Source: Thermaerobacter sp. FW80 (GTDB lineage: Bacteria > Bacillota > Sulfobacillia > Thermaerobacterales > Thermaerobacteraceae). From it: a DNA stretch of 64,000 bases. The stretch covers positions 2,765,245-2,829,244 of the forward strand of contig NZ_CP037895.1 in assembly GCF_004634385.1 (NCBI RefSeq), in the 5' to 3' direction. How positions within the stretch are numbered: the first letter of the stretch is position 1; each line of letters starts with the position of its first letter. The notes under the pieces were generated by a model. The model was not told the DNA's origin, did not search any database, and saw nothing but the letters and a program-made list of their open reading frames with translations. Positions 1 to 64,000 of this stretch are shown here, piece after piece. The translations under genes and the position numbers were made by a program.

Positions 1-1639
1 CTTCCGCTTCATCCAGACCCCGGCGCAATGCGACGGGCAGTTCCAGCCCGAGCTCGGCGATCCACTCGGGGCGACCGATCCGATAGACCTTCCCACCCAC
101 CGAACCGATCACCCCCTTGCCGGCGACCACCCGGAAGTCCTCCACCGCCGGGACTTGCAGATTCCGCTGGTCCGCCAGTTCGACCACCGCCCGGGCGAGG
201 GGGTGCTCAGAACGCCGTTCCAGCGCCGCGCCGATGCGCAAGGCTTCCTCTTCCGGCAAGCTGGCTGTGTAGATGCGGCGCACGCCGAACTTGCCTTCCG
301 TCAGCGTGCCCGTCTTGTCGAAGGCAACGATCTTCAGGTCCCGTGCCCGCTCGAAAGCTTCCCGGTTCCGCACCAGGATGCCGGCGCGCGCCGCCATCGA
401 CGTGGCGTTGACCGTCACCAGCGGAATCGCCAATCCGAGGGCGTGGGGGCAGGCGATGACCAGCACGGCCACCGCCCACGTCAGCGCGAAGTCCAGGGGC
501 TCCCCGGACGCCCACCAGGCCAGGAAGGTCAGGGCGCCGGCGCCGATGGCGATGTAGGTCAACCAGCCCGCCGCCCGGTCGGCCAGGTTCTGAAAGCGGC
601 TGCGGGACGCCTGGGCTTCCCGCACCAGGCGCTGGATCTGGCTCAGGGTCGTGTCGTCGCCGGTGCGCGTGACCCGGACCGTCAGGGCGCCTTCGCCGTT
701 GACCGACCCGGCGACCACCTCGTCGCCCGGTTCCTTGGGAACCGGCCGCGATTCCCCGGTCAGGAACGCCTCGTTGACACTGGAGCTGCCTTCCTCGACC
801 ACACCGTCCACCGGTACCTGCTCGCCGGGCCGGATCAGAATGCGATCCCCTTCCTTCAGCTGTTCCACCGGCACGTCGGTCACCGTACCGCCTTCCAGCT
901 TGTGGGCCCGGGAGGGTACCAGCGCCGCCAGGTGCTCCAGCGCCCGGCTGGCTCCCTGGACCGACGACATCTCGATCCAGTGGCCGAGCAGCATGATGGT
1001 CACCAGTGTGGCCAGCTCCCAGTACAGCGGCATCCCCTTGAAGCCAAAGGTCACCGCCACGCTGTAGACGAAGGCCACCGTGATGGCCAGCGAGATGAGG
1101 GTCATCATGCCCGGGGCGCGCGCCCGCAGCTCGTGAGCCGCGCCTTTGATGAACACCAGTCCGCCGTACACGTAAATGGCAGTGGCCAGGAGGGCTTGGA
1201 CCCATTCCGCCCCGGGAAATTGGACCGCCCGGTAGCCCAGCCATTCCTGGGTGAGGGGTGCGAAGTAGAGGATCGGCACGGTGAGAGCAAGACAGACCCA
1301 GAACCGGTCCCGGAACATCTCCGGGCTGTGACCCGCGTGCTTGTCGTGGGCGCCGTGGTGGTCATGGGCACCGTGATGATGGTCTACACTTTGCGCGTCG
1401 CGGAGGTCACGGCCGTGGACACCTTTCTCAAGCCCTTGGGCTTCGGATGCAGAGACGGCCCTTTGAAGTGGAGATCGACCACCGTCGCTCCGGGAAGGCT
1501 TGTCCTCCGGCGAAACACTCTTCGCCGCAGGATGGGAAGGGTGGTGATGGTGGTGATGCGGGTGATGGGGTGGATGGGAGTGCACCGGATCGTGCGGGGC
1601 GTGCTCACCGCGATGGCGGTGTGGGCTCGATTCATCCAT
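1..1639 (-). CDS. copB: CopB-type heavy-metal P1B-ATPase (3' end outside window)
   Basis: Membrane pump that uses ATP to export copper (probably Cu+ or Cu2+) from the cytoplasm. The reading frame begins at ATG 1639 ([13 protein letters not shown]) behind AGGAGG and stays open to the window edge, giving about 546 residues. The first ~110 residues are rich in His, as in CopB proteins, and there is no CxxC metal-binding domain. Actuator motif TGES lies near residue 294, the transmembrane metal motif is CPH near residue 396, and the phosphorylated Asp sits in DKTGTLTEG near residue 441. CPH with a His-rich N-terminus is the P1B-3 signature. The ATP-binding hinge and last helices lie outside the window. 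A CsoR-like box sits 70-90 bases upstream. Confidence 0.93.
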
Positions 1640-1710
1640 GTCATCGACGACCTCCTATGACCCTATGACCGGCCCGGCCACCTGGGGGATGACGGCTGTC
1701 GACGACACGA

Positions 1711-1725
1711 TACCCCTACGGGGTA
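1711..1725. promoter_or_regulatory. CsoR-like copper operator
   Basis: TACCCCTACGGGGTA is a palindrome broken only at its centre. It matches the G-tract inverted repeat bound by CsoR copper repressors in Gram-positive bacteria. It lies upstream of the CopB-type ATPase on the minus strand. No csoR gene is in the window. The assignment rests on pattern only. Confidence 0.6.
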
Positions 1726-1959
1726 ATCACAGCCATGAATAACTTACCATCCGACGGGTGGGGAAGCAAGACGAGAGCCGGCCATCCCACGCCGACCCCG
1801 CGGCGGTCGGCCGTGGGGCACCGGCCGCTGTAGCGCGGCCTTCCGACGCCGATCGAGGAGGAGCGGCGAAGGAAAGCCCCGTCCTCCCGCACCCGGGATA
1901 CGGGGCCGCACCGGGCGTTGATCGAGCATGGCGGGGGTGGAACAACCCCGGCGCGAGAG

Positions 1960-1992
1960 CGGAAGGCCGCTGGAGGATCCAGCGGCCTTCCG
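1960..1992 (-). terminator. Hairpin downstream of the copper-binding protein gene
   Basis: A 15-base perfect inverted repeat (CGGAAGGCCGCTGGA and its complement) with a 3-base loop lies 42 bases after the stop of the four-helix-bundle gene. There is no clear U-tract, so termination is inferred. The 230 bases between it and the CsoR-like box contain no gene I can support. Confidence 0.6.
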
Positions 1993-2033
1993 CTGCGCTG
2001 TCCCAGTCCCGTCCCGCCACGCGGCGAACGCGG

Positions 2034-2378
2034 TCACGCGGCCATCCGCCGGCACTCCTCGGCGCACGCGCGGCACTCGCGCGCGCACTCCTGGCAGTGC
2101 TCGTCTTGGAACCGGCCGCATTCCTGGGCGCAGGCTTCACAGATCTCGGCACAGACCCGGCAAATGGCCCCGGCAAAGTCGCTGCCTCGGGACATCACCC
2201 GGGAAGCCAGCGCACAAATGTCTGCACAATCGCGCAACAGCTGCACGCACCGGCCGCGCTGTGCGGCGTCCGGCTCCTTCAGGCAGGCCGTCAGGCATTG
2301 CTCGCAGGCCTGCATGCAGCTGTTGCAGGCGTCAATGCACTTTTTGTACTGCTGCACGTCCGTGTGAACAACCGCCAC
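2034..2378 (-). CDS. Four-helix-bundle Cys-rich copper-binding protein
   Basis: Small cytosolic protein of 114 residues that probably stores or buffers Cu(I). Many Cys are spaced as CxxxC and CxxC on predicted helices (CIDACNSCMQACEQC, CRVCAEICEACAQEC, CQECARECRACAEEC), and the CADICALASRVMSRGS segment is typical of this DUF326-like family. Length is normal for the family. I place the start at GTG 2378 because the protein aligns with the family from VHTDVQQYKKC; no good ribosome binding site is visible. The IS256-type element begins only 18 bases upstream of this start, so the native promoter, and possibly the native start, has probably been displaced. The neighbouring CopB gene supports a copper role. 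Confidence 0.85.
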   Translation of the reverse strand: MAVVHTDVQQYKKCIDACNSCMQACEQCLTACLKEPDAAQRGRCVQLLRDCADICALASRVMSRGSDFAGAICRVCAEICEACAQECGRFQDEHCQECARECRACAEECRRMAA

Positions 2379-2395
2379 CCCGAGGTGACGTCCTA

Positions 2396-3797
2396 AACTG
2401 TCTGTAAACGCGAAGCGGTCTGGGCTACCATCGGTGGCGTCGGAAAACTCGCCCCAGCTGGGGCACACCGAGGAGGACCCAGACCTATGTCCAGGATACC
2501 ACCCAGCCAGCAGTTGGCGGAGCTGGCCCGGCAGCTGGCCGCGCAGGCCCGGGAGGGTACTGAGGTCGAGGACCTGACCCATGCCCTCGTCCGCCTGGGC
2601 GCCCGCAAGCTCATCCAGGAGCTGCTGGAGGCAGAGGTCACGGAGCTTTTGGGGCGCGGACGCTACGAGCGGCGCGAGCCTGGCCAGGAAGGCGCCCGCA
2701 ACGGCTACAAGCCGCGGACGCTGCGTTGCGCCGAGGGGCGGCTCGAGATCGACGTCCCCCAGGTGCGGGGCATGGAGGGACTGTGCCAGCCCACGCTGTG
2801 GAGGGCCCTCAAGCGGCGGACGGACGTGCTGGAGCGCCTGGTGGTGGAGATGTACGCCCGGGGCCTCTCTACCCGGGACATCGAGGATGCGCTGGCGGAG
2901 CTGGCGGGCAGCGAAGCGCCGCTTTTGAGCCGGTCCACCGTGAGCCGGATCACCGAGGCGCTCCACGAGGAGTTCGAGGCCTTTGCCCAGCGGGACCTGT
3001 CAGGCCTCGACGTGGTGTACCTGTTCGCCGACGCCATCTACGAGTCGCTGCGCCGGCAGGCGGGCTGCCGTGAGGGCATCCTGGTCACCTGGGCCATCTT
3101 GAGCGACGGCAGCAAGGTGCTGGTGCACCTGAGCCTGGGCAACAAGGAGCGCTACGAGGACTGGCTGGAGCACTTCCGGGATCTGGTGCGCCGGGGGCTG
3201 AAGACGCCGCTGACGGTGACGACGGACGGGGCGCCGGGGCTGATCCAGGCGGTGGAAGCCATGTGGCCGGAGGCGGAGCGCATCCGCTGCTGGGTGCACA
3301 AGATGCGGAACGTGCTGGACAAGGTGCCGGAGGAGGCGCGGCCCGTGCTCAAGCCCTACCTGGAGGCGATCCGGGACGCACCGGATATCGAGCAGGGCCG
3401 GCGGCTGGTGGCCGAGGTGGTGGAGCGGTTCGGGCGGGAGTATCCCTCGGCCATGCGGAGCCTGCAGGAGGACCTGGAAGCGAGCCTGGCGCACCTGCGG
3501 CTACCCGCCGCCCACCGCAAGCATGTCCGGACCACCAACCTGGTGGAGCGCAGCTTCGAGGAGGAGCGGCGGCGCGCCAAGGTGATCCCGCGGTTTCGGA
3601 GCGAGCGGGAGTGCCTGAAGCTAGTCTTCGCCGTGCTGTGGCGGGCGAGTGAGCGCTGGCGGCGGGTGCAGTTCAGCGAGCACGAACGAAAGCAGCTGGA
3701 GCGCTACATCGAGGAGCGGCAACGGCAAAGAGCGGCGCAGAAAGAGGTTTCACCCGCTGCCACCGTGGCATGACCCAGACCGCTTTTACAGACAGTT
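2396..3797 (+). mobile_element. IS256-family insertion sequence
   Basis: Element of about 1.4 kb with imperfect terminal inverted repeats. The left end reads AACTGTCTGTAAACGCGAAG and the right end (reverse complement) AACTGTCTGTAAAAGCGGTC, both running into GCGGTCTGGG; the left copy has four extra bases. It carries one transposase gene. The 8-9 bases flanking each end do not match, so no target duplication is visible, which suggests an old insertion or a rearranged flank. It separates the copper-binding protein gene from the two-component system. Confidence 0.9.
2487..3773 (+). CDS. IS256/MULE-type transposase
   Basis: DDE transposase of 428 residues, a full-length size for the IS256 family. 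Catalytic residues are visible in FADAIYESLR (first Asp, near residue 182), TTDGAPG (second Asp, near 247) and TTNLVERSFEE (Glu). The family's C/D-x2-H signature occurs as CWVH. The N-terminal half carries the LLEAEVTELLGRGRYER and RNGYKPRTLR segments typical of IS256 transposases. Start is ATG 2487 after a GAGGAGG site. The frame is intact, so the element may still be mobile. Confidence 0.96.
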   Translation: MSRIPPSQQLAELARQLAAQAREGTEVEDLTHALVRLGARKLIQELLEAEVTELLGRGRYERREPGQEGARNGYKPRTLRCAEGRLEIDVPQVRGMEGLCQPTLWRALKRRTDVLERLVVEMYARGLSTRDIEDALAELAGSEAPLLSRSTVSRITEALHEEFEAFAQRDLSGLDVVYLFADAIYESLRRQAGCREGILVTWAILSDGSKVLVHLSLGNKERYEDWLEHFRDLVRRGLKTPLTVTTDGAPGLIQAVEAMWPEAERIRCWVHKMRNVLDKVPEEARPVLKPYLEAIRDAPDIEQGRRLVAEVVERFGREYPSAMRSLQEDLEASLAHLRLPAAHRKHVRTTNLVERSFEEERRRAKVIPRFRSERECLKLVFAVLWRASERWRRVQFSEHERKQLERYIEERQRQRAAQKEVSPAATVA

Positions 3798-3840
3798 CGG
3801 GACTTGACCCACCCCGATACCCCCTTTCTTCCATAGGCTA

Positions 3841-3877
3841 GGATCGTGCCGGCCCGATTCCCGCGCCGGCACGATCC
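3841..3877 (-). terminator. Hairpin downstream of histidine kinase gene
   Basis: GGATCGTGCCGGC and its exact complement form a 13-base stem with an 11-base loop. It lies between the IS element and the end of the minus-strand kinase gene, so it probably ends that operon. A T-rich tract is only weak. Confidence 0.6.
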
Positions 3878-4000
3878 CCGTGGATAACGTCCTGCCAGGG
3901 CCGTCGCGCCATGCTGGCAATATACGGAACGAGAGACGGGTACCTCTCCGGGTTCTTCACTTCGTGACGGTGCTTGTCGCCCAAGGTTTCCGCCCGCTCC

Positions 4001-5386
4001 TCACGCCGGGCGCAGAGGCAGCCAAACGCGGAACGTCGCCCCTTGCCCGCATCTGCTTTCCGCATGGACCCGGCCACCGTGCAGCTCGACGATGCGCCTG
4101 ACGATGGCCAAGCCGAGCCCCGCCCCTCCGCCGGCGCGGGAGCGCGACTTGTCGACCCGGTAGAGGCGCTCCCAGATATGCGGCAAGTCGTCGGGTGGAA
4201 TGCCTTCCCCCGTGTCCCGCACGGTCACCACCGCCTCCCTCCCCTCGCGGCCGATGCTAACCGTCACCTCTCCTCCGGAAGGGGTGTGCCGGCGCGCATT
4301 GTCCAGCAGGTTGATCCACACTTGTTCCAGCCGTTCGCCGTCACCGTCCACCCAAAGATCCTCCGACGCATCCACCCGGAGGTTCACACCCTTTTCCTCA
4401 AAGGCCGGCAACAGGCGCGCCACCACCGCTTTGACGGTCTGGCCCACTTCCACCGGCTGGCGACGGAGGGAGAAGGTCGGCTCCTCCAGCCGCACCAGGG
4501 TGAACAGGTCCTGAAGGAGGCGGGTCAACCGGCCCGCCTCCTGGTGAATGGTGGCCGCCATCACCCGGCGCTGGGCTTCGTCCCCGTAACCTTTGACGAG
4601 GGCCTCGCTGTAACCCTGGATGTACGTCAGCGGAGTCCGCAGTTCGTGCGATACGTCGGCCAGGAACGCCGACTGCTGGGCGCGGTACGTTTGCAGGCTT
4701 TCGGCCATCCGGTTGATGGAAGCGGCCAGGCGAGCGATCTCGTCGTTGCCACGAATCGCCACGCGCTGCGTGTAGTCCCCTGCGGCAATGGCGGACGTGA
4801 CGGCCGTCATCTGCCGCAACGGTCGGGTCAATCGTCTCGACAACACGACCGTCACCGCCGTTGCCAAGACCGCCATGATGCCGAGGGCGATCCAGCTGGC
4901 GACCTTGAACGCCTCCAGGTCACGTCGGAAGGGTTCCGTGGGTTCGAAGAGGACCACCGTGGCCACCCACTCACCGTTTCTGAACACGGGCGACCATACA
5001 ACGAGGTAGGGTTCCTCTCGCCAGTCGCCACTGACGACGGCCCCTTCCGGCGTGGCGAGGGCACGGCCGTCGACCTGGAGGTAGCGCGTCTGCTCGGGGC
5101 CCAGCGGTTCCGAGGACGCCAGGACCGTTCCCCCACGATCCACGACGGCTGCGATCAAGGGGGTCTGTCGCTCCATGGCGACCACGTGGTTCAGGGCCTC
5201 CGGCCCCCACCGGTCGCTGAGCGCTTCGGCATGCCCGTGGCCGCGATGCAATAAATCCGCCGCAGCCTGGGCCACCAGGGAGCGGCTGAAGACCACGTAG
5301 AGGACGGCGAGCAGGATCAGGCAGAGCGAGCTGAACAGCGCGAACAACAATAACCCCAGTTTGGTCGACAGCTGCAGACGACTCAT
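4001..5386 (-). CDS. Sensor histidine kinase (HAMP)
   Basis: Membrane sensor kinase of 461 residues that autophosphorylates on His and passes phosphate to the adjacent response regulator. Order: transmembrane helix (about 10-32), extracellular region of about 130 residues, second helix with HAMP, HisKA with phosphoacceptor DVSHELRTPLTY, then an ATPase domain with DNARRHTPSGG (N box) and GAGLGLAIVRRIVELHGG (G box). The start is ATG 5386, overlapping the stop of the regulator as ATGA, which shows translational coupling. It sits between copper genes, so metal or envelope stress is a plausible signal, but the sequence does not show the ligand. Confidence 0.93.
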   Translation of the reverse strand: MSRLQLSTKLGLLLFALFSSLCLILLAVLYVVFSRSLVAQAAADLLHRGHGHAEALSDRWGPEALNHVVAMERQTPLIAAVVDRGGTVLASSEPLGPEQTRYLQVDGRALATPEGAVVSGDWREEPYLVVWSPVFRNGEWVATVVLFEPTEPFRRDLEAFKVASWIALGIMAVLATAVTVVLSRRLTRPLRQMTAVTSAIAAGDYTQRVAIRGNDEIARLAASINRMAESLQTYRAQQSAFLADVSHELRTPLTYIQGYSEALVKGYGDEAQRRVMAATIHQEAGRLTRLLQDLFTLVRLEEPTFSLRRQPVEVGQTVKAVVARLLPAFEEKGVNLRVDASEDLWVDGDGERLEQVWINLLDNARRHTPSGGEVTVSIGREGREAVVTVRDTGEGIPPDDLPHIWERLYRVDKSRSRAGGGAGLGLAIVRRIVELHGGRVHAESRCGQGATFRVWLPLRPA

Positions 5387-6090
5387 GGGATGGTCCCACC
5401 ACGTCCGTCGTGGTGCGGGTTCAAACGGTACCCGATGCTGCGCACGGTCTCGATCAGGTGCCGGGAACAGCCGGCTGCGACCAATTTGGCGCGCAACGTC
5501 TTGACGTGGGTGTCGACGGTGCGCACGTCGCCGTCGTAATCCCAGCCCCATACCCGCTCGATGATCCGCGCGCGGTCCAGCACCTGCCCCGGATGCCGTG
5601 CCAACAAGGCCAGGAGATCGAACTCCTTAGGCGTCAGATTCAAACGGCGTCCATGGCAGTATGCCTCCCGGGCCGGCACGTCGATGAGCAGGGGCCCGGC
5701 GATCACCCGGTCGGCCGGTCGCCCCTCGACCCTTGGGGTGCGGCGCAGGACCGCTCGAATGCGGGCCAACAGTTCTTCTTCTGCAAAGGGTTTGACGAGG
5801 TAGTCGTCCGCCCCGGCTTCGAGACCGGAGACCCGGTCCCGGACGTCGTCCCGGGCCGTCAGCATGATGACCGGAACATCACTCTCCCTCCGGAGGATCC
5901 GGCACACCGCCCAGCCGTCGATGCCCGGCAGCATGATGTCCAGCAGAACCAGATCCGGTCGCTCGGTCCGGACGCGCTCCAATGCCTCATACCCGTCTTC
6001 CGCCTCGGAGACCGCAAACCCGTGCTGCTCGAGGAAGAGCCGGAGCAAGGCGCGCATCGGAGCCTCGTCGTCGACCACCAGGATGCGCAT
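5383..6090 (-). CDS. OmpR-family response regulator
   Basis: DNA-binding response regulator of 235 residues. The receiver starts with MRILVVDDEAP, has the phosphoacceptor Asp in DLVLLDIMLPG and the conserved Lys in DDYLVKPFAEEE. The winged-helix output domain contains NLTPKEFDLLALLA and VRTVDTHVKTLRAKL. ATG 6090 is preceded by GGGGAGGG. It is translated first and coupled to the kinase. Tandem 11-base repeats in the promoter of the neighbouring multicopper oxidase are candidate binding sites. Confidence 0.95.
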   Translation of the reverse strand: MRILVVDDEAPMRALLRLFLEQHGFAVSEAEDGYEALERVRTERPDLVLLDIMLPGIDGWAVCRILRRESDVPVIMLTARDDVRDRVSGLEAGADDYLVKPFAEEELLARIRAVLRRTPRVEGRPADRVIAGPLLIDVPAREAYCHGRRLNLTPKEFDLLALLARHPGQVLDRARIIERVWGWDYDGDVRTVDTHVKTLRAKLVAAGCSRHLIETVRSIGYRLNPHHDGRGGTIP

Positions 6091-6119
6091 GGTCTGCCCT
6101 CCCCGCCGCCTGGAGGATG

Positions 6120-6157
6120 CAGCGGCCCCGTTCCCCGGAACGCACCACCGGCCGCTG
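6120..6157. repeat. Nested inverted repeats in regulator leader
   Basis: CAGCGGCC and GGCCGCTG enclose an inner CGTTCCCCGGAACG palindrome. It lies 30-70 bases upstream of the regulator start on the minus strand. It could be an attenuator, an operator or chance structure in GC-rich DNA. Confidence 0.4.
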
Positions 6158-6250
6158 ATCCCCGATCCGCTCCCCTTCAGCTTGACAACGGCGGCATCGA
6201 CGGACAACCCGGCCTTGGCCGGCGCGCATCGTTTCCGTCCCAACAACAAA

Positions 6251-6288
6251 CGGAAGACCAGAAGGGAGGCACCCCTTCTGGTCTTCCG
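6251..6288 (-). terminator. Rho-independent terminator of multicopper oxidase gene
   Basis: A 16-base perfect stem starting CGGAAGACCAGAAGGG with a 6-base loop is followed on the minus strand by TTTGTTGTTG. It begins 20 bases after the oxidase stop codon. This is the clearest intrinsic terminator in the first 20 kb. Confidence 0.85.
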
Positions 6289-6307
6289 CGTCCCGCAACC
6301 GCCGGCG

Positions 6308-7993
6308 TCATTCCGGCCTGGCGTCGGGTTCCGGCTGCACGTTGCTGACGTACCCGTCGTAGAGCACCTGTGTCACCATGCCGCCCGCGGCGTGATGCAA
6401 CTCGTGGCAATGGAACACCCAGTTGCCCGGGTTGTCCGTACGGAAGGCAATCACGTATTCTTCGCCGGGCTTGACGTTCAGCGTGTCCTTGATCACCGGG
6501 GCACCCGTCAACGGCTTTCCGTTCCTGCTCAGAACCTGGAAGAAGTGTCCATGGAGGTGCATCGGGTGCTCATCCGTCGGGGAGCGGTTCACGATGCGTA
6601 CCTGTACCAGATCGCCCTCCTTGACGCGGATGGGCGGCGTGTCCGGGAACGTCTTGCCGTTGATGGTGTAGATGACCCCGTTCTCGCCCATGCCCGTGCC
6701 CAGCTCCATCGTGTACTGGACGTCATATTCCTGGTCCAGGGTGAAGGGCCCCTGCTCATCCTGCCCATAATTCAGCAAATCGACCACCGGGAGCTGGGCC
6801 GTCTCGTTGGGCTGGTCCGTCTGCTGCGAGGCGCCCTCGTAGGCGATGGCCACCTTCATCCCCGAAGCGGCCGCAGCGCCCGCATCGTGGGCCTCCAGGT
6901 ACCACGTACCCGGATTGTCCGCCGTAAAGGCGATGTCGACACGTTCACCGGGCGCGATCGAGATCAGTTGATCCTTCAGCGGTCGGCCCCCGGCCACGGG
7001 CTGACCGTCGCGGGCCACCACGGTGAAGGAATGCCCGTGGAGATGCAGGTCATGCCGGAGGTATCCCATGTTGATCAGGCGGATCCGAACCCGTTCCCCT
7101 TCCGTCACCGTCAGGGGCTGCACCAGGGAACCCGACTTGCCGTTGATGGTGAAGATGTCGTACTGCATCGTGTGCATGGGCATCGACATATCCTGCGGGC
7201 TACCCATCCCGTCGTGGTTCGTGTCCCCTGACATGCCCGGCATGTCGCCCATGCCCTGCATGCCCTGCATTCCCTGCATGCCCTGCATGCCCTGCATGCC
7301 TTGCGCTTCCGTTCCCTGGCTCGATTGGCCGGACATGCCCCCCATGCTCCCGTGATCCATCCCGGTCCCGGCCGGTTCTGCGTTGCTTTCTCCCGCCTTG
7401 GTCCACTCGTCGAGAATCAGCGCGAAATCACGATCGTACGCGGATTCGGGTTCCTCCACCACCAGCGCACCGTAGAGTCCCCTGTCGACCTGTTCGGCGC
7501 TCTCCTGGTGGGAATGGTACATGTACGTCCCCGCAACGGTCGCCTTGAACTCGTAGACGAACTCCTCGCCCGGCTTGACCAGGTTTTGCGTCACACCCGG
7601 TACGCCGTCCATTTCATTGGGGACCGGATACCCGTGCCAGTGGATGGTCGTCGGGACCGGAAGCTCGTTCTTGAACCGCACGCGAATCGTCTCGCCCTGC
7701 TTGACCCGGATTTCCGGTCCCGGGACGCTGCCGTTGTAGGCCCAGACTTCCTTCTCGACGCCCGGGGCGACTTCCAGCCTCGCCGGCTTGGCCACCAGGC
7801 GGATCTCCCCGTTTGCATCGGGGCGCAAGATCGCCGGCGCCGTCGCCATCTCGCTGCCGGCAGTGTCGACCGGTGCCGCGCCGTCGCCGCCGCCCGCTGC
7901 GGGGCCGGCCGGTCCGACGCTCGAGCAGCCGGCCAGCAAGGCCAGCCCCGCGGCAAGCAACGCCGCGGTCCATCTCCTCCGCAACACGCGCAT
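6308..7993 (-). CDS. Multicopper oxidase, Met-rich lipoprotein
   Basis: Surface-attached oxidase of 561 residues that probably oxidises Cu(I) to less toxic Cu(II), with four copper sites reducing O2. A lipoprotein signal (LLAAGLALLAGC) precedes the mature chain. Copper ligands are clear: TIHWHGYP and MYHSHQE in the first cupredoxin domain, HLHGHSF in the second, HPMHLHGHFF and VFHCHELHHAAGGM in the last. Between domains lies a Met/His-rich loop with five tandem GMQ units encoded by 9-base repeats (about 7250-7300), like the Met-rich segment of CueO and CopA. ATG 7993 follows GAGGAGGAGCC. It has its own promoter and terminator and neighbours a two-component system. Confidence 0.94.
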   Translation of the reverse strand: MRVLRRRWTAALLAAGLALLAGCSSVGPAGPAAGGGDGAAPVDTAGSEMATAPAILRPDANGEIRLVAKPARLEVAPGVEKEVWAYNGSVPGPEIRVKQGETIRVRFKNELPVPTTIHWHGYPVPNEMDGVPGVTQNLVKPGEEFVYEFKATVAGTYMYHSHQESAEQVDRGLYGALVVEEPESAYDRDFALILDEWTKAGESNAEPAGTGMDHGSMGGMSGQSSQGTEAQGMQGMQGMQGMQGMQGMGDMPGMSGDTNHDGMGSPQDMSMPMHTMQYDIFTINGKSGSLVQPLTVTEGERVRIRLINMGYLRHDLHLHGHSFTVVARDGQPVAGGRPLKDQLISIAPGERVDIAFTADNPGTWYLEAHDAGAAAASGMKVAIAYEGASQQTDQPNETAQLPVVDLLNYGQDEQGPFTLDQEYDVQYTMELGTGMGENGVIYTINGKTFPDTPPIRVKEGDLVQVRIVNRSPTDEHPMHLHGHFFQVLSRNGKPLTGAPVIKDTLNVKPGEEYVIAFRTDNPGNWVFHCHELHHAAGGMVTQVLYDGYVSNVQPEPDARPE

Positions 7994-8120
7994 CGCTGGC
8001 TCCTCCTCGATGAGAGTGGAACTCTGAACCCGCCTCGACGGGTTCGACCACCCCGCTTGGCCGCACCCCGCTGGGCCGCGCGGGCCGACACGGCCCGCCC
8101 CTGTGCGGCCCACGCCGGCA

Positions 8121-8150
8121 ATATTAGGCCCGTCGTGTGAGAAGCGTGTG
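8121..8150 (-). promoter_or_regulatory. Candidate promoter of multicopper oxidase with 11-base direct repeats
   Basis: On the minus strand two CACACG units (8145-8150 and 8134-8139) are spaced exactly 11 bases apart, followed by a TAATAT -10-like hexamer at 8126-8121. Direct repeats one helical turn apart are the usual target of OmpR/PhoB-type regulators, and one is encoded just downstream. The leader to the oxidase start is about 120 bases. Confidence 0.45.
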
Positions 8151-8265
8151 AAGAACGAGGAGAGAACGCGCGCCCCACGATGGGGAGGCGCCCGGCCTCG
8201 CCGCGGCGCGGCGCTGCACGCCACCTTGCCGTGCGCCGCGTCTGGCGCTTCCTTGCTGAGGAGGG

Positions 8266-9063
8266 TCACGGTTCCTTGACGACGGGGCGCTGCGGTTCCC
8301 CGCGCTCCGCTCTCCCGCGGGCCCGTGCGATGGCCACGGCGGCCCCATAGGCCAGCAGGCCGGTGATCGCGGCCATGACCTGGAAACGGCTGATGCCGCC
8401 AAGCATGACCGCTGCCGGGCGGAAGAAATCCGCTCCGACAGCCGCCACGCTGGCCAGAACGACGCCAGCCAAAGCGGCATGGCCCGGGAACGAAGCCAGT
8501 GGACGCAAGCGGGCGAGGATCCCTGCCGCCAGCACGAGACCCGTCGCCAGGGGAAATGCGCGCGGGTCGCGCAGCCCCAGCGCGACGACGCCCAGGCCCA
8601 GAAGCAACGGCGTCGCGACCACGTCAAGAACGGCCGGGATCTCGCGCCACCGCCGCGCCAAGGGACCGGCCAATAGCAAGGCTCCGATCAAGGCCCCGAT
8701 CGCGGCGGTGGAACCGCCGGGCCAGGCGATCAGCAGGCGGGGGTTGTGGATGTAACTGGACGGCGAGCCCAGGATGTCGGCTGCCTTGGCGCCCAGCAAG
8801 AGACCGATGGCCACCCGTGTGAACAGCCGGTCGACGAGGGCCGGATCGGCAACCGGGGAAGGGGCCTGCGGGGAATGCGGCACCGTGGCCGGGGACGGTG
8901 CGGGCGCCGCCGGTCCCGCCGGGCCGGCGCGCGCGTCCGCTCGCTCGGCGAGCTTGACCGCGAGGACGTACGCCACCAGCGTACCGGCCACAGTGGCCAG
9001 GGGCCCGGTCGGGAAAGCCAGCGGGCCGAGGCCGATCACGTCAGGTAGAACCGGCAGCGACAA
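8266..9063 (-). CDS. Lgt-like polytopic membrane protein of unknown function
   Basis: Membrane protein of about 265 residues with seven or so hydrophobic segments. The segment AWPGGSTAAIGALIGALLL recalls the GG...G.L.G core of prolipoprotein diacylglyceryl transferase, but the arginine-containing Lgt signature is not visible, so it is probably not an active Lgt. I choose TTG 9063 because GGGAGG lies 8 bases upstream; an ATG at 9102 overlaps the preceding gene region and has no such site. It follows the thioredoxin-like gene by 49 bases, so the two are probably co-transcribed. A role in thiol or lipoprotein handling at the membrane is only inference. Confidence 0.6.
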   Translation of the reverse strand: MSLPVLPDVIGLGPLAFPTGPLATVAGTLVAYVLAVKLAERADARAGPAGPAAPAPSPATVPHSPQAPSPVADPALVDRLFTRVAIGLLLGAKAADILGSPSSYIHNPRLLIAWPGGSTAAIGALIGALLLAGPLARRWREIPAVLDVVATPLLLGLGVVALGLRDPRAFPLATGLVLAAGILARLRPLASFPGHAALAGVVLASVAAVGADFFRPAAVMLGGISRFQVMAAITGLLAYGAAVAIARARGRAERGEPQRPVVKEP

Positions 9064-9112
9064 GCACCGTCCCTCCCTTGTCGACCATGCAGCGCGGGGC
9101 ACCCGCCGGGGT

Positions 9113-9724
9113 TCACCCTCCCTGGCGCGCCCGTTCTACGTAGCTTTCCATGACCGGCAGGCTCATCGGCCCGATATACTTTGCCCAGACGATGCCATCC
9201 GGCCCGATGAAGTAGCTGGTCGGCAGGTAGACCACCCTGTAGATGCGGGCCACACGGCTGCCCGCGTCGTAAGGAACGCGCCAGGTGAAGCCGTTCCGCT
9301 CCATGAAGGCCTTGACCTCGGCGGGCGTGGCCGGATCGCTGGTGTTCACGCCCAGCACCACCAGGTCCGGGACGCCCTTGTCGACCAGCCGCTGGATCTC
9401 CGGCATCTCCTCGCGGCAGGGCGGGCACCAGGTGGCCCAGAAGTTCAGGAAGACCACCTTGCCGCGGTAATCCGAAAGCCGCACCGTGCGACCCGTGACG
9501 TCCTGCAGTTCGAAGTCGGGTGCGGGCATGCCGACGGCGATCACCGGCGGGGACGGTTCCTGCGCCGTCCCGCCCTGCCCGGCGGGCGGCGGCGTCCCCT
9601 CGGGCGCCGGTGCCAGGCGCAAGTCCCCCGGCGGAGGGGCCGAAGGCGCCTCCGGCCTAAGACTTCCGCCGGCAAGCAACATGGCCACGAGCAGCAGGAC
9701 AGCTCCCCCGAGAATCCGGTTCAT
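9113..9724 (-). CDS. TlpA/ResA-like membrane-anchored thioredoxin
   Basis: Extracytoplasmic thiol-disulfide oxidoreductase of 203 residues. An N-terminal hydrophobic anchor (ILGGAVLLLVAMLLAGG) is followed by a Pro-rich spacer and a thioredoxin fold with NFWATWCPPCREEMPE as the CxxC active site and the cis-Pro loop YLPTSYFI. Family members reduce apocytochrome or copper-site Cys on the outer face of the membrane. It is upstream of the Lgt-like gene in the same direction. The substrate cannot be told from the sequence. Confidence 0.92.
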   Translation of the reverse strand: MNRILGGAVLLLVAMLLAGGSLRPEAPSAPPPGDLRLAPAPEGTPPPAGQGGTAQEPSPPVIAVGMPAPDFELQDVTGRTVRLSDYRGKVVFLNFWATWCPPCREEMPEIQRLVDKGVPDLVVLGVNTSDPATPAEVKAFMERNGFTWRVPYDAGSRVARIYRVVYLPTSYFIGPDGIVWAKYIGPMSLPVMESYVERARQGG

Positions 9725-9886
9725 CGAGACCCTCCCAGTACCGGCGCGGCCGCGGCCCGAGGGGGCGCAGCGGCGGATCGACTATGAACGACCGCCTCCC
9801 GGAGAACGCCCGCCTCCCGGAACGCGAAACAGGCGCAACGCACCGTCCCCGGATGTCACCACTATGCATGCTCCCTTCCTCGTGTC

Positions 9887-10507
9887 CTACACCGGGCGCC
9901 GCGCCACACCGAAAGCCTGCGGTCTGACGGGACCGCCCACCGGCAGGTCGAACCGTTCCAGTTCCTCCAGGACGAAGCCCGCAGCCTGGATTACCTCCGT
10001 CGTCCGCCGGTTGGGGTGGCATCCGGCGGCAACGAGACGCCATACCGGCGTCAGCCGGTCCTGCCAGCGGGCCGCCCGTTCATCCTTGGCCCGAACGTGT
10101 TCGAGGAACCGGAAGGTCCCGCCCGGCCGGAGCACCCGGAAGACCTCGCGCAAGGCCCGCTCCAGGTCGCTGACGCTGCAGAATACATGGGTGGCCACCG
10201 CGGTATCGAAGGATTGATCCGCAAAGGGCATGTTCTCCGCGGGTGCGGCGACCAGTTCCATGGGGATGCCGAGTTGCCCGGCCCGCGCCGCCGCCCGCCG
10301 GCGCATGTGGGGGTCGGGCTCAAGCCCGACCAGCCGCGTGATTCGCTCCATCCGGTAAAACGGCAGGTTGAGGCCCGTACCGACACCGATCTCCAGGACA
10401 CGGCCGGTCGCCCCACCCGCCACGCGCCGGCGCCAGGGATCGATCAGGGGCGCCGCCGGGCGCTGGAACAGGTCGTACACGGCCGCGAAGAATGGGTGGC
10501 CTGCCAC
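9887..10507 (-). CDS. SAM-dependent methyltransferase (UbiE/small-molecule type)
   Basis: Class I methyltransferase of 206 residues. Motif I is VLEIGVGTGLNLPFY, the acidic residue of motif II is in GLEPDPHMRRRA, and motif IV/post-I elements are MPFADQSFDTAVATHVFCSV and LRPGGTFRFLEHV. The C-terminal CHPNRRTTEVIQAAGF resembles the family often annotated as phosphatidylethanolamine or arsenite-like methyltransferases. Start GTG 10507 follows GGGGAGGAG. It is far from the men genes, so I would not call it menaquinone methyltransferase. Substrate unknown. Confidence 0.85.
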   Translation of the reverse strand: MAGHPFFAAVYDLFQRPAAPLIDPWRRRVAGGATGRVLEIGVGTGLNLPFYRMERITRLVGLEPDPHMRRRAAARAGQLGIPMELVAAPAENMPFADQSFDTAVATHVFCSVSDLERALREVFRVLRPGGTFRFLEHVRAKDERAARWQDRLTPVWRLVAAGCHPNRRTTEVIQAAGFVLEELERFDLPVGGPVRPQAFGVARRPV

Positions 10508-10907
10508 GGTGACTCCTCCCCTGGCCGTGGTCGTACCGGGTTCGGGAGTTCCCGGCCGCGATGCCGAAGACCCGCCCACCCCGCAACCGTACCGGCGGCC
10601 CGGCGTCGGGGTAGGCTTCTCGCTCCGGCCCGACCCCTCCTACCTCTTCACCGGACACCCTTCATTTCATTGTACCCTCCGGTGCGGCGTTCCCCGGGGA
10701 CGCCGGGTTGCCGCTTCGGAGCCCCCCGGGAGGCCGTTGGACGGCAACCACGGGATGGGATCGAAAGCCCCTGCCGCGCATACGGCATAAGTGACGGCCC
10801 GGGCGGAAGGCCACCCCTGGAAACTATCACCCTTCTCCGCGCCTGACAGTGGCCTGTGCAGCCCGCTCGCGGCCCGCCGCACCTCGGCATCACGGGGAGG
10901 TGGCGCG
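10508..10907. other. Intergenic region between divergent genes
   Basis: No gene supported here. On the minus strand a TACAAT hexamer at 10674-10669 is a candidate -10 for the methyltransferase. The plus side leads into the small membrane protein gene without a recognisable -35. Confidence 0.35.
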
Positions 10908-11252
10908 GTGCTTGGTGACGCCCTGTTCCAGCGTTCGGCCTGGGCCGGGCTGATCGGGAGCTTCCTCGACCACAGCCTGTCGCTGCACGGGTTGCTGGCA
11001 ACCGTGCTCGCCCTGGCCGCGCCGCTGACGGTGCGGCCCGCGGCGGAGGAGGAACATGCGGCCATGACCCTGGCCGGGCTTGGCGCTCTCGCCGGGAGCG
11101 CCCTGGCGGCGGCATCGACGGCATTCATGGACCTCTGGTCCGGCACGGCGGCGCACGGGCCCTCCGCCAGCGTGATGATCGCCATGGGCGCGTCCATGGG
11201 CGGCATGCTGGGCGGCGGCTGGCACCTCTGGCGGTGGCGACGTCACCGCTGA
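10908..11252 (+). CDS. Small polytopic membrane protein, unknown
   Basis: Protein of 114 residues with three predicted membrane segments (around GLLATVLALAAPLTV, LAGLGALAGSALAAAS and the Gly/Met-rich SVMIAMGASMGGMLGGGW) and a basic C-terminus WRWRRHR. I choose GTG 10908 because GGGGAGG lies 7 bases upstream. I do not recognise the family. It faces the luciferase-family gene across a stretch that contains a dispersed repeat. Confidence 0.6.
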   Translation: MLGDALFQRSAWAGLIGSFLDHSLSLHGLLATVLALAAPLTVRPAAEEEHAAMTLAGLGALAGSALAAASTAFMDLWSGTAAHGPSASVMIAMGASMGGMLGGGWHLWRWRRHR

Positions 11253-11255
11253 TCT

Positions 11256-11402
11256 TCGCCCGGAGCCCACCGCGGGCCACCCCGTGGGACGGAGGCACGG
11301 TCGGCAGGAGAGCAAGGTCCGCTGCCCAGAAGCGCCCGGCGGGCAAGCACACTGGTCAGGCAAGCCCCCTCCTACCCCCGCACCGCACCGTGGGCGTCCC
11401 CT
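11256..11402. repeat. Dispersed GC-rich repeat, copy A
   Basis: This stretch shares ordered blocks with 16216-16340: CCGGAGCCCA, CGCGGGC, GGAGGCACGG, GGCAGGAG and CGCACCGCACCGTGG. It lies between the ends of two convergent genes and can form hairpins. There is no coding frame in it. It probably acts in termination or is a relic of a small repeated element. Confidence 0.5.
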
Positions 11403-11528
11403 GCCGGCTCTTCCATGCCAACCGTGCGTGGCCAACCTTGCGCGGAACCAGCCCCTACGGCGGTAACAGGAAGCGGGGTGGACGCCACTGCCGCGCCGTC
11501 TCCCAACGTGGCACCGCGCCCCCACACC

Positions 11529-12029
11529 TCAACCACGGCCGCCCGGTTGCGCGCCGCGGGCGAAGGCATAGCACGCCTGCAGGATGGTCCACACGACCTC
11601 CAGCTCATCGTCGTCCCGGGGACCGTAGACCATCATCGCCGTGGGCGGCAGCCAGCCCCGGCGGGCAACCGGATGCAACTCGCCCCAACCCTTGGCGACC
11701 ACCACGCGGGCCGTGGCTTCAGGCAGCATGAGATGCAGGCTCCCGTCGTAGGGCGGGTGCAGGTGGGCGAACTCCCGGCCGATCATGAACGCCTCCGGTG
11801 GCCCCGCCGCCAGCTCCTCATCGAGGATGAAGGCCCGGGCTCCCGGAACGGAAATCCCGCTAGGCCCCACGCGCACCCCGGGCAGAGCCCGGGCCCGCTC
11901 AAACAGCGCCTCCTGCAGCCGGGGGGGAGCGTTCTGGTCCAGCTGCTGGTGGGGGTTCGCCGGGGTGGTCCGGGGCCGTGGACCCCGTCGTTCGGGCAAG
12001 GAATCGATTGCCGGCATGGATACCGCCAT
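11529..12029 (-). CDS. Luciferase-family (DUF5519-like) protein
   Basis: Soluble protein of 166 residues. The C-terminal half carries the family pattern REFAHLHPPYDGSLHLMLP, then GWGELHPVARRGWLPPTAMMVYGPR. Genes of this kind are annotated as luciferase-domain proteins, but their biochemical role is not known to me. Start ATG 12029 (MAVSMPAIDS) is preceded by a purine-rich GGGGGCC; ATG 12017 is an alternative. It lies downstream of the disulfide oxidoreductase gene, separated by a hairpin. Confidence 0.7.
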   Translation of the reverse strand: MAVSMPAIDSLPERRGPRPRTTPANPHQQLDQNAPPRLQEALFERARALPGVRVGPSGISVPGARAFILDEELAAGPPEAFMIGREFAHLHPPYDGSLHLMLPEATARVVVAKGWGELHPVARRGWLPPTAMMVYGPRDDDELEVVWTILQACYAFARGAQPGGRG

Positions 12030-12073
12030 CACCAGGCCCCCTTGTCCATGCCTACTCCACCTCGATACAGGTG

Positions 12074-12117
12074 ACCGGAGAGGGCAAGCCCGCGATCCGG
12101 CGAGAGCCCTCTCCGGT
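12074..12117 (-). terminator. Hairpin downstream of disulfide oxidoreductase gene
   Basis: ACCGGAGAGGGC and GCCCTCTCCGGT form a 12-base stem with a 20-base loop. It follows the minus-strand oxidoreductase by about 85 bases and precedes the luciferase-family gene. No U-tract is visible. Confidence 0.5.
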
Positions 12118-12200
12118 GGCTGCGGTTCGGCCCCTACGGGCCGGTCTAGCGGCAGCACCTACAGGTCGATCCAGCGGCAGGGCGGGCCCCTGCCGGAAGG

Positions 12201-12974
12201 TTACTGCCCCGGCCCGGCCGGTTCTTCCGTGCTTCCCGGCTGCCCGGGGTGCAGGTCCAGCGCCCGCCAGATGGCCGACCAGAGATAGTCCTCCGGCACC
12301 GCGCCCTCGAATGAGACACGGTCGTTGATCACCGTCTTGGGCACGGCGAATACCTGGTACTGCTGGGCCAGCTGCGGGTAGGAGGTGGCCTCCACGGCTT
12401 CGGCGGTCACCAGCGGGCTCTGCATGGCCAGGTTGATCGCGGAGCGCACGGCCCGCGGGCAATGCGGTCAGGTGGGGGTGAAGAAGACCCGCAGGTGAAC
12501 GGGCCGGCCCGCCTCGCCAAGCAGGGCCAGAGCTTCGGCCTGGTGACCGGCCTGGCTCCCCGCCCCGCCGGCAGCGGGTGCGTCGCCCCCGGCACCTTCA
12601 CCGCCGGCGGGCACTGGCGCCGAGGCCTCGATCAGCGCTTCGACCAGCGTCGCGAACTCGTAGCCGAGGGGCGGTCCGACGAACCGCACCCGGCCGCCGG
12701 CCCGGCCGTGGATCACCACCGTGGGCGGCCGCTCGACGCCCAGTTCCCTCGCCCGCTGGCTCTCCCGGTCGATGTCCCTGACCTGGAGGCGGATCGAAGG
12801 ATGAAGCTGGGCCAGCTCCTTCATCAGCTCGACCGTTTCCTCGCAGCCGGGACACTCGCGGCCGGGAACGAACAGCCGCATGTCACGGGTGAAGACCTCC
12901 ACATCGACGGGGCCCGCCAGGTCCTGGAGCCGTTCCTGCAGCACCTTCCGGTCTTGCTCGCGAATCAGCGCCAT
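12201..12974 (-). CDS. Protein disulfide oxidoreductase with in-frame TGA at second active site (candidate selenoprotein)
   Basis: Thermophile-type oxidoreductase made of two thioredoxin folds, 257 residues if the TGA at codon 169 is read through. Fold 1 has CPGC at residues 41-44 and the cis-Pro segment VERPPTVVIHG. Fold 2 begins HLRVFFTPT, then TGA, then PHCPRAVRSAINLA, and has a cis-Pro loop FAVPKTVIND. Family members have CPxC here, so TGA replaces exactly the first catalytic Cys. The frame is otherwise intact on both sides of the TGA. ATG 12974 follows GGAGG by 8 bases. A hairpin placed where bacterial SECIS elements occur follows the TGA. The alternatives are a TGC-to-TGA mutation or a sequencing error, giving a 168-residue truncated protein. 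Confidence 0.8.
12438..12457 (-). promoter_or_regulatory. Candidate bacterial SECIS hairpin
   Basis: In the mRNA, CGCGG (12457-12453) can pair with CCGCG (12442-12438), leaving a 10-base loop that begins with G. Fifteen bases separate the TGA from this loop, close to the spacing described for bacterial SECIS elements read by SelB. Short GC stems are common in this genome, so this is weak alone. Confidence 0.35.
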
Positions 12975-13462
12975 GCCATCGCCTCCGCTGCGGGGGCCAG
13001 CCCGAGCCCCGTCCCTGTCGGCGACGGGGCTCGTAGCCGGGTGTTTGCTTCCCCCGGCACGGCCCACCTTTCCACCAAGGACACCGGCGCATGTGGGCGC
13101 CGTCATGGCCGCGGCCGCCCGCACCTTCTTGTGACTCCCGCGCGTGACTTCCAGCCCCAGCATAGCCTGGGCGCGGAGGCGGCTCAAGGCACCACCGGCA
13201 CCGGGGAGGCGACCGCGACCCGGGCCCGGGAGTGCGCCCGGCTGCAACCGGATCCGCTACACGGTCAAGGTTGGTGCAGGCGCCGATCCGGCGGGTACAT
13301 GGCGTTCCGGTCGAGGGGCGTGTCGAGGTCGTCAGCTCCCATGACACGCCGGCCTGATTGACGCAACAGAATGACTCGCAGCCGTCCTGTGGAGTCCAGG
13401 CGGCCCCCACCTCGCACCTGTGGTGGGGACCTAGCTGTGTGGGTCGAACCGCCCGCCCCGTC
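12975..13462. other. Divergent intergenic region with leader hairpin
   Basis: No supported gene in these 490 bases. At 13003-13033 CGAGCCCCGTC and its complement form an 11-base stem in the presumed leader of the oxidoreductase mRNA. A second imperfect CCCCAC/GTGGGG hairpin lies near 13405-13430. The right end leads into the MerR-type promoter of the P-ATPase. Confidence 0.4.
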
Positions 13463-13494
13463 TTGACCTTCGAGTGGGCTCAAGGGTGTACATT
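13463..13494 (+). promoter_or_regulatory. MerR-type promoter with dyad operator
   Basis: TTGACC (13463-13468) and TACATT (13489-13494) are separated by 20 bases, longer than the usual 17, and between them lies the dyad ACCTTCGAG-tggg-CTCAAGGGT. Over-long spacers with a central dyad are the hallmark of promoters activated by MerR-family proteins through DNA untwisting. A MerR-family gene is the second gene of this operon. The start codon follows only 18 bases after the -10. Confidence 0.8.
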
Positions 13495-13512
13495 GGCGGC
13501 GAGGTGGTTCCC

Positions 13513-15777
13513 ATGGCGACGCTCCACGTCCGGGTCGGGGGCATGCATTGCTCCCTCTGCACCCGGTCGATCCAGCAGGCGCTGCGCCGCCTGGACGGCG
13601 TCGACGACGCCCGCGTCAGCCTGGCCCACGAAGAGGTCCTCGTGCGCTACGATCCCGTTCGGGTGCCGGTGGCGACCCTCACGGACACCTTGCGCGACCT
13701 GGGTTTTACCGTACGCGATCCCGATCGCAGCGACGTGTTCGCCGAGGAAGAACGAGAGCTGGCGCGAGCCCGGCGCATCGCGGCCGCCACGGGCAGCCTG
13801 GTCATCGCGGCGACGGCGCTCATGGTCGCGAGCCGCTGGGGTCAAGTCTCTCCCGACCTTCATGCTGTGATCCCGGGGGCCCAGGCGGTGCTCGCCCTGC
13901 TGGCTTCCATAGGCCCGGCGCGCTTCGTGTACCGCAACGCGTGGCAGTCGCTGCGGCGGCGGATCCTCAACCAGGACGTGCTGGCGGCCGCGGCGGCCCT
14001 GGCCGGACTCGTTGGCGGAGTCGCCGGGCTGGCCGACCCGCGCTTGCCGGGCGGTGCCTTCTTCGCCGCCACCACCTACATCCTGGCCTTCCACGCCGTG
14101 GGGGGTTACGCCTCGGTCCTGGTCCACGTGCGGGCGTCCCAGTCGGTCCGCCGGCTGCTGTCGCTACAGCCCGCAACGGCCCGGCGCCTGGATGAACGCG
14201 GCAACGAGGAAGAGGTGCCGGTGGACGAACTCCGCCCGGGGGACCGGGTGCGCATCCGGCCGGGGGAGCGGATCCCGGTCGACGGGCGCATCCTCCACGG
14301 TTCCACGGCCGTTGACGAACGCCTGGTCACCGGCGAGCCGGTCCCCCGCGACTGCCGGCCAGGCGACGAAGTCGTCGGGGGCTCCATCAACCTGACAGGC
14401 GGGATCGAGGTGGAGGTGACCCGCACCGGCGACGAGTCGTTCCTGCACCGGGTAGCGCGCCAGGTGGCCGAAGCCCGAGCTATGAAGCCGGGGATCCTGC
14501 GCCTGGTGGACCGGGTGCTCCTGGTCTACGTGCCGGTGATCTTCGCCCTGGCCGCCGCTGGCACGCTGTTCTGGCTGCTCGTACCGTGGCTGGCCGGCGG
14601 GCGACCGGACGGGGTACGGGCCACCTATACCGCCCTAGGCGTGCTGGTCATGGGGTATCCGTGTGCCCTGGGCATGGCGACGCCCCTGGCCATCGTCCGG
14701 GCGAGCGGCGAGGCCGCGGCCCGCGGAATCCTCATGCGCTCCGGCGAGGCCTTTCAGGTCTTCCGCCTAGTGGACACGGTGGTGTTCGACAAGACGGGAA
14801 CCTTGACGGAAGGCAAACCCCAGGTGGTGGCCGTGGCGGCGGCGAAGGGGTTCATGCTGGTCCAACCCGGAGCTTCCGCACCGGGTGACCCGGAAGCGCA
14901 GGTGCTCACCCTGGCCGCTGCCGCCGAACGCCTCTCCGAGCATCCTTTGGGCCGGGCCATCGTCGACGCCGCCACCGGGCGGGGGTCGGAACTCCCCGAG
15001 GCCGAAGCCCTCCGGGCCGAACCGGGGCGGGGCATCGTCGCCCGGGTGGACGGACACCAGATCCTGGTCGGCAACCAGCGACTTCTGCATGAGCAAGGGA
15101 TCCGGCAGGATGAAGCCATGGCGCGTTGGGTGGACCACCAGCACGAGCTCGGGCGCACCGTGGTGTACGTGGCCGTCGACGGACAGCTGGCCGGCGCCAT
15201 CGCCCTGGCCGACCGGCCGAGGGAAGACGCGGCTGCGGCGGTTGCGGCCCTGCGCCGACAGGGACTGCAGACCGTCATTGCCAGCGGTGACCACGAAGGC
15301 GCCGTGGCCGCAACGGCCCGCGAGCTCGGTGTCGACGCCTTCCACGCCCGCCTCCTGCCGGAAGACAAGCGCCGGCTCGTCCTGCAACTGCAACGAGAGG
15401 GCCGGAAGGTGGCCTTCGTCGGTGACGGGATCAACGACGCCCCGTCCCTGATGCAGGCTGACGTGGGCATCGCCGTCGGGGCGGGAACGGACATCGCCAT
15501 CGAATCGGCCGACGTCGTGCTCCCAGCGCGCCGCCTCCCCGCCGTCGCGGAGGCTCGCGCCCTGGCGACGGCCAGCTACGGGCTGACCTTGCGCAATGTG
15601 CTGCTGGCACTGGCCGTGAACGCGACCGGCGTGCTCGCCTCGCTCTCGGGCCGCGTTCATCCGATGTGGGCGATGCTGGCCATGGCGGTATCGCTGACAC
15701 TGGTTTTGGGCCACACCCTGGCCACCCGGTTGCCCGTGACAGCGGAAAGTACCGACGCGAGCGAGGTGAGGCAGTGA
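13513..15777 (+). CDS. Heavy-metal P1B-ATPase with HMA domain and YPC motif
   Basis: Metal-exporting ATPase of 754 residues. An N-terminal metal-binding domain (GMHCSLC, residues 10-16) precedes the membrane domain. Actuator TGEP is near residue 273, the phosphorylated Asp is D426 in DKTGTLTEG, the P1B nucleotide motif is SEHPLGRAI, and the hinge is GDGINDAPS. The transmembrane metal motif reads GYPCALGMATP (Y382-P383-C384) instead of CPC, and the last helices lack the MxxSS...N pattern of CopA, so metal specificity is unclear. I use ATG 13513, not the upstream ATG 13474, because the latter lies within the promoter. It overlaps the MerR gene as TGATG. Confidence 0.92.
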   Translation: MATLHVRVGGMHCSLCTRSIQQALRRLDGVDDARVSLAHEEVLVRYDPVRVPVATLTDTLRDLGFTVRDPDRSDVFAEEERELARARRIAAATGSLVIAATALMVASRWGQVSPDLHAVIPGAQAVLALLASIGPARFVYRNAWQSLRRRILNQDVLAAAAALAGLVGGVAGLADPRLPGGAFFAATTYILAFHAVGGYASVLVHVRASQSVRRLLSLQPATARRLDERGNEEEVPVDELRPGDRVRIRPGERIPVDGRILHGSTAVDERLVTGEPVPRDCRPGDEVVGGSINLTGGIEVEVTRTGDESFLHRVARQVAEARAMKPGILRLVDRVLLVYVPVIFALAAAGTLFWLLVPWLAGGRPDGVRATYTALGVLVMGYPCALGMATPLAIVRASGEAAARGILMRSGEAFQVFRLVDTVVFDKTGTLTEGKPQVVAVAAAKGFMLVQPGASAPGDPEAQVLTLAAAAERLSEHPLGRAIVDAATGRGSELPEAEALRAEPGRGIVARVDGHQILVGNQRLLHEQGIRQDEAMARWVDHQHELGRTVVYVAVDGQLAGAIALADRPREDAAAAVAALRRQGLQTVIASGDHEGAVAATARELGVDAFHARLLPEDKRRLVLQLQREGRKVAFVGDGINDAPSLMQADVGIAVGAGTDIAIESADVVLPARRLPAVAEARALATASYGLTLRNVLLALAVNATGVLASLSGRVHPMWAMLAMAVSLTLVLGHTLATRLPVTAESTDASEVRQ

Positions 15778-16286
15778 TGCTGCGCATTGGCGAAGCGGCG
15801 CGGCAGGCAGGGGTCTCGCCGCATGCGTTGCGTTATTATGAATCCCTTGGCCTGATCCGCTGCCGGCGAAGCGGTTCCGGTTACCGCTTGTACGACCGGG
15901 AAACCCTGGAACGGGTGCGCTTCATCCGGCGAGCGGCGCAGCTGGGTTTCACCCTCGAGGAGATCGCGCAGATCTTGCAGCTCCGTGACGAGGGCCGGGC
16001 CCCCTGTAGCCAGGTGGTGGCGTGGCTGGATGAGAAGATCGAACACTTGAACGCGCAGATCCGCATCCTCACCGGGCTTCGTGCAGAACTCGTCGCCCTG
16101 CGGTCCCAGGCGCCAGCCGTGCCGGCGGATCCCTCCGGCTATTCCTCGGGCTATTGTGCCCTTCTTGAGGGACGGGCTGGCCCGATCCCGGCAGCCGCAA
16201 CCAGGCCGAGCGACCATGGGCGGGCCCGGAGCCCATCGCGGGCGCACCCCCTCAGGCGGAGGCACGGCAGGCAGGAGGGCAGGTGA
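15777..16286 (+). CDS. MerR-family metal-responsive regulator
   Basis: Transcription activator of 169 residues. The N-terminal winged helix has IGEAARQAGVSPHALRYYESLGLI and YDRETLERVRFIRRAAQLGFTLEEIAQIL. A dimerisation helix follows, then Cys in RAPCSQV and GYCALLE at the positions that bind metal in ZntR/CadR/MerR relatives. ATG 15777 overlaps the ATPase stop. The last ~35 residues are basic and low in complexity because the frame runs into a dispersed repeat; true family members end near CALLE. It most likely controls the promoter at 13463-13494. Confidence 0.92.
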   Translation: MLRIGEAARQAGVSPHALRYYESLGLIRCRRSGSGYRLYDRETLERVRFIRRAAQLGFTLEEIAQILQLRDEGRAPCSQVVAWLDEKIEHLNAQIRILTGLRAELVALRSQAPAVPADPSGYSSGYCALLEGRAGPIPAAATRPSDHGRARSPSRAHPLRRRHGRQEGR

Positions 16287-16340
16287 GGTACGGAGCCGCC
16301 CCTCCTGCCCCCTGCACCGCACCGTGGCCGGCCCTTCTAC
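16216..16340. repeat. Dispersed GC-rich repeat, copy B, with terminator-like hairpin
   Basis: Shares ordered blocks with 11256-11402. It includes GGCAGGAGGG (16269 on) and CCCCTCCTGCC (16300 region) that can pair as a strong hairpin between the convergent MerR and lipoprotein genes. The first 70 bases are read through as the odd C-terminus of the MerR protein. Confidence 0.55.
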
Positions 16341-16834
16341 CGCAATGTGCCCGTCTCACCGGGGTGGAGGTTCGGCCGCAGGACGACGAACCGGCCCTGG
16401 TATTCCGCCGCGACGGCTTCCGCCACGTCCACACCTTGCAGCGCGTAGATGGGCGTCCCTGCGTCAAGGAAGTTGGAATCGCCGTCTTGTACGTCCTGCT
16501 CGTGGTCCAACTTGCGCTCGACACGGGCGATGACGCCGGCCAGCCGGTCCTCCGTGACCGGCGGCTCGTCGCTTAACAGGTAGATGGTGCCCTGGATCTT
16601 GACCAGAGGGCCGATCCAGTTGGCGCTCGAAACCGCCGCCGCCCCATCCTCCCCTGCGCCCTGGCCTGCACCCGGCGATACCGAACCGACTCGCTCGCCG
16701 CCACCGGCTTGGGCTCCGCCACACCCTGCAAGAGCTAGGGTAAGGGCGAAAACACCCAGCACGATGCCGGCCATCGCATACCGGCGGCCTCGCTCTGGCG
16801 GCAAGTGTCGCCGCCCGTGGCACCACGTACGCAT
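16337..16834 (-). CDS. Putative lipoprotein, unknown
   Basis: Protein of 165 residues with a basic N-region, a hydrophobic stretch (IVLGVFALTLALAGC) ending in a lipobox, then a Gly-rich spacer. The mature part has KIQGTIYLLSDEPPVTEDRLAGVIARV and ends with RFVVLRPNLHPGETGTL. It resembles small secreted beta-rich DUF3221-like proteins but I cannot assign it firmly. Start ATG 16834 follows GGGAGGTGAG. It lies between two metal operons; no metal ligands stand out. Confidence 0.7.
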   Translation of the reverse strand: MRTWCHGRRHLPPERGRRYAMAGIVLGVFALTLALAGCGGAQAGGGERVGSVSPGAGQGAGEDGAAAVSSANWIGPLVKIQGTIYLLSDEPPVTEDRLAGVIARVERKLDHEQDVQDGDSNFLDAGTPIYALQGVDVAEAVAAEYQGRFVVLRPNLHPGETGTLR

Positions 16835-16963
16835 ACGCTCACCTCCCAGGCTCCCGGCAGGGCGCCGCCTTCCTGAAGCAAGGTACAGGCCGCGGGCCGC
16901 GCCGGCGCATCACTGCCCTCTCGACGTACATCCAGGGCGAAGAGTTCCCGCCGCCGGTCCTGG

Positions 16964-17013
16964 TTGACGCAATGAGGTTAATGAGTCATAGTTACATTGA
17001 AATATTTAAATAT
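16964..17013 (+). promoter_or_regulatory. Promoter and AT-rich operator of the arsR-merA operon
   Basis: TTGACG (16964-16969) and CATAGT (16987-16992) are 17 bases apart. Immediately downstream lies ATATTTAAATAT (17002-17013), a perfect 12-base palindrome inside ATTGAAATATTTAAATATG. Such AT-rich dyads overlapping the start site are typical ArsR/SmtB operators. The AT-rich patch stands out from the GC-rich surroundings. Confidence 0.75.
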
Positions 17014-17027
17014 GTTGGGGTGGCATC

Positions 17028-17417
17028 ATGACACACCTCGGAGTACCCCACACCAAACCGCAAGCGGAAGAGTCTGAACAACGCCAGCTGGAGATCCGTG
17101 CCAAATTCTTCGATGGCCTGGCCAACCCAACGCGGCTTCGCATCGTTGAGCTGTTGCTCGATCGCGGTGAACTGAACGTCAGCCAGCTGGTCGAGGCGAC
17201 GGGCGTTTCCCAGGGTCAGGTTTCCAATCAGCTGGCATGCCTCAAATGGTGCGGTTACGTGACATCGCGGTCGGAGGGCCGCTACGTCTACTACCGGGTC
17301 ACGGACCCTCGCATCCGGACGCTGGTCGAACTGGCCCGGCAGATCGTGGCGGATAACGCCGAGCAAATCCGCGCGTGCACCCACCTGAGCCTCTCCGTGG
17401 ATCGGGAGGGTTACTAA
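17028..17417 (+). CDS. ArsR/SmtB-family metal sensor (CmtR-like)
   Basis: Repressor of 129 residues that releases DNA when it binds metal. The winged helix has FDGLANPTRLRIVELLL and VSQLVEATGVSQGQVSNQLACLKWCGYV. Cys71 and Cys75 in the recognition helix (CLKWC) and Cys117 in the C-terminal helix (RACTHL) match the Cd/Pb site of CmtR. Because mercuric reductase follows in the same operon, Hg(II) may be the true inducer, as for ArsR-type mercury repressors of Streptomyces. The 200 bases before merA contain a tandem CAAACCGCCTTG pair and no convincing gene. Confidence 0.92.
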   Translation: MTHLGVPHTKPQAEESEQRQLEIRAKFFDGLANPTRLRIVELLLDRGELNVSQLVEATGVSQGQVSNQLACLKWCGYVTSRSEGRYVYYRVTDPRIRTLVELARQIVADNAEQIRACTHLSLSVDREGY

Positions 17418-17613
17418 TGGCACCTAACCGCAGACGGCAGCTTAGACCTCAAGGGTCGCTGGCGACCGCCGGTTTGAACCCGGGCTCTACCATAAACCGC
17501 AAACCGCCTTGCAAACCGCCTTGCCGGCGCCGCTCCCGTGGCGTGGCACACGGGGTGGATGCGGCGCCGGCGCCAGACCGTTGCCTGGGCGGTCGGACAG
17601 GAGGAAGGTCACA

Positions 17614-19410
17614 TTGTCACCCTTGAAGCCGGGCCGCTACCACCTCGCGATTGAGGGCATGACCTGTGCACACTGCGCTACCAGGGTCCAGCGGGCTCTG
17701 GAACAGGCCGGGGCACGGGCTGTGGAAGCCGACTTCCGGCGCGGTGAGGCGGTCTTCGACCTGCCGCAACCTGCCGATGCGGAAGACCTGCGCGCTGCGG
17801 TCCGGGAAGCCGGGTACGAGCCCGGGGCTTTAAAGTCGCTGGAGCCCCAGCCGGCATCGGGGGGTGGTCCTGCGCAGGTGGTCCCAGCCCCGGGGGGTGG
17901 TCTGCCGGTTCAAACCCCTCCCGCTCCCCATGTCCCGGCCACGGCGGTCCCTGCCACTGCCGGGGTCACGACCGCCGCCGGAGCGAACCCTGGTGAGGCG
18001 TACGATCTGGTCATCGTCGGCTCCGGGTCGGCGGCCTTCGCCGCGGCCATCGAGGCCACGCAAGCCGGCGCCCGGGTGGCCATGGTCGAACGAGGGGTGG
18101 TGGGGGGAACCTGCGTCAACATCGGCTGCGTGCCGTCCAAGACCCTTTTGCGGGCCGCGGAGGTCTACTTCCGCGCCCGGCACCACCCCTTCGCCGGCAT
18201 CGCCACCCAGGCCGGTCCGGTCGACCTGCCGCTGCTCATCGGTCAGAAGAACGAGCTGGTCTCGCGGCTGCGGTACGAGAAGTACGAATGCCTTGTCGGT
18301 ACGTACGGCTTCGATCTGGTGCGCGGGGAAGGCCGGTTTGTCGACGCCCACATCCTTGAGGTCGTCGATCCGGCCAGCGGCTCGGTGACCCATACCCTCC
18401 GGGCGAAGGCGTTTCTCATCGCCACCGGCGCCTCCCCGGCCATCCCCGAGGTGCCGGGGCTCGAGGCCGTCGACTTCCTCACCAGCACCTCCGCCCTCAA
18501 CTTGCGACGGCTGCCCGAGAGCGTGGCCGTCATCGGCGCAGGGTACATCGCCCTGGAGCTGGGCCAGTTCTTCCGGCACCTGGGCGCTCGGGTGACCATC
18601 ATGCAGCGCAGCCCCGAGCTCCTGAAAACGTACGACCCGGAGATCCGGGACACCGTGCGCCGCATGCTGGACGAACACGGCATCGAGGTGCTGACAGGGG
18701 TTCGCTACCTCGGGGTCGATCAGGCGGGCGGGATGAAACGGGTACGGCTGGAGGTCGCGGGGGCCGAACGAGCCGTCGAGGCGGAGGCCCTGCTGGTTGC
18801 CACGGGCCGGCGCCCCAACACCGCGGCACTTCAGCTCGACAAGGCTGGCGTCCGCACCGGGTCCCGCGGCGAGGTGGTGGTCGATGACCAGCTGCGGACC
18901 AGCGTCCCCCACATCTTCGCGGCCGGCGACGTGACCATGGGGCCCCAGTTCGTCTATGTGGCCGCCTACCAGGGGGCCCTGGCTGCCCGGAACGCCGTCC
19001 GCGGCGCGGGCGAGCGGGTCGATCTCCGTGCCGTCCCGCGGGTCACCTTCACCACCCCGGCCATTGCCAGCGTCGGCCTGACGGAAGAACAGGCCCGGGC
19101 CGCCGGCCGGCCGGTGCGGGTGTCGGTCCTCCCGCTGGACGCCGTGCCGCGGGCCCTGGCCAATCGCGAGACCACCGGGGTATTCAAGCTTGTCGCCGAC
19201 GCCGGCACCGGCCGGCTGCTGGGCGCCCACGTCGTCGCGGAGAATGCCGGCGACGTGATCTATGCCGCCACCCTGGCCGTGAAGTTCGGGCTGACGGTCG
19301 AAGACCTGCGCTCGACCCTGGCGCCGTATCTGACCATGGCCGAGGGGTTGAAGCTGGCGGCCCTGGGCTTCGAAACCGACGTATCCCGGCTTTCCTGTTG
19401 TGCAGGATAG
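17614..19410 (+). CDS. merA: Mercuric reductase
   Basis: Flavoenzyme of 598 residues that reduces Hg(II) to Hg(0) with NADPH in the cytosol. Domains: an HMA domain with GMTCAHC near residue 15, a Pro/Ala-rich linker, an FAD domain (DLVIVGSGSAAFAAAIEA), the redox-active pair C167/C172 in GGTCVNIGCVPSK, an NAD(P)H domain (AVIGAGYIALELGQFF) and a dimerisation domain ending in vicinal C595-C596, the Hg-binding pair that separates MerA from lipoamide dehydrogenase. I start at TTG 17614 because GGAGG lies 9 bases upstream and the HMA domain begins at once; the earlier ATG 17509 would add a low-complexity leader. No merT/merP transport genes are present. Confidence 0.95.
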   Translation: MSPLKPGRYHLAIEGMTCAHCATRVQRALEQAGARAVEADFRRGEAVFDLPQPADAEDLRAAVREAGYEPGALKSLEPQPASGGGPAQVVPAPGGGLPVQTPPAPHVPATAVPATAGVTTAAGANPGEAYDLVIVGSGSAAFAAAIEATQAGARVAMVERGVVGGTCVNIGCVPSKTLLRAAEVYFRARHHPFAGIATQAGPVDLPLLIGQKNELVSRLRYEKYECLVGTYGFDLVRGEGRFVDAHILEVVDPASGSVTHTLRAKAFLIATGASPAIPEVPGLEAVDFLTSTSALNLRRLPESVAVIGAGYIALELGQFFRHLGARVTIMQRSPELLKTYDPEIRDTVRRMLDEHGIEVLTGVRYLGVDQAGGMKRVRLEVAGAERAVEAEALLVATGRRPNTAALQLDKAGVRTGSRGEVVVDDQLRTSVPHIFAAGDVTMGPQFVYVAAYQGALAARNAVRGAGERVDLRAVPRVTFTTPAIASVGLTEEQARAAGRPVRVSVLPLDAVPRALANRETTGVFKLVADAGTGRLLGAHVVAENAGDVIYAATLAVKFGLTVEDLRSTLAPYLTMAEGLKLAALGFETDVSRLSCCAG

Positions 19411-19433
19411 GGGGGGCATACAGACGCCCCCCC
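19410..19433. terminator. Terminator between convergent merA and small secreted protein gene
   Basis: GGGGGGGC and GCCCCCCC form an 8-base GC stem with an 8-base loop, followed by TT. It begins at the merA stop and probably serves both strands. Confidence 0.65.
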
Positions 19434-19451
19434 TTGGGGCACCGTCCCCCA

Positions 19452-19772
19452 TCACTTCGTCGCCGCCGCACCGCCGCTCGTCATGGCGTTGTGGTGGGCC
19501 TGGCAAAGGCGGATCATCTCGTCGTACGACATGTTCATCATGGTCTGGTGCATCGCGTCCATGCCGGCCACAGCCGTGGGTCCCTGGGACGCACCGGCTG
19601 TCGCGGCCGCCAGGGTCGGATGGTGAGCGGCACGCAGATCCGCCGGCGCTGCCGCCCCATTGGCTTCCCGCGGTCCGGCATTGCCGGTCGCGGCAAAGAC
19701 GGCGGAATACACGCCCAGCACGAGAACCAGCCCCCACAGCAGCGCCCAACCTCTCCTCACCACGCGCTTCAT
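19452..19772 (-). CDS. Small secreted protein with Met/His-rich C-terminus
   Basis: Protein of 106 residues with a signal peptide (KRVVRRGWALLWGLVLVLGV, cleavage probably after VFAA). The mature chain ends with GMDAMHQTMMNMSYDEMI and CQAHHNAM, a dense group of Met, His and one Cys that could bind Cu or Hg outside the membrane. I do not recognise the family. ATG 19772 follows AGGAGGTG. It lies next to the merA operon and a two-component system, so a role in metal defence is plausible. Confidence 0.7.
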   Translation of the reverse strand: MKRVVRRGWALLWGLVLVLGVYSAVFAATGNAGPREANGAAAPADLRAAHHPTLAAATAGASQGPTAVAGMDAMHQTMMNMSYDEMIRLCQAHHNAMTSGGAAATK

Positions 19773-19993
19773 CCCCTGCACCTCCTGTTGCTGGTGCCTG
19801 TCGCTGGTACCGGCCGTTTCGCGGCGGGCCAGCCGTTCCGGAGCAGCCCGGCCTTCCCGGCGTGGAAGGCCGGGACAGGTTGGCGGGGCCCTGCTGTGCC
19901 GGCCCCGGCCCACCGTCACCGTAACACGCCCCTGTGGAAGTCGCGTGCCGGCCGCGGGGAGAATCGGTGGAGGGATGGAACGCGCTCTTCATG

Positions 19994-20011
19994 CTTTCTG
20001 CATAGATTCTG
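19994..20011. promoter_or_regulatory. 11-base direct repeats TTCTGCA
   Basis: TTCTGCA at 19994-20000 and 20005-20011, one helical turn apart, with a related TTCATGC just before. They lie between the divergent small secreted protein gene and the second two-component operon. This is the geometry expected for an OmpR-type regulator site. Confidence 0.4.
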
Positions 20012-20183
20012 CACCCGGGTCGCACACGCGGGCGGTACACTGGCCCTGGGAGGCGGGCCGGATCGCGGCGGGGTATCCGGCGTACCCGGCCGGTTCGCCG
20101 GGCAGGCGGGTGACGCCGGAACCCTGGCGAGTCGCAACGGCGCTGGATCCCCGGCGACCGGGAACGGAAGGGCGGATCGACCG

Positions 20184-21668
20184 GTGCGTCCAAAGCCGCT
20201 GTTCCTCAGCCTGTGGGCCTTCGGCGCGGGCTTGAGCCTGCTGACCGCCCTGGTCCTCGGCTTCGTGTTCATCCCCCTGGCCGCCCAGGCCGGTCCGGCC
20301 GGTCGTGGCGGGGAGGCGGTGCTGCGGACCGTCATGGTGGTCATGGTCCTGGCTTCGGCCGGTGCCCTGTCCGTGGCCACCGGCCTCGCCTGGTTGATCT
20401 CCCGCCGGCTGGCCCGGCCCCTGGAACGGCTGGGCCAGGCCGCCCGAACCATTGCCCGGCAGCCCCTGGGCTACGTGGTCCAGCTTCCGCCGGCCCCATA
20501 CCGGGAGGTCGCGGATCTGGCCCGGGCCCTGGAGACCCTGTCGGCCGAACTGGCCCGGGAACAGGCCCAGAAGGACGCCTTCCTGGCGGCGGTGGCCCAC
20601 GAGTTGCGCACGCCCCTGACCTACCTCCAGGGTTACGCCCGGTCGTTGCTTGACGGCATGGTGGCCGACCCGGAGGCCGTGCGCGACCACCTGACGGTCA
20701 TCGACCGGGAGGCCCGGCGGTTGGGGCGGATGGTCGGGGATCTGCTGGATCGGGAAGCCCTGGCCTCGGGGCGCGTCTCCCTGCGTACCGGACCGGTCGA
20801 CCTGGCCGTCCTGGCGGGCGAGGCCGTTGAGGATGCGGCCCCGGCCGCCCGGGAAAAGGGCGTGGACCTCGAGCTGGAGGTGCACCCGCCCGTGCCTGCC
20901 GTGCAGGCCGACGCCGACCGGCTGCGCCAGGTGCTGTGGAACCTGCTCGACAACGCGGTGGCCCATACCCCATCCGGCGGCCGGGTCTGGGTGGAGGTCT
21001 GCCGCACTGGGCAAACGGTCGAGGTGACGGTCCACGACACGGGCACCGGGTTCGACCCCGCGGAGAGCGAGAACATCTGGCGCCCGTTCTACCGCGTGGA
21101 CAGGCATTCCGGAGGCCCCCGGCCCCCAGGGCGGCGGGGTTACGGCCTCGGGCTGGCCACGGTGCGGCAGGTCATTGAAGCCCATGGCGGTACGGTCCAT
21201 GCCGACGGCCGGCCCGGGCAGGGCGCCTCGGTGGGCTTTCGCCTGCCAGTGATGCTGCCGGCCGGCGTTCCGGCCACAACGGCGCCGGCCGCCCGGCCGG
21301 GGAGGGCGATCCCCGGTGCTGCGGGCGATGGCGGTGATGGGGTCCTCCCCGCGGACGAACCCGGCCGCCGGGCGGCGCCCGGTCGCCGGCCACCCACCGC
21401 CGTGCAGCAGCCGGCCCCTCGGCCGCTGCCACCGGCCGGGGACAGTACCTGGGCCAGCGGCGAGTCCCTGGTCGCCGTGCTCCTGGTGGTCGTGGGCGTT
21501 TTAGCGCTGGCAACGGCCTCGCTCCTGCCCCGGCTGGTATCCCTGGCGGGGGCCAGAGGCTCTGCGGACCTGTTGATCATCGCCCTGACGGGAGCCGTCA
21601 GCACCGTCCTGCTGGCGGGTATCATCGCCCTCTTATACAGGGCCTGGATGGGAGGCCGGTCGACATGA
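20184..21668 (+). CDS. Sensor histidine kinase with extra C-terminal membrane segments
   Basis: Kinase of about 494 residues. The first part is ordinary: two N-terminal helices (LSLWAFGAGLSLLTALVLGF and VVMVLASAGALSVATGLAWLI) with almost no extracellular loop, HAMP, HisKA with AVAHELRTPLTYLQGY, and an ATPase domain with DNAVAHTPSGG and GYGLGLATVRQVIEAHGG. After the catalytic domain comes a Pro/Arg/Ala-rich linker of about 60 residues and then two more hydrophobic segments (SLVAVLLVVVGVLALATASLL and IIALTGAVSTVLLAGIIALLY), which is unusual. Start GTG 20184 is the first after a purine-rich GGAACGGAAGGG. It overlaps the SHOCT gene as ATGA. Confidence 0.88.
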   Translation: MRPKPLFLSLWAFGAGLSLLTALVLGFVFIPLAAQAGPAGRGGEAVLRTVMVVMVLASAGALSVATGLAWLISRRLARPLERLGQAARTIARQPLGYVVQLPPAPYREVADLARALETLSAELAREQAQKDAFLAAVAHELRTPLTYLQGYARSLLDGMVADPEAVRDHLTVIDREARRLGRMVGDLLDREALASGRVSLRTGPVDLAVLAGEAVEDAAPAAREKGVDLELEVHPPVPAVQADADRLRQVLWNLLDNAVAHTPSGGRVWVEVCRTGQTVEVTVHDTGTGFDPAESENIWRPFYRVDRHSGGPRPPGRRGYGLGLATVRQVIEAHGGTVHADGRPGQGASVGFRLPVMLPAGVPATTAPAARPGRAIPGAAGDGGDGVLPADEPGRRAAPGRRPPTAVQQPAPRPLPPAGDSTWASGESLVAVLLVVVGVLALATASLLPRLVSLAGARGSADLLIIALTGAVSTVLLAGIIALLYRAWMGGRST

Positions 21669-21934
21669 TGATGCATCCCGGGTGGAGCAACGGCTGGGGC
21701 CTGTGGGGGATGTGGCTGGCCATGGTGGCCTTCTGGCTCGTGCCGCTGGTGGTGGTTGCCGGCATCTTCTGGCTCTTCCTGGGACGGGACCGCCATCGTG
21801 GGGACCGGGGGTCCGAGCCAGCGGTTTTCGACGAGAACCGCCGGGCCCTCGCCATCCTCAAGGAACGGTACGCCCGGGGGGAGATCAGCCGCGAGGAGTT
21901 CGAACGGATCAAGGACGACATCACGAAATCGTAG
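21665..21934 (+). CDS. SHOCT-domain small membrane protein
   Basis: Protein of 89 residues: an N-terminal Met/Trp-rich stretch, one transmembrane helix (AMVAFWLVPLVVVAGIFWLF), and a C-terminal SHOCT domain (AILKERYARGEISREEFERIKDDI). SHOCT domains are short oligomerisation modules. The start overlaps the kinase stop, so the two are translationally coupled. Its position between kinase and regulator suggests it modulates this signalling system. Confidence 0.88.
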   Translation: MMMHPGWSNGWGLWGMWLAMVAFWLVPLVVVAGIFWLFLGRDRHRGDRGSEPAVFDENRRALAILKERYARGEISREEFERIKDDITKS

Positions 21935-22084
21935 GTGGCACAGGTCGCTCAGGTTGCGTAGGTCGCTCGCTCTTCGGATGGCGCCTTCGCGATGCGTTCG
22001 GGCTGCCGGCCCGGCGGGTGGCGGCCACGAGGACCGCCCCCGCCGCGGCACCGGCGTGGACGTCCTGGGGAGGTCACCCGGGAA

Positions 22085-22861
22085 ATGGGGACGGGAGACC
22101 ACCGCCACAATACCGGTGATGCACCGCCACCGGAGCGCCCGCCCGGCCAGGATGCCCCGGCCGTGCTGGTGGTCGACGACGAGGCAGAGATCCGGCGCCT
22201 GCTCCGGCTGTACCTGGAACGGGCCGGGTTCGGCGTGATGGAGGCCGGCGATGGTACGTCCGCCCTGGCGGCTTTCGATGCGGCCGGACGGCAAGGCCGC
22301 CCCGTGGCGGCGGTGGTGCTCGACCTGATGCTGCCCGGCATGGACGGGTGGGAGGTCTGCGAACGGCTCCGGGAACGCAGCCCGGTGCCCATCCTCATGC
22401 TTACCGCCCGCGGTGAGATCCACGAGCGGCTGCACGGCTTCCACCTGGGGGCCGACGACTATGTGGTCAAACCCTTCGACCCGCGGGAGATCGTGGCCCG
22501 CGTCCGGGCCCTCATCCGCCGCGGGATGCCGGTTGCCGAGGCGACCCGGGCCCCGGGGGCCGAACCGGCCCTTGAACTCGGCCGGCTGGTCATCGACCCC
22601 GGCGCCCGCACGGTGACGGTCGACGGGCAACCCGTCCCGCTGACCCGCACCGAGTTCGACCTTCTCTACGTCCTGGCCCGCCACCGCGGCCAGACGCTGG
22701 GCCGCCAGCAGATCCTGGACCGCCTGCGGGGCGGCGACTATTTCGGCGACGAGCGGGTCGTCGACAGCCACGTTCGCAACCTGCGAGAGAAGCTGGAGCC
22801 CTTCGGGCTGCGCCACCTCATCGCCACCGTCTGGGGCGTGGGGTACCGCTTTGATGGTTAG
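22085..22861 (+). CDS. OmpR-family response regulator
   Basis: Regulator of 258 residues, partner of the upstream kinase. A 30-residue Pro-rich N-terminal extension precedes the receiver (AVLVVDDEAEIRRLL, phosphoacceptor in VVLDLMLPGMDG, Lys in DDYVVKPFDPRE). The output domain has PLTRTEFDLLYVLARH and VVDSHVRNLREKL. ATG 22085 follows GGGGAGG. Gene order kinase, SHOCT protein, regulator is reversed from the usual regulator-first order. Confidence 0.93.
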   Translation: MGTGDHRHNTGDAPPPERPPGQDAPAVLVVDDEAEIRRLLRLYLERAGFGVMEAGDGTSALAAFDAAGRQGRPVAAVVLDLMLPGMDGWEVCERLRERSPVPILMLTARGEIHERLHGFHLGADDYVVKPFDPREIVARVRALIRRGMPVAEATRAPGAEPALELGRLVIDPGARTVTVDGQPVPLTRTEFDLLYVLARHRGQTLGRQQILDRLRGGDYFGDERVVDSHVRNLREKLEPFGLRHLIATVWGVGYRFDG

Positions 22862-22891
22862 GGCGATTGCAGCGCCCGGCCCCGCAGGCCC

Positions 22892-25090
22892 TTACGCCGA
22901 GCCCAGCCGCTGTCGCAGCACATGCCGTTGCAGCTTGCCGCTGGCGGTGCGCGGCAGGGGTTCGGAGGTGAAGAGGACCCGGCGGGGTACCTTGTACCGC
23001 GCCAGCCGCTCGGCGCAGAAGCGCAAGAGAGCCTCTTCCGTCACCGGAGACGGGTGCCGGGCCGGATCAGGGGCCGGGAGCCCGTACCGGCTCGGTTGCG
23101 CAGCCAGGACGGGGGCTGAGGCGCGGCTCCGCTCCGGGTCCCGGGCAGGGGCCGCAGGAGCCGAAGTGCGGTCCGGTCGCACCCCTGGGGCCGGGGTCGA
23201 GATGCGGCCCGGTTCCGCTTCCGGGGCAGGGACTGGGGTTCGTCCCGGTTGCACCTCCCGGACAGGGGCTGGAGTGCGACCCGCTTCCGGGACCGCGTGC
23301 CTCCCGGAGCCAAGGCCCGCGTCCGGTGCGGCATCCAGGTGGGGTTCACGGAGCCGCACCACCGCCACCGGCACCTGCCCCCACTCCGGATCCGGCACCC
23401 CGACCACCCCGGCCTCCTCCACCGCCGGGTGGGCCAGCAGCACCGCCTCCACCTCCGCCGGGTAGACGTTCTCGCCGCCGGAGATGATCAGGTCGTCGCG
23501 GCGGTCGGCGACGTACAGGTACCCCTCCTCGTCCAGGTAGCCCAGGTCGCCGGTGTGGAACCAGCCCTCCCGCCAGGCGCGGCCGGTCGCATCGGGCCGG
23601 CGGTGGTACCCCGGGCTGACCGTGGGACCCTGCACCGCGATCTCCCCCACCTGGCCGGGCGGCAGGTCGCGCCCGCGTTCGTCCACGATGCGCAGCCGGT
23701 TGAAGAACAGCGGCTTGCCGGCCGAGCCCAGCTTGCGCAGGGCGTCGGCCGGCGCCAGGGTGGCGAACTGGGAGGCCGTCTCCGTCATGCCGTAGGTCTG
23801 CACCACCGGGGTGCCGCGGGCGGCACAGGCCTCCAGCAGCGGCCGCGGGGCCGGCCCGCCCCCCAGGAGCACGCAGCGCAGGTGCTCGGGATACGGCCGG
23901 GGGCCGCGCTCGTCCAGCATGCGCTGGAGCATGGTGGCCACCACGGAGATCACCGTCACCCGGTGCCGCTCGATGGACGCGTTGACCGCCGCCGGGTCGA
24001 ACCGCCGGTGCAGCACCATGGGGATCCCGTAGATCGCCGACCGGAAGACGATGGACAGCCCGCTGACGTGGAAGAGGGGCACGCAGCAGAGCCAGCGGTC
24101 GTCCCGGTGCAGGCCCAGGTTCAGGGCCGACTGGACGGCGCTCCAGAAGTGGTTGCCGTAGGTCAGGACGGCGCCCTTGGGCCGGCCCGTGGTCCCCGAG
24201 GTGTAGATGATGCAGTGGGGTGCCGCCAGGTCGATGGCGGCGCGAAGCCCCGCGGTCGAGGCGGGGGACGGCACCGCGGCAGAAGCCGGGACCGCGGCGG
24301 CCCCGGTGTCCCCGGTGGAAGGTGGGGCCGTGGGACCGGCGGAAGTCGTGGTAGCACCCCCGGCGGAAGCCATGGCGCAAGGGGCTTGGACCGGTCCCTG
24401 GGTCGCCGCCCCCGCCATCAGCAAATCGCTGGCTAGGCCGGCCAGGGAGAGAAGGCAAGGCCACCCCTTCGCGTGGGACGGTACGGGGGTAGCTGGCGCC
24501 GGCGCACGACCGGGTTGGCCTGCGGCTTCAGCCGCCGGTGGCATCGCCGGTGCTGGCGAGGGCGGGATGGCCGGTCCGACCGCCACTGCCGACTTCGGGG
24601 CAGGAAGGGTCGCCGCCACAGCCGCCGCGGTCTCCCCGAACCCCTGGCCGTAGATCAGCCAGTCGGCGCCGCTGTCGGCCACCTGCCAGGCCAGTTCGGC
24701 CGGCGTCAGGCGCACGTTGAGGGGAACCAGCACGGCGCCCGCCCGAATCAGGGCGTGGATCAGCACGACGTATCCGGGCTCGTTGGCCGCCAGCACCGCG
24801 ACGGTCTGGCCCGGCCGGACACCGGCTGCCCGGAGCCGCTCGGCCAGCGCCGTCGCCGCGGCGTCCAGCTCCGCGAAGGTCCAGCAGCGTTCGTCACGCG
24901 TGGAGGATGGGTCGCCGGCCACCAGCAAAGCCAGGCCGTCGGGCTGCAGCTCCGCCTGGCGGTGAAGCCAGTCGGGCATCGGCCCGGTCCATGCCCAGGC
25001 AGCCGGCCCCCCGGCCGTCCCGGGTCGACCCGGCCGATCGTGCTCCGGCCGTCCCGCCTGATCGGAAAGGGGGGGTTGGGGCGCGGTCAC
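22892..25090 (-). CDS. menE: Acyl-CoA ligase, probably O-succinylbenzoate-CoA ligase
   Basis: Adenylate-forming enzyme of 732 residues; it would convert o-succinylbenzoate, ATP and CoA to OSB-CoA. AMP-binding motifs are IIYTSGTTGRPKGAV, QTYGMTETASQ, WFHTGDLGYLDEEGYLYV and DLIISGGENVYPAEVE, with the C-terminal catalytic Lys in RTASGKLQRH. MenE proteins are usually about 450-500 residues. The excess is an Ala/Pro/Gly-rich insert of about 110 residues before the P-loop and another of about 80 residues rich in GRTPVPAPE-like units in the C-terminal domain. GTG 25090 follows GGAGGAGG. The men cluster lies 11 kb away, so OSB is inferred; another carboxylic acid is possible. Confidence 0.75.
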   Translation of the reverse strand: MTAPQPPLSDQAGRPEHDRPGRPGTAGGPAAWAWTGPMPDWLHRQAELQPDGLALLVAGDPSSTRDERCWTFAELDAAATALAERLRAAGVRPGQTVAVLAANEPGYVVLIHALIRAGAVLVPLNVRLTPAELAWQVADSGADWLIYGQGFGETAAAVAATLPAPKSAVAVGPAIPPSPAPAMPPAAEAAGQPGRAPAPATPVPSHAKGWPCLLSLAGLASDLLMAGAATQGPVQAPCAMASAGGATTTSAGPTAPPSTGDTGAAAVPASAAVPSPASTAGLRAAIDLAAPHCIIYTSGTTGRPKGAVLTYGNHFWSAVQSALNLGLHRDDRWLCCVPLFHVSGLSIVFRSAIYGIPMVLHRRFDPAAVNASIERHRVTVISVVATMLQRMLDERGPRPYPEHLRCVLLGGGPAPRPLLEACAARGTPVVQTYGMTETASQFATLAPADALRKLGSAGKPLFFNRLRIVDERGRDLPPGQVGEIAVQGPTVSPGYHRRPDATGRAWREGWFHTGDLGYLDEEGYLYVADRRDDLIISGGENVYPAEVEAVLLAHPAVEEAGVVGVPDPEWGQVPVAVVRLREPHLDAAPDAGLGSGRHAVPEAGRTPAPVREVQPGRTPVPAPEAEPGRISTPAPGVRPDRTSAPAAPARDPERSRASAPVLAAQPSRYGLPAPDPARHPSPVTEEALLRFCAERLARYKVPRRVLFTSEPLPRTASGKLQRHVLRQRLGSA

Positions 25091-25386
25091 GTTTCCTCCT
25101 CCACCTGGCCTGGTCGGCGTCGTCGCCGGGCAGCCGTCACGTTCCGCTGTGCGCACCACCACCATCATAGACGACCATCGCGGCGGCACGACGGCCCTCC
25201 GCCGAACGATCCGGGTGCCCGGTCCGATCCTCCGCACCCGATGATGCGGATGGGCATGGTGGTGGGGAGAGGGGTTGGCGGAATTCATGCGAATGTTCCC
25301 CGACGGGTTCGCGCTTCCCCTCCCGGCGCGGGGTGGGGGGGTGAACGGCCTCGACCCGGCCCCTTGGCCGATGGGAGGGCGGTCCG

Positions 25387-26664
25387 GTGCAGGTTGGGTT
25401 GAGCCGGGTACGATGGGGCGGCGTGTGGAGGAACCAGGATTTCCTCAAGTTGTGGGCCGGGGAGACCGTATCCCTGTTCGGATCGCAGGTCACCACCCTG
25501 GCTCTGCCACTGACCGCCGTCCAGTCTTTTGCTGCGACACCGGCTCAGATGGGCATCCTCTCCGCCGCGCGCTTCCTTCCCTTTCTGCTGCTAACCCTCG
25601 TCGCGGGGGTCTGGGTCGATGTCTACCGGCGCCGTCCGATCCTCGTGGGGGCGAACCTTGGACGCGCCTTCGTCCTGGCGCTGGTGCCCCTGGGTGCCGT
25701 CATGGGGTGGCTTCGCATGTGGCACCTCTACGCGGTGGCCTTTGGGGTCGGGGCGCTGACGGTGCTCTTTGATCTGGCATACCAGTCGTACGTGCCCAGC
25801 TTGGTCGAGCGAGAAGAACTGGTGGAGGCAAACAGCAAGCTCCAGACGAGTGCTTCGGCCGCCGAGGTGGGCGGGCCCGCCCTCGGCGGCCTCCTTGTGG
25901 AGTGGCTGTCCGCTCCGGTGGCGGTCGCCGCGGACGCGTTGTCCTTCTTGGTCTCGGCGGTGCTGCTCGGTGCCATTGGCCGGCCTGAGCCCCGGATGGA
26001 CGCACCTGCCCAGCGGGTGCCCCTGTTCCGCCAGATCGGGGAGGGCTTGCGGATCACCTTCAGCAACCCCTATCTGCGCAGCCTGGCGGGCGAGGCCGCC
26101 ACGTACAACTTCTTCGAAACGGCGATCCTCGCCCTCTTCACGCTCTATGCCACCCGGGAGTTGGGCCTCAGCCCCGCGCAATTGGGGACCGTGATGGGAA
26201 CGGGCGCCGTCGGTGCCCTTCTCGGCGCTCTGGTGGCTGAGAGAGCGGCCCGGGTGCTCGGGCTTGGTCGAGCCATCCTGGCGTCGATGGCCTTGGCCTG
26301 CGTCGCACCGCTGCTGATCCCCCTTGTCAGGGGTCCGCTGCCCGTCGTGATCGCCCTGCTGGTGGCGGCCTTTTTCGTCAACGGCATCGGGCTGGCCATG
26401 TCCAACGTGCACGTGGTCAGCCTGCGCCAGGCCGTGACGGCACCTCATCTGCTCGGTCGCATGAACGCGTCGTACCGGTTCTTCGTTTACGGAGCCATCC
26501 CGCTGGGCTCGCTCTTCGGCGGCTTGTTGGGGGAACACCTGGGTGTGCGTTCGGCCCTCTTGGTGGGCGCCGGCGGCTTGTGCGCCGCCCTCTTGTGGGT
26601 CGTGTCGTCACCCGTGCCGCACTTGCGCCGTCTTCCCGAACAAGCCGGGCCGGCGTCCGGCTAG
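25387..26664 (+). CDS. MFS transporter (EntS/MFS_3 type)
   Basis: Integral membrane exporter of 425 residues with about twelve helices. The N-terminal FLKLWAGETVSLFGSQVTTLALPL and the loop VWVDVYRRRPILVGANLGRA (equivalent of the MFS motif A) are typical of the MFS_3 group that includes the enterobactin exporter and macrolide efflux proteins. Start GTG 25387 follows GGGAGGGC. No operon partner. The substrate is not known. Confidence 0.88.
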   Translation: MQVGLSRVRWGGVWRNQDFLKLWAGETVSLFGSQVTTLALPLTAVQSFAATPAQMGILSAARFLPFLLLTLVAGVWVDVYRRRPILVGANLGRAFVLALVPLGAVMGWLRMWHLYAVAFGVGALTVLFDLAYQSYVPSLVEREELVEANSKLQTSASAAEVGGPALGGLLVEWLSAPVAVAADALSFLVSAVLLGAIGRPEPRMDAPAQRVPLFRQIGEGLRITFSNPYLRSLAGEAATYNFFETAILALFTLYATRELGLSPAQLGTVMGTGAVGALLGALVAERAARVLGLGRAILASMALACVAPLLIPLVRGPLPVVIALLVAAFFVNGIGLAMSNVHVVSLRQAVTAPHLLGRMNASYRFFVYGAIPLGSLFGGLLGEHLGVRSALLVGAGGLCAALLWVVSSPVPHLRRLPEQAGPASG

Positions 26665-26862
26665 GAGCGCGTCGGGCTGGGTTCAAGGCGGCAGGCCCTT
26701 CGATCGTCTTCGGGTCGATCGGGCATCGCCGCGGCTTCTCGGTGCCGGGACCCAGCGTCGCCGCGGCCCGCGCCGCCCGTCGCCGGACCAAGACAGGCCT
26801 TTCCCCGGTCGCCACCGAAATGGCATCCAGGGACGCCAGGCCGTTTGCAAGGAGGGAACCCC

Positions 26863-27795
26863 ATGGCCCACACCATCCACTCCCGTCACGTCCACTACGG
26901 CTGGGACAACGGCCTTGAGCCGGTGCTGGAGGTCGAACCCGGCGAGGCGGTTGAGTTCGAGGTGGTCGATGCCTCGGGCGGCCAGCTGAACCCCGGTTCG
27001 ACCGCCGCGGACGTGGCGCGTCTCGACTTCGAGCGGGTCAATCCCGTCACCGGACCGGTGTTCATCAAGGGCGCGAAGCCGGGGGACGTGCTGGAGGTCG
27101 AGATCCTGGAGTTCGGTCCCGCCCGCTGGGGCTGGACGGCCATCATCCCCGGGTTTGGCCTTCTGGCTGACGAGTTCCCGGATCCCTACCTCAAGATCTG
27201 GGACCTGTCGGGGCCCGGTGAGCGTGCCTGGTTCAACGAGCGCATCGCCGTGCCCCTCGCCCCCTTCCCGGGCACCATCGGTGTCGCCCTGCCCGAGCCG
27301 GGGCGGCACAGCATCGTCCCGCCGCGGAAGAACGGCGGCAACATGGACATCCGCCACCTGACCGCCGGCACCCGGCTGCTCCTGCCGGTGTGGGTCGAGG
27401 GGGCGCTCTTCTCCATCGGCGACACCCACGCCGCCCAGGGGGACGGGGAGGTGTGCGGCACGGCCATCGAGGCGGCCATGCAGGTGGCCTGCCGCTTCCG
27501 CATCCGCCGCGACCTGCGCCTGGACGAACCGGCCTTCATCGTGCCGGGCCCGCTGGCGTCGGGCCAGGACCCGCGGGGCTACTTCGTCACCACCGGGATC
27601 AGCGACGACCTGATGGAAGCCACCCGCAAGGCCGTGCGGGCGATGATCCGCTATCTGGGGGAGACCTACCACCTGGAGCCTGCGGAGGCCTACGCCCTGG
27701 CCAGCGTGGCCGTGGACCTGAAGATCAGCGAGGTGGTCGACGCGCCCAATTGGGTGGTCTCCGCGTTCCTCCCCCAGTCCCTGTTCGTCCGGTGA
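26863..27795 (+). CDS. Acetamidase/formamidase
   Basis: Cytosolic amidase of 310 residues of the FmdA/AmdA family, which releases ammonia from formamide or short amides. Family hallmarks are HYGWDNGLEPVLEVEPGE, DFERVNPVTGPVFIKGAKPGD, NGGNMDIRHL, GDTHAAQGDGEVCGTAIE and VDLKISEVVDAPN. ATG 26863 is preceded by GGAGGGAA. It carries the first exact copy of the 13-base GGACGAACCGGCC motif (27532-27544), read here as DEPA. It stands alone, followed by a terminator-like hairpin. Confidence 0.92.
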   Translation: MAHTIHSRHVHYGWDNGLEPVLEVEPGEAVEFEVVDASGGQLNPGSTAADVARLDFERVNPVTGPVFIKGAKPGDVLEVEILEFGPARWGWTAIIPGFGLLADEFPDPYLKIWDLSGPGERAWFNERIAVPLAPFPGTIGVALPEPGRHSIVPPRKNGGNMDIRHLTAGTRLLLPVWVEGALFSIGDTHAAQGDGEVCGTAIEAAMQVACRFRIRRDLRLDEPAFIVPGPLASGQDPRGYFVTTGISDDLMEATRKAVRAMIRYLGETYHLEPAEAYALASVAVDLKISEVVDAPNWVVSAFLPQSLFVR

Positions 27796-27853
27796 GGACC
27801 GGTGAGGAAGGGCAGGCGGAGGGCTATCGACCGCGACGTGCGGCCGGCAGCAA

Positions 27854-27884
27854 GGGGCGGTGCGGGCAGGACGCGCACCGCCCC
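27854..27884. terminator. Hairpin downstream of amidase, left copy of TA-flanking repeat
   Basis: GGGGCGGTGCG and CGCACCGCCCC form an 11-base stem. It lies between the convergent amidase and Doc genes. Its core GCGGTGCGGGCAGGACGCGC (running on to CACCGCC) recurs with one mismatch at 28687-28712. Confidence 0.65.
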
Positions 27885-27935
27885 GATCCGTTGGACGGCC
27901 GATACGTTGGACGGTAAGGGACGCTCGGCCCATGG

Positions 27936-28337
27936 TCACGACAACTTCGTCTGACCGTTTCGTCTCCTCACCCACCGCTCCACCCATTGCGCCAGTTCCC
28001 GCTCATCCATGTGACCAAGCGCTACCCGTTCCATGACCTCAACCGCCTCCGCTGGTGGCGGATCGAAGACGAGACCTTCGGACGCAAGCCAGAGGCCGAG
28101 TGCCAAGAAAGCCGTCCGCTTGTTTGCATCCACAAACGGGTGGTCGCGCACAAGGGCATGCGCACACGCCGCTGCCTGTGCAACAGGCGTCAGGTAAGCA
28201 GGTTGTCCACCGGCAGTCTGGAGCGCCCTCGCAACAGCCGCCTCAACGCGACCTACGTCAAGGACCCCTGGCGCGCCACCGCCGAACTCAAGGGCCAGGT
28301 CGTGTAGGTAGAGGATCTGAGCGGGGGTGAGACTCAT
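27936..28337 (-). CDS. Doc/Fic-family toxin
   Basis: Toxin of 133 residues. The motif HPFVDANKRTA matches the Doc version of the Fic active site (HxFxDANKR), used for phosphorylation of EF-Tu in the P1 phage protein. The N-terminal LTPAQILYLHDLALEFGG and GVLDVGRVEAAVARA are typical of Doc proteins. ATG 28337 overlaps the antitoxin stop as ATGA, so the antitoxin is made first. Confidence 0.93.
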   Translation of the reverse strand: MSLTPAQILYLHDLALEFGGGAPGVLDVGRVEAAVARALQTAGGQPAYLTPVAQAAACAHALVRDHPFVDANKRTAFLALGLWLASEGLVFDPPPAEAVEVMERVALGHMDERELAQWVERWVRRRNGQTKLS

Positions 28338-28582
28338 CGCTGGGCGAGCTCTTCGAGGATGACCCGATGCCTTTCGGCGAACCGCCGGGCCTCCTCGACG
28401 AACGACGGGTCAACGCCTGTCGCGGAGTCCAAGGGCCGGATGACCACCCGCCGCTGGACACGATCCACCTCCACCTCGACCGGAGCACCCTCCTTCAGCC
28501 CCAGCTCATGAAGCTCCCGGGCGGGCAGGGTAACACCAAGGCTCTGACCGATCCGTAAGATTCGCCGGATCCCCATGGCCAT
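28334..28582 (-). CDS. SpoVT/AbrB-type antitoxin
   Basis: Antitoxin of 82 residues with an N-terminal swapped-hairpin DNA-binding domain (IRRILRIGQSLGVTLPARELHELGLKEG) and a C-terminal helix (FVEEARRFAERHRVILEEL) expected to wrap the toxin. ATG 28582 follows a GGGGGG run; the second ATG six bases later is equally possible. It pairs with the overlapping Doc toxin and probably represses its own promoter in the AT-richer stretch at 28590-28630. Confidence 0.88.
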   Translation of the reverse strand: MAMGIRRILRIGQSLGVTLPARELHELGLKEGAPVEVEVDRVQRRVVIRPLDSATGVDPSFVEEARRFAERHRVILEELAQR

Positions 28583-28686
28583 CCCCCCCACACAGATCCT
28601 GGTGATATCCATTCTAACCTTACTCAACTTCCCGCGCGGCACCGCTGCTTCAGGCGCGCATGCGGCCAACACCCTCGGCGGTGGCC

Positions 28687-28711
28687 GCGGTGCGGGCGGG
28701 ACGCGCACCGC
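28687..28711. repeat. Right copy of TA-flanking hairpin repeat
   Basis: GCGGTGCG and CGCACCGC pair over a 9-base spacer. The 26-base block starting here matches 27856-27881 with one mismatch and in the same orientation. The two copies bracket the toxin-antitoxin genes. Confidence 0.6.
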
Positions 28712-28848
28712 CTTGTGCTATCATCGTGCCGGTCGAGGACCTCGGCGCGGTCGCTGGGACGCGGTAGGATCCCGATCCCCCGCGGAGCTCGCATGGACGC
28801 GGGCGAGCGCCATCGACGGCCCAGGGGGCCGTCCAAGGAGGGCCGGCG

Positions 28849-29682
28849 GTGACGGGGCGGGCGACCATCCTCATCGTCGATGACGAGCCGGATCTGACCC
28901 GGCTCCTGGCCGAGCACCTGACGCGGGAAGGCTTCGCGACCCGGGTGGCGCCGGATGCGGAGACCGCCCTCCGGCTGCTGGACGAGGAGCCGTGCGACCT
29001 GGTCATCCTGGACATCATGCTGCCGGGGATGGACGGGATCGATCTGTTGCGCCGGATCCGCGACCCCCGGCGGGGGTGGCCCGACCTGCCGGTGATCATG
29101 CTCTCCGCCCGCGGCAGCGCGGTCGACAAGACGGTGGGCCTGTCCTTGGGGGCCGACGACTACGTCGCCAAGCCCTTCAGCCTGCTGGAACTCACCGCCC
29201 GCGTCCACGCGGTGCTACGCCGGTCCCGCACCCGGGCGGCGCAGCCGGCGGCGGTGGACCCGACGCCGGTGGCGACCGATGGCGCGCGGCGACCCTCGGC
29301 CCCGACGCCGTCGCCCGGCCGGGAGGCGGCGCCCCCCGCGGCCGCGTTCGTCCGGGAACCGCACGCGACCGGCGGCGAGGTGGTCCGGTGCGGGCCCCTC
29401 ACCATGGACCTGGCGGCAGCCCGGGTCTGGGTGGACGGGAAGCCGGTCCACCTCACCGCCAAGGAGTACCAGATGCTGGCGTGGTGGATCCGCCACCCCG
29501 ACCGGGTCTTCACCAAGCAGCAGATCTACGAGGCCGTCTGGGGCGAGCCCTACGTGACCGACGACAACACGGTCGCGGTCCACATCCACCGGCTGCGGGC
29601 GAAGATCGAGCGCAACCCGGAGCGGCCGGCGATCATCCAGACCGTGCGCGGCCTGGGCTACCGGCTGGTTTGCGGACCATGA
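28849..29682 (+). CDS. OmpR-family response regulator
   Basis: Regulator of 277 residues. Receiver: ATILIVDDEPDLTRLL, phosphoacceptor in LVILDIMLPGMDG, Lys in DDYVAKPFSLLE. A Pro/Ala-rich linker of about 55 residues, longer than usual, separates it from the winged helix (HLTAKEYQMLAWWI, DNTVAVHIHRLRAKIE). GTG 28849 follows AGGAGGG. It overlaps the kinase gene as ATGA. The adjacent ABC transporter has 11-base repeats in its promoter and is a likely target. Confidence 0.94.
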   Translation: MTGRATILIVDDEPDLTRLLAEHLTREGFATRVAPDAETALRLLDEEPCDLVILDIMLPGMDGIDLLRRIRDPRRGWPDLPVIMLSARGSAVDKTVGLSLGADDYVAKPFSLLELTARVHAVLRRSRTRAAQPAAVDPTPVATDGARRPSAPTPSPGREAAPPAAAFVREPHATGGEVVRCGPLTMDLAAARVWVDGKPVHLTAKEYQMLAWWIRHPDRVFTKQQIYEAVWGEPYVTDDNTVAVHIHRLRAKIERNPERPAIIQTVRGLGYRLVCGP

Positions 29683-30755
29683 GCCAGCACGCCGTCGGGA
29701 TGGCGCTCGGGCCGTCCTCGGGGTCGTGGCCGCCGGTCGCCCTCCTCCCGGCCGGCGGGATTCCGTGGCTCCTGGTCGCGGGGGTGTCCATCGCGGCGGC
29801 CTTGTTTGCCCTGGCCGCCTACTGGGGGCTGCGTCGCGAGCTGCGGCGGCTGGCCCAGGCCGTCGAGGAGGCGCGGGCGGGCGACGTCATGGTGCGCTTC
29901 CACTCGCGCCACCCGGGCGTGCGGGCCCTCGCCGCGGCGTTCAACGGGGTGATGCGACGCCTGCACGACCTGGAGGCCGCGCATCAGCGGGAGGAACAGC
30001 GCCGCCGCCAGTTCCTGGCCGCCCTCTCCCACGACCTGCGCACGCCGCTGACCGCGGTGCTGGGCTATCTCGAAGCGGTCGCCCGGGGCGACCTGGCTCC
30101 CGCGACCCGACGGGACTACCTGGAGACGGCGCACCGCAAGGGGCGGGAGCTGCGGGAGACCCTGGACCGGATCTTCGAGTGGGCGCGCCTGGACCTGGAG
30201 GTCGCGGACCTGCCCACCCCGCGGCTCAACCTGGCCGAGCGGCTGCGCCAGCTGCTGATCGAGTTCTACCCCGCCCTCCGCCAGAGGGACATCGCGCTGG
30301 AGCCGGACCTCCCCGAGGCGGCCTGGGTGCGGTGCCACCCGGACCTGGTGGACCGCGTCGTCCGCAACCTGGTCGACAACGCCCTCCGCCACGCCCGGGG
30401 CATCACCCGCCTGACCGTCGCCCTCCGCCGCACCGGCCCTGTCTGGGAGCTGGTGGTGGCCGACGACGGCGAGCCCGTGCCCGACGAGGTCGTGGCGGGC
30501 TTGTTCGTCCCCTTCCGACGCCGTCCCGGTTCTCCGGGCGCCGGACTCGGGCTGGCCATCAGCCGCCAGCTGGCCCGCGCCTGGGGCGGGGACCTGCGCG
30601 CAGGCCCGCGGCAACCGCGGGGCCTGGCGTTCATCGTCACGTGGCCGGGGGCCGACCCCGGGGGACCGGCCCGCTCCGCCCCCTCGCCGTCCGCCGGGTC
30701 GGGAGGTGGCCGCGGCGACGACGGACGCGCGCAGGGGGCGCCGTCTGGGAGCTGA
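29679..30755 (+). CDS. Sensor histidine kinase, short sensor type
   Basis: Kinase of 358 residues with one N-terminal membrane helix (WLLVAGVSIAAALFALAAYW) and no extracellular sensing domain. A HAMP-like linker leads to HisKA with ALSHDLRTPLTAVLGY, then an ATPase domain with DNALRHARG and GAGLGLAISRQLARAWGG. The C-terminal 30 residues are low-complexity. Coupled to the regulator and located just before an ABC transporter, it resembles kinases that sense through the transporter, as in bacitracin-type detox modules; that link is inference. Confidence 0.9.
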   Translation: MSQHAVGMALGPSSGSWPPVALLPAGGIPWLLVAGVSIAAALFALAAYWGLRRELRRLAQAVEEARAGDVMVRFHSRHPGVRALAAAFNGVMRRLHDLEAAHQREEQRRRQFLAALSHDLRTPLTAVLGYLEAVARGDLAPATRRDYLETAHRKGRELRETLDRIFEWARLDLEVADLPTPRLNLAERLRQLLIEFYPALRQRDIALEPDLPEAAWVRCHPDLVDRVVRNLVDNALRHARGITRLTVALRRTGPVWELVVADDGEPVPDEVVAGLFVPFRRRPGSPGAGLGLAISRQLARAWGGDLRAGPRQPRGLAFIVTWPGADPGGPARSAPSPSAGSGGGRGDDGRAQGAPSGS

Positions 30756-30810
30756 AGCGGCCAGGCGCCCACCAGCTGCGTACCCCCCGCCCCCGCCCCC
30801 TTCACCGCAC

Positions 30811-30826
30811 CGTAAGCGTGGCGTAA
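30811..30826 (+). promoter_or_regulatory. 11-base direct repeats before ABC transporter
   Basis: CGTAA occurs at 30811-30815 and 30822-30826, one turn apart. A TATGCT hexamer at 30860-30865 could be the -10. The spacing fits binding by the response regulator encoded upstream. Confidence 0.35.
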
Positions 30827-30884
30827 TCGGGCCGACGGGCTGCGTTCAACCCCGTGCGCTATGCTGCGGGCGGGAGGTGAGGGG

Positions 30885-31850
30885 ATGGACGGCCCGACAC
30901 CGGCCGCCGAGCTCCAGGGGGTCGGCAAGCGGTACGGGCGCCGCTGGGCGGTGCGCGACCTCACCATGACGGTCCACCCGGGCGAGGTCTACGCCCTGCT
31001 GGGGCGCAACGGGGCCGGGAAGACCACGACCCTGCGGATGATCCTGGGCCTCGCCCGACGCACGACGGGGGAGATCGTCCTCTTCGGCCGGCGCCTGGAG
31101 CAGTGGGGTGCCGAGGTCTACCGCCGCGTCGGCGCCACCGTGGAGACGCCGGGCTTCTACGGCAACCTGACGGCCCGGGAGAACCTCTTGCACAATCTCC
31201 TGATCCTCGGCGTCCCGGAACCGCAGCGCATCGACCAGGTCCTGGAGCTGGTCGGGCTGCGCCACGCCGCCGACCGGCGGGTGCGGGAGTTCTCCCTGGG
31301 CATGCGCCAGCGCCTGGGCATCGCCCGCGCCCTGCTCCACGAACCCCGGCTCCTGATCCTGGACGAACCGACCAACGGCCTCGATCCCGCCGGCATCCGC
31401 GAGGTGCGCGAGCTGATCCGGGAGCTGGCCGCGGAGCGGAAGATGGCGGTCCTGCTCTCCAGCCACATCCTGGCCGAGGTGGAGCAGGTCGCCGACCGGG
31501 TCGGCATCCTGCACGAAGGCCGGCTGGTGGAGGAGGTGCGCATGGGCGAGCTGCGGGATCGCGGCCGGACGTACCTGGTGATCGAGACCCGGGAGCCCGA
31601 GGCGGCCGTGCGCCTGCTTGAGGAGCGCCTGGCGGTGCGCCGGTACACCGTGCTGCCGGGCGGCACGCTGCGGGTCTACGAGCACGTGGACCGGCCGGAC
31701 CAGGTCGTCCGCGTGTTGGTCGAACACGGCCTCCCCGTGCTTCACGCCTCCGTCCAGCGGGAGAGCCTGGAGGACCACTTCTTGCGGGCCACCGCCGCGG
31801 CGGACCCGGCCTCGGACACCGGGACGAACCGGCCCCCCGGCGCGGCGTGA
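30885..31850 (+). CDS. ABC transporter ATP-binding protein (BcrA/CcmA-type)
   Basis: ATPase of 321 residues driving the membrane partner encoded next. Walker A is LLGRNGAGKTTT, the signature is EFSLGMRQRLGIARAL, Walker B is LLILDEPTNGLD, and the switch His is in LLSSHILAEVEQ. The C-terminal ~100 residues form the extra domain found in BcrA-type exporters of peptide antibiotics. ATG 30885 follows GGGAGGTGA; an upstream in-frame ATG at 30861 lacks a site. The C-terminal tail contains the 13-base dispersed motif (TNRP phase). Confidence 0.93.
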   Translation: MDGPTPAAELQGVGKRYGRRWAVRDLTMTVHPGEVYALLGRNGAGKTTTLRMILGLARRTTGEIVLFGRRLEQWGAEVYRRVGATVETPGFYGNLTARENLLHNLLILGVPEPQRIDQVLELVGLRHAADRRVREFSLGMRQRLGIARALLHEPRLLILDEPTNGLDPAGIREVRELIRELAAERKMAVLLSSHILAEVEQVADRVGILHEGRLVEEVRMGELRDRGRTYLVIETREPEAAVRLLEERLAVRRYTVLPGGTLRVYEHVDRPDQVVRVLVEHGLPVLHASVQRESLEDHFLRATAAADPASDTGTNRPPGAA

Positions 31851-31966
31851 CCGCGCCGCCGCAGGTCGGCCCAGGGCCCGATCGGGGAGCAGACCCCGCG
31901 CTGAACGCGCTGCGGACCCGAAGCGAAGACCGCGCCCCAACCCGGGGCGACAGGAGGGGAGCACAC

Positions 31967-32719
31967 GTGGCCATCCTGCGCGCCGAACTCCTCAAGTGGA
32001 AGCGATCGTGGGTCGTCTGGGCGGCCCTGGTGGCCGCCGGCGTCGCGCCGGCCTTCAACGCGCTCCTGGTTTGGGGCGCCCGGCGGGTGGCCGGCACGGC
32101 CGGGGAAGGCGTCTCGATCCCGTGGGAGGGCTTCTTCGCCCAGGTGGGCTTGTTCGCGAACCTGCTGGTCTACCCGCTGCTCTTCGGCTTCGTGGTCACC
32201 TATGCGGTGGTCCGCGAGTACCAGGAAGGCGCGGCGACCAACCTCTTCGCCCTGCCCGCCAGCCGGACCGGCATCCTCCTCGCCAAGCTGGGCGCCGCCG
32301 CCCTGATCCTGGCGGTGGCGGTGGTGGCGGCGGTGCCGCTGGCCGTGATCGCGGGACTGCCCGTGCTCGGCTACCTGCCGTCGTGGGATGCCGTCGCCGC
32401 CGGCCTGGGACTCCACCTGGTCGCGGGGCTCGCCCAGTTCCTCCTGGTGCCCGTGGTGCTCTGGCTGGCCGTCCTCGGTCGCAACTACGTGTTGCCCCTC
32501 GCCGCGGCCGGGTTCTTCGTGGTCGCCAACATCTTCACCGCCTTCGCCGGCGACGAGGCGCTCTGGATCCCGACGGCGATCCCGGCCTGGACGGCCCAGG
32601 CCCGCTACCTCCCCGAGATCGCCGCCCACCTGCCTGCCTGGTGGGTCCAGCTGCCGCCGCTGTTCCTCGGGTTCCTGGCGCTGGCGGCCCTGACCGTGAC
32701 CCGCCGCGACGTGGTCTGA
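31967..32719 (+). CDS. ABC-2 type permease
   Basis: Membrane subunit of 250 residues with six predicted helices, beginning ILRAELLKWKRSWVVWAALV, the usual start of lantibiotic-immunity and BcrB-like permeases. A conserved cytosolic stretch VREYQEGAATNLFALPASRTGILLAK (shown in part) follows the second helix. I place the start at GTG 31967 because AGGAGGGG lies just upstream; a GTG at 31847 overlapping the ATPase stop would add 40 disordered residues. Substrate may be an antimicrobial peptide. Confidence 0.88.
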   Translation: MAILRAELLKWKRSWVVWAALVAAGVAPAFNALLVWGARRVAGTAGEGVSIPWEGFFAQVGLFANLLVYPLLFGFVVTYAVVREYQEGAATNLFALPASRTGILLAKLGAAALILAVAVVAAVPLAVIAGLPVLGYLPSWDAVAAGLGLHLVAGLAQFLLVPVVLWLAVLGRNYVLPLAAAGFFVVANIFTAFAGDEALWIPTAIPAWTAQARYLPEIAAHLPAWWVQLPPLFLGFLALAALTVTRRDVV

Positions 32720-32803
32720 GCGCGCCGCTTTGGCCATCCTATCCGACGGGCCGCCGAGCGGCGGGTGCGCCGCGGGACGGCGGCGCGAGGGAGGATCGCA
32801 GCC

Positions 32804-32920
32804 ATGCCCACCCTCTGGCCCTGGGTGATCACCTGGGGGCTGATCCTGGCGAGCGGCATCGCCCTGTGGCTCTTCGTCCGGCGCGCCCACTACCAGCGGA
32901 ACCGGCGGGACCGGCTCTGA
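32804..32920 (+). CDS. 38-residue single-helix membrane peptide
   Basis: ATG 32804 follows GGGAGGATCGCAGCC and opens a short frame: MPTLWPWVITWG, a hydrophobic helix, then a basic tail RRAHYQRNRRDRL. Size, site and topology match small membrane proteins that regulate transporters. It is 84 bases after the permease and could belong to the same transcript. It is too short for sequence-based family assignment. Confidence 0.6.
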   Translation: MPTLWPWVITWGLILASGIALWLFVRRAHYQRNRRDRL

Positions 32921-33067
32921 CGCCCCCGGACCCCCGGCGCGGCGAGAGCGGACGCGGCCCCGCCCCCCGTCCCCATGCAGCCGCCCGGCCGACGTCGCCC
33001 TGCGAAGGGCGCCGCCCATCGGCGCCGCGGACCGGGCGTCACCGGTTCGCGGTCACCGATCCGGTGG

Positions 33068-33457
33068 TCAGGACCCGCCGCCGACCAGCCACCGGGTCGA
33101 TGTCCGCCCGCACTCGACGACGGCGCGGCCGACGCGAAGGCCGAAGGGCCCCAGGGCGTCCACGATGGCGCGGTACGCCCCGAGGCCGGGCCGCTCGTCA
33201 CAGGTTCCGGACGAACCGGCCGCCGGGTGCACCGCCCGCACGGCGTACCGCCAGATGAGCGGCCGCACCAGGGGGGCCTCGAAGGCCGCAGGCGCCACGT
33301 CCAGGGCGTAGGCCGCGAACTGGGCCTGTCCAGGGCCCAGCGTCGACGGCACCGCGGGCACGGACAAGGGCACCGCCACCGCACCGAGCAGCACCAGGGC
33401 GAGCACCGCGCTTCCGGCGCCCCGCAGCCACCCGTACCCCCGCCCCCTCCGAGCCAC
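33068..33457 (-). CDS. Secreted hypothetical protein
   Basis: Protein of 129 residues with a Gly/Arg-rich N-region and a hydrophobic signal (AGSAVLALVLLGAVAVPLSV). Two Cys (GTCDER and VECGRT) could form a disulfide outside the cell. Start is GTG 33457 with GAGGGG upstream. It lies 13 bases after the FAD oxidase stop in the same direction, so they are probably co-transcribed. Function unknown. It carries a copy of the 13-base motif (AGSS phase). Confidence 0.55.
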   Translation of the reverse strand: MARRGRGYGWLRGAGSAVLALVLLGAVAVPLSVPAVPSTLGPGQAQFAAYALDVAPAAFEAPLVRPLIWRYAVRAVHPAAGSSGTCDERPGLGAYRAIVDALGPFGLRVGRAVVECGRTSTRWLVGGGS

Positions 33458-33470
33458 TGGAAGAGCCCCC

Positions 33471-35162
33471 TCACGTCGGGAAGAACACGCCCGGATTGAG
33501 CACCCCCGCCGGGTCGAACGCGGCCTTCAGCGCCCGCAGCGCCGCCACGTGTCCGGGGCCATGCTCCCGCTCGAAGAACGGCGCGAAGTCGCGCCCGGTC
33601 CCGTGGTGGTGGCTGAGGGTGGCGCCGTGGGCGAGGAACGCCTCCAGCCCCGCCTGCTGCACGTCCCGCCACGCCGCCCACATCGCCTCCCGCGGCGGCT
33701 TGAGGACGAAGGTGAAGTAGAGCGAGCAGCCGTCGGGGTACGCGTGGGTCACGCGGCAGAGGACCATGGCCACCGGCGACCATCGCTCCATGCGCCGGAA
33801 CAGCGCCTCCCGGACCGCCTCCCGCAGGGCCGCCGCGCGGGACCACGCCGTCGCCGTCTCCAGGGTGTCGACCACCAGGCCGTGGTCGATCATCACGTCC
33901 CGCCAGTAGGGCTGCTGGACGAACCCCTCCCTCCACGCCTGCACGCCGGCCGGCGGCACCTCCCGGCCGCCGGCGGCCCGGCACAGGCGGGTCGCCTCCT
34001 CCCAGGCCACCGTCACCGCCCGCTCCCCGTCGGGATCCGCCACCTCGAAGCCCAGGTGCAGGAAGGCCCCCGGTTCCATCCCCGCCCGGCCCCAGAAGGC
34101 CACCATGGCCTCGTACTCGTCCAGCAGGCGCAGGACCGGCGGGTAGATGCCGGCCTGGACGATCCGGCGCACCGCCTCGAGCCCCTCGGCGAACCCCGCG
34201 AAGCGAAAGCCGGTGGCCCGCTTCCGCGCGGGAGGGACCTGCAGCCGCAGCACCGCCTCGGTGATCACGCCCAGGGCGCCCTCGGAGCCGATGAACCAGG
34301 CCTTGCCGTCGGGACCGGAGGCCGATTGCGGCACCTCCCGGGTCTCGATCCGCCCCCGCGCGGTCACCACCCGCAGGGCTTCCACGGCCGTGTCGATCTT
34401 GCCGTGGAGGGTGGCGAAGTGGCCGCCGGCGCGGGTGGCGATCCACCCGCCCACGGTGGAGCAGGCGTAGGACTGGGGGTAAAAGCGGAAGGCCAGCCCT
34501 TCCCGGCGCAGGGCGTCTTCCAGGTCCGGGCCCAGGGTGCCCGCCCGCACCCGGGCGCGCCGGCTGGTCCGGTCGATGGCCACGACCCCCTCGAGGTCCC
34601 GCAGGTCCACGCTGACCACACCGGTGTAGGTCGGCGGCACGTCGGGCTCGACGCCGCCCACCACCGAGCTGCCGCCGCCGGTGGGGATCAGGGCCACCCG
34701 CCGGCGCTCGGCGTACTCCAGGAGGCGCAGGAGGTCGTCCTCATCGGCGGGGTAGGCCACGGCGTCGGGGAAGCGCAGGTTCGTCCCGGTGCGGAGGCGG
34801 ATCAGGTCGCCGGTGCTGCGGCCGGCGGCGTGCAGGGCCCGCTCGTAGGGGGTGGCGACGATGCGTCCCCGGAAGCCGGCGAGGCCGGGGAGACCGCCGG
34901 CCGAGTCGGACCCGAGCCGCGACGGCGGCAACGGGATGTGCTCCAGCGGCACCGGCGGCCGGTAGTCCTCCGCCCGGACGCCCGCCAAGGCGCCCGTGGT
35001 CTTCCGCCATCCCTCGATCCGCTCGGGGGCTGGTTCTTCCCCCACGTAGCCCCAGCCGTTCCACTTGCGCACCCGACGGGCCTCCGGCACGTCCCCAGTC
35101 CCCCCGGTGTCGCAGCGCGCCCCCGGGCGGCCCAACCCCCGCCCGGTGGCACGTTCTTCCAT
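33471..35162 (-). CDS. FAD-linked oxidase, alkyl-DHAP synthase-like
   Basis: Flavoenzyme of up to 563 residues of the VAO/PCMH fold. The FAD-binding half has AVAYPADEDDLLRLLEYAERR, VALIPTGGGSSVVGG and STVGGWIATRAGGHFATLHGK (shown in part), then GSEGALGVITEAVLRL. The C-terminal half has the signature SHHHGTGRDFAPFFEREHG, the active-site His/Tyr region of alkyl-dihydroxyacetonephosphate synthase-like proteins. ATG 35162 has no good site; a GTG at VPEARRVRKWNGWG with a GGGGGG run upstream, near 35090, fits the family start better. Bacterial relatives oxidise 2-hydroxy acids; the substrate here is open. Confidence 0.87.
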   Translation of the reverse strand: MEERATGRGLGRPGARCDTGGTGDVPEARRVRKWNGWGYVGEEPAPERIEGWRKTTGALAGVRAEDYRPPVPLEHIPLPPSRLGSDSAGGLPGLAGFRGRIVATPYERALHAAGRSTGDLIRLRTGTNLRFPDAVAYPADEDDLLRLLEYAERRRVALIPTGGGSSVVGGVEPDVPPTYTGVVSVDLRDLEGVVAIDRTSRRARVRAGTLGPDLEDALRREGLAFRFYPQSYACSTVGGWIATRAGGHFATLHGKIDTAVEALRVVTARGRIETREVPQSASGPDGKAWFIGSEGALGVITEAVLRLQVPPARKRATGFRFAGFAEGLEAVRRIVQAGIYPPVLRLLDEYEAMVAFWGRAGMEPGAFLHLGFEVADPDGERAVTVAWEEATRLCRAAGGREVPPAGVQAWREGFVQQPYWRDVMIDHGLVVDTLETATAWSRAAALREAVREALFRRMERWSPVAMVLCRVTHAYPDGCSLYFTFVLKPPREAMWAAWRDVQQAGLEAFLAHGATLSHHHGTGRDFAPFFEREHGPGHVAALRALKAAFDPAGVLNPGVFFPT

Positions 35163-35433
35163 CGGTTCAACCGGACCCGCCGCATCCGTTGCGGCCCCAG
35201 TCCCGGCGAAGATCGAGCGTGCTCGACCGAGCAGGAAGCGAACCCACCGTCACGAACTCAACGCCATCCCGTGGGATCCGGGCAGGGAACCGGGCCACGC
35301 CGTTGGCACCGTGCCCAGCGAGCGGGCGCCGCCAGCGCACCTCGAGATGGCCGGTCCCCAGCAGGCCACGGGTGGCGAGATCGTCCTGCGCTGCGGTCAA
35401 CCTTCCCGCAACCGGGCGAAGGGGTGGACGATC

Positions 35434-35922
35434 GTGCCGGTGACCGTCCGACCCGCCAGCGATGGGGACGTCCAGGAGATATGCGAGATCCTCGCGGAGG
35501 GAGACCGGGATCATGCGTCCGCACTTCCCACCGTGTTCATGACCGCGTGCGACCCGGCCTGGCGGGAGCCCGCGGTACGACAGTGGATTGGCGATCCCAC
35601 GTCGGCGGTGCTGGTGGCCGATGAAGGCGGAAGGCTTGCCGGCGTCGTGGTCGCCGTCCTGCGTCACGCGCCCCGCGAGGTGCCGGTGCTGGCCCCGAGG
35701 CGGTATGTCTGGATCGATTCCCTCGCCGTCTGCTCGTCCCGCCGGCGGCAAGGCGTGGGCCGAGCGCTCATGGAGGCGGTTCACCGGTGGGCCCTCGATC
35801 AGGGAGTCGACGAGATCGAACTGAACGTTTGGGAGTTCAACCGTGCAGCTATCGCATTGTACACGTCCCTCGGCTATGCGACCACGAGCCGCCGGCTCCA
35901 CCTACGCCTGCCATCGGCCTGA
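35434..35922 (+). CDS. GNAT-family acetyltransferase
   Basis: Acetyl-CoA-dependent N-acetyltransferase of about 162 residues. The GNAT motif A is visible as VWIDSLAVCSSRRRQGVGRALMEA, and motif B as ELNVWEFNRAAIALYTSLGY. The N-terminus VTVRPASDGDVQEICEI is the common first strand. GTG 35434 is chosen because of the AAGGGGTGG upstream; GTG 35440 is an alternative. Target unknown. Confidence 0.88.
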   Translation: MPVTVRPASDGDVQEICEILAEGDRDHASALPTVFMTACDPAWREPAVRQWIGDPTSAVLVADEGGRLAGVVVAVLRHAPREVPVLAPRRYVWIDSLAVCSSRRRQGVGRALMEAVHRWALDQGVDEIELNVWEFNRAAIALYTSLGYATTSRRLHLRLPSA

Positions 35923-36069
35923 CGTCGTCGGGACACGTTCCACGCCGACCTGGTGCAGGCGGGAGTCCCGTCCCCGCGGTTCTCCCCACAGCCCGGGCTG
36001 CAGGCCCGGGGGCTGCAGGAGCGCGGTCCCTGTGAGCCGAGCCCGTCGCGTGGTGGCCGCCCCTTCGCG

Positions 36070-36099
36070 AGGGCCGCTGGCGCAACGGCCAGCGGCCCT
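36070..36099 (-). terminator. Terminator of the men operon
   Basis: AGGGCCGCTGGC and its complement form a 12-base stem with a 6-base loop, 18 bases after the menB stop. It lies between the convergent acetyltransferase and menB genes. Confidence 0.7.
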
Positions 36100-36116
36100 T
36101 GCAGGGAACCAGCGCA

Positions 36117-36953
36117 TCAAGGAAACCGAGGGAACTTGCTCCAGTCGGGCTTGCGCTTCTCCAGGAAGGCGCGCTGCCCCTCCTTGGCCTCCTCCGTCAG
36201 GTAGAAGATCAGCGTGGCGTCGCCCGCCAGCTGCTGCAGGCCCGCCAGGCCGTCGGTATCCGCGTTGAAGGCGGCCTTGAGCATGCGGATGGCCGTCGGG
36301 CTCTTCTCCAGGATCTCCCGGGCCCACTTCACGCCCTCGGCCTCCAGCTGGTCGGCGGGGACCACGGCGTTGACCAGGCCCATCGCCAGGGCCTCCTGGG
36401 CGGAGTACTGGCGGCACAGGTACCAGATCTCCCGCGCCTTCTTGTGGCCCACGATCCGGGCCAGCAGCCCGGCGCCGTAGCCGCCGTCGAAGCTGCCCAC
36501 CCGCGGCCCGGCCTGACCGAAGCGAGCGTTGTCCGCGGCGATGGTCAGGTCGCAGACCACGTGCAGCACGTGCCCGCCGCCGATGGCGTAGCCGGCCACC
36601 AGGGCGATCACCGGCTTCGGCAGGGTGCGGATCTGACGCTGCAGGTCCAGGACGTTGAGCCGCGGCGTGCCCTCTTCGTCCACATACCCGCCATGGCCCC
36701 GGACCTTCTGGTCGCCGCCGGTGCAGAAGTTGCCGCCCGCACCGGTGAGCAGCACCACGCCGATGCGCGGGTCGTTGCGGGCGTCGGTGAAGGCGTCCTG
36801 CATCTCGACGATGGTCTTGGGCCGGAAGGCGTTGAGCACGTGCGGCCGGTTGATGGTGATCTTGGCGATGCCCTCGCCGTCGGCCTTCTCGTAGATGATG
36901 TCCTCGTAGTCCTTGACCTTGATCCAGCGCGGCAGCTCCACCGTCGTCGACAT
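36117..36953 (-). CDS. menB: 1,4-dihydroxy-2-naphthoyl-CoA synthase
   Basis: Crotonase-fold enzyme of 278 residues that closes the second ring by converting OSB-CoA to DHNA-CoA. MenB features: [33 protein letters not shown], the oxyanion-hole segment [31 protein letters not shown] (shown in part) and [10 protein letters not shown] with the catalytic Asp/Gly region, and a C-terminal [17 protein letters not shown] 36953 follows GGGAGG. It is downstream of the menD-menH fusion in the same direction. Confidence 0.96.
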
Positions 36954-37117
36954 CGCCGACCCTCCCCGTCGTAGCCGTGGATCGCGCTGATGCCTCCACC
37001 CGCCGAAGCGCGGTCTCGGCGGCTCCCTCGTGGCTTCCGCGAAATCCTGGTCGGCCTCGGTCCTCCGGCGCCTCGACCCGGACCTTCGCCCCCCCCAACA
37101 ACGTCCCGGGGGCTCAC

Positions 37118-40100
37118 TCACCTTCGCACCGCCTCCCAGAAGGCTCTCACCTCCCGGACGAACCCGGCCGGATCCTCCAGGTGGACGGCGTGCCCCGCCC
37201 CCGGTACGGTCACCGCCCGGCCCCGGGGCAGGCAGGCCGCCATCGCGGCCGCCAGGGCGGCGTACTTGGCGTCGACCGCCCCCGCCAGGCAGAGCACCGG
37301 CATCGCCAGGGCAGGCAGCCGGTCCCACAGCGGCGGCTGGACCCCCGCCCCGATGCCCCGCAGACTGTTGGCCAGGCCCTGCGGGCGTTGGTTGAGGCGC
37401 GTGGCCCGCACGGCAGCCCGCAGCGCCGGCGGCAGCCGCCGCAGCCCTGCGAAGAGGGGCAGCCCCTCCCAGTGGCGGGCGAAGGACTCCACCCCCTCCG
37501 CCTCGATGCGGCGGGCCAGCTCCTCGTCGGCGCGGCGCCGGGCCGCCCGCTCGGCGGGATCCCGCAGCCCCGGCGACGACGACTCCAGCACCAGCGACGC
37601 CACCCGGTCCGGCGCGGCGGCCGCCAGCCCCAGGGCCACGCGCCCTCCCATGGAGTAGCCCACCAGATGCACCCGGTGGCAGCCCAGGCGATCGAGCAGG
37701 GCCAGCAGGTCGGCCACCTGCTCCTCCATGCGGTAGCGCCGGGGATCCGCCGGGGCGGCGGTGCGCCCGTGACCCAGCAGATCGACGGCCAGCAGCGGCC
37801 CCGCCGCGGCCAGCTCGTCCCAGACCGGCGCCCAGGTCGCCGTGCTGCCCGTGAAGCCGTGGAGCAGCAGGGCGGGCTCGCGGCGGCTGGACTCGTGACG
37901 GCACCGGCTCGCGCCGGCTGCCGCGGGGGCAGCAGGGGCCGCGGGGGCAGCGAGGGCAGGGAGGGCAGCGGAAGGGCCCTGGGCCTCCCCACCGGCGGCC
38001 TCCAGGTAGTACCGCACCCCGCGGACCCGGACGAACCGGCCGCCGACGGGCCCCGCCGCCCCGCGGGCGTCGGCCGCCGGCCGGCGCCCGGCCTCAGCCG
38101 GGGGATCGGTGCCGACACCGGCGTCCGCCCTTGCCTCGGGGATGACCGCTGCCCCGCCCTCCGCCTCGACCCGGGGGACGGCTGCTGGGTCGCCCTCCCC
38201 CTCCGCCTCGGGGGTGGCTGCTGCATCGCCGTCCGCCTCCGCCTGGGGGGCGACGCCGTCCTCCGCCTGGGGGGCGACACCGTCCGCCTGGCGGGCGGCT
38301 GCTGCCCCGCACGCCGCCTCGGTTGGGCGGGTCGCCGCACCCTCGCGCGCGAACTCGACCGCGAGGGCGGCTTCCGCCCCGGATGCCGCCGCCGGCGGAG
38401 CGGCCGCTGCCCCGCGGCCACGGCCGTGGCCGTGCCCACGGCCAGCCCCGGCGGCCTCGCGGTCGTCCTCGGCCGGGGGACGACGGGGCTCGCCGTCCCC
38501 GGCCCGGGATCGCCGTGCCGGCGACCCCAGGCCGTCCTCCGCGGCCGGCCCCGCCACCGGCCCGGTCGGCCCGCTCCCCGTCCGGGGGGTGGCCAGGCCC
38601 GCCTCCGCCAGCGCCGCGGCCACCGCCCTCCACACCTGGCGGTGGTGGTCCACGTTCCGCCTCCGGTCGGTCCGCACCTCGACGATGACCGGACCGCCGC
38701 GCCGTGCGCCTTGGCGGGGTGGGTCCGGGACCCCGCTGTCGCCAGGCCTGGCCGGGGCGGTGCGGACGGCGGCGAAGCCGGGGGATGGGTCGGCGGCGGC
38801 CAGGGCCTCCCGCACCGCGTTGCGGAACGCGTCCCAGGTTCGGACCCGCCGGTACGGGATGCCGTACAGGGCGGCGGCGTGGCGGAAGTCAAGGCCGTGG
38901 GGCGTGCCCCAGAGTGCCTCGAATTCTTCGGGGTCCAGGCGTGCCTGGGGCAGAAAGGAGAAGATCCCGCCGCCGTCGTTGTTCACCACCACGACCACCA
39001 GCGGCAGCCGGTAGCGGGCCGCGGCCCAGAGCCCGTTGAGGTCGTGGTAGAAGGAGAGGTCGCCGATGACCAGCGCCGCCGGCCCCTCCCCCGCCGCCGC
39101 GACGCCGGCCGCGGTGGAGACGACGCCGTCGATGCCGCTGGCACCGCGGTTGGCCAGGCACCGGATGGGCGTCGGCGAGGCGGGGACGAAGGTGTCCACG
39201 TCCCGGATCGGCATGCTGTTCCCCGCCACCAGGAGGCTGCCCGGCGGCAGCAGCCGGGCCAGCTCGGCCACAACCCGCGGCTCGGCCGGTTCGTCCCACC
39301 CGGCCAGTTGGCGGGCGATGGCCTCCCGGGCGACGCGATTGATCCGTTGCCAGAGGGCGAGCCAGCTGCCGGGATCGCCGGCGGCGTCCGATCCGGGCGA
39401 CGGGCCGCGGCTGGCCTCGCCGCCCGGGGGTGTCGGCTCGGCCTCGGTCCTCGTAGCCTCCCCTTGCAGCCGCTCCGCCAGCTCCGCCAGCTGCTGGCAC
39501 GCCCGCGCCGGATCGGCCCGGACGACCCGGGCGGCGACGTGGGCGGGGTCCGGCCAACCCCCCTCGTCCAGGACGATCTGCAGCGCCGCATGCCGCTCCA
39601 GGTACTGCGCCAGCGGCTTGGAGACGGGAGGCGCCCCGATGCGCAGCACCACGTCGGACGCCAGGGCGTCGGCCAGCGCCGGGTCGCGGAGGAAGGCGTC
39701 GTACGCGTCGATGATGGGGCACTCCGCATCGATGGGGCTCTCCGCATCTGCGCCCGCCGCCGGGCCGAGGTGCGGCCCCCATCGCACCCCCGAGAGGGGA
39801 TCGGCCAACACCGGAAGCCCGAGCCGCCGGGCCAGTCGCGTCACCGCCACGGCCAGGGGCGGCCCCCCGGGCACGGCAACCGGCGCCCCGCCGCCGCTCC
39901 CCGTCCCAGGGCCGGCCGGCGGGACGGCGGCGACGGCCGGCGCCACCGGGCCGCAGACGATCAGCCCGCGGCGGGCACCGGCCAGCAGGCCCAGTAGTTC
40001 CCACGCCTGACCGTCGGCGAGGGCCGCGGGGGCCAGCCGGGGCTCCACCGCCGCCCCGGTCGCACCAGCCGACCCGCCCCGCCCGGGCGTCCCGGTCCCC

Positions 40101-40927
40101 CAGGCGGTCCCGGCGGCCCGCGCCGCTCCGGGCGGGCGGACCGCCACCCCCGGACCCCAAGGCCCGTCCGCGATCCCCGTCGGGCGCCCCGCCTCGCCCG
40201 TCCCGTCCCCCGCCCCGGTGGCCTCGTCCCCCGCCTCGGCGTCGCCCGACGCCCCCGGGACCAGCGGCTCGCGGAACGGCACGTTGAGGTGCACCGGGCC
40301 GGCGGGGGCGGCCAGCGCCTCGGTCACCGCCCGCACCGCCGCCCGGGTGACGAAGGCCCGCCCGGCCGGGTCGTCCTCGGGCAGGGGCAGGTCGCAGAAC
40401 CACTTGGCATGACGGCCGTACAGGTGGATCTGGTCGACGGTCTGGGAGGCGCCGAAGTCCCGCAGCTCGTGGGGCCGGTCCGCCGACAGCACCACCAGGG
40501 GCACGCGGCCGTAGCGGGCCTCGATCACCGCCGGGTAGAAGTTGGCCGGGGCCGTGCCGGAGGTGGCGACCACCGCCGCGGGCCGGCCCGTGGCGCGGCC
40601 GATCCCCAGGGCGAAGAACCCGGCCGACCGCTCGTCCAACTGGACCCACACCCGCACCCCCGGGTGCCGGGCCGCAGCCAGCGCCAGGGGGCTCGAGCGC
40701 GAGCCGGGGCAGACCACCACGTGTTCCACCCCGGCGGCGACCAGGCCGTCCACCAGGGCCCGCGCCCAGCGGAGGTTGACCGTCCCTCGATCGACGGCGC
40801 CGCCCTCGCCGCGGCCACGCCCCGCGTCCCGGGGCGCCGCGCCGGTCCATGCGGCCGGAGGCATCGCCGGTACGGCCCGGGGGCTCTGGGACAGGGTGCC
40901 GCCGACCGGTTCCCTGGGCTCAGCCAC
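37118..40927 (-). CDS. menD: MenD-MenH fusion (SEPHCHC synthase / SHCHC synthase)
   Basis: A single chain of 1269 residues. The N-terminal ~900 residues are MenD, a thiamine-diphosphate enzyme joining isochorismate and 2-oxoglutarate: [53 protein letters not shown], and a ThDP-binding [12 protein letters not shown] with [16 protein letters not shown] linker of about 120 residues is almost only Ala, Glu, Gly and Pro. The C-terminal ~270 residues are MenH, an alpha/beta hydrolase that eliminates pyruvate: LLHGFTGS, nucleophile in [12 protein letters not shown], catalytic His in [11 protein letters not shown]. Start GTG 40927 overlaps the menF stop by 8 bases. The fusion joins consecutive pathway steps. 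Confidence 0.93.
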
Positions 40928-42707
40928 CGTGCGCCGCCTCCCCGGCACCGGCCTCCGCCCCGAGGTCGGGTTCCACCCCCAGGGCGGCTGCCAACGGCTG
41001 CAGCTTGAGGGCCGTCTCCCGCCACTCCCGCTCGGGGTTCGAGCCCGCCACGACGCCGCACCCGGCGAAGAGCCACGCCTCCGGCCCCCGGACGAGCCCG
41101 GAGCGGATGGCCACGGCCATCTCGCCGTCGCCCCGGTGGTCGAACCAGCCGACGGCGCCCCCATACCAGCCGCGCGAGCCCCCCTCCCACCGGCGGATGA
41201 AGGCCAGGGCCCGGTCTCGCGGCCACCCGCCCAGGGCCGGGGTCGGGTGGAGGCGCGCCACCAGCTGCGGCAGCGTCACCCCGTCGACCACCCCGTGGAT
41301 CGGGGTATGGAGGTGCTGGACGTTGCGCAGGCGCAGGAGCCGGGGCTCCGGGGCGATCTCGAGCCCGCGGCAGACGGGCGCCAGGGTCTCCCGGAGCATG
41401 CGCACCACGAGGGTGTGTTCCTGCCGCTCCTTGGGGCTTTGCAGCAGGGCTCGGGCCAGGGCCTCGTCCTCGGCGGCGGAGGCCCCCCGGGCGGTGGAAC
41501 CGGCCAGGGCCGCCGTCTCGAGCCGCGCCTCCCGCAGCCGCACCAGGCGCTCGGGTGAGGCTCCCAGGAACACGCCGCGCCCCCCCGGCCCGCGGCCGTC
41601 CCCCGCCACGGCGAACACGAAGCACTCCGGATACTCCGCCCGCAGGCGGCGCAGCACGGTGCCGGGATCGAAGGCGGTGCCGGCCCGCACGTGGAGGCGC
41701 CGCGCCAGCACGACCTTGGCCAGCGCCCCCGCGGCGATGGCCTCGAGGGCGGCGGTCACGGCCTCCGTCCAGCGGCGGCGGTCCGGCCGGGCCACGGCGG
41801 CGACGGGCGCCGCTGCCGGGCGGCGCCCGTCGCCGCCGGAGCCGGCCCGGCGACGGGGTCCACCGCCCGCCGTAGCCCCCGGGGCCGACCGGGCGGCGAG
41901 GGCCAGCAGCGACAGCCACCGCCGCCCCCCCTCGCCGGCTGACCCCCGCCCCGTCGGGGGCACCGTCAGGCGCACGCCCTCGGGGAACGTCCAGCCGGCG
42001 TCGCCCTGCCGCCCGGTCGGCGTCCCGGGGAGGACGACCCGGTTGAAGGTCAGCCATGTGCCGTGGGGGCCGCGGGTGAGCAAGAGCTCCGGCAAGACGA
42101 AGCGCGCCGCCGGGAACCCGACCCAGGCGGCGTCCGGCGGGACCGCCGGGTCGAAGGCGAACCCGCCCACCAGCACGGGACCCGTGCCCCACACGCCGTG
42201 GGGGGCGTCCACCAGGGATCCGGCGCAGAGGGACCGCCAGGCGGACTCCAGCGCTCCGGCCACCGCCGCCAACGGTCCGGCCGGTTCGTCCCCCCGTCCA
42301 TGGCCCACCGGGGGGCCAGCCGACGGGCGGAGGGGGTCGGGGCGGGACACCGGCGCCCGGGGACCGCCACCCGAGTGGCCCTCCGGCCCCCGCCCACGGC
42401 CGCTCCCCTCCCCGGCCTGCCCTCGCTCGCCGCCCTCCTCCACCGTCAGGACGGCCGCCGCGCCCAGCGCGACCAGGGCCATCGGCTCATCCGGAGCGAG
42501 CCAGAGCGCCCGCTCTCCCGCGACGATGGCGGCGCCGTCGAAGACCGCGAGGGGATCGACCGGCTCCGCGGCCACGGTGAAGCTGACCACGGCGGGTCGC
42601 CCGGCGCGGTGCGCCTGGTCGTGGGCCCGGGCGTCGAGCCGCTCCAGATCGCGGGCGACGGGTTCGATCAGGGTGCTCAGGGGTGCTCCGCCTCTCGCCA
42701 CAGGCAC
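40920..42707 (-). CDS. menF: Menaquinone-specific isochorismate synthase
   Basis: Chorismate-binding enzyme of 595 residues that makes isochorismate. Conserved elements: ALAKVVLARRLHV with the catalytic base Lys, GVFLGASPERLVRL, TAALAGSTARG, the Mg-binding Glu in KERQEHTLVVRML, HLHTPIHGVV, HPTPALGGWPR and GAVGWFDHRGDGEMAVAIRS (shown in full at 20). Low-complexity Gly/Arg/Pro inserts interrupt the N-terminal half and explain the length (usual 400-470). The GTG 42707 start is tentative since no strong site precedes it. It is coupled to menD by overlap. Confidence 0.93.
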   Translation of the reverse strand: MPVARGGAPLSTLIEPVARDLERLDARAHDQAHRAGRPAVVSFTVAAEPVDPLAVFDGAAIVAGERALWLAPDEPMALVALGAAAVLTVEEGGERGQAGEGSGRGRGPEGHSGGGPRAPVSRPDPLRPSAGPPVGHGRGDEPAGPLAAVAGALESAWRSLCAGSLVDAPHGVWGTGPVLVGGFAFDPAVPPDAAWVGFPAARFVLPELLLTRGPHGTWLTFNRVVLPGTPTGRQGDAGWTFPEGVRLTVPPTGRGSAGEGGRRWLSLLALAARSAPGATAGGGPRRRAGSGGDGRRPAAAPVAAVARPDRRRWTEAVTAALEAIAAGALAKVVLARRLHVRAGTAFDPGTVLRRLRAEYPECFVFAVAGDGRGPGGRGVFLGASPERLVRLREARLETAALAGSTARGASAAEDEALARALLQSPKERQEHTLVVRMLRETLAPVCRGLEIAPEPRLLRLRNVQHLHTPIHGVVDGVTLPQLVARLHPTPALGGWPRDRALAFIRRWEGGSRGWYGGAVGWFDHRGDGEMAVAIRSGLVRGPEAWLFAGCGVVAGSNPEREWRETALKLQPLAAALGVEPDLGAEAGAGEAAHGG

Positions 42708-42765
42708 GATCCCTCGATCCCGGTGGTGTTGCGTCGTCGGTGGTCGTGGCCGAACGCGTCAGCGG

Positions 42766-42783
42766 TGAATAAACGTTCATTCA
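42766..42783. promoter_or_regulatory. TetR/FadR-like operator upstream of menF
   Basis: TGAATAAACGTTCATTCA is an 18-base dyad, close to the TGAATGAnTAnTCATTCA consensus of Bacillus FadR and similar TetR proteins. It lies between menA and menF, about 60 bases before menF. A second related half-site, TGAATGGTCGTT, occurs at 53016-53027 before the LPFTG protein gene. No TetR gene is in the window. Confidence 0.5.
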
Positions 42784-42843
42784 TCGGCGACCCAGGGAAC
42801 CTGCTTCGTTGCGGGTGGTGAAATCCCTGCCCGTCCCCGGGCC

Positions 42844-43890
42844 TCATCCCAAGGCGGCGCGGATCCACCACCAGGCATAGCCCCCGACCAGGGCCGCGCC
42901 GGTGGCCTTGTAGAGGCCGAGGGCCATCCGACCCAACCGGTACAGGTCCTCGTGGCGGTACCGCCCGCCGAGGTAGCGGGGCGCAGCCCGCAGGCACCGG
43001 GCGGCCGGGACCAGGGTGAGCAACAGCAAGGCGGGCAGGCGGCCGGCCAGCACCCCGGCCACCACGAGGACCGCGGTGGCGGCCACCCATCCGAAGTACA
43101 GGCGCACGGCGCCGGCTTCGCCCAGCCGCGCGGCCAGGGTCCGCTTGCCGGTGGCGCGGTCTTCCGCGATGTCGTGGATGGACTCGGCGTAGAGGATCAG
43201 CGCCACCAACGAGACCAGCGGCAGCGACGCCACCAGCGCCTCCAGCGACACGCCGCGGGCCTGGACGTAGTACGAGCCCACGACCAGCACGGCACCCATG
43301 TTGAGCCCGACCATGACCTCGCCCAGGCCGCGGTAGCCGTAGCGGACGGGCGGGGCCGTGTAGAAGAGCCCGCTGGCGATGCCAAGGAGCCCCAGGGCCA
43401 GGGCCGGCCAGCCGGTGCGGGCGGCGAGGTAGACGCCAACCAGCGCGCCGAAGCCGAAGCACACCCAGGCGCCCCGGCGCAGGCTCTCCGGGCTGAGCCA
43501 CCCCGCCTGGATCACCCCGCTGCCGCCGGTGAAGGGCGCGTCGCCCTCGTACATGACGAAGTCGTAGTAGTCGTTGGCCATGTCGGTGCCGGCGTGGATG
43601 GCCAGGCTACCCAGCAGGGTCCAGAGCGCCAGCCACGGGTCGAAGTGCCCTTCCCCGCCCGCCACCAGGATCCCCACCAGCACGGGGATGACGGTGACGG
43701 GCTTGAGGTGGGGCCGAGTGGCCTGGAACCAAGCGCGGGCGAGGAGCCGCCACGAGCGCGGCTCCGCGGCGGGCGGGGCCGCGGCGGACGGTGGCGTCGC
43801 ACCGCCCGCGGGCGCGGGGCATGCGCCCGCAGAAGTCTCCGCGTCTTTCGGCGTCGTCGCGGACGGGCGGCGTTCCTCCGGATGGTTCAC
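42844..43890 (-). CDS. menA: 1,4-dihydroxy-2-naphthoate polyprenyltransferase
   Basis: UbiA-family integral membrane enzyme of 348 residues that attaches the prenyl tail to DHNA. Two Asp motifs are visible: TDMANDYYDF and ESIHDIAEDRATGKRT. About eight membrane segments follow ATRPHLKPVTVIPVLVGI, the normal start of the catalytic part; an Ala/Pro-rich N-terminal tail of about 50 residues precedes it. GTG 43890 follows GGGGGAGGCG. It is the first gene of the minus-strand men cluster, but an operator-like dyad before menF suggests that menF has its own promoter too. Confidence 0.94.
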   Translation of the reverse strand: MNHPEERRPSATTPKDAETSAGACPAPAGGATPPSAAAPPAAEPRSWRLLARAWFQATRPHLKPVTVIPVLVGILVAGGEGHFDPWLALWTLLGSLAIHAGTDMANDYYDFVMYEGDAPFTGGSGVIQAGWLSPESLRRGAWVCFGFGALVGVYLAARTGWPALALGLLGIASGLFYTAPPVRYGYRGLGEVMVGLNMGAVLVVGSYYVQARGVSLEALVASLPLVSLVALILYAESIHDIAEDRATGKRTLAARLGEAGAVRLYFGWVAATAVLVVAGVLAGRLPALLLLTLVPAARCLRAAPRYLGGRYRHEDLYRLGRMALGLYKATGAALVGGYAWWWIRAALG

Positions 43891-44386
43891 ACGAGTCGCC
43901 TCCCCCTTGGCGCGGAGGCCGCGGCACCTGGGGCGGCCGACCGACCCGGTCGCATGGCGACGCTCGGCGGTTGCCCCACCGGCGCCCTCGATCGGGGGAC
44001 GGGACCCTCCATCGGGGAACGGCGCCGTCCATCGAGGGACCCGTCGCCTCCGCATCGCCCCCACGGGGGTTGCTTTGGCAGGGATCGCGGGACCCCCGCC
44101 TTGCGGGGTGCACCCCTTCGCCCCCCGGGCAAGGGGCCACCCTGGGGCCACCCTGCGTCCTCCCGATCACGTCCCCATTTTAACGCCGGTTCACGCCGGC
44201 GGCCGCTCCGGCGCGTTGCGACGCTGCACGCGCGCAACGACTGGCAAGGCACGCCGCCATTTTAACGCCGGGGGCCGCTCCGGCGCGTTGCGACGGTGCC
44301 CACCGGCTCGCCGGACCTTCCCGTTGCTGGGCCCGGCAACCGTGTGCTATCGTTGGGATGGAAATACGAGGAAGGACGGGAGATCG
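43891..44386. other. Intergenic region with paired direct repeats
   Basis: No gene supported. Two copies of a block beginning CATTTTAACGCCGG and ending GGCCGCTCCGGCGCGTTGCG (plus ACG) occupy 44176-44223 and 44258-44295; the first copy has about 11 extra bases inside. On the minus strand they would sit 290-400 bases upstream of menA. The right end contains the site for the coiled-coil gene. Confidence 0.5.
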
Positions 44387-44785
44387 ATGGACGGCGAGGC
44401 GGCCGTCACCCGCGAGCCCGACGGACCAACGGAGGCCTGGCTGATCCTCGAGCGCCTCAAGGACCTGACGGAACAGAACGCGGGCTTGCGGCGTTGGGTG
44501 GAACAGGAGATCAAGGACCTTCGCCAGGAGGTCAAGGACGTCCGCCAGGAGATCAAGGATGTCCGCCAAGAGGTCAAGGACGTCCGCCAGGAGGTCGCGC
44601 AACTGCGCGAGGAAGTTCGGCAGGAGATCCGGAACGTCCGCCAGGACATGGCCGTCCTGGAACGGGGGCTCCGGGACGAGATCGCCGCGCTGCGGCGGGA
44701 CCACCGCACCCTGTGGGTCAGCACGCTGGCGGTGTGGGTGACCATCCTGGCGGCCCTGATCGGCCTCTACGCCCGCGGAGGCTGA
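44387..44785 (+). CDS. Coiled-coil protein with C-terminal membrane anchor
   Basis: Protein of 132 residues. Residues about 45-75 are built from a seven-residue unit, RQEVKDV or RQEIKDV, repeated four times at DNA level as 21-base tandem units, giving a heptad coiled coil. It continues as charged helix to about residue 110 and ends in one hydrophobic helix (LWVSTLAVWVTILAALIGLY) followed by ARGG. The topology is tail-anchored, as in DUF1640-like proteins. ATG 44387 follows GGAAGGACGGGAG. No functional partner is adjacent. Confidence 0.8.
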   Translation: MDGEAAVTREPDGPTEAWLILERLKDLTEQNAGLRRWVEQEIKDLRQEVKDVRQEIKDVRQEVKDVRQEVAQLREEVRQEIRNVRQDMAVLERGLRDEIAALRRDHRTLWVSTLAVWVTILAALIGLYARGG

Positions 44786-45083
44786 TCGCCTCCTGGGCCA
44801 TCTCGCGGAGCACCTCCCACGATTCACCCGCCTCCTCCTCCTGCGGCTTCGTCTCCGGCTCCGGTACGGCTTCAAACCAGCGACGGAGACCTGTGCTGGA
44901 CTTCGTCCAGCTGCGCGGAGCGTTCGCGGCAGGGTCGGGCCGCCCGGTCCGGCTCGCGCATGGTGGCGAGATCCTCACGACGGCTGGCGAGAGACATCGG
45001 CACAGCACGTCCCTTCGGTACGATTTCCCCATGAGGGGTCCGGGACCCCCTCGGTTCCATCTTGGCTGAGGGACTGCGGCCGG
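44786..45083. other. Stretch without a supported gene
   Basis: Minus-strand fragments here (WFEAVPEPETKPQEEEAGES and a neighbouring frame starting MSLASRREDLATM) look mildly coding but are in different frames, so a decayed small gene is possible. GGGGTCC-G-GGACCCC at 45035-45049 is a short hairpin. Confidence 0.3.
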
Positions 45084-45112
45084 TTGCGGCGCTGCATGAA
45101 CCCGGCTATACT
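45084..45112 (+). promoter_or_regulatory. Sigma-A-like promoter of the SAM riboswitch operon
   Basis: TTGCGG (45084-45089) and TATACT (45107-45112) are separated by exactly 17 bases. Transcription would start near 45119, about 45 bases before the riboswitch aptamer. The leader to the first start codon is about 400 bases. Confidence 0.7.
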
Positions 45113-45161
45113 GGCCTTAATCTTCCGTTGACAATGGACCCAGCCGGTACACCGGCAACCC

Positions 45162-45279
45162 CTCTCTTATCCAGAGCGGTCGAGGGACGGGCCCGATGAC
45201 GCCGCGGCAACCGGCGACGCCGTCGTGCGGTGCCAACTCCCGCGGCTCCCCGCTGGGGATGCCGAGAGATGAGAGAAGG
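45162..45279 (+). ncRNA. SAM-I (S-box) riboswitch
   Basis: The leader contains the conserved S-box order: CTCTTATCCAGAGCGGTCGA, GGGACGGGCCCGATGACGCC, GCGGCAACCGGC, GGTGCCAACTCC and the closing GATGAGAGA. The ends pair as P1, and the kink-turn and SAM-binding elements are at the expected places. SAM binding should favour the terminator that follows and turn off methionine genes downstream. Confidence 0.96.
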
Positions 45280-45306
45280 GGGACGGGGATCGAACACGAC
45301 GTAGCA

Positions 45307-45338
45307 CGCCCCTTCCTCCTTCGGAAGGGGCGTTTCCT
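45307..45338 (+). terminator. Riboswitch-controlled terminator
   Basis: CGCCCCTTCC and GGAAGGGGCG pair around a 6-base loop, followed by TTTCCTTT. It lies 28 bases after the aptamer, as expected for the expression platform. Confidence 0.88.
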
Positions 45339-45415
45339 TTCGGTCGGGTCCTTTCGGTCGGGTCCTCTCGGTCGGTCCGTCGGGCCCTTTCGGTCGGGGC
45401 GTCTCCGTTCGGTCC
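45333..45415 (+). repeat. Short tandem repeats in the metF leader
   Basis: CCTTTCGGTCGGGT and variants (CTCTCGGTCGG, CCCTTTCGGTCGGG) recur about five times with a period near 14. They lie between the terminator and the start codon. No gene is encoded here. Confidence 0.6.
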
Positions 45416-45522
45416 GTGCCGCCGGCCCCGCCGAGCCGACCGGCGCCGATGGCGGGGTCTGCCCCGACCTCCCAGTCCAAGCGGGCTCCGCCCCGACCGC
45501 CAGGCCAGGAGGTGACCAACGG

Positions 45523-48354
45523 TTGAAGCTTCCGTCTGCCCGGCCCGACCCCGCTGGGCCGCCCCCAAGCCAGCGCCGTCCGGACGAACCGGCCATCGCC
45601 GGGGCCGGGTCGTCGACCGCCGAACGCGGCCGGTCCGACGTGACCCTGGCCCCCGGCGGGCGGGTCGGCGGGTCGCCATCCGCCGCGGGCGGGGGGGCGC
45701 CGTCCGCGCCGGTCGGAGGGCCGGCATCCGCTCCGGTCGGGGGGTCGCCATCCGCGCCGGTGGGGAGGGACGCTCCTTCCACCCCGCTCGGCGAACCCGC
45801 GGGCCCCCTCCAGTTCGCCCCGCCCTTCCTCGCCCTGGCCGACGCCGACCCCTCCTGGACCTTGGCGGCGGAGGCCGGGGACGCCGGCGCCCAGGGCGGG
45901 ACGGACCCCGACGGGACCGGCAGGGCGGCCGTGGCGGGCGCCGCCGCGGTCGCGTGGTGGCCGCTCACGCGCCCCCGTCCCGTCGAAGCGGTCCACCTCA
46001 CCGCCATCCGCAGCGGCGCCCGGCTGATCCGCACCCATACGCGATGGGCCAACGCGGCCTGGCTCCAGGATGCCACCGCGGCCCAGGTGCAGGATCTCAA
46101 CCTCTGGGCCGCCAAGCTGGCGCGGTCGGCCCGGGAGGTGGCCGGGGAGCCCTGCCTGGTCGCCGGCTACCTCGGCCCCCTGCCGCCCGCGGCGGCGTCC
46201 CTCGCGGACCACGATCCCGCGGCGGCGGTCGGCTGGTACCGGGACCAGGTGGCGGGCCTCCTGGCCGGCGGCGTGGACCTCTTCTGGATCGCCGCGCGGA
46301 CCGTGGCCGAGGCCCGCGGGGCGCTTCAGGCCGCCCGCGAGGCAGCCCGGCTGCCGGTCGGACTCCTGTGGGAGCCCGGCGGGGAGGCCGGCGCCATGGG
46401 GGCGGACGCCCAGGCGATCCAGCTGGTGGCGGCTCTCCAGGCGACGGGCATGCCCGACGCCCTCGGCGTCGCGGTGACCGGCGGACCGGCGGAGGCGGCG
46501 CCCTGGCTGGCGGCATTGCGCGACGCCGGCTGGGCCGGCCCCCTGTGGGTGAGCCTCGGGGAGCCGGAGACGCCCGAGCCCTCGGAAGCGGGCGGACGGG
46601 CTCCGGGCACGGGCGGCGGACCCGTCGTTGGCGCGCGGGGACGGACTCGGGACACGGGGAACGAACCCGTCGCTGGGGCGCACCGGCGGGCTGCGGGAAC
46701 GGGGAGCGAACCCGTCCCCGGGCAGCCGGACGGGCGGGGGGACGGTCGTCCCACCCGCCGGAGCGGGGCGCGGGGGAACGGAAGCCCCACCGCCGAGGAG
46801 CAAGCCGACCCCTGGGCGACGCTGCGCCTGTTGGGCGTGAGCTGGGTCGCGGGCACCGGCGCCCGGTCGCCTGCGCGCTTCGCGACCCTCGCCCGTCGGC
46901 TGCGGCAGGCCGGCGCCACCGCACCACGCCCCGCGGCCGGGGAGGCTGGCGGGTGGCGGGCCGACGCGCCTCCGTCGGCGGTGCGGGCCACGGGCGGCGC
47001 ATCGGTTCCCAGAGGGCCGGCCGAACCCTGCGGCCCGGAGGATCCGGTGAACCGGACGGCCTCCGCTGCCGCCCCGACGGGGACCGCCGGCGCCCCGGCG
47101 GCGACGGCGGGAGCTGGCCTCCCGGCCGATCGGGCCGACACCCCGGGGGCTCCCGATGCGGCGACGGTGGCGGGGACGAACCGGCGTGGCGTCGCCGGGC
47201 CCGGAACCCCCGCCTGGGGCGGCGGCACGGGCGGCGGCGTGCCGCCTGCGCCGGCGGAGGACCGGCTCGCGCGACCCCTCCCGCTGCGGGAGAAGCTGGG
47301 CCGCCGGTTCGTCATCAGCGTCGAGCTGGACCCGCCGCGCGGGCCCGTCACCACCAAGTTCGTCGCCGACGCCCGGACCGTGGCGGCCGCGGGCGCCGAC
47401 GCCGTCAACGTGGGCGACAGCCCGATGGCGCGACCTCGCATGGCCGCCCTGGCGGGCGCCTACCTGGTCCGCCACGCCGCCGGCATCGACGCCATCATGC
47501 ACTGCACGACCCGCGACCGCAACCTGATGGCGCTCCAGGCCGACCTCCTGGCGGCCCACGCCCTGGGGGTGCGCAACGTGCTGGCCCTGACCGGGGACCC
47601 TCCGCGGTTGGGGAACAGCGGCGCCTCGCCCGTCTACGACGTGGACTCCATCGGGCTCCTGGAGGTGCTGGCCGCGCTGCGCCGCGGCGAGGACCCCCAG
47701 GGCAATCCGCTCGGCGCCCCCGTCGACTTCACCGTCGCCTGCGCCCTGAGCCCCAACGCGGACGACCTGGAGCGGGAACTGGAGCGGTTCCGCCGCAAGC
47801 TGGCCGTGGGCGTCGTGGACTTCGTCATGACCCAGCCGCTCTACGAGCTCGAGCCCCTGGAGCGCGTCCTGGACCGGCTGGGCGGCTGCCCGGTCCCGAT
47901 CCTCCTGGGGGTGATGCCGCTGCACAGCGGCCGGCACGCCCACTACCTGCACCACCAGGTACCGGGCATCTCCATTCCCGATGCCGTGCGCGAGGCCCTG
48001 GACAAGGCCGGCGATCGCGGCCTGGAGGTGGGGCTGGAGCTGGCCGAGGCGGTGGTCGAGGCCGCCCGGCCGTACATCGCCGGCGTGTACGTGGTGGTCT
48101 CCTACGGCAAGGCCGAGCCGGTGGCCGCGTTCGTCCGGCGGCTGCGGGCCCGGTTCGACGAGCCCCGTCCGGCGGCGGAGGGGGCGGGGGCGACCGCTCC
48201 CCGCCCCGCCACCGCCGGGTCGGCTGCGGCCTGGCCGACCGACCACGGCTCGTCGACCCCGGGCGGAGGGATCGGCCCCCGGGCGGACTTCCCGCCGGCT
48301 TCCGGTGCGGCATCGCCGGTGGAGCAGGGGGAGGTGCGCCACCATGCCGGGTGA
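45523..48354 (+). CDS. Methylenetetrahydrofolate reductase fused to a degenerate homocysteine methyltransferase-like domain
   Basis: Protein of 943 residues. The C-terminal ~300 residues are a MetF-type reductase: FVISVELDPPRGPVTTKFVA, DAVNVGDSPMARPRM, NVLALTGDPPRLGN, SPNADDLERELERFRRKLAVG and DFVMTQPLYE. The N-terminal half resembles the barrel of the bifunctional YitJ family (IRSGARLIRTHTRWAN, VLAGGVDLFWIAARTVAEAR-like) but lacks the zinc ligands: the GxNC position reads GVAVTGGPA and the GGCCGT position reads VAGTGARSP. Long Ala/Pro/Gly inserts separate the parts. TTG 45523 follows AGGAGGTGA. It overlaps the next gene by 11 bases and is under SAM riboswitch control. Confidence 0.88.
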   Translation: MKLPSARPDPAGPPPSQRRPDEPAIAGAGSSTAERGRSDVTLAPGGRVGGSPSAAGGGAPSAPVGGPASAPVGGSPSAPVGRDAPSTPLGEPAGPLQFAPPFLALADADPSWTLAAEAGDAGAQGGTDPDGTGRAAVAGAAAVAWWPLTRPRPVEAVHLTAIRSGARLIRTHTRWANAAWLQDATAAQVQDLNLWAAKLARSAREVAGEPCLVAGYLGPLPPAAASLADHDPAAAVGWYRDQVAGLLAGGVDLFWIAARTVAEARGALQAAREAARLPVGLLWEPGGEAGAMGADAQAIQLVAALQATGMPDALGVAVTGGPAEAAPWLAALRDAGWAGPLWVSLGEPETPEPSEAGGRAPGTGGGPVVGARGRTRDTGNEPVAGAHRRAAGTGSEPVPGQPDGRGDGRPTRRSGARGNGSPTAEEQADPWATLRLLGVSWVAGTGARSPARFATLARRLRQAGATAPRPAAGEAGGWRADAPPSAVRATGGASVPRGPAEPCGPEDPVNRTASAAAPTGTAGAPAATAGAGLPADRADTPGAPDAATVAGTNRRGVAGPGTPAWGGGTGGGVPPAPAEDRLARPLPLREKLGRRFVISVELDPPRGPVTTKFVADARTVAAAGADAVNVGDSPMARPRMAALAGAYLVRHAAGIDAIMHCTTRDRNLMALQADLLAAHALGVRNVLALTGDPPRLGNSGASPVYDVDSIGLLEVLAALRRGEDPQGNPLGAPVDFTVACALSPNADDLERELERFRRKLAVGVVDFVMTQPLYELEPLERVLDRLGGCPVPILLGVMPLHSGRHAHYLHHQVPGISIPDAVREALDKAGDRGLEVGLELAEAVVEAARPYIAGVYVVVSYGKAEPVAAFVRRLRARFDEPRPAAEGAGATAPRPATAGSAAAWPTDHGSSTPGGGIGPRADFPPASGAASPVEQGEVRHHAG

Positions 48355-49735
48355 ACCCGACCGCGCTGCCACCACGGCGGGTCCAGGCGGGCAGCCCGCA
48401 GCCGCAGCGCACCCGTCGCCGACGCCGGCCGGCCCGGGGCTGGAGGGGGCCGGCGCACCCGCGGAGGCCCCCGGCGCCGCCGCTGGGCCGCCTCCTGCGT
48501 CCCGCGGGCTGCGGCTCGAGACCCGGCTCGTCCACGCGGGCGTCCGCCGCGACCCGCGCACGGGTTCGGTGGCCGTCCCGATCTACCAGACCGCGACCTA
48601 CGAACACCCGGGCCCCGGCCAGACCACGGGGTGGGACTACAGTCGCCTGCACAACCCGACCCGCGAGGCCTTCGAGGCGGCGGTGGCCGGGCTCGAAGAA
48701 GGCTTCGCCGCCGTGGCCTTCGCCTCCGGGATGGCGGCCATCACGGCGGTGCTGCACCTCTTGCGGCCGGGCGACCACCTGGTGGTCACCGAGGACCTCT
48801 ACGGCCACACGTGGCGCGTCCTGGAGGAGCTCTTCCGCCACCTGGGCATCGCCTACACCCTGGCCGACACCACCGACGCGGCGGCCGTGGCCGCCGCCCT
48901 GACCCCGTCCACGCGGGCCGTGCTGGTGGAGAGCCCGACCAACCCCTTGATGCGGGTCGCCGACCTGGACGGCCTGGCCGCCCTCTGCCGCGCCCGGCGC
49001 CTGTGGCTCGTGGTCGACTCGACCCTGTTCACGCCCCTCTTCCAGCGGCCTCTGGCCCGCGGGGCCGATGTGGTGGTGCACAGTGCCAGCAAGTACCTGG
49101 CCGGACACAACGACCTGGTGGCCGGCGTGGCGGTGGCGGCGACGCCGGCCCTGGCGGACGAACTGGCCTCCATCCGCACGGTGACCGGCGGGATCCTCGG
49201 ACCCCACGACGCCTGGCTGGCCGTCCGCGGCCTGAAGACCCTGGCGCTGCGCATGGAGCGGGCCCAGAGGAACGCGCTGACCCTGGCCCACTGGCTGGCG
49301 GCCCACCCCGCCGTGGCCGCCGTGTACTATCCGGGCCTGCCGTCGAGCCCGTTCTTCCGGCGATGTCTCCAGCAGGCGGCGGGGTTCGGCGCGATGCTGA
49401 GCTTCCGGCTGCGGGAGCCGGCGCGAGCGGAGCAGGTGCTGGCCCGCCTTCGCCTCGTCGTCTTCGCCGAGAGCTTCGGCGGGGTGGAGAGCCTGATCAC
49501 CCACCCGGCCACCACGACCCACAAGGAGATGCCGGCGGCGCTGCGGGAGCGGCTGGGCATCGACGCGGGGCTGTTGCGGCTGTCGGTGGGCATCGAGGCG
49601 GTGGACGACCTGGTCGCCGACCTGGAGGGCGCCCTGGGCGGTCCGTCGGCCCTCGGGGTGGCCGAGGCCGGGCAGCGGGCGGAGGCGACGCTGCGACAGC
49701 TCGCGACCCGGGAAGCGGCGGGCGCCAGGGCATGA
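48344..49735 (+). CDS. Cystathionine gamma-synthase/lyase-type PLP enzyme
   Basis: PLP-dependent transsulfuration enzyme of 463 residues. After a 60-residue Ala/Pro-rich extension the chain reads LETRLVHAGVRRDPRTGSVA, VPIYQTATYEH, DYSRLHNPTREAFEAAVAGL, and has the PLP Lys in VVHSASKYLAGHNDLVAG and the C-terminal ESLITHPATTTH. It could be MetB, MetC-like or an O-acylhomoserine sulfhydrylase; the operon with MetF and SAM riboswitch fits methionine synthesis. ATG 48344 overlaps the preceding stop. The last codons lie within a 74-base tandem repeat that continues downstream. Confidence 0.92.
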   Translation: MPGEPDRAATTAGPGGQPAAAAHPSPTPAGPGLEGAGAPAEAPGAAAGPPPASRGLRLETRLVHAGVRRDPRTGSVAVPIYQTATYEHPGPGQTTGWDYSRLHNPTREAFEAAVAGLEEGFAAVAFASGMAAITAVLHLLRPGDHLVVTEDLYGHTWRVLEELFRHLGIAYTLADTTDAAAVAAALTPSTRAVLVESPTNPLMRVADLDGLAALCRARRLWLVVDSTLFTPLFQRPLARGADVVVHSASKYLAGHNDLVAGVAVAATPALADELASIRTVTGGILGPHDAWLAVRGLKTLALRMERAQRNALTLAHWLAAHPAVAAVYYPGLPSSPFFRRCLQQAAGFGAMLSFRLREPARAEQVLARLRLVVFAESFGGVESLITHPATTTHKEMPAALRERLGIDAGLLRLSVGIEAVDDLVADLEGALGGPSALGVAEAGQRAEATLRQLATREAAGARA

Positions 49736-49970
49736 CGGGCGCTGGCCCCGGCTGGGGCCGGGGCCGCGGCGGCCGACGAGGGGCGCGAAGCGGCCGGCGC
49801 CAGGGCATGACGGGCGCTGGCCCCGGCTGGGACCGGGGCGTCGCGGCCGACCAGGGGCGCCAAGCGGCCGGCGCCAGGGCACGACGGGCCTGGCCTCGGC
49901 TGGGGCCGGGGCCGCGGCGGCCGCCAAGGGACGCGAAGCGGCCGGCGCCAGGGCACGACGGGGCTGGCGC
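49721..49970. repeat. Tandem repeat, period 74-75 bases, about 3.3 copies
   Basis: Copies begin with GGCGCCAGGGCATGACGGGC at 49721, 49796, 49870 and 49944 (the last two with CACGACGGG). The first copy encodes the last residues of the PLP enzyme; the rest are non-coding. The stretch 49736-50289 between the convergent genes holds no supported gene. Confidence 0.85.
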
Positions 49971-50204
49971 CGGGCGGCGGGGACGGGGAGCCGGACGGCG
50001 CCCGCTCGCTGGCCGACGGAGCAGCGGGCGAGCCCCGGGCGTCGCCGGTGCGGGCGACGTCTGCAGGAGGCCCGGCGGGCCGGGTCGGGTCCGGACCCGG
50101 GCCGGCCGGCGCCGAATCGGAGGGCGACGCGGCCCGCGGGGACGGTCGGCCGCCCGCCGAAACCGTGGACGAACGCGGCCGCGGCCCAGCGGATGGGGAC
50201 GGCC

Positions 50205-50345
50205 GTCACCTGGGCCCCTCCCGCCACCGCCGGCAGCTCCGCGTGCACCACCACCTGGTCGCGGCCGGCACAGCGGCGAGAGACGGCGGTCACCTGGGCG
50301 CTCCCGCCACCGCCGCCAGCTCCGCGTGCACCACCAGGCGCTCTC
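50205..50345. repeat. 78-base duplication of the sortase gene 3' end
   Basis: A block of about 60 bases containing TCCCGCCACCGCC and AGCTCCGCGTGCACCACC occurs at 50205 on and again at 50283 on. The right copy encodes the sortase C-terminus (VVHAELAAVAGAP); the left copy lies beyond the stop and encodes nearly the same peptide in the same strand. Confidence 0.8.
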
Positions 50346-51264
50346 GGGACGAACCCGGCGGGTGGCACGTGGTCAGGACGAGTCCGGGCCGCGGTCCCTG
50401 GAGGACCACGCTCCAGTCGTCAGGGCGGGCGGTGAAGACGCGTTCCACCCGATACCGGTACCAGCGACCGTCGAACCAGAGGTCGATGGCGTCGCCGGGC
50501 ACCAGCCGGTCCAGGTGGCGGAACCAGGCGCCGTAGGTGGTCCGGTGGGCGGCGATGGCGACGCGGCTTCTGGGACCCGGTGGCTCCGCCTCGGGGTAGA
50601 ACCCGGGTCCCCGGGCCAGCACGGACGGCGTGGTGCCGTGGAGCACCACCGCGTCCACCCCGGCCCGGGGGATGCGCAGCCGCGCCAGGGCCGGGGCCTC
50701 GCCGGCCCCGGGGGCCCCGGGCGCTCCCGCGTCCGATCCGGCACCCATCGGCGGCGGCGAGGCGACGGGTCCGGGTGGACCCGTCGCCTCGCCGCCCACC
50801 GTGCCGACCGCCCCGGGGAGGGCGAGGGCCGGATCGTCCCCCGCTGCTGCCAGCCACCCCTCGGGGATGCCCAGGCGGTGCAGCAGCGACACCAGCGGCC
50901 CCATCAGGGACTCCACCGCCTGCAGCCAGCGTCCCAGGAGACCGAGAAGGTGCCCCGCCGCCGACCGCACCGTCGGATGCTCCAGCAGTCGTTCCAAGCC
51001 GGCCCGTCCCGGCTCCCCCTGCGGCACCGCCCCGGTGGCGCCCTCCGCACCACCGACCCGGAACGGCGCGGGCACCGAGGCCGCGGCCGGCACGGACGGG
51101 GGTGCGGACGGCGACCCGTCGCTGCCCAGCGCCGCCCCCAGCACGATCTGCCAACCCCAGGCGTAGACCCGCTGCAGGCCGGGCGTCGCCGCCAGCGCCA
51201 CCCCGCCCAGCAAGAGGACCCAGGCCACCAGCACCCCGACCCGGCGAACGATCCTCCCGGACAT
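50290..51264 (-). CDS. Sortase (class D/E-like transpeptidase)
   Basis: Membrane-anchored transpeptidase of 324 residues that attaches proteins to the cell wall. An N-terminal helix (VGVLVAWVLLLGGVALAAT) is followed by a long low-complexity spacer. The catalytic domain starts ALARLRIPRAGVDAVVL, has His in VAIAAHRTTYGAWFRHLD, Cys in GLVLTTCHPPGSSRERL and the Arg in SSRERL. ATG 51264 has only a modest site. It is directly downstream of a protein with an LPFTG sorting signal, its likely substrate. Confidence 0.9.
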   Translation of the reverse strand: MSGRIVRRVGVLVAWVLLLGGVALAATPGLQRVYAWGWQIVLGAALGSDGSPSAPPSVPAAASVPAPFRVGGAEGATGAVPQGEPGRAGLERLLEHPTVRSAAGHLLGLLGRWLQAVESLMGPLVSLLHRLGIPEGWLAAAGDDPALALPGAVGTVGGEATGPPGPVASPPPMGAGSDAGAPGAPGAGEAPALARLRIPRAGVDAVVLHGTTPSVLARGPGFYPEAEPPGPRSRVAIAAHRTTYGAWFRHLDRLVPGDAIDLWFDGRWYRYRVERVFTARPDDWSVVLQGPRPGLVLTTCHPPGSSRERLVVHAELAAVAGAPR

Positions 51265-51458
51265 CGCGTCATCCGCTCCCGTCGCCGCCCGTCGCGTGGA
51301 CCACCGCCGGCCGGACCGCCCCGACGCCACCGAGGAGGCGGGTGGCGATGCCGAAGGCCACGGGTGGACCACCCTCGCTCGGGCTTCCAGACGACGAGCG
51401 GTCCCCCGTCCGCGCCGGGGGCGGTTCGTCGCCTCCCCACCCCGGGCTTGCCCTGCGC

Positions 51459-52994
51459 CTACCGGCAAATCCCGCCGCCCTTCCTCGCCCAGCGGTGCAC
51501 CGTCCAGCCGGCGCCCGCCAGCAGGCCGCCCGCGACGAGGAACGCGAGCCCGTTGCCGCCGGTGAAGGGCAGCTCGCCCCGCCGGCCGCGGTGGTCGTCG
51601 GCCGGCGCCCCCGCGCCGGCGTCCTCGCCGTCGGTCCCCGGTGTCGTCCCGGGGCCCGGCTCGCGCCGATCCGCGTCGCTGCCCGGGGTCTCGCCCGGTT
51701 GCGTCCCCGGACCCTGGTCCCCCGGTCGGTCGTCTCCCCCCGGCCCGCCGGGCGGCGTCCCGCCGCCGCCGGAGCCGTCGTCCGGCGGGCTGCCGGGCGG
51801 CGTCCGGGTCGGCTGCAGGCACACCTTGACCGTGACGACGCCGTCGGGGCCGATGGCGAGGGGTCCGACGGTGGCGTCCGCATACCCCTCCGCGCCCGCG
51901 GACACCGTCAGCCGGCCGTCATCGGGCCGGCCGATCTCGAGGGCGAAGCGGCCGCCGAGGTCGGTCTTGACCAACCCGAGGTCGATCCCACCGTCGTCGG
52001 CGACGGAGACGGCGGCCCCCGGGATCGGCAGACCGGTGAGGATGTCACAGACGAGACCGGTGACGATCCCGGTGGGGAGCTCGATGCGGGTGGCGCCGTC
52101 GCCCCCGGGTTGGCCGCCCGCCCCGCCGTTGGGATCGTCCCCGCGGCCGACGCGGAGGCCGCCTCCGAGTCCCACCTCCAGGTGGCCATCCCCCAATTCG
52201 AGGTTCAGCCTTGGCCCGCCGGACCCGCCGCCGGCCCTCCCGCCGCGATCGGGACGGGCGATCGGCGACCCGCCGACGACCCCGCCCAGGACGCCCTCCA
52301 CGGCCCGCAGCCCACCGTCCAGGGCGCCTGTGAGCGTCCCCGTCGCCCGGTTCACCAGGCTCCCCGCCGCTTCGCCGGCGACGGTGCCGACCACGCCCTG
52401 GAGCGCACCGTGGACCCCCTCCACGGCACCGGTCAGGGGAGCCGCCGATCGCGGCGACGCATCCCGCCCCCCCGCCGCCGCGGACGACCCGGAGGACGGC
52501 GGGGCATCGCCCTGGCTCGCCTCGGCGGGCGGCTGCGTCCCTGGGCGGACGACGTCGGTCACGGTGCGCCCCACCTGCGAGAGGGTGTTCCCGAGGGTCC
52601 CCAGGACGGAGGCCGCACCCTCGGCGGCCGGCCGGTACCGACCGGCGGCGGTCCCGGACGCCCGAGCCGCCACCTCGGTGGCCGATGATGCCGACCCGCC
52701 GTCCTCCGAGGGAACCGTCCTGGATCCGCCGGTGCCGGCCGCCTCGGCCGCCGCCGGCCAGCCCCACGACCCCGTCGTGCCCACGACCAGCGCCAGCGCG
52801 ATGGCCCACACCCGTATCGCCCGGTCGAAGGCCGCCCCTTGCGGCCACCGATCCGGGCACCGGGGACGGAATCGCCCCGGAGCCCCTGTCGTCGCCCGCG
52901 CCCGTCGGGGCGGCCGTCCGCCCCAGACGTCCACCGGCACGATCCGTCCTGGCCAGGCGGTCGCGTTCCCGCGGCCCCGCGGATCTCCCTGCAT
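51459..52994 (-). CDS. LPFTG-anchored surface protein
   Basis: Protein of 511 residues with an N-terminal signal region (IRVWAIALALVVGTTGSWGW), a long Gly/Ala-rich stalk, one carboxypeptidase-regulatory/CnaB-like beta domain (GLVCDILTGLPIPGAAVSVA, GRFALEIGRPDDGRLTVSAG), a Pro/Gly/Asp-rich wall-spanning region and a classic sorting signal: ELPFTGGNG, a hydrophobic stretch, and a basic tail HRWARKGGGICR. It should be cleaved at Thr by the sortase encoded next. The N-terminal ~60 residues before the signal are unusual; the true start may be further in. Confidence 0.88.
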   Translation of the reverse strand: MQGDPRGRGNATAWPGRIVPVDVWGGRPPRRARATTGAPGRFRPRCPDRWPQGAAFDRAIRVWAIALALVVGTTGSWGWPAAAEAAGTGGSRTVPSEDGGSASSATEVAARASGTAAGRYRPAAEGAASVLGTLGNTLSQVGRTVTDVVRPGTQPPAEASQGDAPPSSGSSAAAGGRDASPRSAAPLTGAVEGVHGALQGVVGTVAGEAAGSLVNRATGTLTGALDGGLRAVEGVLGGVVGGSPIARPDRGGRAGGGSGGPRLNLELGDGHLEVGLGGGLRVGRGDDPNGGAGGQPGGDGATRIELPTGIVTGLVCDILTGLPIPGAAVSVADDGGIDLGLVKTDLGGRFALEIGRPDDGRLTVSAGAEGYADATVGPLAIGPDGVVTVKVCLQPTRTPPGSPPDDGSGGGGTPPGGPGGDDRPGDQGPGTQPGETPGSDADRREPGPGTTPGTDGEDAGAGAPADDHRGRRGELPFTGGNGLAFLVAGGLLAGAGWTVHRWARKGGGICR

Positions 52995-53327
52995 GGCTCT
53001 CCTCCCCCAGACCGACTGAATGGTCGTTAAGTGTTACAGGCATTCGTGGGGCTCGACCTTTTTCTGACAAGGGGAGGCGCCGTGTTGCTGACAAGCGGAG
53101 GCGGCCTGCCCATGGCAGGCCGCCTCCGCTAGGCCGGTGGCGTCGGGGCGCCGCCGCGCCGCGGCAGGCGGGGCGGGCCGCGGGCCCGCAAGGTTACCCG
53201 CCCGACCCCGCCGCCTGGGGCTTCTCCCCGGTCCGCACCGCGCATCCCATCCCCGCCGCCGGCGGCTTGCCCCCCGTCGGCGCCGCGCGTCCCGACCCCG
53301 GCGGCGGATCGCCCCCGCTCCCCCGGG
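52995..53327. terminator. Intergenic region with strong hairpin (53094-53130)
   Basis: AGCGGAGGCGGCCTGCC and its exact complement form a 17-base stem with loop CAT, the longest perfect hairpin in the window. It lies downstream of metE and upstream of the LPFTG gene on the minus strand, so it should terminate metE. CTGACAAG-GGAGGCG occurs twice just beside it. No gene here. Confidence 0.7.
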
Positions 53328-55871
53328 CTACCGCCGGCCGGCGGGCACCGCCGCCCACTCCTGGCGCAGCTCCCGCGCGGCCTGGACCATGTGGCGCAGG
53401 GCGGGTTCGACCTCCTCGTAGCGTCGGGTCTTGAGGCCGCAGTCGGGGTTCACCCAGAGCTGCCCGGGATCCAACACCGACGCCGCCTTGCGCAGCAGAT
53501 CCTTGATCTCGTCCACCGACGGCACCCGCGGCGAGTGGATGTCGTACACGCCGGGGCCGACGTCGCTGGGGTAGCGGTGCTCGCCGAAGGCGTCCAGGAG
53601 CTCCATTCCCGACCGGGACGCCTCGATGAGGATCACGTCGGCGTCCAGGGCGGCGATGGCGTCCAGGATGTCGTTGAACTCCGAGTAGCACATGTGGGTG
53701 TGGACCTGGGTCTCGTCCCGCAAGCCGCCGGTCACCAGGCGGAAGCACTCGGTGGCCCAGGCCAGGTAGGCCGCGCGATCGGCCCGCCGCAGGGGCATGG
53801 CCTCGCGGAAGGCCGGTTCGTCGATCTGGATCACCCGGATCCCCGCTGCCTCCAGGTCCTGGACCTCGTCGCGGATGGCCAGGGCGATCTGGCGGCACGT
53901 CACCTCCCGCGGCTGGTCGTCGCGGACGAAGGACCACTGCAGGATGGTGACGGGTCCCGTCAACATGCCCTTGACGGGCCGGTCCGTCAGGGACTGGGCG
54001 TAGGTGATCCACTTCACCGTGATGGGGCCGGGCCGAGCCACGTCGCCGTAGAGGATCGGCGGCTTGACGCATCGGCTGCCGTAGCTCTGGACCCAGCCGT
54101 GGCGGGTGAAGGCGAAGCCCTCCAGCTGTTCCGCGAAGTACTCCACCATGTCGTTGCGCTCGGGTTCGCCGTGGACCAGCACGTCCAGGCCCAGCTCCTC
54201 CTGCAGCCGGATCACCCGGCGGATCTCGGCGCGGATGCCCTCCTCGTAGGTCGCGTCGTCGATCTCCCCCCGCCGCCACCGGGCCCGGAGCCGGCGCACC
54301 TCCGGCGTCTGGGGGAAGGAGCCGATGGTGGTGGTGGGAAGGAGCGGCAGCCCGAGCCGCTCCCGCTGGCGCGCGCGGCGCTCGGGCGCCTTGGAGGGCC
54401 GCCGGGCGTCGTCGGGCTGGAGCCGCGCCAGCCGCTCCTGCACCTCGGGTCGGGTCCGGCGGGGCGAGCTGCGACGGGCGGCCACGGCCGCACGACTGGC
54501 GGCCAGGGCGTCGGCCACGGCCTGCCGCCCCTCGTTCAGGGCGCGGGTGAGGACGGCCACCTCCTCCAGCTTCTGCTTCGCGAAGGCCAGCCAGCCCTTG
54601 ATCTCCGGGTCGAACTCCGTCTCCAGCTCCAGGTCGATGGGCACGTGCAGCAAGGAGCACGACGGCGCCACGAAGATGCGTTCGGGTCCCAGCACCTCCC
54701 GGGCGCGTTCGAGGCGCTCCAGGGCCGCCTCCAGGTCGGTCCGCCAGACGTTGCGGCCGTCGACCACGCCCAGGGACAGGTGCATGGTCGGCGGCACGCC
54801 GGCCGCGAGCACCTGCTCCAGCTGCCCGGGGTCCCGCACCAGATCCAGGTGCAGGGCCTGCACGGGCAGGCTCAGGGCCAGCTCCAGGTTGTCCCGCAGG
54901 CCTTCGAAGTAGGTGGCGAGGAAGAGCCTCAGCCCCGGCGCCGCCTGGGCCAGCGCGGCGTAGGCCCGCCGAAAGGCGGCGCGGGCCGGTTCGTCCAGGT
55001 CGAGGACCAGGAAGGGCTCGTCGAGCTGCACCCACGTGGCGCCGGCGGCCTGAAGCTCCCGCAGCACCTGCCCGTACACGGGCAGGAGGCCGTCGAGCAG
55101 GGCGAGCCGCGGATCGGACGAGACGCCCTGGGCCACCCCGGCGGCCGAGGGCGCCGGGGCCGAACCCTGGCCAACCGACCCGGACGAACCGGCCGACCGG
55201 CTCGCGAACCCCGGCCTGCTGCCGTCGGCGGCCGCGGACGCCGTGGCGCCGCGAATCTTCGCCAGCAGGAGGAAGCTGACCGGCCCCAGCAGCACCGGAC
55301 GCGCCTCGAACCCTAGCGCCCGGGCCTCGCGGAACTCCTCCACCACCTTGCGGGACGCCAGATGGAAGGTCTGGCCCGGCTCCAGCTCGGGCACGATGTA
55401 GTGGTAGTTCGTGTCGAACCACTTGGTCATCTCCAGGGCGGGGACGCCCTGGCCGGGCGTCCCCCGGGCCATGGCGAAGTAGACGTCCAGGGGCACCCCC
55501 GGGGGGTCGGCTACCGGAGCGTCGCCGGATCCCGCCGGCCCGTCCGCCCCGAGCCCGCCCTCGGCCCCCGTCGTGGCGCGACGCGCGGCGGCAGGGTCGC
55601 CCGACCCCTGCGGCGTCCAGCCGTAGCGGGCCGGGACGGCGCCCACCATGCAAGCCGTGTCCAGCACGTGGTCGTAGAGGGAGAAGTCGCCGGCCGGGAC
55701 CACGTCGAGGCCGGCCTGCCGCTGCAGCTCCCAGTGGCGACGCCGCAGCTCGGCCGCCCTGCGGAGCAGCTCGTCCGCCGGGATCTTGCCGTCCCAGTAG
55801 GCCTCGAGGGCCTGCTTGAGTTCCCGGCCCGCGCCGATGCGGGGGAAACCCAGGTTCGTCGCCAGCGCCAT
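53328..55871 (-). CDS. metE: Cobalamin-independent methionine synthase
   Basis: Zinc enzyme of 847 residues that transfers a methyl group from methyltetrahydrofolate-triglutamate to homocysteine. N-terminal barrel: [36 protein letters not shown]-terminal barrel: [38 protein letters not shown], zinc ligands in [11 protein letters not shown] and NPDCGLKTR. It is longer than the usual ~755 residues because of two low-complexity inserts, one of which carries the 13-base motif. ATG 55871 follows GAGGAGGCGAGG. A SAM-I riboswitch lies upstream. Confidence 0.96.
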
Positions 55872-55952
55872 CGATCCTCGCCTCCTCGGCCGGGCGGGAT
55901 CGCCCCCTGCGGGGGTCGCCTCCCTCCCGGGGTCGATCCCGCCCGACAAATG

Positions 55953-55980
55953 AAAACCCTCTCCGGGAAAGGAGAGGGGG
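55953..55980 (-). terminator. Riboswitch-controlled terminator of metE
   Basis: On the minus strand CCCTCTCC and GGAGAGGG pair around a 6-base loop and are followed by TTTTCATTTG. It lies just after the aptamer and before the start codon. Confidence 0.88.
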
Positions 55981-55991
55981 CCTCGCCTTTC

Positions 55992-56102
55992 CCTATCTCC
56001 CGGGAGGACGTCTCCCGCGGGAATTGGCACCGTGCCGCCGCGGACGCCCGGCGGCCGGTTGCCGTGGCGTCATCGGGCCCGTCCCTCGGCCACTCTCGAT
56101 AG
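55992..56102 (-). ncRNA. SAM-I (S-box) riboswitch of metE
   Basis: Read on the minus strand: CTATCGAGAGTGGCCGAGGG, ACGGGCCCGATGACGCC, ACGGCAACCGG, GGTGCCAATTCCCGC and closing GGGAGATAGGG. All S-box core elements are in order, and the ends pair. Its sequence is clearly related to the copy at 45162. High SAM should stop metE expression. The promoter is not obvious in the 240 bases to the right. Confidence 0.95.
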
Positions 56103-56340
56103 GGCGTCGTGCTGGGGTGTGACTGGGATCGCGCCGCGGTCGCGCAGTGCGCGATGCGGGCCGCGGACGTTGGGGACTGCTATTCGGGGTGCGGACGCCA
56201 AGTCCTTCCCCCGGCCACCTCCCTTCATGGCGTCGCGAGCCGCTTCCTGCAGGGCGCCGGGCCGCGGTGTCTGGGCCTGCCAACGCATCCAACCCGCCGC
56301 CGGCGCAGGCTCGGGCTCCCCCGTCACAGGTCGATGCCCG

Positions 56341-56784
56341 TCAAGGGCGGACCAGGTCGCGCCACTGCTGCCGGTACATCCACGCCATGTCCCAGTAGGC
56401 GAGCCACGTCCGCTCCTTCCAATCGGCCAGCCGCTCCGGGTTCCGCACCAGCAGCGCGATGCCCCGGCTGGCCCAGAACCGCAGGGGCAGCGGCGCCGCG
56501 ACCAGGTCGACGACGTCGACGGGCAGCCGCACGACCCTTTCGCACGCGCGCCCGATGGCGGCTAGCGTCGCCTCGTCGAGGGGCCGCCCATCCCGGCTGT
56601 GGAGGGCGACGTCGAGGTCCCTGTAGGGCAGTCCCTCGAAGAACGATCCGAAGCCCAGCGCGAAGTCCAGCTCGTCCCACTCCGCGAGCACGCGCCCGAC
56701 GGCCATGCCCAGCGCTTCACGCTCCGAATCGGCCGCCGCCGGGAACACCCGTCGGAGCCCCTCATCCACCACGCTCCTCGCCAC
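56341..56784 (-). CDS. Minimal nucleotidyltransferase (MNT) domain protein
   Basis: Protein of 147 residues. The nucleotidyltransferase core FALGFGSFFEGLPYRDLDVAL gives GS...G and the DxD metal pair (shown: GFGSFFEGLPYRDLD). A C-terminal segment ERLADWKERTWLAYWD is typical of MntA-type proteins that AMPylate HEPN toxins. GTG 56784 follows GAGGGAGAAGG. No intact HEPN gene is adjacent; only a short overlapping frame lies upstream. Confidence 0.8.
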   Translation of the reverse strand: MARSVVDEGLRRVFPAAADSEREALGMAVGRVLAEWDELDFALGFGSFFEGLPYRDLDVALHSRDGRPLDEATLAAIGRACERVVRLPVDVVDLVAAPLPLRFWASRGIALLVRNPERLADWKERTWLAYWDMAWMYRQQWRDLVRP

Positions 56785-56875
56785 CCTTCTCCCTCAGGTC
56801 CTCGACGGCCTCGACGAACCGGTCGAGATCGCCCAAGCTGTCCCGGAGAAGGCGGTGAAGGACGCGATCATCCAC
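56762..56875 (-). CDS. Short overlapping frame, possible HEPN remnant
   Basis: A 37-residue frame (VDDRVLHRLLRDSLGDLDRF, then EAVEDLREKGGEERGG) starts at GTG 56875 after GGTTGGGG and overlaps the start of the MNT gene. It has good codon periodicity and resembles the first helix of HEPN/DUF86 proteins, but it is far too short for a whole HEPN domain. It may be a truncated partner, a small helper, or chance. The bases to 57130 hold no other gene. Confidence 0.35.
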   Translation of the reverse strand: MDDRVLHRLLRDSLGDLDRFVEAVEDLREKGGEERGG

Positions 56876-57173
56876 ACCCCAACCATCCCCTCGACGCGAT
56901 GCAGGGGCTCCGGTGTCGTCGCCCGTGGCGGCCGATGCCCGAGGTGCGGCTCGCCGCGTGCACGAGGCGCGGCTCGCCGAGCCGGCACGCCGTATGCCTC
57001 CGTCACGACGATTCTACCCGATACGCGTCCGTACGCGCCGCGACCTCCGCTGCATCCCCTCCCCACAGCCCTCGATGCCCCCTGGCGTCCGGGAGGAGGC
57101 CTTGACACCACCCGTCCACCCGACTTCAATGGGGACTAAGTAAACTAACTCAATCGTATTTGTTGGGAATAGG

Positions 57174-58997
57174 GTGCTCCGCAGCGGAGCGCCACGAGGA
57201 GCGACGCGGGTGGGAGCGACGCCTGTGGGAACCGATGGTGGGCTGCGAGGACCCGACGGCACCGCGCCCGGTCGCGTTCCTTACTATCCCGTCATGCTCG
57301 ATCTGCGGGACCGGCCATGCGTGGTGCTGGGCGGGGGTCGCGAAGCCGAGGCTAAGGTGTGCGGGCTCCTGGACGCCGGCGCCCGGGTGACGCTGGTGGC
57401 CGCCACGGCCACGGAGGCCCTCGCCCGCTGGGCGGCCGAGGGTCGGATCCGCTGGATTCGGCGCGAGTACCGACCCGGCGACCTGGCCGGGTTCGTCCTG
57501 GTCATCGCGGCCACCGGCGATCCCGACCTCAACCGGCGGATCCGCCGCGAGGCCGACCGGCGCCACCTGTGGGTCAACGCCGTCGACGACCCGCCCCACT
57601 GCAGCTTCATCCTCCCCGCAGTGCATCGCCAGGGCGACCTGGTGGTGGCCGTCGGGACCGGCGGGCAGAGCCCTGCGCTGGCGGCGCGCCTACGCGACCG
57701 GCTGGCCCGCGAGCTGGGGCCGGAGTACGCCACCTGGATCGCGCTGCTCGGGTCGATGCGCCCGGCGGTTGCCGCCCGCATCCCCGATCCCGACCGGCGA
57801 CGGGCCCTCTGGTACCGCATGGTGGACTCCGAGGGGCTCGCCCTGGTCCGTCGTGGGGACGTGGAGGGAGCGCGCCGACTCCTCGAGGCCCTGCTCGACG
57901 CGGCGGCCGGTGGGCCGGCGGACGCGCCCCCTGCGTCGGCCGCGCTGACGCCGCACCCGACCAGCCGCCCCGGCGACGCGGCACCGGACCCTCGGGCCGA
58001 CGGGTTCGCCGAAGGGGCGGACCCCGCACCCACGGCCGTGGCCACGACGAGGGTCGGGACGGCGCCGGCCGGTGCGATCTCGGGCTCGGCCCACGGCGTC
58101 CAGGGCCGCAGCCGCCAGGCGCCCGCTGAGCCCGGCGTGCCCCGCCCCCTGCCGGGGCACCCTCAGCCGCCGCGCTCGCCCAGCCACCAGGGCCCGGGTA
58201 CCGTCTACCTGGTCGGTGCCGGCCCCGGGGACCCCGAGCTCTTGACGTTGCGAGCCGCCCGGATCCTGGCCGAGGCGGACTGCGTGCTCTACGACCGCCT
58301 GGTCTCACCCGCCGTGCTGGCCCGGGTGCGCCCCGGCGCCGAGCGCATCGCGGTGGGCAAGGCGCCCCGTGGCGCCGGCGGGTCGATGGCCGCCTGGAGC
58401 CAGGAGGCGATCCTGGATCTGTTGGCCGACCGCGCCCGGCGCCACCGGGTGGTGGTCCGCCTCAAGGGCGGCGATCCCATGGTCTTCGGCCGGGGCGGGG
58501 AGGAACTGGCGGAGCTGCGTCGCCGCGGCATCCCGGTCCAGGTCGTGCCCGGGGTGACGTCCGCGGTGGCGGCGCCCGGCTTGGCGGGCATCCCCCTGAC
58601 CCTGCGCGGGGTGGCGTCGTCCTTCACCGTGGCCAGCGGCCACTGTCAGGCCGGTTCGTCCCAGGACTGGGCCCGGCTGGCTGCCGCCGACACCCTGGTG
58701 GTGCTCATGGGCGTGGCGAACCGCCAGGCCACCGCCCGGGCGCTGATCGAGGCGGGGCGCCCGCCCGCCGAGCCGTGCGCCTTCGTGGAGTGGGCCAGCT
58801 GGCCCCGGCAGCGGGTGATCCGGGCGACCCTGGAGGCCGTCGCCGCCGGCCGCGTCCAGGCGGAGGCACCGGCCGTATGGATCATCGGCCCGGTGGCCGC
58901 CTGGGCGGACGAACCGGCGATCCGGAGCACCCCACCGGCCGCCCGGGTCGACGCCCCCTCGTCCCCGGCTCCCGTCCGCGGAGCGTCCAGGAGGTGA
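57174..58997 (+). CDS. cysG: Siroheme synthase: precorrin-2 dehydrogenase + uroporphyrinogen-III methyltransferase
   Basis: Bifunctional enzyme of about 600 residues that turns uroporphyrinogen III into sirohydrochlorin/siroheme for the reductase encoded next. N-terminal SirC/Met8-type domain: PCVVLGGGREAEAKVCGLLD, VIAATGDPDLNRRIRREA, VNAVDDPPHCSFILPAV. A linker of about 90 low-complexity residues follows. C-terminal CobA-type domain: VYLVGAGPGDPELLTLRAAR, YDRLVSP, VRLKGGDPMVFGRGGEEL, VVPGVTSAVAAPGLAGIPLT. GTG 57174 and GTG 57225 are both possible; the second has GGGAG 8 bases before it. An AT-rich patch at 57135-57172 probably holds the operon promoter. Confidence 0.94.
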   Translation: MLRSGAPRGATRVGATPVGTDGGLRGPDGTAPGRVPYYPVMLDLRDRPCVVLGGGREAEAKVCGLLDAGARVTLVAATATEALARWAAEGRIRWIRREYRPGDLAGFVLVIAATGDPDLNRRIRREADRRHLWVNAVDDPPHCSFILPAVHRQGDLVVAVGTGGQSPALAARLRDRLARELGPEYATWIALLGSMRPAVAARIPDPDRRRALWYRMVDSEGLALVRRGDVEGARRLLEALLDAAAGGPADAPPASAALTPHPTSRPGDAAPDPRADGFAEGADPAPTAVATTRVGTAPAGAISGSAHGVQGRSRQAPAEPGVPRPLPGHPQPPRSPSHQGPGTVYLVGAGPGDPELLTLRAARILAEADCVLYDRLVSPAVLARVRPGAERIAVGKAPRGAGGSMAAWSQEAILDLLADRARRHRVVVRLKGGDPMVFGRGGEELAELRRRGIPVQVVPGVTSAVAAPGLAGIPLTLRGVASSFTVASGHCQAGSSQDWARLAAADTLVVLMGVANRQATARALIEAGRPPAEPCAFVEWASWPRQRVIRATLEAVAAGRVQAEAPAVWIIGPVAAWADEPAIRSTPPAARVDAPSSPAPVRGASRR

Positions 58998-59002
58998 CCC
59001 TC

Positions 59003-60727
59003 ATGACCGGCCTCAACCCGCCCGAGGTCCCCAGGACCCCGGCGAGTCCGTCGTCCGCGGAAGGTGCCAGCCCCCCACCGGCCGGCGCCCATCCGCGGGG
59101 TTCGGATCGCGACGGCGCCCGCCCCGGCCGGGCGCGGCGCGAGCGGCGCCCGCTGACCTGGGAGGAGGTGCGCCGCCGCAACTACGTGGAGCGCGTCAAG
59201 CACGAGAAGCTGCCCTTCGACCTGCTGGACGAGCTGCCGCGGCTGGCCGCCACCCACTACGAGGACATCCCGGAGGACGACATCCTCCGCCTGCAGTGGT
59301 GGGGGCTCTACCACGACAAGCCCAAGGTCGGCACCTTCATGATGCGGGTCAAGATCCCGGGCGGCATCGTCACGCCCCAGCAGCTGCGGGTGATCGGCGA
59401 GATCTCCCGCCGCTTCGGGCGCAACAGCGGCGAGATCTCGACCCGCCAGAACATCCAGATCCACTGGATCGAGCTCAAGGACGTGCCGGCCATCTTCGAC
59501 CTGTTGCGGCAGAACGGCCTCACCACCGCGGGGGCGTGCGGCGACATCCTGCGCAACATCACCGGCTGCCCGGTGGCGGGGATCGACGCCGGCGAGCTCT
59601 TCGACACGCGACCCTACGTGCGGGCCCTGGCCGACTTCTTCTACCACAACCGCGAGTACAGCGACCTGCCGCGCAAGCACAAGTGGACCCTGGCGGCCTG
59701 CCCCCACCAGTGCAACGCCCCGGAGATCCACGACGTCGGCCTGGTGGGCACCGTGGTCGACGGGCAGCCGGGCTTCGCCGTGCTGGTGGGGGGCGGCCTC
59801 TCCACCTACCCGCGCCTGGCCGAGCCCCTGGGCGTGTTCGTCCCGCCGGAGGAGCTCATCGACTTCCTCCGGGCGCTCTTGGAGGTGTGGAGCAACGACC
59901 TCACCTACCGGGCCAACCGGGCCAAGGCGCGCTTCAAGTTCATGGTGGAAGACCACGGCCCCGAGGCGATCCGCCGCCGCATCGAGGAACGCCTGGGCCG
60001 CCCGCTGCGACCGCTGGCCGAGGTGCCCCGGCCCGCCGGCCGCACGGGGCATCTGGGGATCCACCCCCAGAAGCAGGAAGGGCGCTACTACATCGGCTTC
60101 CCCGTCTTCCCCGGCCTGATCTCCGGCGACCAGATGGTGGCCGTGGCCGACCTGGCGGAGGCCTACGGCGAGGACGTGCGCTTCACCCGCGAGCAGAACC
60201 TGATCATCACCGGCATCGCCCGGGCCGACGTGGACCGGGTGGTGGCGGCCATGGCGGAGCTCGGCTTCCCGCTGGACGTCAACCCGGTGCGGGGCGGCAG
60301 CATCGCCTGCACCGGCAACCCCCACTGCAACTACGCCGTGGGCGACACCAAGCCGCAGCTGGTGCGGCTGGTGGAGCGGCTGGAGGCCCGCTTCGGTGAG
60401 GCCATCGCGGACCTCCACATCCACCTGGACGGTTGCCCCCACGCCTGCGGCCAGCATTGGGTGGGCGACGTCGGGATCCAGGGGACCACGGCCCGGGACG
60501 AACGCGGCGAGAAGATCCCGGCCTACGACATCCTGCTGCGGGGCGGGCTCGGCCCGGAGGCGGCCATCGGCCGGCCGGTGGCCCGGCGGGTGCCCGCCGA
60601 CCGGCTGGGCGACTACGTGGAGCGCCTGGTCGCCTTCTACCTGGCCGAGCGGCGCCCGGGGGAGTCGCCCCAGGCCTTCTTCCGCCGGCACGACGACGCG
60701 CAGCTGCTGGCGGTGATGGAGGGTTGA
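59003..60727 (+). CDS. Siroheme-dependent sulfite/nitrite reductase
   Basis: Reductase of 574 residues carrying siroheme and a [4Fe-4S] cluster; it reduces sulfite to sulfide (or nitrite to ammonia) in the cytosol. Features: FMMRVKIPGGIVTPQQLRVI, the siroheme-contacting STRQNIQIHWI, ACGDILRNITGCPVAGID, and cluster Cys in CTGNPHCNYAVGDTK and DGCPHACGQHW. ATG 59003 follows GGAGGTGA. Position between siroheme synthase and APS reductase favours sulfite as the substrate. Confidence 0.93.
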   Translation: MTGLNPPEVPRTPASPSSAEGASPPPAGAHPRGSDRDGARPGRARRERRPLTWEEVRRRNYVERVKHEKLPFDLLDELPRLAATHYEDIPEDDILRLQWWGLYHDKPKVGTFMMRVKIPGGIVTPQQLRVIGEISRRFGRNSGEISTRQNIQIHWIELKDVPAIFDLLRQNGLTTAGACGDILRNITGCPVAGIDAGELFDTRPYVRALADFFYHNREYSDLPRKHKWTLAACPHQCNAPEIHDVGLVGTVVDGQPGFAVLVGGGLSTYPRLAEPLGVFVPPEELIDFLRALLEVWSNDLTYRANRAKARFKFMVEDHGPEAIRRRIEERLGRPLRPLAEVPRPAGRTGHLGIHPQKQEGRYYIGFPVFPGLISGDQMVAVADLAEAYGEDVRFTREQNLIITGIARADVDRVVAAMAELGFPLDVNPVRGGSIACTGNPHCNYAVGDTKPQLVRLVERLEARFGEAIADLHIHLDGCPHACGQHWVGDVGIQGTTARDERGEKIPAYDILLRGGLGPEAAIGRPVARRVPADRLGDYVERLVAFYLAERRPGESPQAFFRRHDDAQLLAVMEG

Positions 60728-60740
60728 AGGAGGGATCGCC

Positions 60741-61559
60741 GTGCAGCCGTCGAGCACGCCCTCGCGCCCCGCGCTGATGGACGACTACGAGGCGGGCCAG
60801 TGGGCCGTCCACTTCGAGGACCGGGAGCCTGAGGACCTGCTGGAGTGGGCCTTCGAGCGGTTCGGCACCCAGCGCCTGGCCCTGATCTCGAGCTTCCAGG
60901 CCGAGTCCAGCGTGCTGATCGACATGGCCTGGCGCATCAACCCCCAGGTGCGGGTGATCACCGTCGACACCGGGCGACTGCCCCAGGAGACCTACGAGCT
61001 GATCGACCGCGTGCGGGAGCGCTACGGCATCGCCGTCGAGGTGGTGATGCCCGATCCCGTGCTCATCGGCCGCATGGTGCGGCGCCACGGGATGAACCTG
61101 TTCTATCGCGACGTCAACCTGCGCCTTCTCTGTTGCCACCTGCGCAAGGTCCTGCCCCTGCAGCAGGTGCTGGAGGGCCTGGACGCCTGGGTGACCGGCC
61201 TGCGGCGCGCCCAATGGGCGACCCGGGCCAACATCCGGAAGGTGGAGATCGACCACGACCACGGCGGGCTGGTCAAGCTCAACCCCCTGGCCGACTGGAG
61301 CGACGACGACGTCTGGGATTACATCCGCCAGAACGACGTCCCCTACAACGCCCTCTACGATCGGGGCTACACCAGCATCGGCTGCGCCCCCTGCACGCGC
61401 CCGGTGGAACCCGGCGCCGACCCCCGCAGCGGCCGCTGGTGGTGGGAGAAAGACGCGCCCAAGGAGTGCGGGATGCACTGCCCCATCGAGACCGGCGGCT
61501 TCGAGCACGAGGTGGAGGCGATCCTCGGGCACGACCTGGGCGGCCAGCTGAACGAATAG
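60741..61559 (+). CDS. cysH: Fe-S APS (PAPS) reductase
   Basis: Reductase of 272 residues that forms sulfite from adenylylsulfate with thioredoxin. PP-loop region ALISSFQAESSVLIDMAW, ITVDTGRLPQETYELID. The [4Fe-4S] ligands LLCCHLRKV and IGCAPCTRPV are both present, which marks the bacterial APS-using group, and the catalytic Cys is in KECGMHC. GTG 60741 follows GAAGGAGGG, 13 bases after the sulfite reductase. Part of the sulfate-assimilation operon. Confidence 0.95.
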   Translation: MQPSSTPSRPALMDDYEAGQWAVHFEDREPEDLLEWAFERFGTQRLALISSFQAESSVLIDMAWRINPQVRVITVDTGRLPQETYELIDRVRERYGIAVEVVMPDPVLIGRMVRRHGMNLFYRDVNLRLLCCHLRKVLPLQQVLEGLDAWVTGLRRAQWATRANIRKVEIDHDHGGLVKLNPLADWSDDDVWDYIRQNDVPYNALYDRGYTSIGCAPCTRPVEPGADPRSGRWWWEKDAPKECGMHCPIETGGFEHEVEAILGHDLGGQLNE

Positions 61560-61654
61560 GGCGCAGCCTGGGTCGCCGCGGGGAGGATCGCCGACGCGGC
61601 GGCGCCACCAGGGACCGGGACGGGGCGCCGTCGGCCAAGAGGGGGGTGGGTCCA

Positions 61655-62113
61655 TTGCCCGTGCACCTGCCAGGGGAGACGGCGGCCATCGTGCGCCAGG
61701 AGGCGGCCGCCTTCGCCGCCCAGGCCGCCAGCCCCGCCGTCCGCGAGGCCTTCGACCGGCTGGCCGCCGCGGCGGCGGAGGGCTCCGTGCCCGACGACCT
61801 GCTGGCGCTGCTGGGCCAGCTCCTCCAGCTCACCCTGACCAGCGGCCGGATCGCGGCGCGCTATGGCCCGCGGGAGGAACAGGCCCTGGGGGAGGTGTAC
61901 CGGCGCACCCCGCCGGGACGGGAGCTGGAGGGGCATGTGGCCGCGGTCAACGCGGCCCTGGCCGCGCTGGAGGGGCTCCCCCTGGAGAGCCTGCGCCTGG
62001 CGGCGGCGGGTCCGGGCCGGTTCCGCCTGGCCGTGGAGGCCGGCGGTCGGCGGCTGGTGCTGGACCTGGGTCCGACCGGCGCCACGGCGCGTAGCCTGGA
62101 GCTGGCGATCTAG
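61655..62113 (+). CDS. Conserved-looking protein of the sulfate operon, unknown
   Basis: Protein of about 152 residues, largely helical in its first half ([55 protein letters not shown]) and beta-like at its end ([20 protein letters not shown]). No motif that I recognise. TTG 61655 is chosen since GGGGGGTGGG lies just before it; GTG 61661 is an alternative. It sits between cysH and the APS kinase-sulfurylase gene in the same direction, so a role in sulfate activation is inferred from context only. Confidence 0.65.
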
Positions 62114-62135
62114 ACGGGAAAGGTGGTGCTCGACC

Positions 62136-64000
62136 TTGTCCCACCGCGGGGTGACGGTGTGGTTCACCGGCCTGCCCGGAGCCGGAAAGTCGACCCTGGC
62201 CCGCCAGGTGGCGGGCCGGCTGCGGCAGCAGGGCCTGCCCGTCGAGGTCCTCGACGGCGACGTCCTGCGCCAGAGCCTGTGTCGGGACCTGGGCTTCTCC
62301 GCCGACGACCGCCGGCGGCAGGCGGAGCGGGCGGCCTGGGTGGCGGCGACCCTGACCCGCCACGGGGTGATCGTCCTGGTGGCGGTCATCGCCCCCTACA
62401 GGGACAGCCGGGAGCAGGCCCGACGCGAGATCGGCGACTTCCTGGAGGTGTACGTGCGGGCGCCGCTGGAGGTGCTGATCCAGCGGGACCCCAAGGGCCT
62501 CTACCGCCGGGCGCTGGCCGGCGAGCTGCGCGGCCTGACCGGCCTGGACGACCCCTACGAGGAGCCCCTACAGCCGGATCTGGTCTGCGACACCGCCCGC
62601 GAGACCGTGGCCGAGAGCACGGCCCGCGTCCTCGCCCTGCTGGAGGAACGCGGCTACGTGCCGGCGGATGCCGCGGCGGCCCGTGGGGCCGGTGCCGGCG
62701 GATCGCCCGGCGGCTCCACCGGGGCGGAGCCCGCCGCCACCCCCGGCCGCGGGGGGCCGGTGCCGGGGGATGGCGCCGCGACCGGCGATGGCCGGCCCGG
62801 GGTGGCGGTCGCGGGGCGCCGCCCCGCGACCGCCACCCCGGCGGGGCCGGGCACGGCCGCCGCGGCCGTGCCGGGCCCCATCGCCCCCCACGGCGGTCGG
62901 CTGGTGTGGCGGGTGCTGGGCGGTGAGGCACGCCGGGCGGCCCTGGAGCGCGTCGCCGCCCTGCCCCGGCTGCCGCTGGACGAACTGGCCGCCGCCGACC
63001 TGGAGCTCCTGGCCACCGGCGCCTACAGCCCGCTGACCGGCTTCATGGACCGGGCGGACTACCAGGCCGTGGTGGAGGCCATGCGCCTGGCCAGCGGCGT
63101 GGTGTGGCCCCTGCCCGTCACCCTGGCCGTCTCTCGGGGGGAGGCGGCGGGGCTGCGGGAGGGGCAGGAGGTGGCGCTGGTCGACGCCGACCACGAGCCG
63201 GTGGCGATCCTCCAGGTGACGGACGTCTTCCCCTACGACAAGGAGCGGGAGGCGCGGGCGGTCTTCGGCACCGCGGACCCCGCCCATCCCGGGGTCGCCC
63301 GGCTCCTCCAGCGGGGCGAGGTGCTGGTTGCCGGCCCCATCTGGTACCTGGGCCGGCGGGATCGGCCGCTGCCCGTGGGACCCGACGGGGAGGCCACCGA
63401 GGGGCCGGCGCCCGAACCCGTGGAACGGGGGTCCGGCGCCGTGGCCCAGGCCGCAGACCCCTTCGCCCCCTACCGGCTGACGCCGTGGCAGACGCGGCGA
63501 CGCATGGACCGGTACGGCTGGCGGACCGTGGTGGGCTTCCAGACCCGCAATCCCGTCCACCGCGCCCACGAGTACCTGCAGAAGGTGGCCCTGGAGATGG
63601 TGGACGGCCTGCTGCTCCACCCGCTGGTGGGGCCGACCAAGGCCGACGACGTGCCCGCCCCGGTGCGGCTGCGCTGCTACCTCGAGCTCCTCCGCCACTA
63701 CTATCCCGCCCAGCGGGTGCTCTTCGCCGTCTTCCCCGCCGCCATGCGGTACGCCGGGCCACGGGAGGCGGTCTTCCACGCCCTGTGCCGGAAGAACTAC
63801 GGCTGCACCCACTTCATCGTCGGCCGCGATCACGCCGGCGTGGGCAACTACTACGGGACGTACGACGCCCAGCGCCTGTTCGACCGGTTCGACCCGGACG
63901 AACTCGGCATCACGCCCCTCAAGTTCGAGAACGCCTTCTTCTGCCGGCGCTGCGGCGGCATGGCCACCACGAAGACCTGCCCCCACGGCGACGACGACCG
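62136..64000 (+). CDS. sat: APS kinase-ATP sulfurylase fusion (3' end outside window)
   Basis: Sulfate-activating enzyme; about 621 residues are visible. N-terminal APS kinase: [20 protein letters not shown] (P-loop), [62 protein letters not shown] linker of about 70 low-complexity residues follows. C-terminal sulfurylase: [28 protein letters not shown], active-site [17 protein letters not shown] with HxxH and [12 protein letters not shown]. The order kinase-then-sulfurylase is that of animal PAPS synthases. TTG 62136 follows AAAGGTGG. Final residues CRRCGG...CPHG form a zinc-like Cys cluster at the window end. Confidence 0.93.

Follow-up and report, generated by a model that had tools for sequence, protein, structure and literature searches.

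Does the in-frame TGA at codon 169 of a thioredoxin-fold gene in the window (the whole analyzed stretch of 64,000 nucleotides) end translation, or does it encode selenocysteine (Sec)? The reading frame lies on the minus strand (12974..12201), starts with ATG at 12974 and has its natural stop ending at 12201. The ordinary six-frame list of open reading frames splits the gene in two, one frame that ends at 12468 and another of 82 amino acids (12201..12449). With TGA translated as Sec (U), the product has 257 amino acids with U at residue 169, in the context FFTPT-U-PHC-PRAVRSA. We consider it nearly certain, at a probability of about 0.96, that this is a selenoprotein gene for a two-module protein disulfide oxidoreductase (PDO) with SelB-inserted Sec at residue 169. 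The features of the reconstructed gene are:

12201..12974, minus strand: predicted selenoprotein gene, a PDO of the TIGR02187 family with U169, 257 amino acids plus stop (translation with TGA as U, TIGR02187.2 score, closest structures)
12468..12470, minus strand: putative Sec-encoding TGA, residue 169, first position of UxxC (invariant Cys in homologs; TGA kept in G001, G003 and G004)
12459..12461, minus strand: TGC for C172, predicted resolving Cys of the U-P-H-C site (translation; invariant in alignments)
12438..12457, minus strand: bSECIS-like hairpin, stem CGCGGGC / GC-(u)-CCGCG, loop CGUGC (fold; register shared with U-type genes)
12843..12854, minus strand: N-terminal redox site CPGC, residues 41-44 (translation; CxxC is common and lost in some homologs)

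The preliminary description had placed the TGA at the first Cys of a second active site, U-P-H-C at residues 169-172, in a frame open for 168 codons before it and 88 after. Translation and the alignment of homologs agree with both points: codon 169 (12470-12468) occupies the first catalytic Cys position of the C-terminal CxxC motif (TPT-U-PHC). The read-through product scores 198.3 bits against the NCBIfam model TIGR02187.2 (PDO_seleno_TRX), above the cut-off of 185, and all 14 aligned relatives match the same model. The protein is far under the AhpF family cut-off in the profile search, and the PDOs of Pyrococcus and Aquifex are the nearest sequences of solved structure. The AlphaFold model (mean pLDDT 88.4, pTM 0.85) has two thioredoxin-fold modules with a linker of low confidence between them, near residues 120-140, and residue 169 sits between a strand (159-165) and a helix (172-185). 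The top ten Foldseek matches include PDOs of Aquifex, Pyrococcus and Aeropyrum. Given the two motifs (CPGC at 41-44 and UPHC at 169-172), the predicted fold and the PDB matches, the product is most likely a tandem thioredoxin-fold PDO with predicted disulfide activity.

If the TGA were a true stop, the locus would be a pseudogene or would encode only an N-terminal thioredoxin domain of 168 residues. A standard gene caller would indeed end the gene at the TGA, and the N-terminal part by itself still matches the family, although with only 92 bits. However, comparison with relatives shows selection on the protein encoded beyond the TGA. When the window gene is set against that of G004, 65 of 88 residues after the TGA are identical and 33 of 62 base changes fall at third positions; before the TGA the counts are 123 of 163 residues and 78 of 133 changes. 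The third-position bias on both sides indicates that protein-level selection continues past the TGA. Moreover, many distant homologs, two paralogs in the genome among them, also have TGA on the column of the invariant catalytic Cys, and the genome has a complete Sec machinery. Termination at this codon is thus very unlikely.

Homologs of this class carry either U or C at the codon-169 column, inside a strongly conserved TPT[UC]PxCP motif. In the aligned set the C-terminal site is invariant and the N-terminal CxxC is missing from some members, a pattern that fits the placement of Sec at the main site. Ordinary homologs have CPHC or CPYC at the C-terminal site, and just such a motif would be encoded if the TGA were a sequencing or assembly error and the real codon TGC. 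This doubt, already voiced with the preliminary description as a possible outcome of resequencing 12468-12470, is contradicted by independent genomes. The same TGA is kept at codon 169 of the orthologs in three other assemblies, G001, G003 and G004 (protein identity 99%, 98% and 74-75%, respectively), and it also occurs in other PDO paralogs. Since one of these proteins is only about 75% identical to that of the window, the chance of a misread TGC is practically negligible. The retained TGA, together with Cys homologs at the same column, is the outcome that the preliminary description had proposed to look for by aligning orthologs.

The two paralogs, both of them Sec-type PDO genes that have TGA at this codon too, are located near C1:644 kb (L039, G000:C1:644179-645018) and C1:1118 kb (L040, G000:C1:1118406-1119065). 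L039 appears to adjoin lepA- and hemN-like frames, as judged by eye from the translation. UxxU sites were considered for paralogs with two in-frame TGA codons and rejected, because in these genes the second TGA simply closes the frame as its natural stop. A divergent frame elsewhere (L052, G054:C35), in which TSPGU-TTC replaces TPTUPxC, is possibly another Sec-containing relative.

The machinery for Sec synthesis and insertion, a search for which the preliminary description had called, is complete in the genome. It includes selA (583.5 bits, C1:2255326-2256684), selB (330 bits, C1:2363144-2364253), selD (397 bits, C1:1820371-1821306) and tRNA-Sec with the anticodon UCA (83.9 bits, C1:1242970-1243062). 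The selD gene carries an in-frame TGA of its own within an LTGKGGUGCK motif. Among the 61 genomes searched, 30 have a PDO gene. U-type PDOs were found in 23 genomes, all of which have selA above the cut-off (23/23); among the seven genomes with only C-type PDOs, selA is present in four and lacking in three. The association between U-type PDO and selA is significant by Fisher's test (one-sided p=0.0086) on counts that ignore phylogeny. A wider contig scan of 80 named loci gave U at 9 of 75 recognized sites, a share that under-samples Sec forms, because the search patterns had Cys in the motif. The U sites belong to Rokubacteria, Ignavibacterium, Ktedonobacterales, Gemmatimonadetes, Bryobacteraceae, other Chloroflexi and Bacillota MAG-73, the last of which is probably G032, already included in the genome counts. 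No close relative of the PDO was found in the plasmid and phage records searched.

The UGA could in principle be read in another way, by near-cognate suppression or under a reassigned code (e.g. as Trp or Cys), with no Sec involved. We found no support for such a reading, although UGA read as Cys would give an active site as well. Several PDO genes, including paralogs in this genome, seem to use TGA as their natural stop, and UGA is therefore not generally reassigned. The presence of tRNA-Sec(UCA), selA, selB and selD, and the co-occurrence of U-type PDO genes with selA, also argue against such decoding, which we regard as highly improbable. On the evidence bearing on each of them, a pseudogene, a sequencing error and UGA reassignment were all rejected.

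The remaining component of the Sec reading is a bSECIS element downstream of the UGA. Published limits for such elements are a stem of 4-16 bp, a loop of 3-9 nt and a spacing of 16-37 nt from the UGA (PMC13188914), with G in the first two loop positions and a minimum free energy of at most -7.5 kcal/mol (PMC13188914). The CGCGG/CCGCG stem of 5 bp named in the preliminary description exists, but its 10-nt loop, starting 15 nt past the TGA, is just outside these limits. Two more G-C pairs can form inside it, which extends the stem to 7 bp with a single bulged U and leaves the loop CGUGC with G in the second position; this extended hairpin (5-nt loop, spacing 17 nt, -11.3 kcal/mol) lies within all of the limits. 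Compared with shuffled sequences it is at chance level for a stretch so rich in G+C (z -0.46), and a different structure results when the whole 42-nt stretch from the UGA onward is folded. The case for the hairpin is therefore comparative.

In most of the class's U-type genes, a hairpin of 6-8 bp with a loop of 3-5 nt and G in the first two loop positions lies 17-18 nt after the UGA. The median hairpin score is 19 in U genes versus 6 in C genes (Mann-Whitney p=4e-5). Against shuffles of synonymous codons, the real sequence scored higher at p<0.05 in 15 of the 26 U genes and in one of the 10 C genes. For the clade of the window gene, L012, L013, L039 and L041, the synonymous-shuffle p is about 0.4-0.5, on a score that allows no bulge. 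With 18 U genes placed in a common register, pairing is seen in 85.7% of cells, and three pairs show double (compensatory) changes, a number reached by none of 500 shuffles, which do not keep relatedness. Sliding the register by one gives a similar covariation score, yet only 49% of cells are paired. By these comparisons, the predicted hairpin is conserved among Sec-type genes and mostly absent from Cys-type genes.

The predicted SECIS shape differs among members of the PDO family. Three U-type genes (L033, L036 and L037) have the hairpin in a shifted register, with the loop GGC and a spacing of 17, and the U-type gene L023 has a different hairpin further downstream. The C-type gene L015 comes from the same genus as L023. 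Just upstream of the codon the two differ at 30 of 150 bases, compared with none of 50 at positions 6-55 (0-based from the first base of the codon), and L015 probably retains a fossil SECIS after a recent Sec-to-Cys change.

In sum, the proposal of Sec at this TGA is supported by the machinery, the conserved TGA, the Cys-aligned homologs and the conserved hairpin, and neither of the two results that the preliminary description had named as refuting it was obtained. Sec insertion, redox chemistry and the role in the cell are our inferences from knowledge of the family. SelB carrying Sec-tRNA-Sec would bind the short hairpin just past the UGA, and Sec would be put in at residue 169 in place of termination. 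Thioredoxin-fold enzymes act through an attacking residue and then a resolving Cys. Sec169 would be the nucleophile of the C-terminal UPHC site and C172 would resolve, the catalytic cycle passing through a Sec169-C172 selenenylsulfide. In the cell the enzyme would most likely make, break or rearrange disulfides of cytosolic proteins, or else supply a client with electrons taken from a partner resembling thioredoxin reductase. It is very unlikely that under selenium limitation the gene yields a stable single-thioredoxin-fold protein, consisting of the N-terminal 168 residues with CPGC only and having a function of its own. If so, selenium supply would switch the PDO between one-site and two-site forms.

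The gene neighborhood varies between close relatives. A segment of ~6.2 kb (13210-19386), which includes a heavy-metal P-type ATPase (13474-15777), is absent from the sister genomes L139 and L140; both flanks of the missing segment are about 92-98% identical to the window there, and the PDO gene is kept. The comparison indicates a recent insertion or deletion directly beside the PDO gene. The copper-type ATPase was rejected as a functional context of the PDO, since this segment (13.2-19.4 kb) is missing in two sister genomes that retain the PDO. A neighboring gene on the minus strand (window 11529-12158) encodes a 'Luciferase domain' (PF17648, 87 bits).

With the Sec reading, the PDO gene is no longer split or truncated, as it would be by automatic annotation. 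The lineage would use selenium in three PDO-type enzymes, and the general picture of selenoproteins is unchanged. Both mechanism and family are known, and the name of the NCBI model already contains 'seleno'. As far as we could tell only this member is new, and the public annotation of the genome may already have it. Among the papers searched, none deals with Thermaerobacter together with selenocysteine. PDO is regarded as the key protein of cytosolic disulfide formation in thermophiles (PMC3177088), which makes Sec variants that have close Cys relatives a natural system for studying what Sec adds.

The family has figured among recognized selenoproteins since the early 2000s. Tables of prokaryotic selenoproteins list a 'Homolog of AhpF N-terminal domain (Grx-like domain protein)' with TIGR02187 and UxxC, ABB15282.1 (PMC9312934, PMC13188914), and a survey from 2006 names the AhpF-N-terminal homolog for Carboxydothermus hydrogenoformans and Symbiobacterium thermophilum (PMC1794560). 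The window PDO shares the NCBIfam family and the UxxC motif with selenoproteins of the ABB15282.1 type. It differs from the known members in its origin from another G+C-rich lineage of Bacillota with three Sec-type PDO genes, in the greater length of its interdomain linker (about residues 119-155) and in having UPHC, whereas UPYC is commoner. The Cys-type PDOs of Pyrococcus furiosus (1a8l), Aquifex aeolicus (2ayt) and Aeropyrum pernix (2hls) likewise consist of two thioredoxin-fold modules fused together (27-31% identity, TM-score 0.72-0.74 normalized to the query), with Cys in place of the predicted Sec. The N-terminal domain of AhpF also shares the two thioredoxin folds and matches structurally (6il7, 1zyn), but there they are part of a flavoprotein, whereas the window PDO is a stand-alone protein.

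Follow-up and report, generated by a model that had tools for sequence, protein, structure and literature searches.

A methylenetetrahydrofolate reductase fused to a homocysteine methyltransferase barrel that lacks its zinc ligands in Thermaerobacter

The closest described relatives of the protein studied here are the YitJ-type fusions (NF006396, PRK08645; Bacillus subtilis YitJ), in which a homocysteine methyltransferase (HMT) half precedes a methylenetetrahydrofolate reductase (MTHFR) half within a single chain. YitJ is assigned a role as a SAM-using homocysteine methyltransferase in one report (PMC6302742), and replacement of yitJ by E. coli metF is described as an engineering step in B. 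subtilis in another (PMC9618320). Related single-function proteins include MmuM, BHMT, and the homocysteine module of MetH (PF02574) on one side and stand-alone MetF/MTHFR (PF02219) on the other. A further comparison is by analogy only, no sequence relation being found or claimed: the zinc and homocysteine sites of the N-terminal barrel of MetE are described as 'obliterated' by mutation, with the bulky aromatics Trp146, Phe230, and Tyr232 at the old site, in the account of Pejchal and Ludwig (2004, PMC539065).

We analyzed such a fusion in a 64,000-nucleotide stretch of the Thermaerobacter sp. FW80 genome (referred to as the window). It shares with YitJ-type fusions the domain order, the descent of its MTHFR half, and control by a SAM riboswitch, but it lacks the zinc cysteines and the DGAxGT and PNAG motifs, carries long inserts, has its start and first strand far from the remaining barrel, and matches the model for bifunctional HMT/MTHFR enzymes (NF006396) in two stretches totaling 365.4 bits, below the curated cut-off of 453. 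The predicted fold of the HMT half resembles those of MmuM, BHMT, and the MetH module, from which it differs by missing the zinc site and the homocysteine loops. The reductase half resembles stand-alone MTHFR in fold and in its E, D, and Q motifs; in a tree it groups with the MTHFR halves of fusions and not with 13 stand-alone enzymes. As in MetE, to judge from the same published account, a disabled zinc/homocysteine barrel has been retained in partnership with an active domain; the MetE barrel originated by duplication inside a single enzyme and faces its active counterpart, whereas the Thermaerobacter barrel forms the N-terminal part of a fusion of two enzymes, with MTHFR as its partner. The parallel suggests that zinc/homocysteine barrels that stayed joined to an active partner may have been stripped of their site on two or more occasions.

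Architecture and control of the fusion gene

The features of the locus are as follows.

45,164 to 45,275, plus strand: SAM riboswitch (S box, RF00162) 5' of the fusion gene, 80 bits, E 3.3e-17
45,306 to 45,341, plus strand: likely intrinsic terminator of the riboswitch, a GC hairpin and then a stretch rich in T
45,507 to 45,515, plus strand: Shine-Dalgarno sequence of the fusion gene, AGGAGGTGA, 5' of the TTG
45,523 to 48,354, plus strand: fusion gene, pseudo-HMT/MTHFR, 943 residues, TTG start, stop codon ending at 48,354
45,829 to 46,914, plus strand: pseudo-HMT barrel (PF02574), residues 103 to 464, spanning the insert below
46,558 to 46,809, plus strand: low-complexity insert separating strand 7 from the helix that precedes strand 8, residues 346 to 429 (about 84 residues), pLDDT mostly below 40
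46,918 to 47,280, plus strand: Ala/Gly/Pro-rich linker between the halves, about 120 residues
47,281 to 48,159, plus strand: MTHFR (MetF) domain, intact
48,344 to 49,735, plus strand: PLP enzyme of Cys/Met metabolism (cystathionine gamma-synthase/lyase type; PF01053, 5.1e-136)

The gene boundaries given by an earlier sequence-only reading of this DNA are correct: the TTG at 45,523 lies behind AGGAGGTGA, and the stop codon ends at 48,354. At the position matching this TTG, all three congeners (G001 to G003) have a GTG preceded by GGAGGTGA. Folding of 45,296 to 45,345 gave a hairpin of -24.9 kcal/mol, and the fusions of the three congeners and of G376, G037, and G012 likewise have a SAM riboswitch upstream. 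Downstream, the PF01053 gene overlaps the 3' end of the fusion, with its Shine-Dalgarno sequence and ATG falling within the codons for EVRHHAG at the C terminus; conservation of this C-terminal sequence is explained by the overlap with the start of the PF01053 gene at 48,344.

Pfam placed S-methyl_trans (PF02574) at residues 145 to 334 (67.2 bits; cut-off 22) and MTHFR (PF02219) at residues 595 to 831 (92.9 bits; cut-off 24), which is the YitJ-type order within one chain. The MTHFR equivalog TIGR00676 reached only 53.2, below its cut-off of 293.7, although the PF02219 gathering score was passed. The E, GDPP, and TQ motifs of this half align with those of T. thermophilus MTHFR, and we take their Glu, Asp, and Gln to be catalytic; together with the PF02219 match and the strong constraint described below, they bear out the earlier view that the reductase half is intact. 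That reading had also described the HMT half as split by long Ala/Gly/Pro inserts. The inserts are real, but they are no sign of loss: they are a habit of the genus, and Thermaerobacter MetE likewise matches its model in two to three pieces within one frame. We therefore rejected them as a mark of decay; the insert at 46,558 to 46,809 is far shorter in the congeners. The protein is an HMT-MTHFR fusion, YitJ-type by domain order and descent, without the zinc cysteines.

Loss of the zinc site and its descent

Two sites in the HMT half, three residues in all, correspond to the zinc ligands of canonical enzymes.

46,474 to 46,476, plus strand: position of the first zinc cysteine (GxNC), Val318 in the window genome (G000); V, T, V, and A in G000, G001, G002, and G003
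46,855 to 46,860, plus strand: position of the Cys-Cys pair (GGCC), Thr445-Gly446; T-G in all four Thermaerobacter genomes

The motifs GVAVTGG (from residue 315) and VAGTGARS (from residue 442), singled out in the sequence-only reading as having lost the zinc ligands, align with GxNC and GGCCGT, respectively. Counted along the alignment, the cysteine columns correspond to residues 207, 272, and 273 of T. maritima MetH, where Cys207, Cys272, and Cys273 are presumably the zinc ligands. In the window protein they have become Val318, Thr445, and Gly446. By comparison, all 11 canonical HMT domains that span the motifs, taken from the same class, keep NC and GGCC; this set leaves out one domain that ends before them (L044) and three that repeat others (L041 to L043). 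In alignment with these canonical domains, the Thermaerobacter HMT halves read DADPSW or DGDPSW in place of DGAxGT, and PNAG is absent. No PF02574 member is known to work without the zinc cysteines. The idea that other cysteines rebuild the site was rejected from the alignment and the predicted model together: the only Cys or His residues of the HMT half invariant across the four Thermaerobacter genomes are H158, in a helix, and C211, just before strand 3, both away from the catalytic loops. A frame error or faulty assembly was also rejected, since four genomes share the ligand-less state; the frame is unbroken in each of them.

We surveyed the phylum to ask how rare this loss is. NF006396 scored above its cut-off in 62 of 398 genomes; 60 of these 62 plus G022 gave 61 readable fusions, two others (G064 and G110) yielding no open reading frame above 400 residues. 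All three cysteines are kept in 61 of 61, and all three are missing from each of the four Thermaerobacter fusions, a difference beyond chance, in a sample that favors intact fusions by its cut-off, below which ligand-less ones would score, as those of Thermaerobacter do, and where others may hide. Among the matches listed to the MTHFR half alone, only those in G000 and G002 fall in long frames where the HMT domain went unmatched. A second survey chose loci by two MTHFR peptides alone and gave 33 loci, none from Thermaerobacter among those listed; the contig collection behind it seems to lack that genus, and an initial scan of it had turned up no relative. The cysteines are kept in all 25 loci with both halves (22 GGCC and 3 GACC); because one of them (L123) is the G376 contig again, these represent 24 further loci, with other overlaps with the phylum genomes possible, and a locus with HMT but no MTHFR (L116) was left out of the count. 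A phage search returned three partial MTHFR matches. Among the titles and abstract openings listed by literature searches with little coverage of subscription journals, none concerned a ligand-less HMT/MTHFR fusion.

To place the loss, we built a tree of 78 MTHFR halves (61 fusions, four Thermaerobacter, and 13 stand-alone enzymes; midpoint root). The four Thermaerobacter sequences group as a single clade (100/99) whose sister is the ligand-intact G376 (100/92), and the two together are nested within a clade of ligand-intact fusions. Because the MTHFR halves sit inside a ligand-keeping clade, the simplest account is a single, derived loss on the Thermaerobacter stem from ligand-bearing fusions. 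The N-terminal half would thus descend from a zinc-dependent homocysteine methyltransferase, and the zinc site, the homocysteine loops, and the PNAG loop would have been lost once on that stem.

Fold, selection, and the role of the barrel

Structure prediction, which the sequence-only reading had proposed for the N-terminal half, yielded a barrel of the HMT family. AlphaFold2 (residues 93 to 879, 18-row alignment) predicted eight strands, with pLDDT 84 to 96 in the majority of the barrel's ten-residue blocks and the inserts unstructured; mean pLDDT was 74.6 and pTM 0.49, so that the placement of the domains is uncertain. VIA-align superposed residues 4 to 368 of the model on E. coli MmuM (5dmm) with Z 27.9 and rmsd 2.6 over 260 residues, and gave Z 26.4 to 1lt8 and 26.8 to 8g3h. 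As a control for bias from the canonical rows, we folded the HMT half from the four Thermaerobacter rows alone. Mean pLDDT fell to 61.8, strands 2 to 8 formed, and strand 1 was missing; homocysteine methyltransferases and methionine synthases filled the best 21 PDB rows (Z 15.6 to 13.1), the next barrel scoring 12.0. The Thermaerobacter HMT half thus seems to keep its (beta/alpha)8 fold.

We then measured dN/dS (NG86, bootstrap 95% intervals) in G001/G003, the sole unsaturated pair. Strands 2 to 8 of the barrel gave 0.37 (0.18-0.65) from 21 nonsynonymous and 22 synonymous changes, the whole HMT half with its inserts 0.40 (0.23-0.69), the linker 1.36 (0.64-3.37), and MTHFR 0.08 (0.02-0.19). In neutral simulations of the barrel, the median was 1.13 and the lowest of 300 was 0.46, none being as low as 0.37; the 95% range was 0.63-2.55, and its lower edge overlaps the top of the barrel interval (0.65). 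The remaining pairs gave the same order (core 0.29-0.40, linkers 0.60-0.73, MTHFR 0.06-0.11), with dS near saturation and core columns picked as alignable. We conclude that the barrel is under purifying selection and that a freely decaying relic is disfavored. The sequence-only reading had proposed a structural or regulatory relic; the predicted fold and the selection favor its non-catalytic role over plain decay, and a relic that decays freely is the less likely part of that proposal.

The location of the conserved residues points the same way. With structural elements taken from the model, the columns invariant among the four Thermaerobacter sequences number 23 of 28 in alpha-beta loops (82%), 24 of 40 in strands, 19 of 36 in beta-alpha loops, 64 of 155 in helices, and 0 of 9 in helix-helix loops. 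In eight ligand-intact fusions the beta-alpha (catalytic) loops have the highest mean pairwise identity (0.63), followed by alpha-beta loops (0.54), strands (0.47), and helices (0.39), whereas in Thermaerobacter, with strand 1 unaligned, the order runs from alpha-beta loops (0.88) and strands (0.75) to beta-alpha loops (0.67) and helices (0.59). Conservation has shifted away from the catalytic loops and onto the strands and opposite loops, as in a fold that persists after its chemistry is gone. Some residues of the catalytic face, DxDPSW and LGPLP, are also conserved in Thermaerobacter, and a new ligand site would give the same.

Since the ligand-less half seems to keep its fold and to be maintained by selection, it probably serves the reductase half as an internal support. 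The best reading, which we hold with a little better than even confidence, is a working MTHFR with a maintained, catalytically dead HMT barrel as its scaffold. On this account the (beta/alpha)8 barrel would still be made and kept after the loss, and it may help the fused reductase of this thermophile to fold, to stay stable, or to assemble.

The alternative that survives best, although we consider it unlikely, is regulatory: the emptied pocket would have been remodeled into a site for a partner or for some small pathway molecule, be it SAM, methionine, homocysteine, or folate, and would control the reductase. New shared residues do replace the old motifs, the T of DGAxGT having become W in all four Thermaerobacter sequences and remaining T in all 11 canonical domains, and the T of GGCCGT having become W in three of four. 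Moreover, each HMT half contains 13 to 17 Trp, compared with 1 to 4 in the 11 canonical domains, the beta-alpha loops keep the identity given above, and inhibition of eukaryotic MTHFR by SAM, as described in PMC6414673, offers a precedent. However, the strands and alpha-beta loops are better conserved than the catalytic face, the reverse of what a ligand site would show; Trp, encoded by TGG, rises under GC pressure too, while F plus Y fall (3 to 5 per HMT half, compared with 9 to 19); and SAM already exerts control at the riboswitch. GC pressure may contribute to the Trp rise, although the linkers before MTHFR contain only 1 to 2 Trp per 95 residues. In its most specific form, which we regard as quite unlikely, a putative Trp-lined, metal-free pocket would sense a metabolite of the methionine cycle and set MTHFR activity, as a non-catalytic control or assembly domain. 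If true, this would make it a bacterial functional counterpart of the SAM-responsive domain of eukaryotic MTHFR, from an unrelated fold.

We also think it improbable that a jobless barrel merely persists through its fusion to an essential enzyme, with selection acting only against misfolding. Such a passenger would fit a barrel dN/dS more than fourfold that of MTHFR, the near-barrel values of the low-complexity N-terminal tail (0.47, 0.22-1.08) and of insert 1 (0.48, 0.19-1.39) in G001/G003, neither clearly above the barrel, and the variation of the first ligand position, the accumulation of long inserts, and the loss in G000 of the strand-4 Glu that G001 to G003 keep. It fits less well with a barrel dN/dS below all 300 neutral simulations, with four unbroken frames and alpha-beta loops that are largely invariant, and with a half that was never deleted although the frame could have been kept. 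It is very improbable that the half is still a methyltransferase, zinc-free or with other ligands and possibly with another acceptor, because the three cysteines, PNAG, and DGAxGT are all gone together and the invariant Cys and His lie off the catalytic loops, despite a predicted fold that is retained and nine invariant acidic residues (D107, D109, E155, E205, D252, E263, E273, E288, and D312).

The scaffold reading makes this protein a natural case of an enzyme half that lost its chemistry and kept its barrel, with a ligand-intact sister lineage for comparison. Because the fusion can be cut, the question of why a dead domain is kept becomes directly testable.

MetE and the source of methionine

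The window also encodes a cobalamin-independent alternative to the probably lost activity, MetE.

53,328 to 55,871, minus strand: full-length MetE, NF003556 1146.5 bits, with H-x-C, E, and C ligand motifs including NPDCGLK
55,990 to 56,105, minus strand: SAM riboswitch 5' of MetE, 83.1 bits

As the sequence-only reading had it, MetE is encoded separately behind a SAM riboswitch of its own. Its ligand motifs are intact, the ligands of MetE being His, Cys, Glu, and Cys as described in PMC539065. A hidden MetH was rejected: across 41 genomes PF02965 never matched above its cut-off, a single weak hit in G040 falling below it, and G000 had none. The single PF02574 match in G000 is that of the fusion itself. 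Because of these two results, MetE is the methionine synthase found in this genome. The fusion protein would then act as a methylenetetrahydrofolate reductase only, and 5-methyl-tetrahydrofolate from its reductase half would pass to the separate MetE for methionine formation. Automatic annotation would call the fusion a bifunctional methionine-forming enzyme, giving Thermaerobacter models a second methionine synthase that is probably not real.

The sequence-only reading further suggested that methyl transfer may have moved to MetE, which as a cause of the loss is not supported. Among 13 genomes tested, full-length MetE was found in G000 to G003, G376, and G339; matches in G022, G037, G012, G400, and G224 were partial and came from short genes; and G295 and G361, which keep the ligands, gave no MetE match. 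We rejected the presence of MetE as a sufficient cause, since G376 and G339 keep the ligands of their fusions despite a full-length MetE. MetE was probably present before the loss and made it affordable, a permissive rather than a sufficient condition. In G376, the sister of Thermaerobacter in the MTHFR tree, full-length MetE lies about 65 bp downstream of the ligand-intact fusion on the same strand, with one riboswitch upstream.

MetE beside the fusion and in Thermaerobacter

In G376, the closest relative of Thermaerobacter whose HMT-MTHFR fusion keeps all three zinc cysteines (ligand-intact), a full-length MetE adjoins the fusion on the same strand, with a single SAM riboswitch ahead of both (locus L086), and this order of fusion and MetE is perhaps the ancestral one. 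Five other genomes with ligand-intact fusions (G022, G037, G012, G400, and G224) carry two short MetE-like genes immediately 5' of the fusion (loci L026, L027, and L028 in the first three, respectively), mostly as frames of ~330-480 aa, which represents a split or core MetE arrangement; full-length MetE was not found in these five genomes.

The MetE of the window genome (G000) is interrupted by in-frame low-complexity inserts, as it is in the three congeners (G001-G003), and TIGR01371 matches it in 2-3 pieces within a single frame in each of G000-G003.
53328-55871, - strand, MetE

Full-length MetE was also present in genomes of the same family and order (G004 and G005), where we found no match to the fusion and none to the HMT family PF02574, the G004 assembly consisting of 580 contigs.

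The fusion's C terminus and reductase half

The C-terminal peptide of the fusion, EVRHHAG, is conserved (EVRPHAG in G002), and we attribute its retention to the start signals of the downstream PF01053 (Cys/Met metabolism PLP enzyme) gene, which sit in those codons.
48331-48354, SD and ATG of the PF01053 gene, within the fusion's final codons

Separately, a gene annotated yitJ in Microcystis phage MaAM05 (MW495066.1 238014-238790) shares 34.2% identity with the MTHFR half.

A small reading frame

44400-44785, + strand, frame encoding heptad-like repeats (DLRQEVKDVRQEIKDVRQEV), its C terminus hydrophobic

Its product is perhaps a small, membrane-anchored coiled-coil protein.
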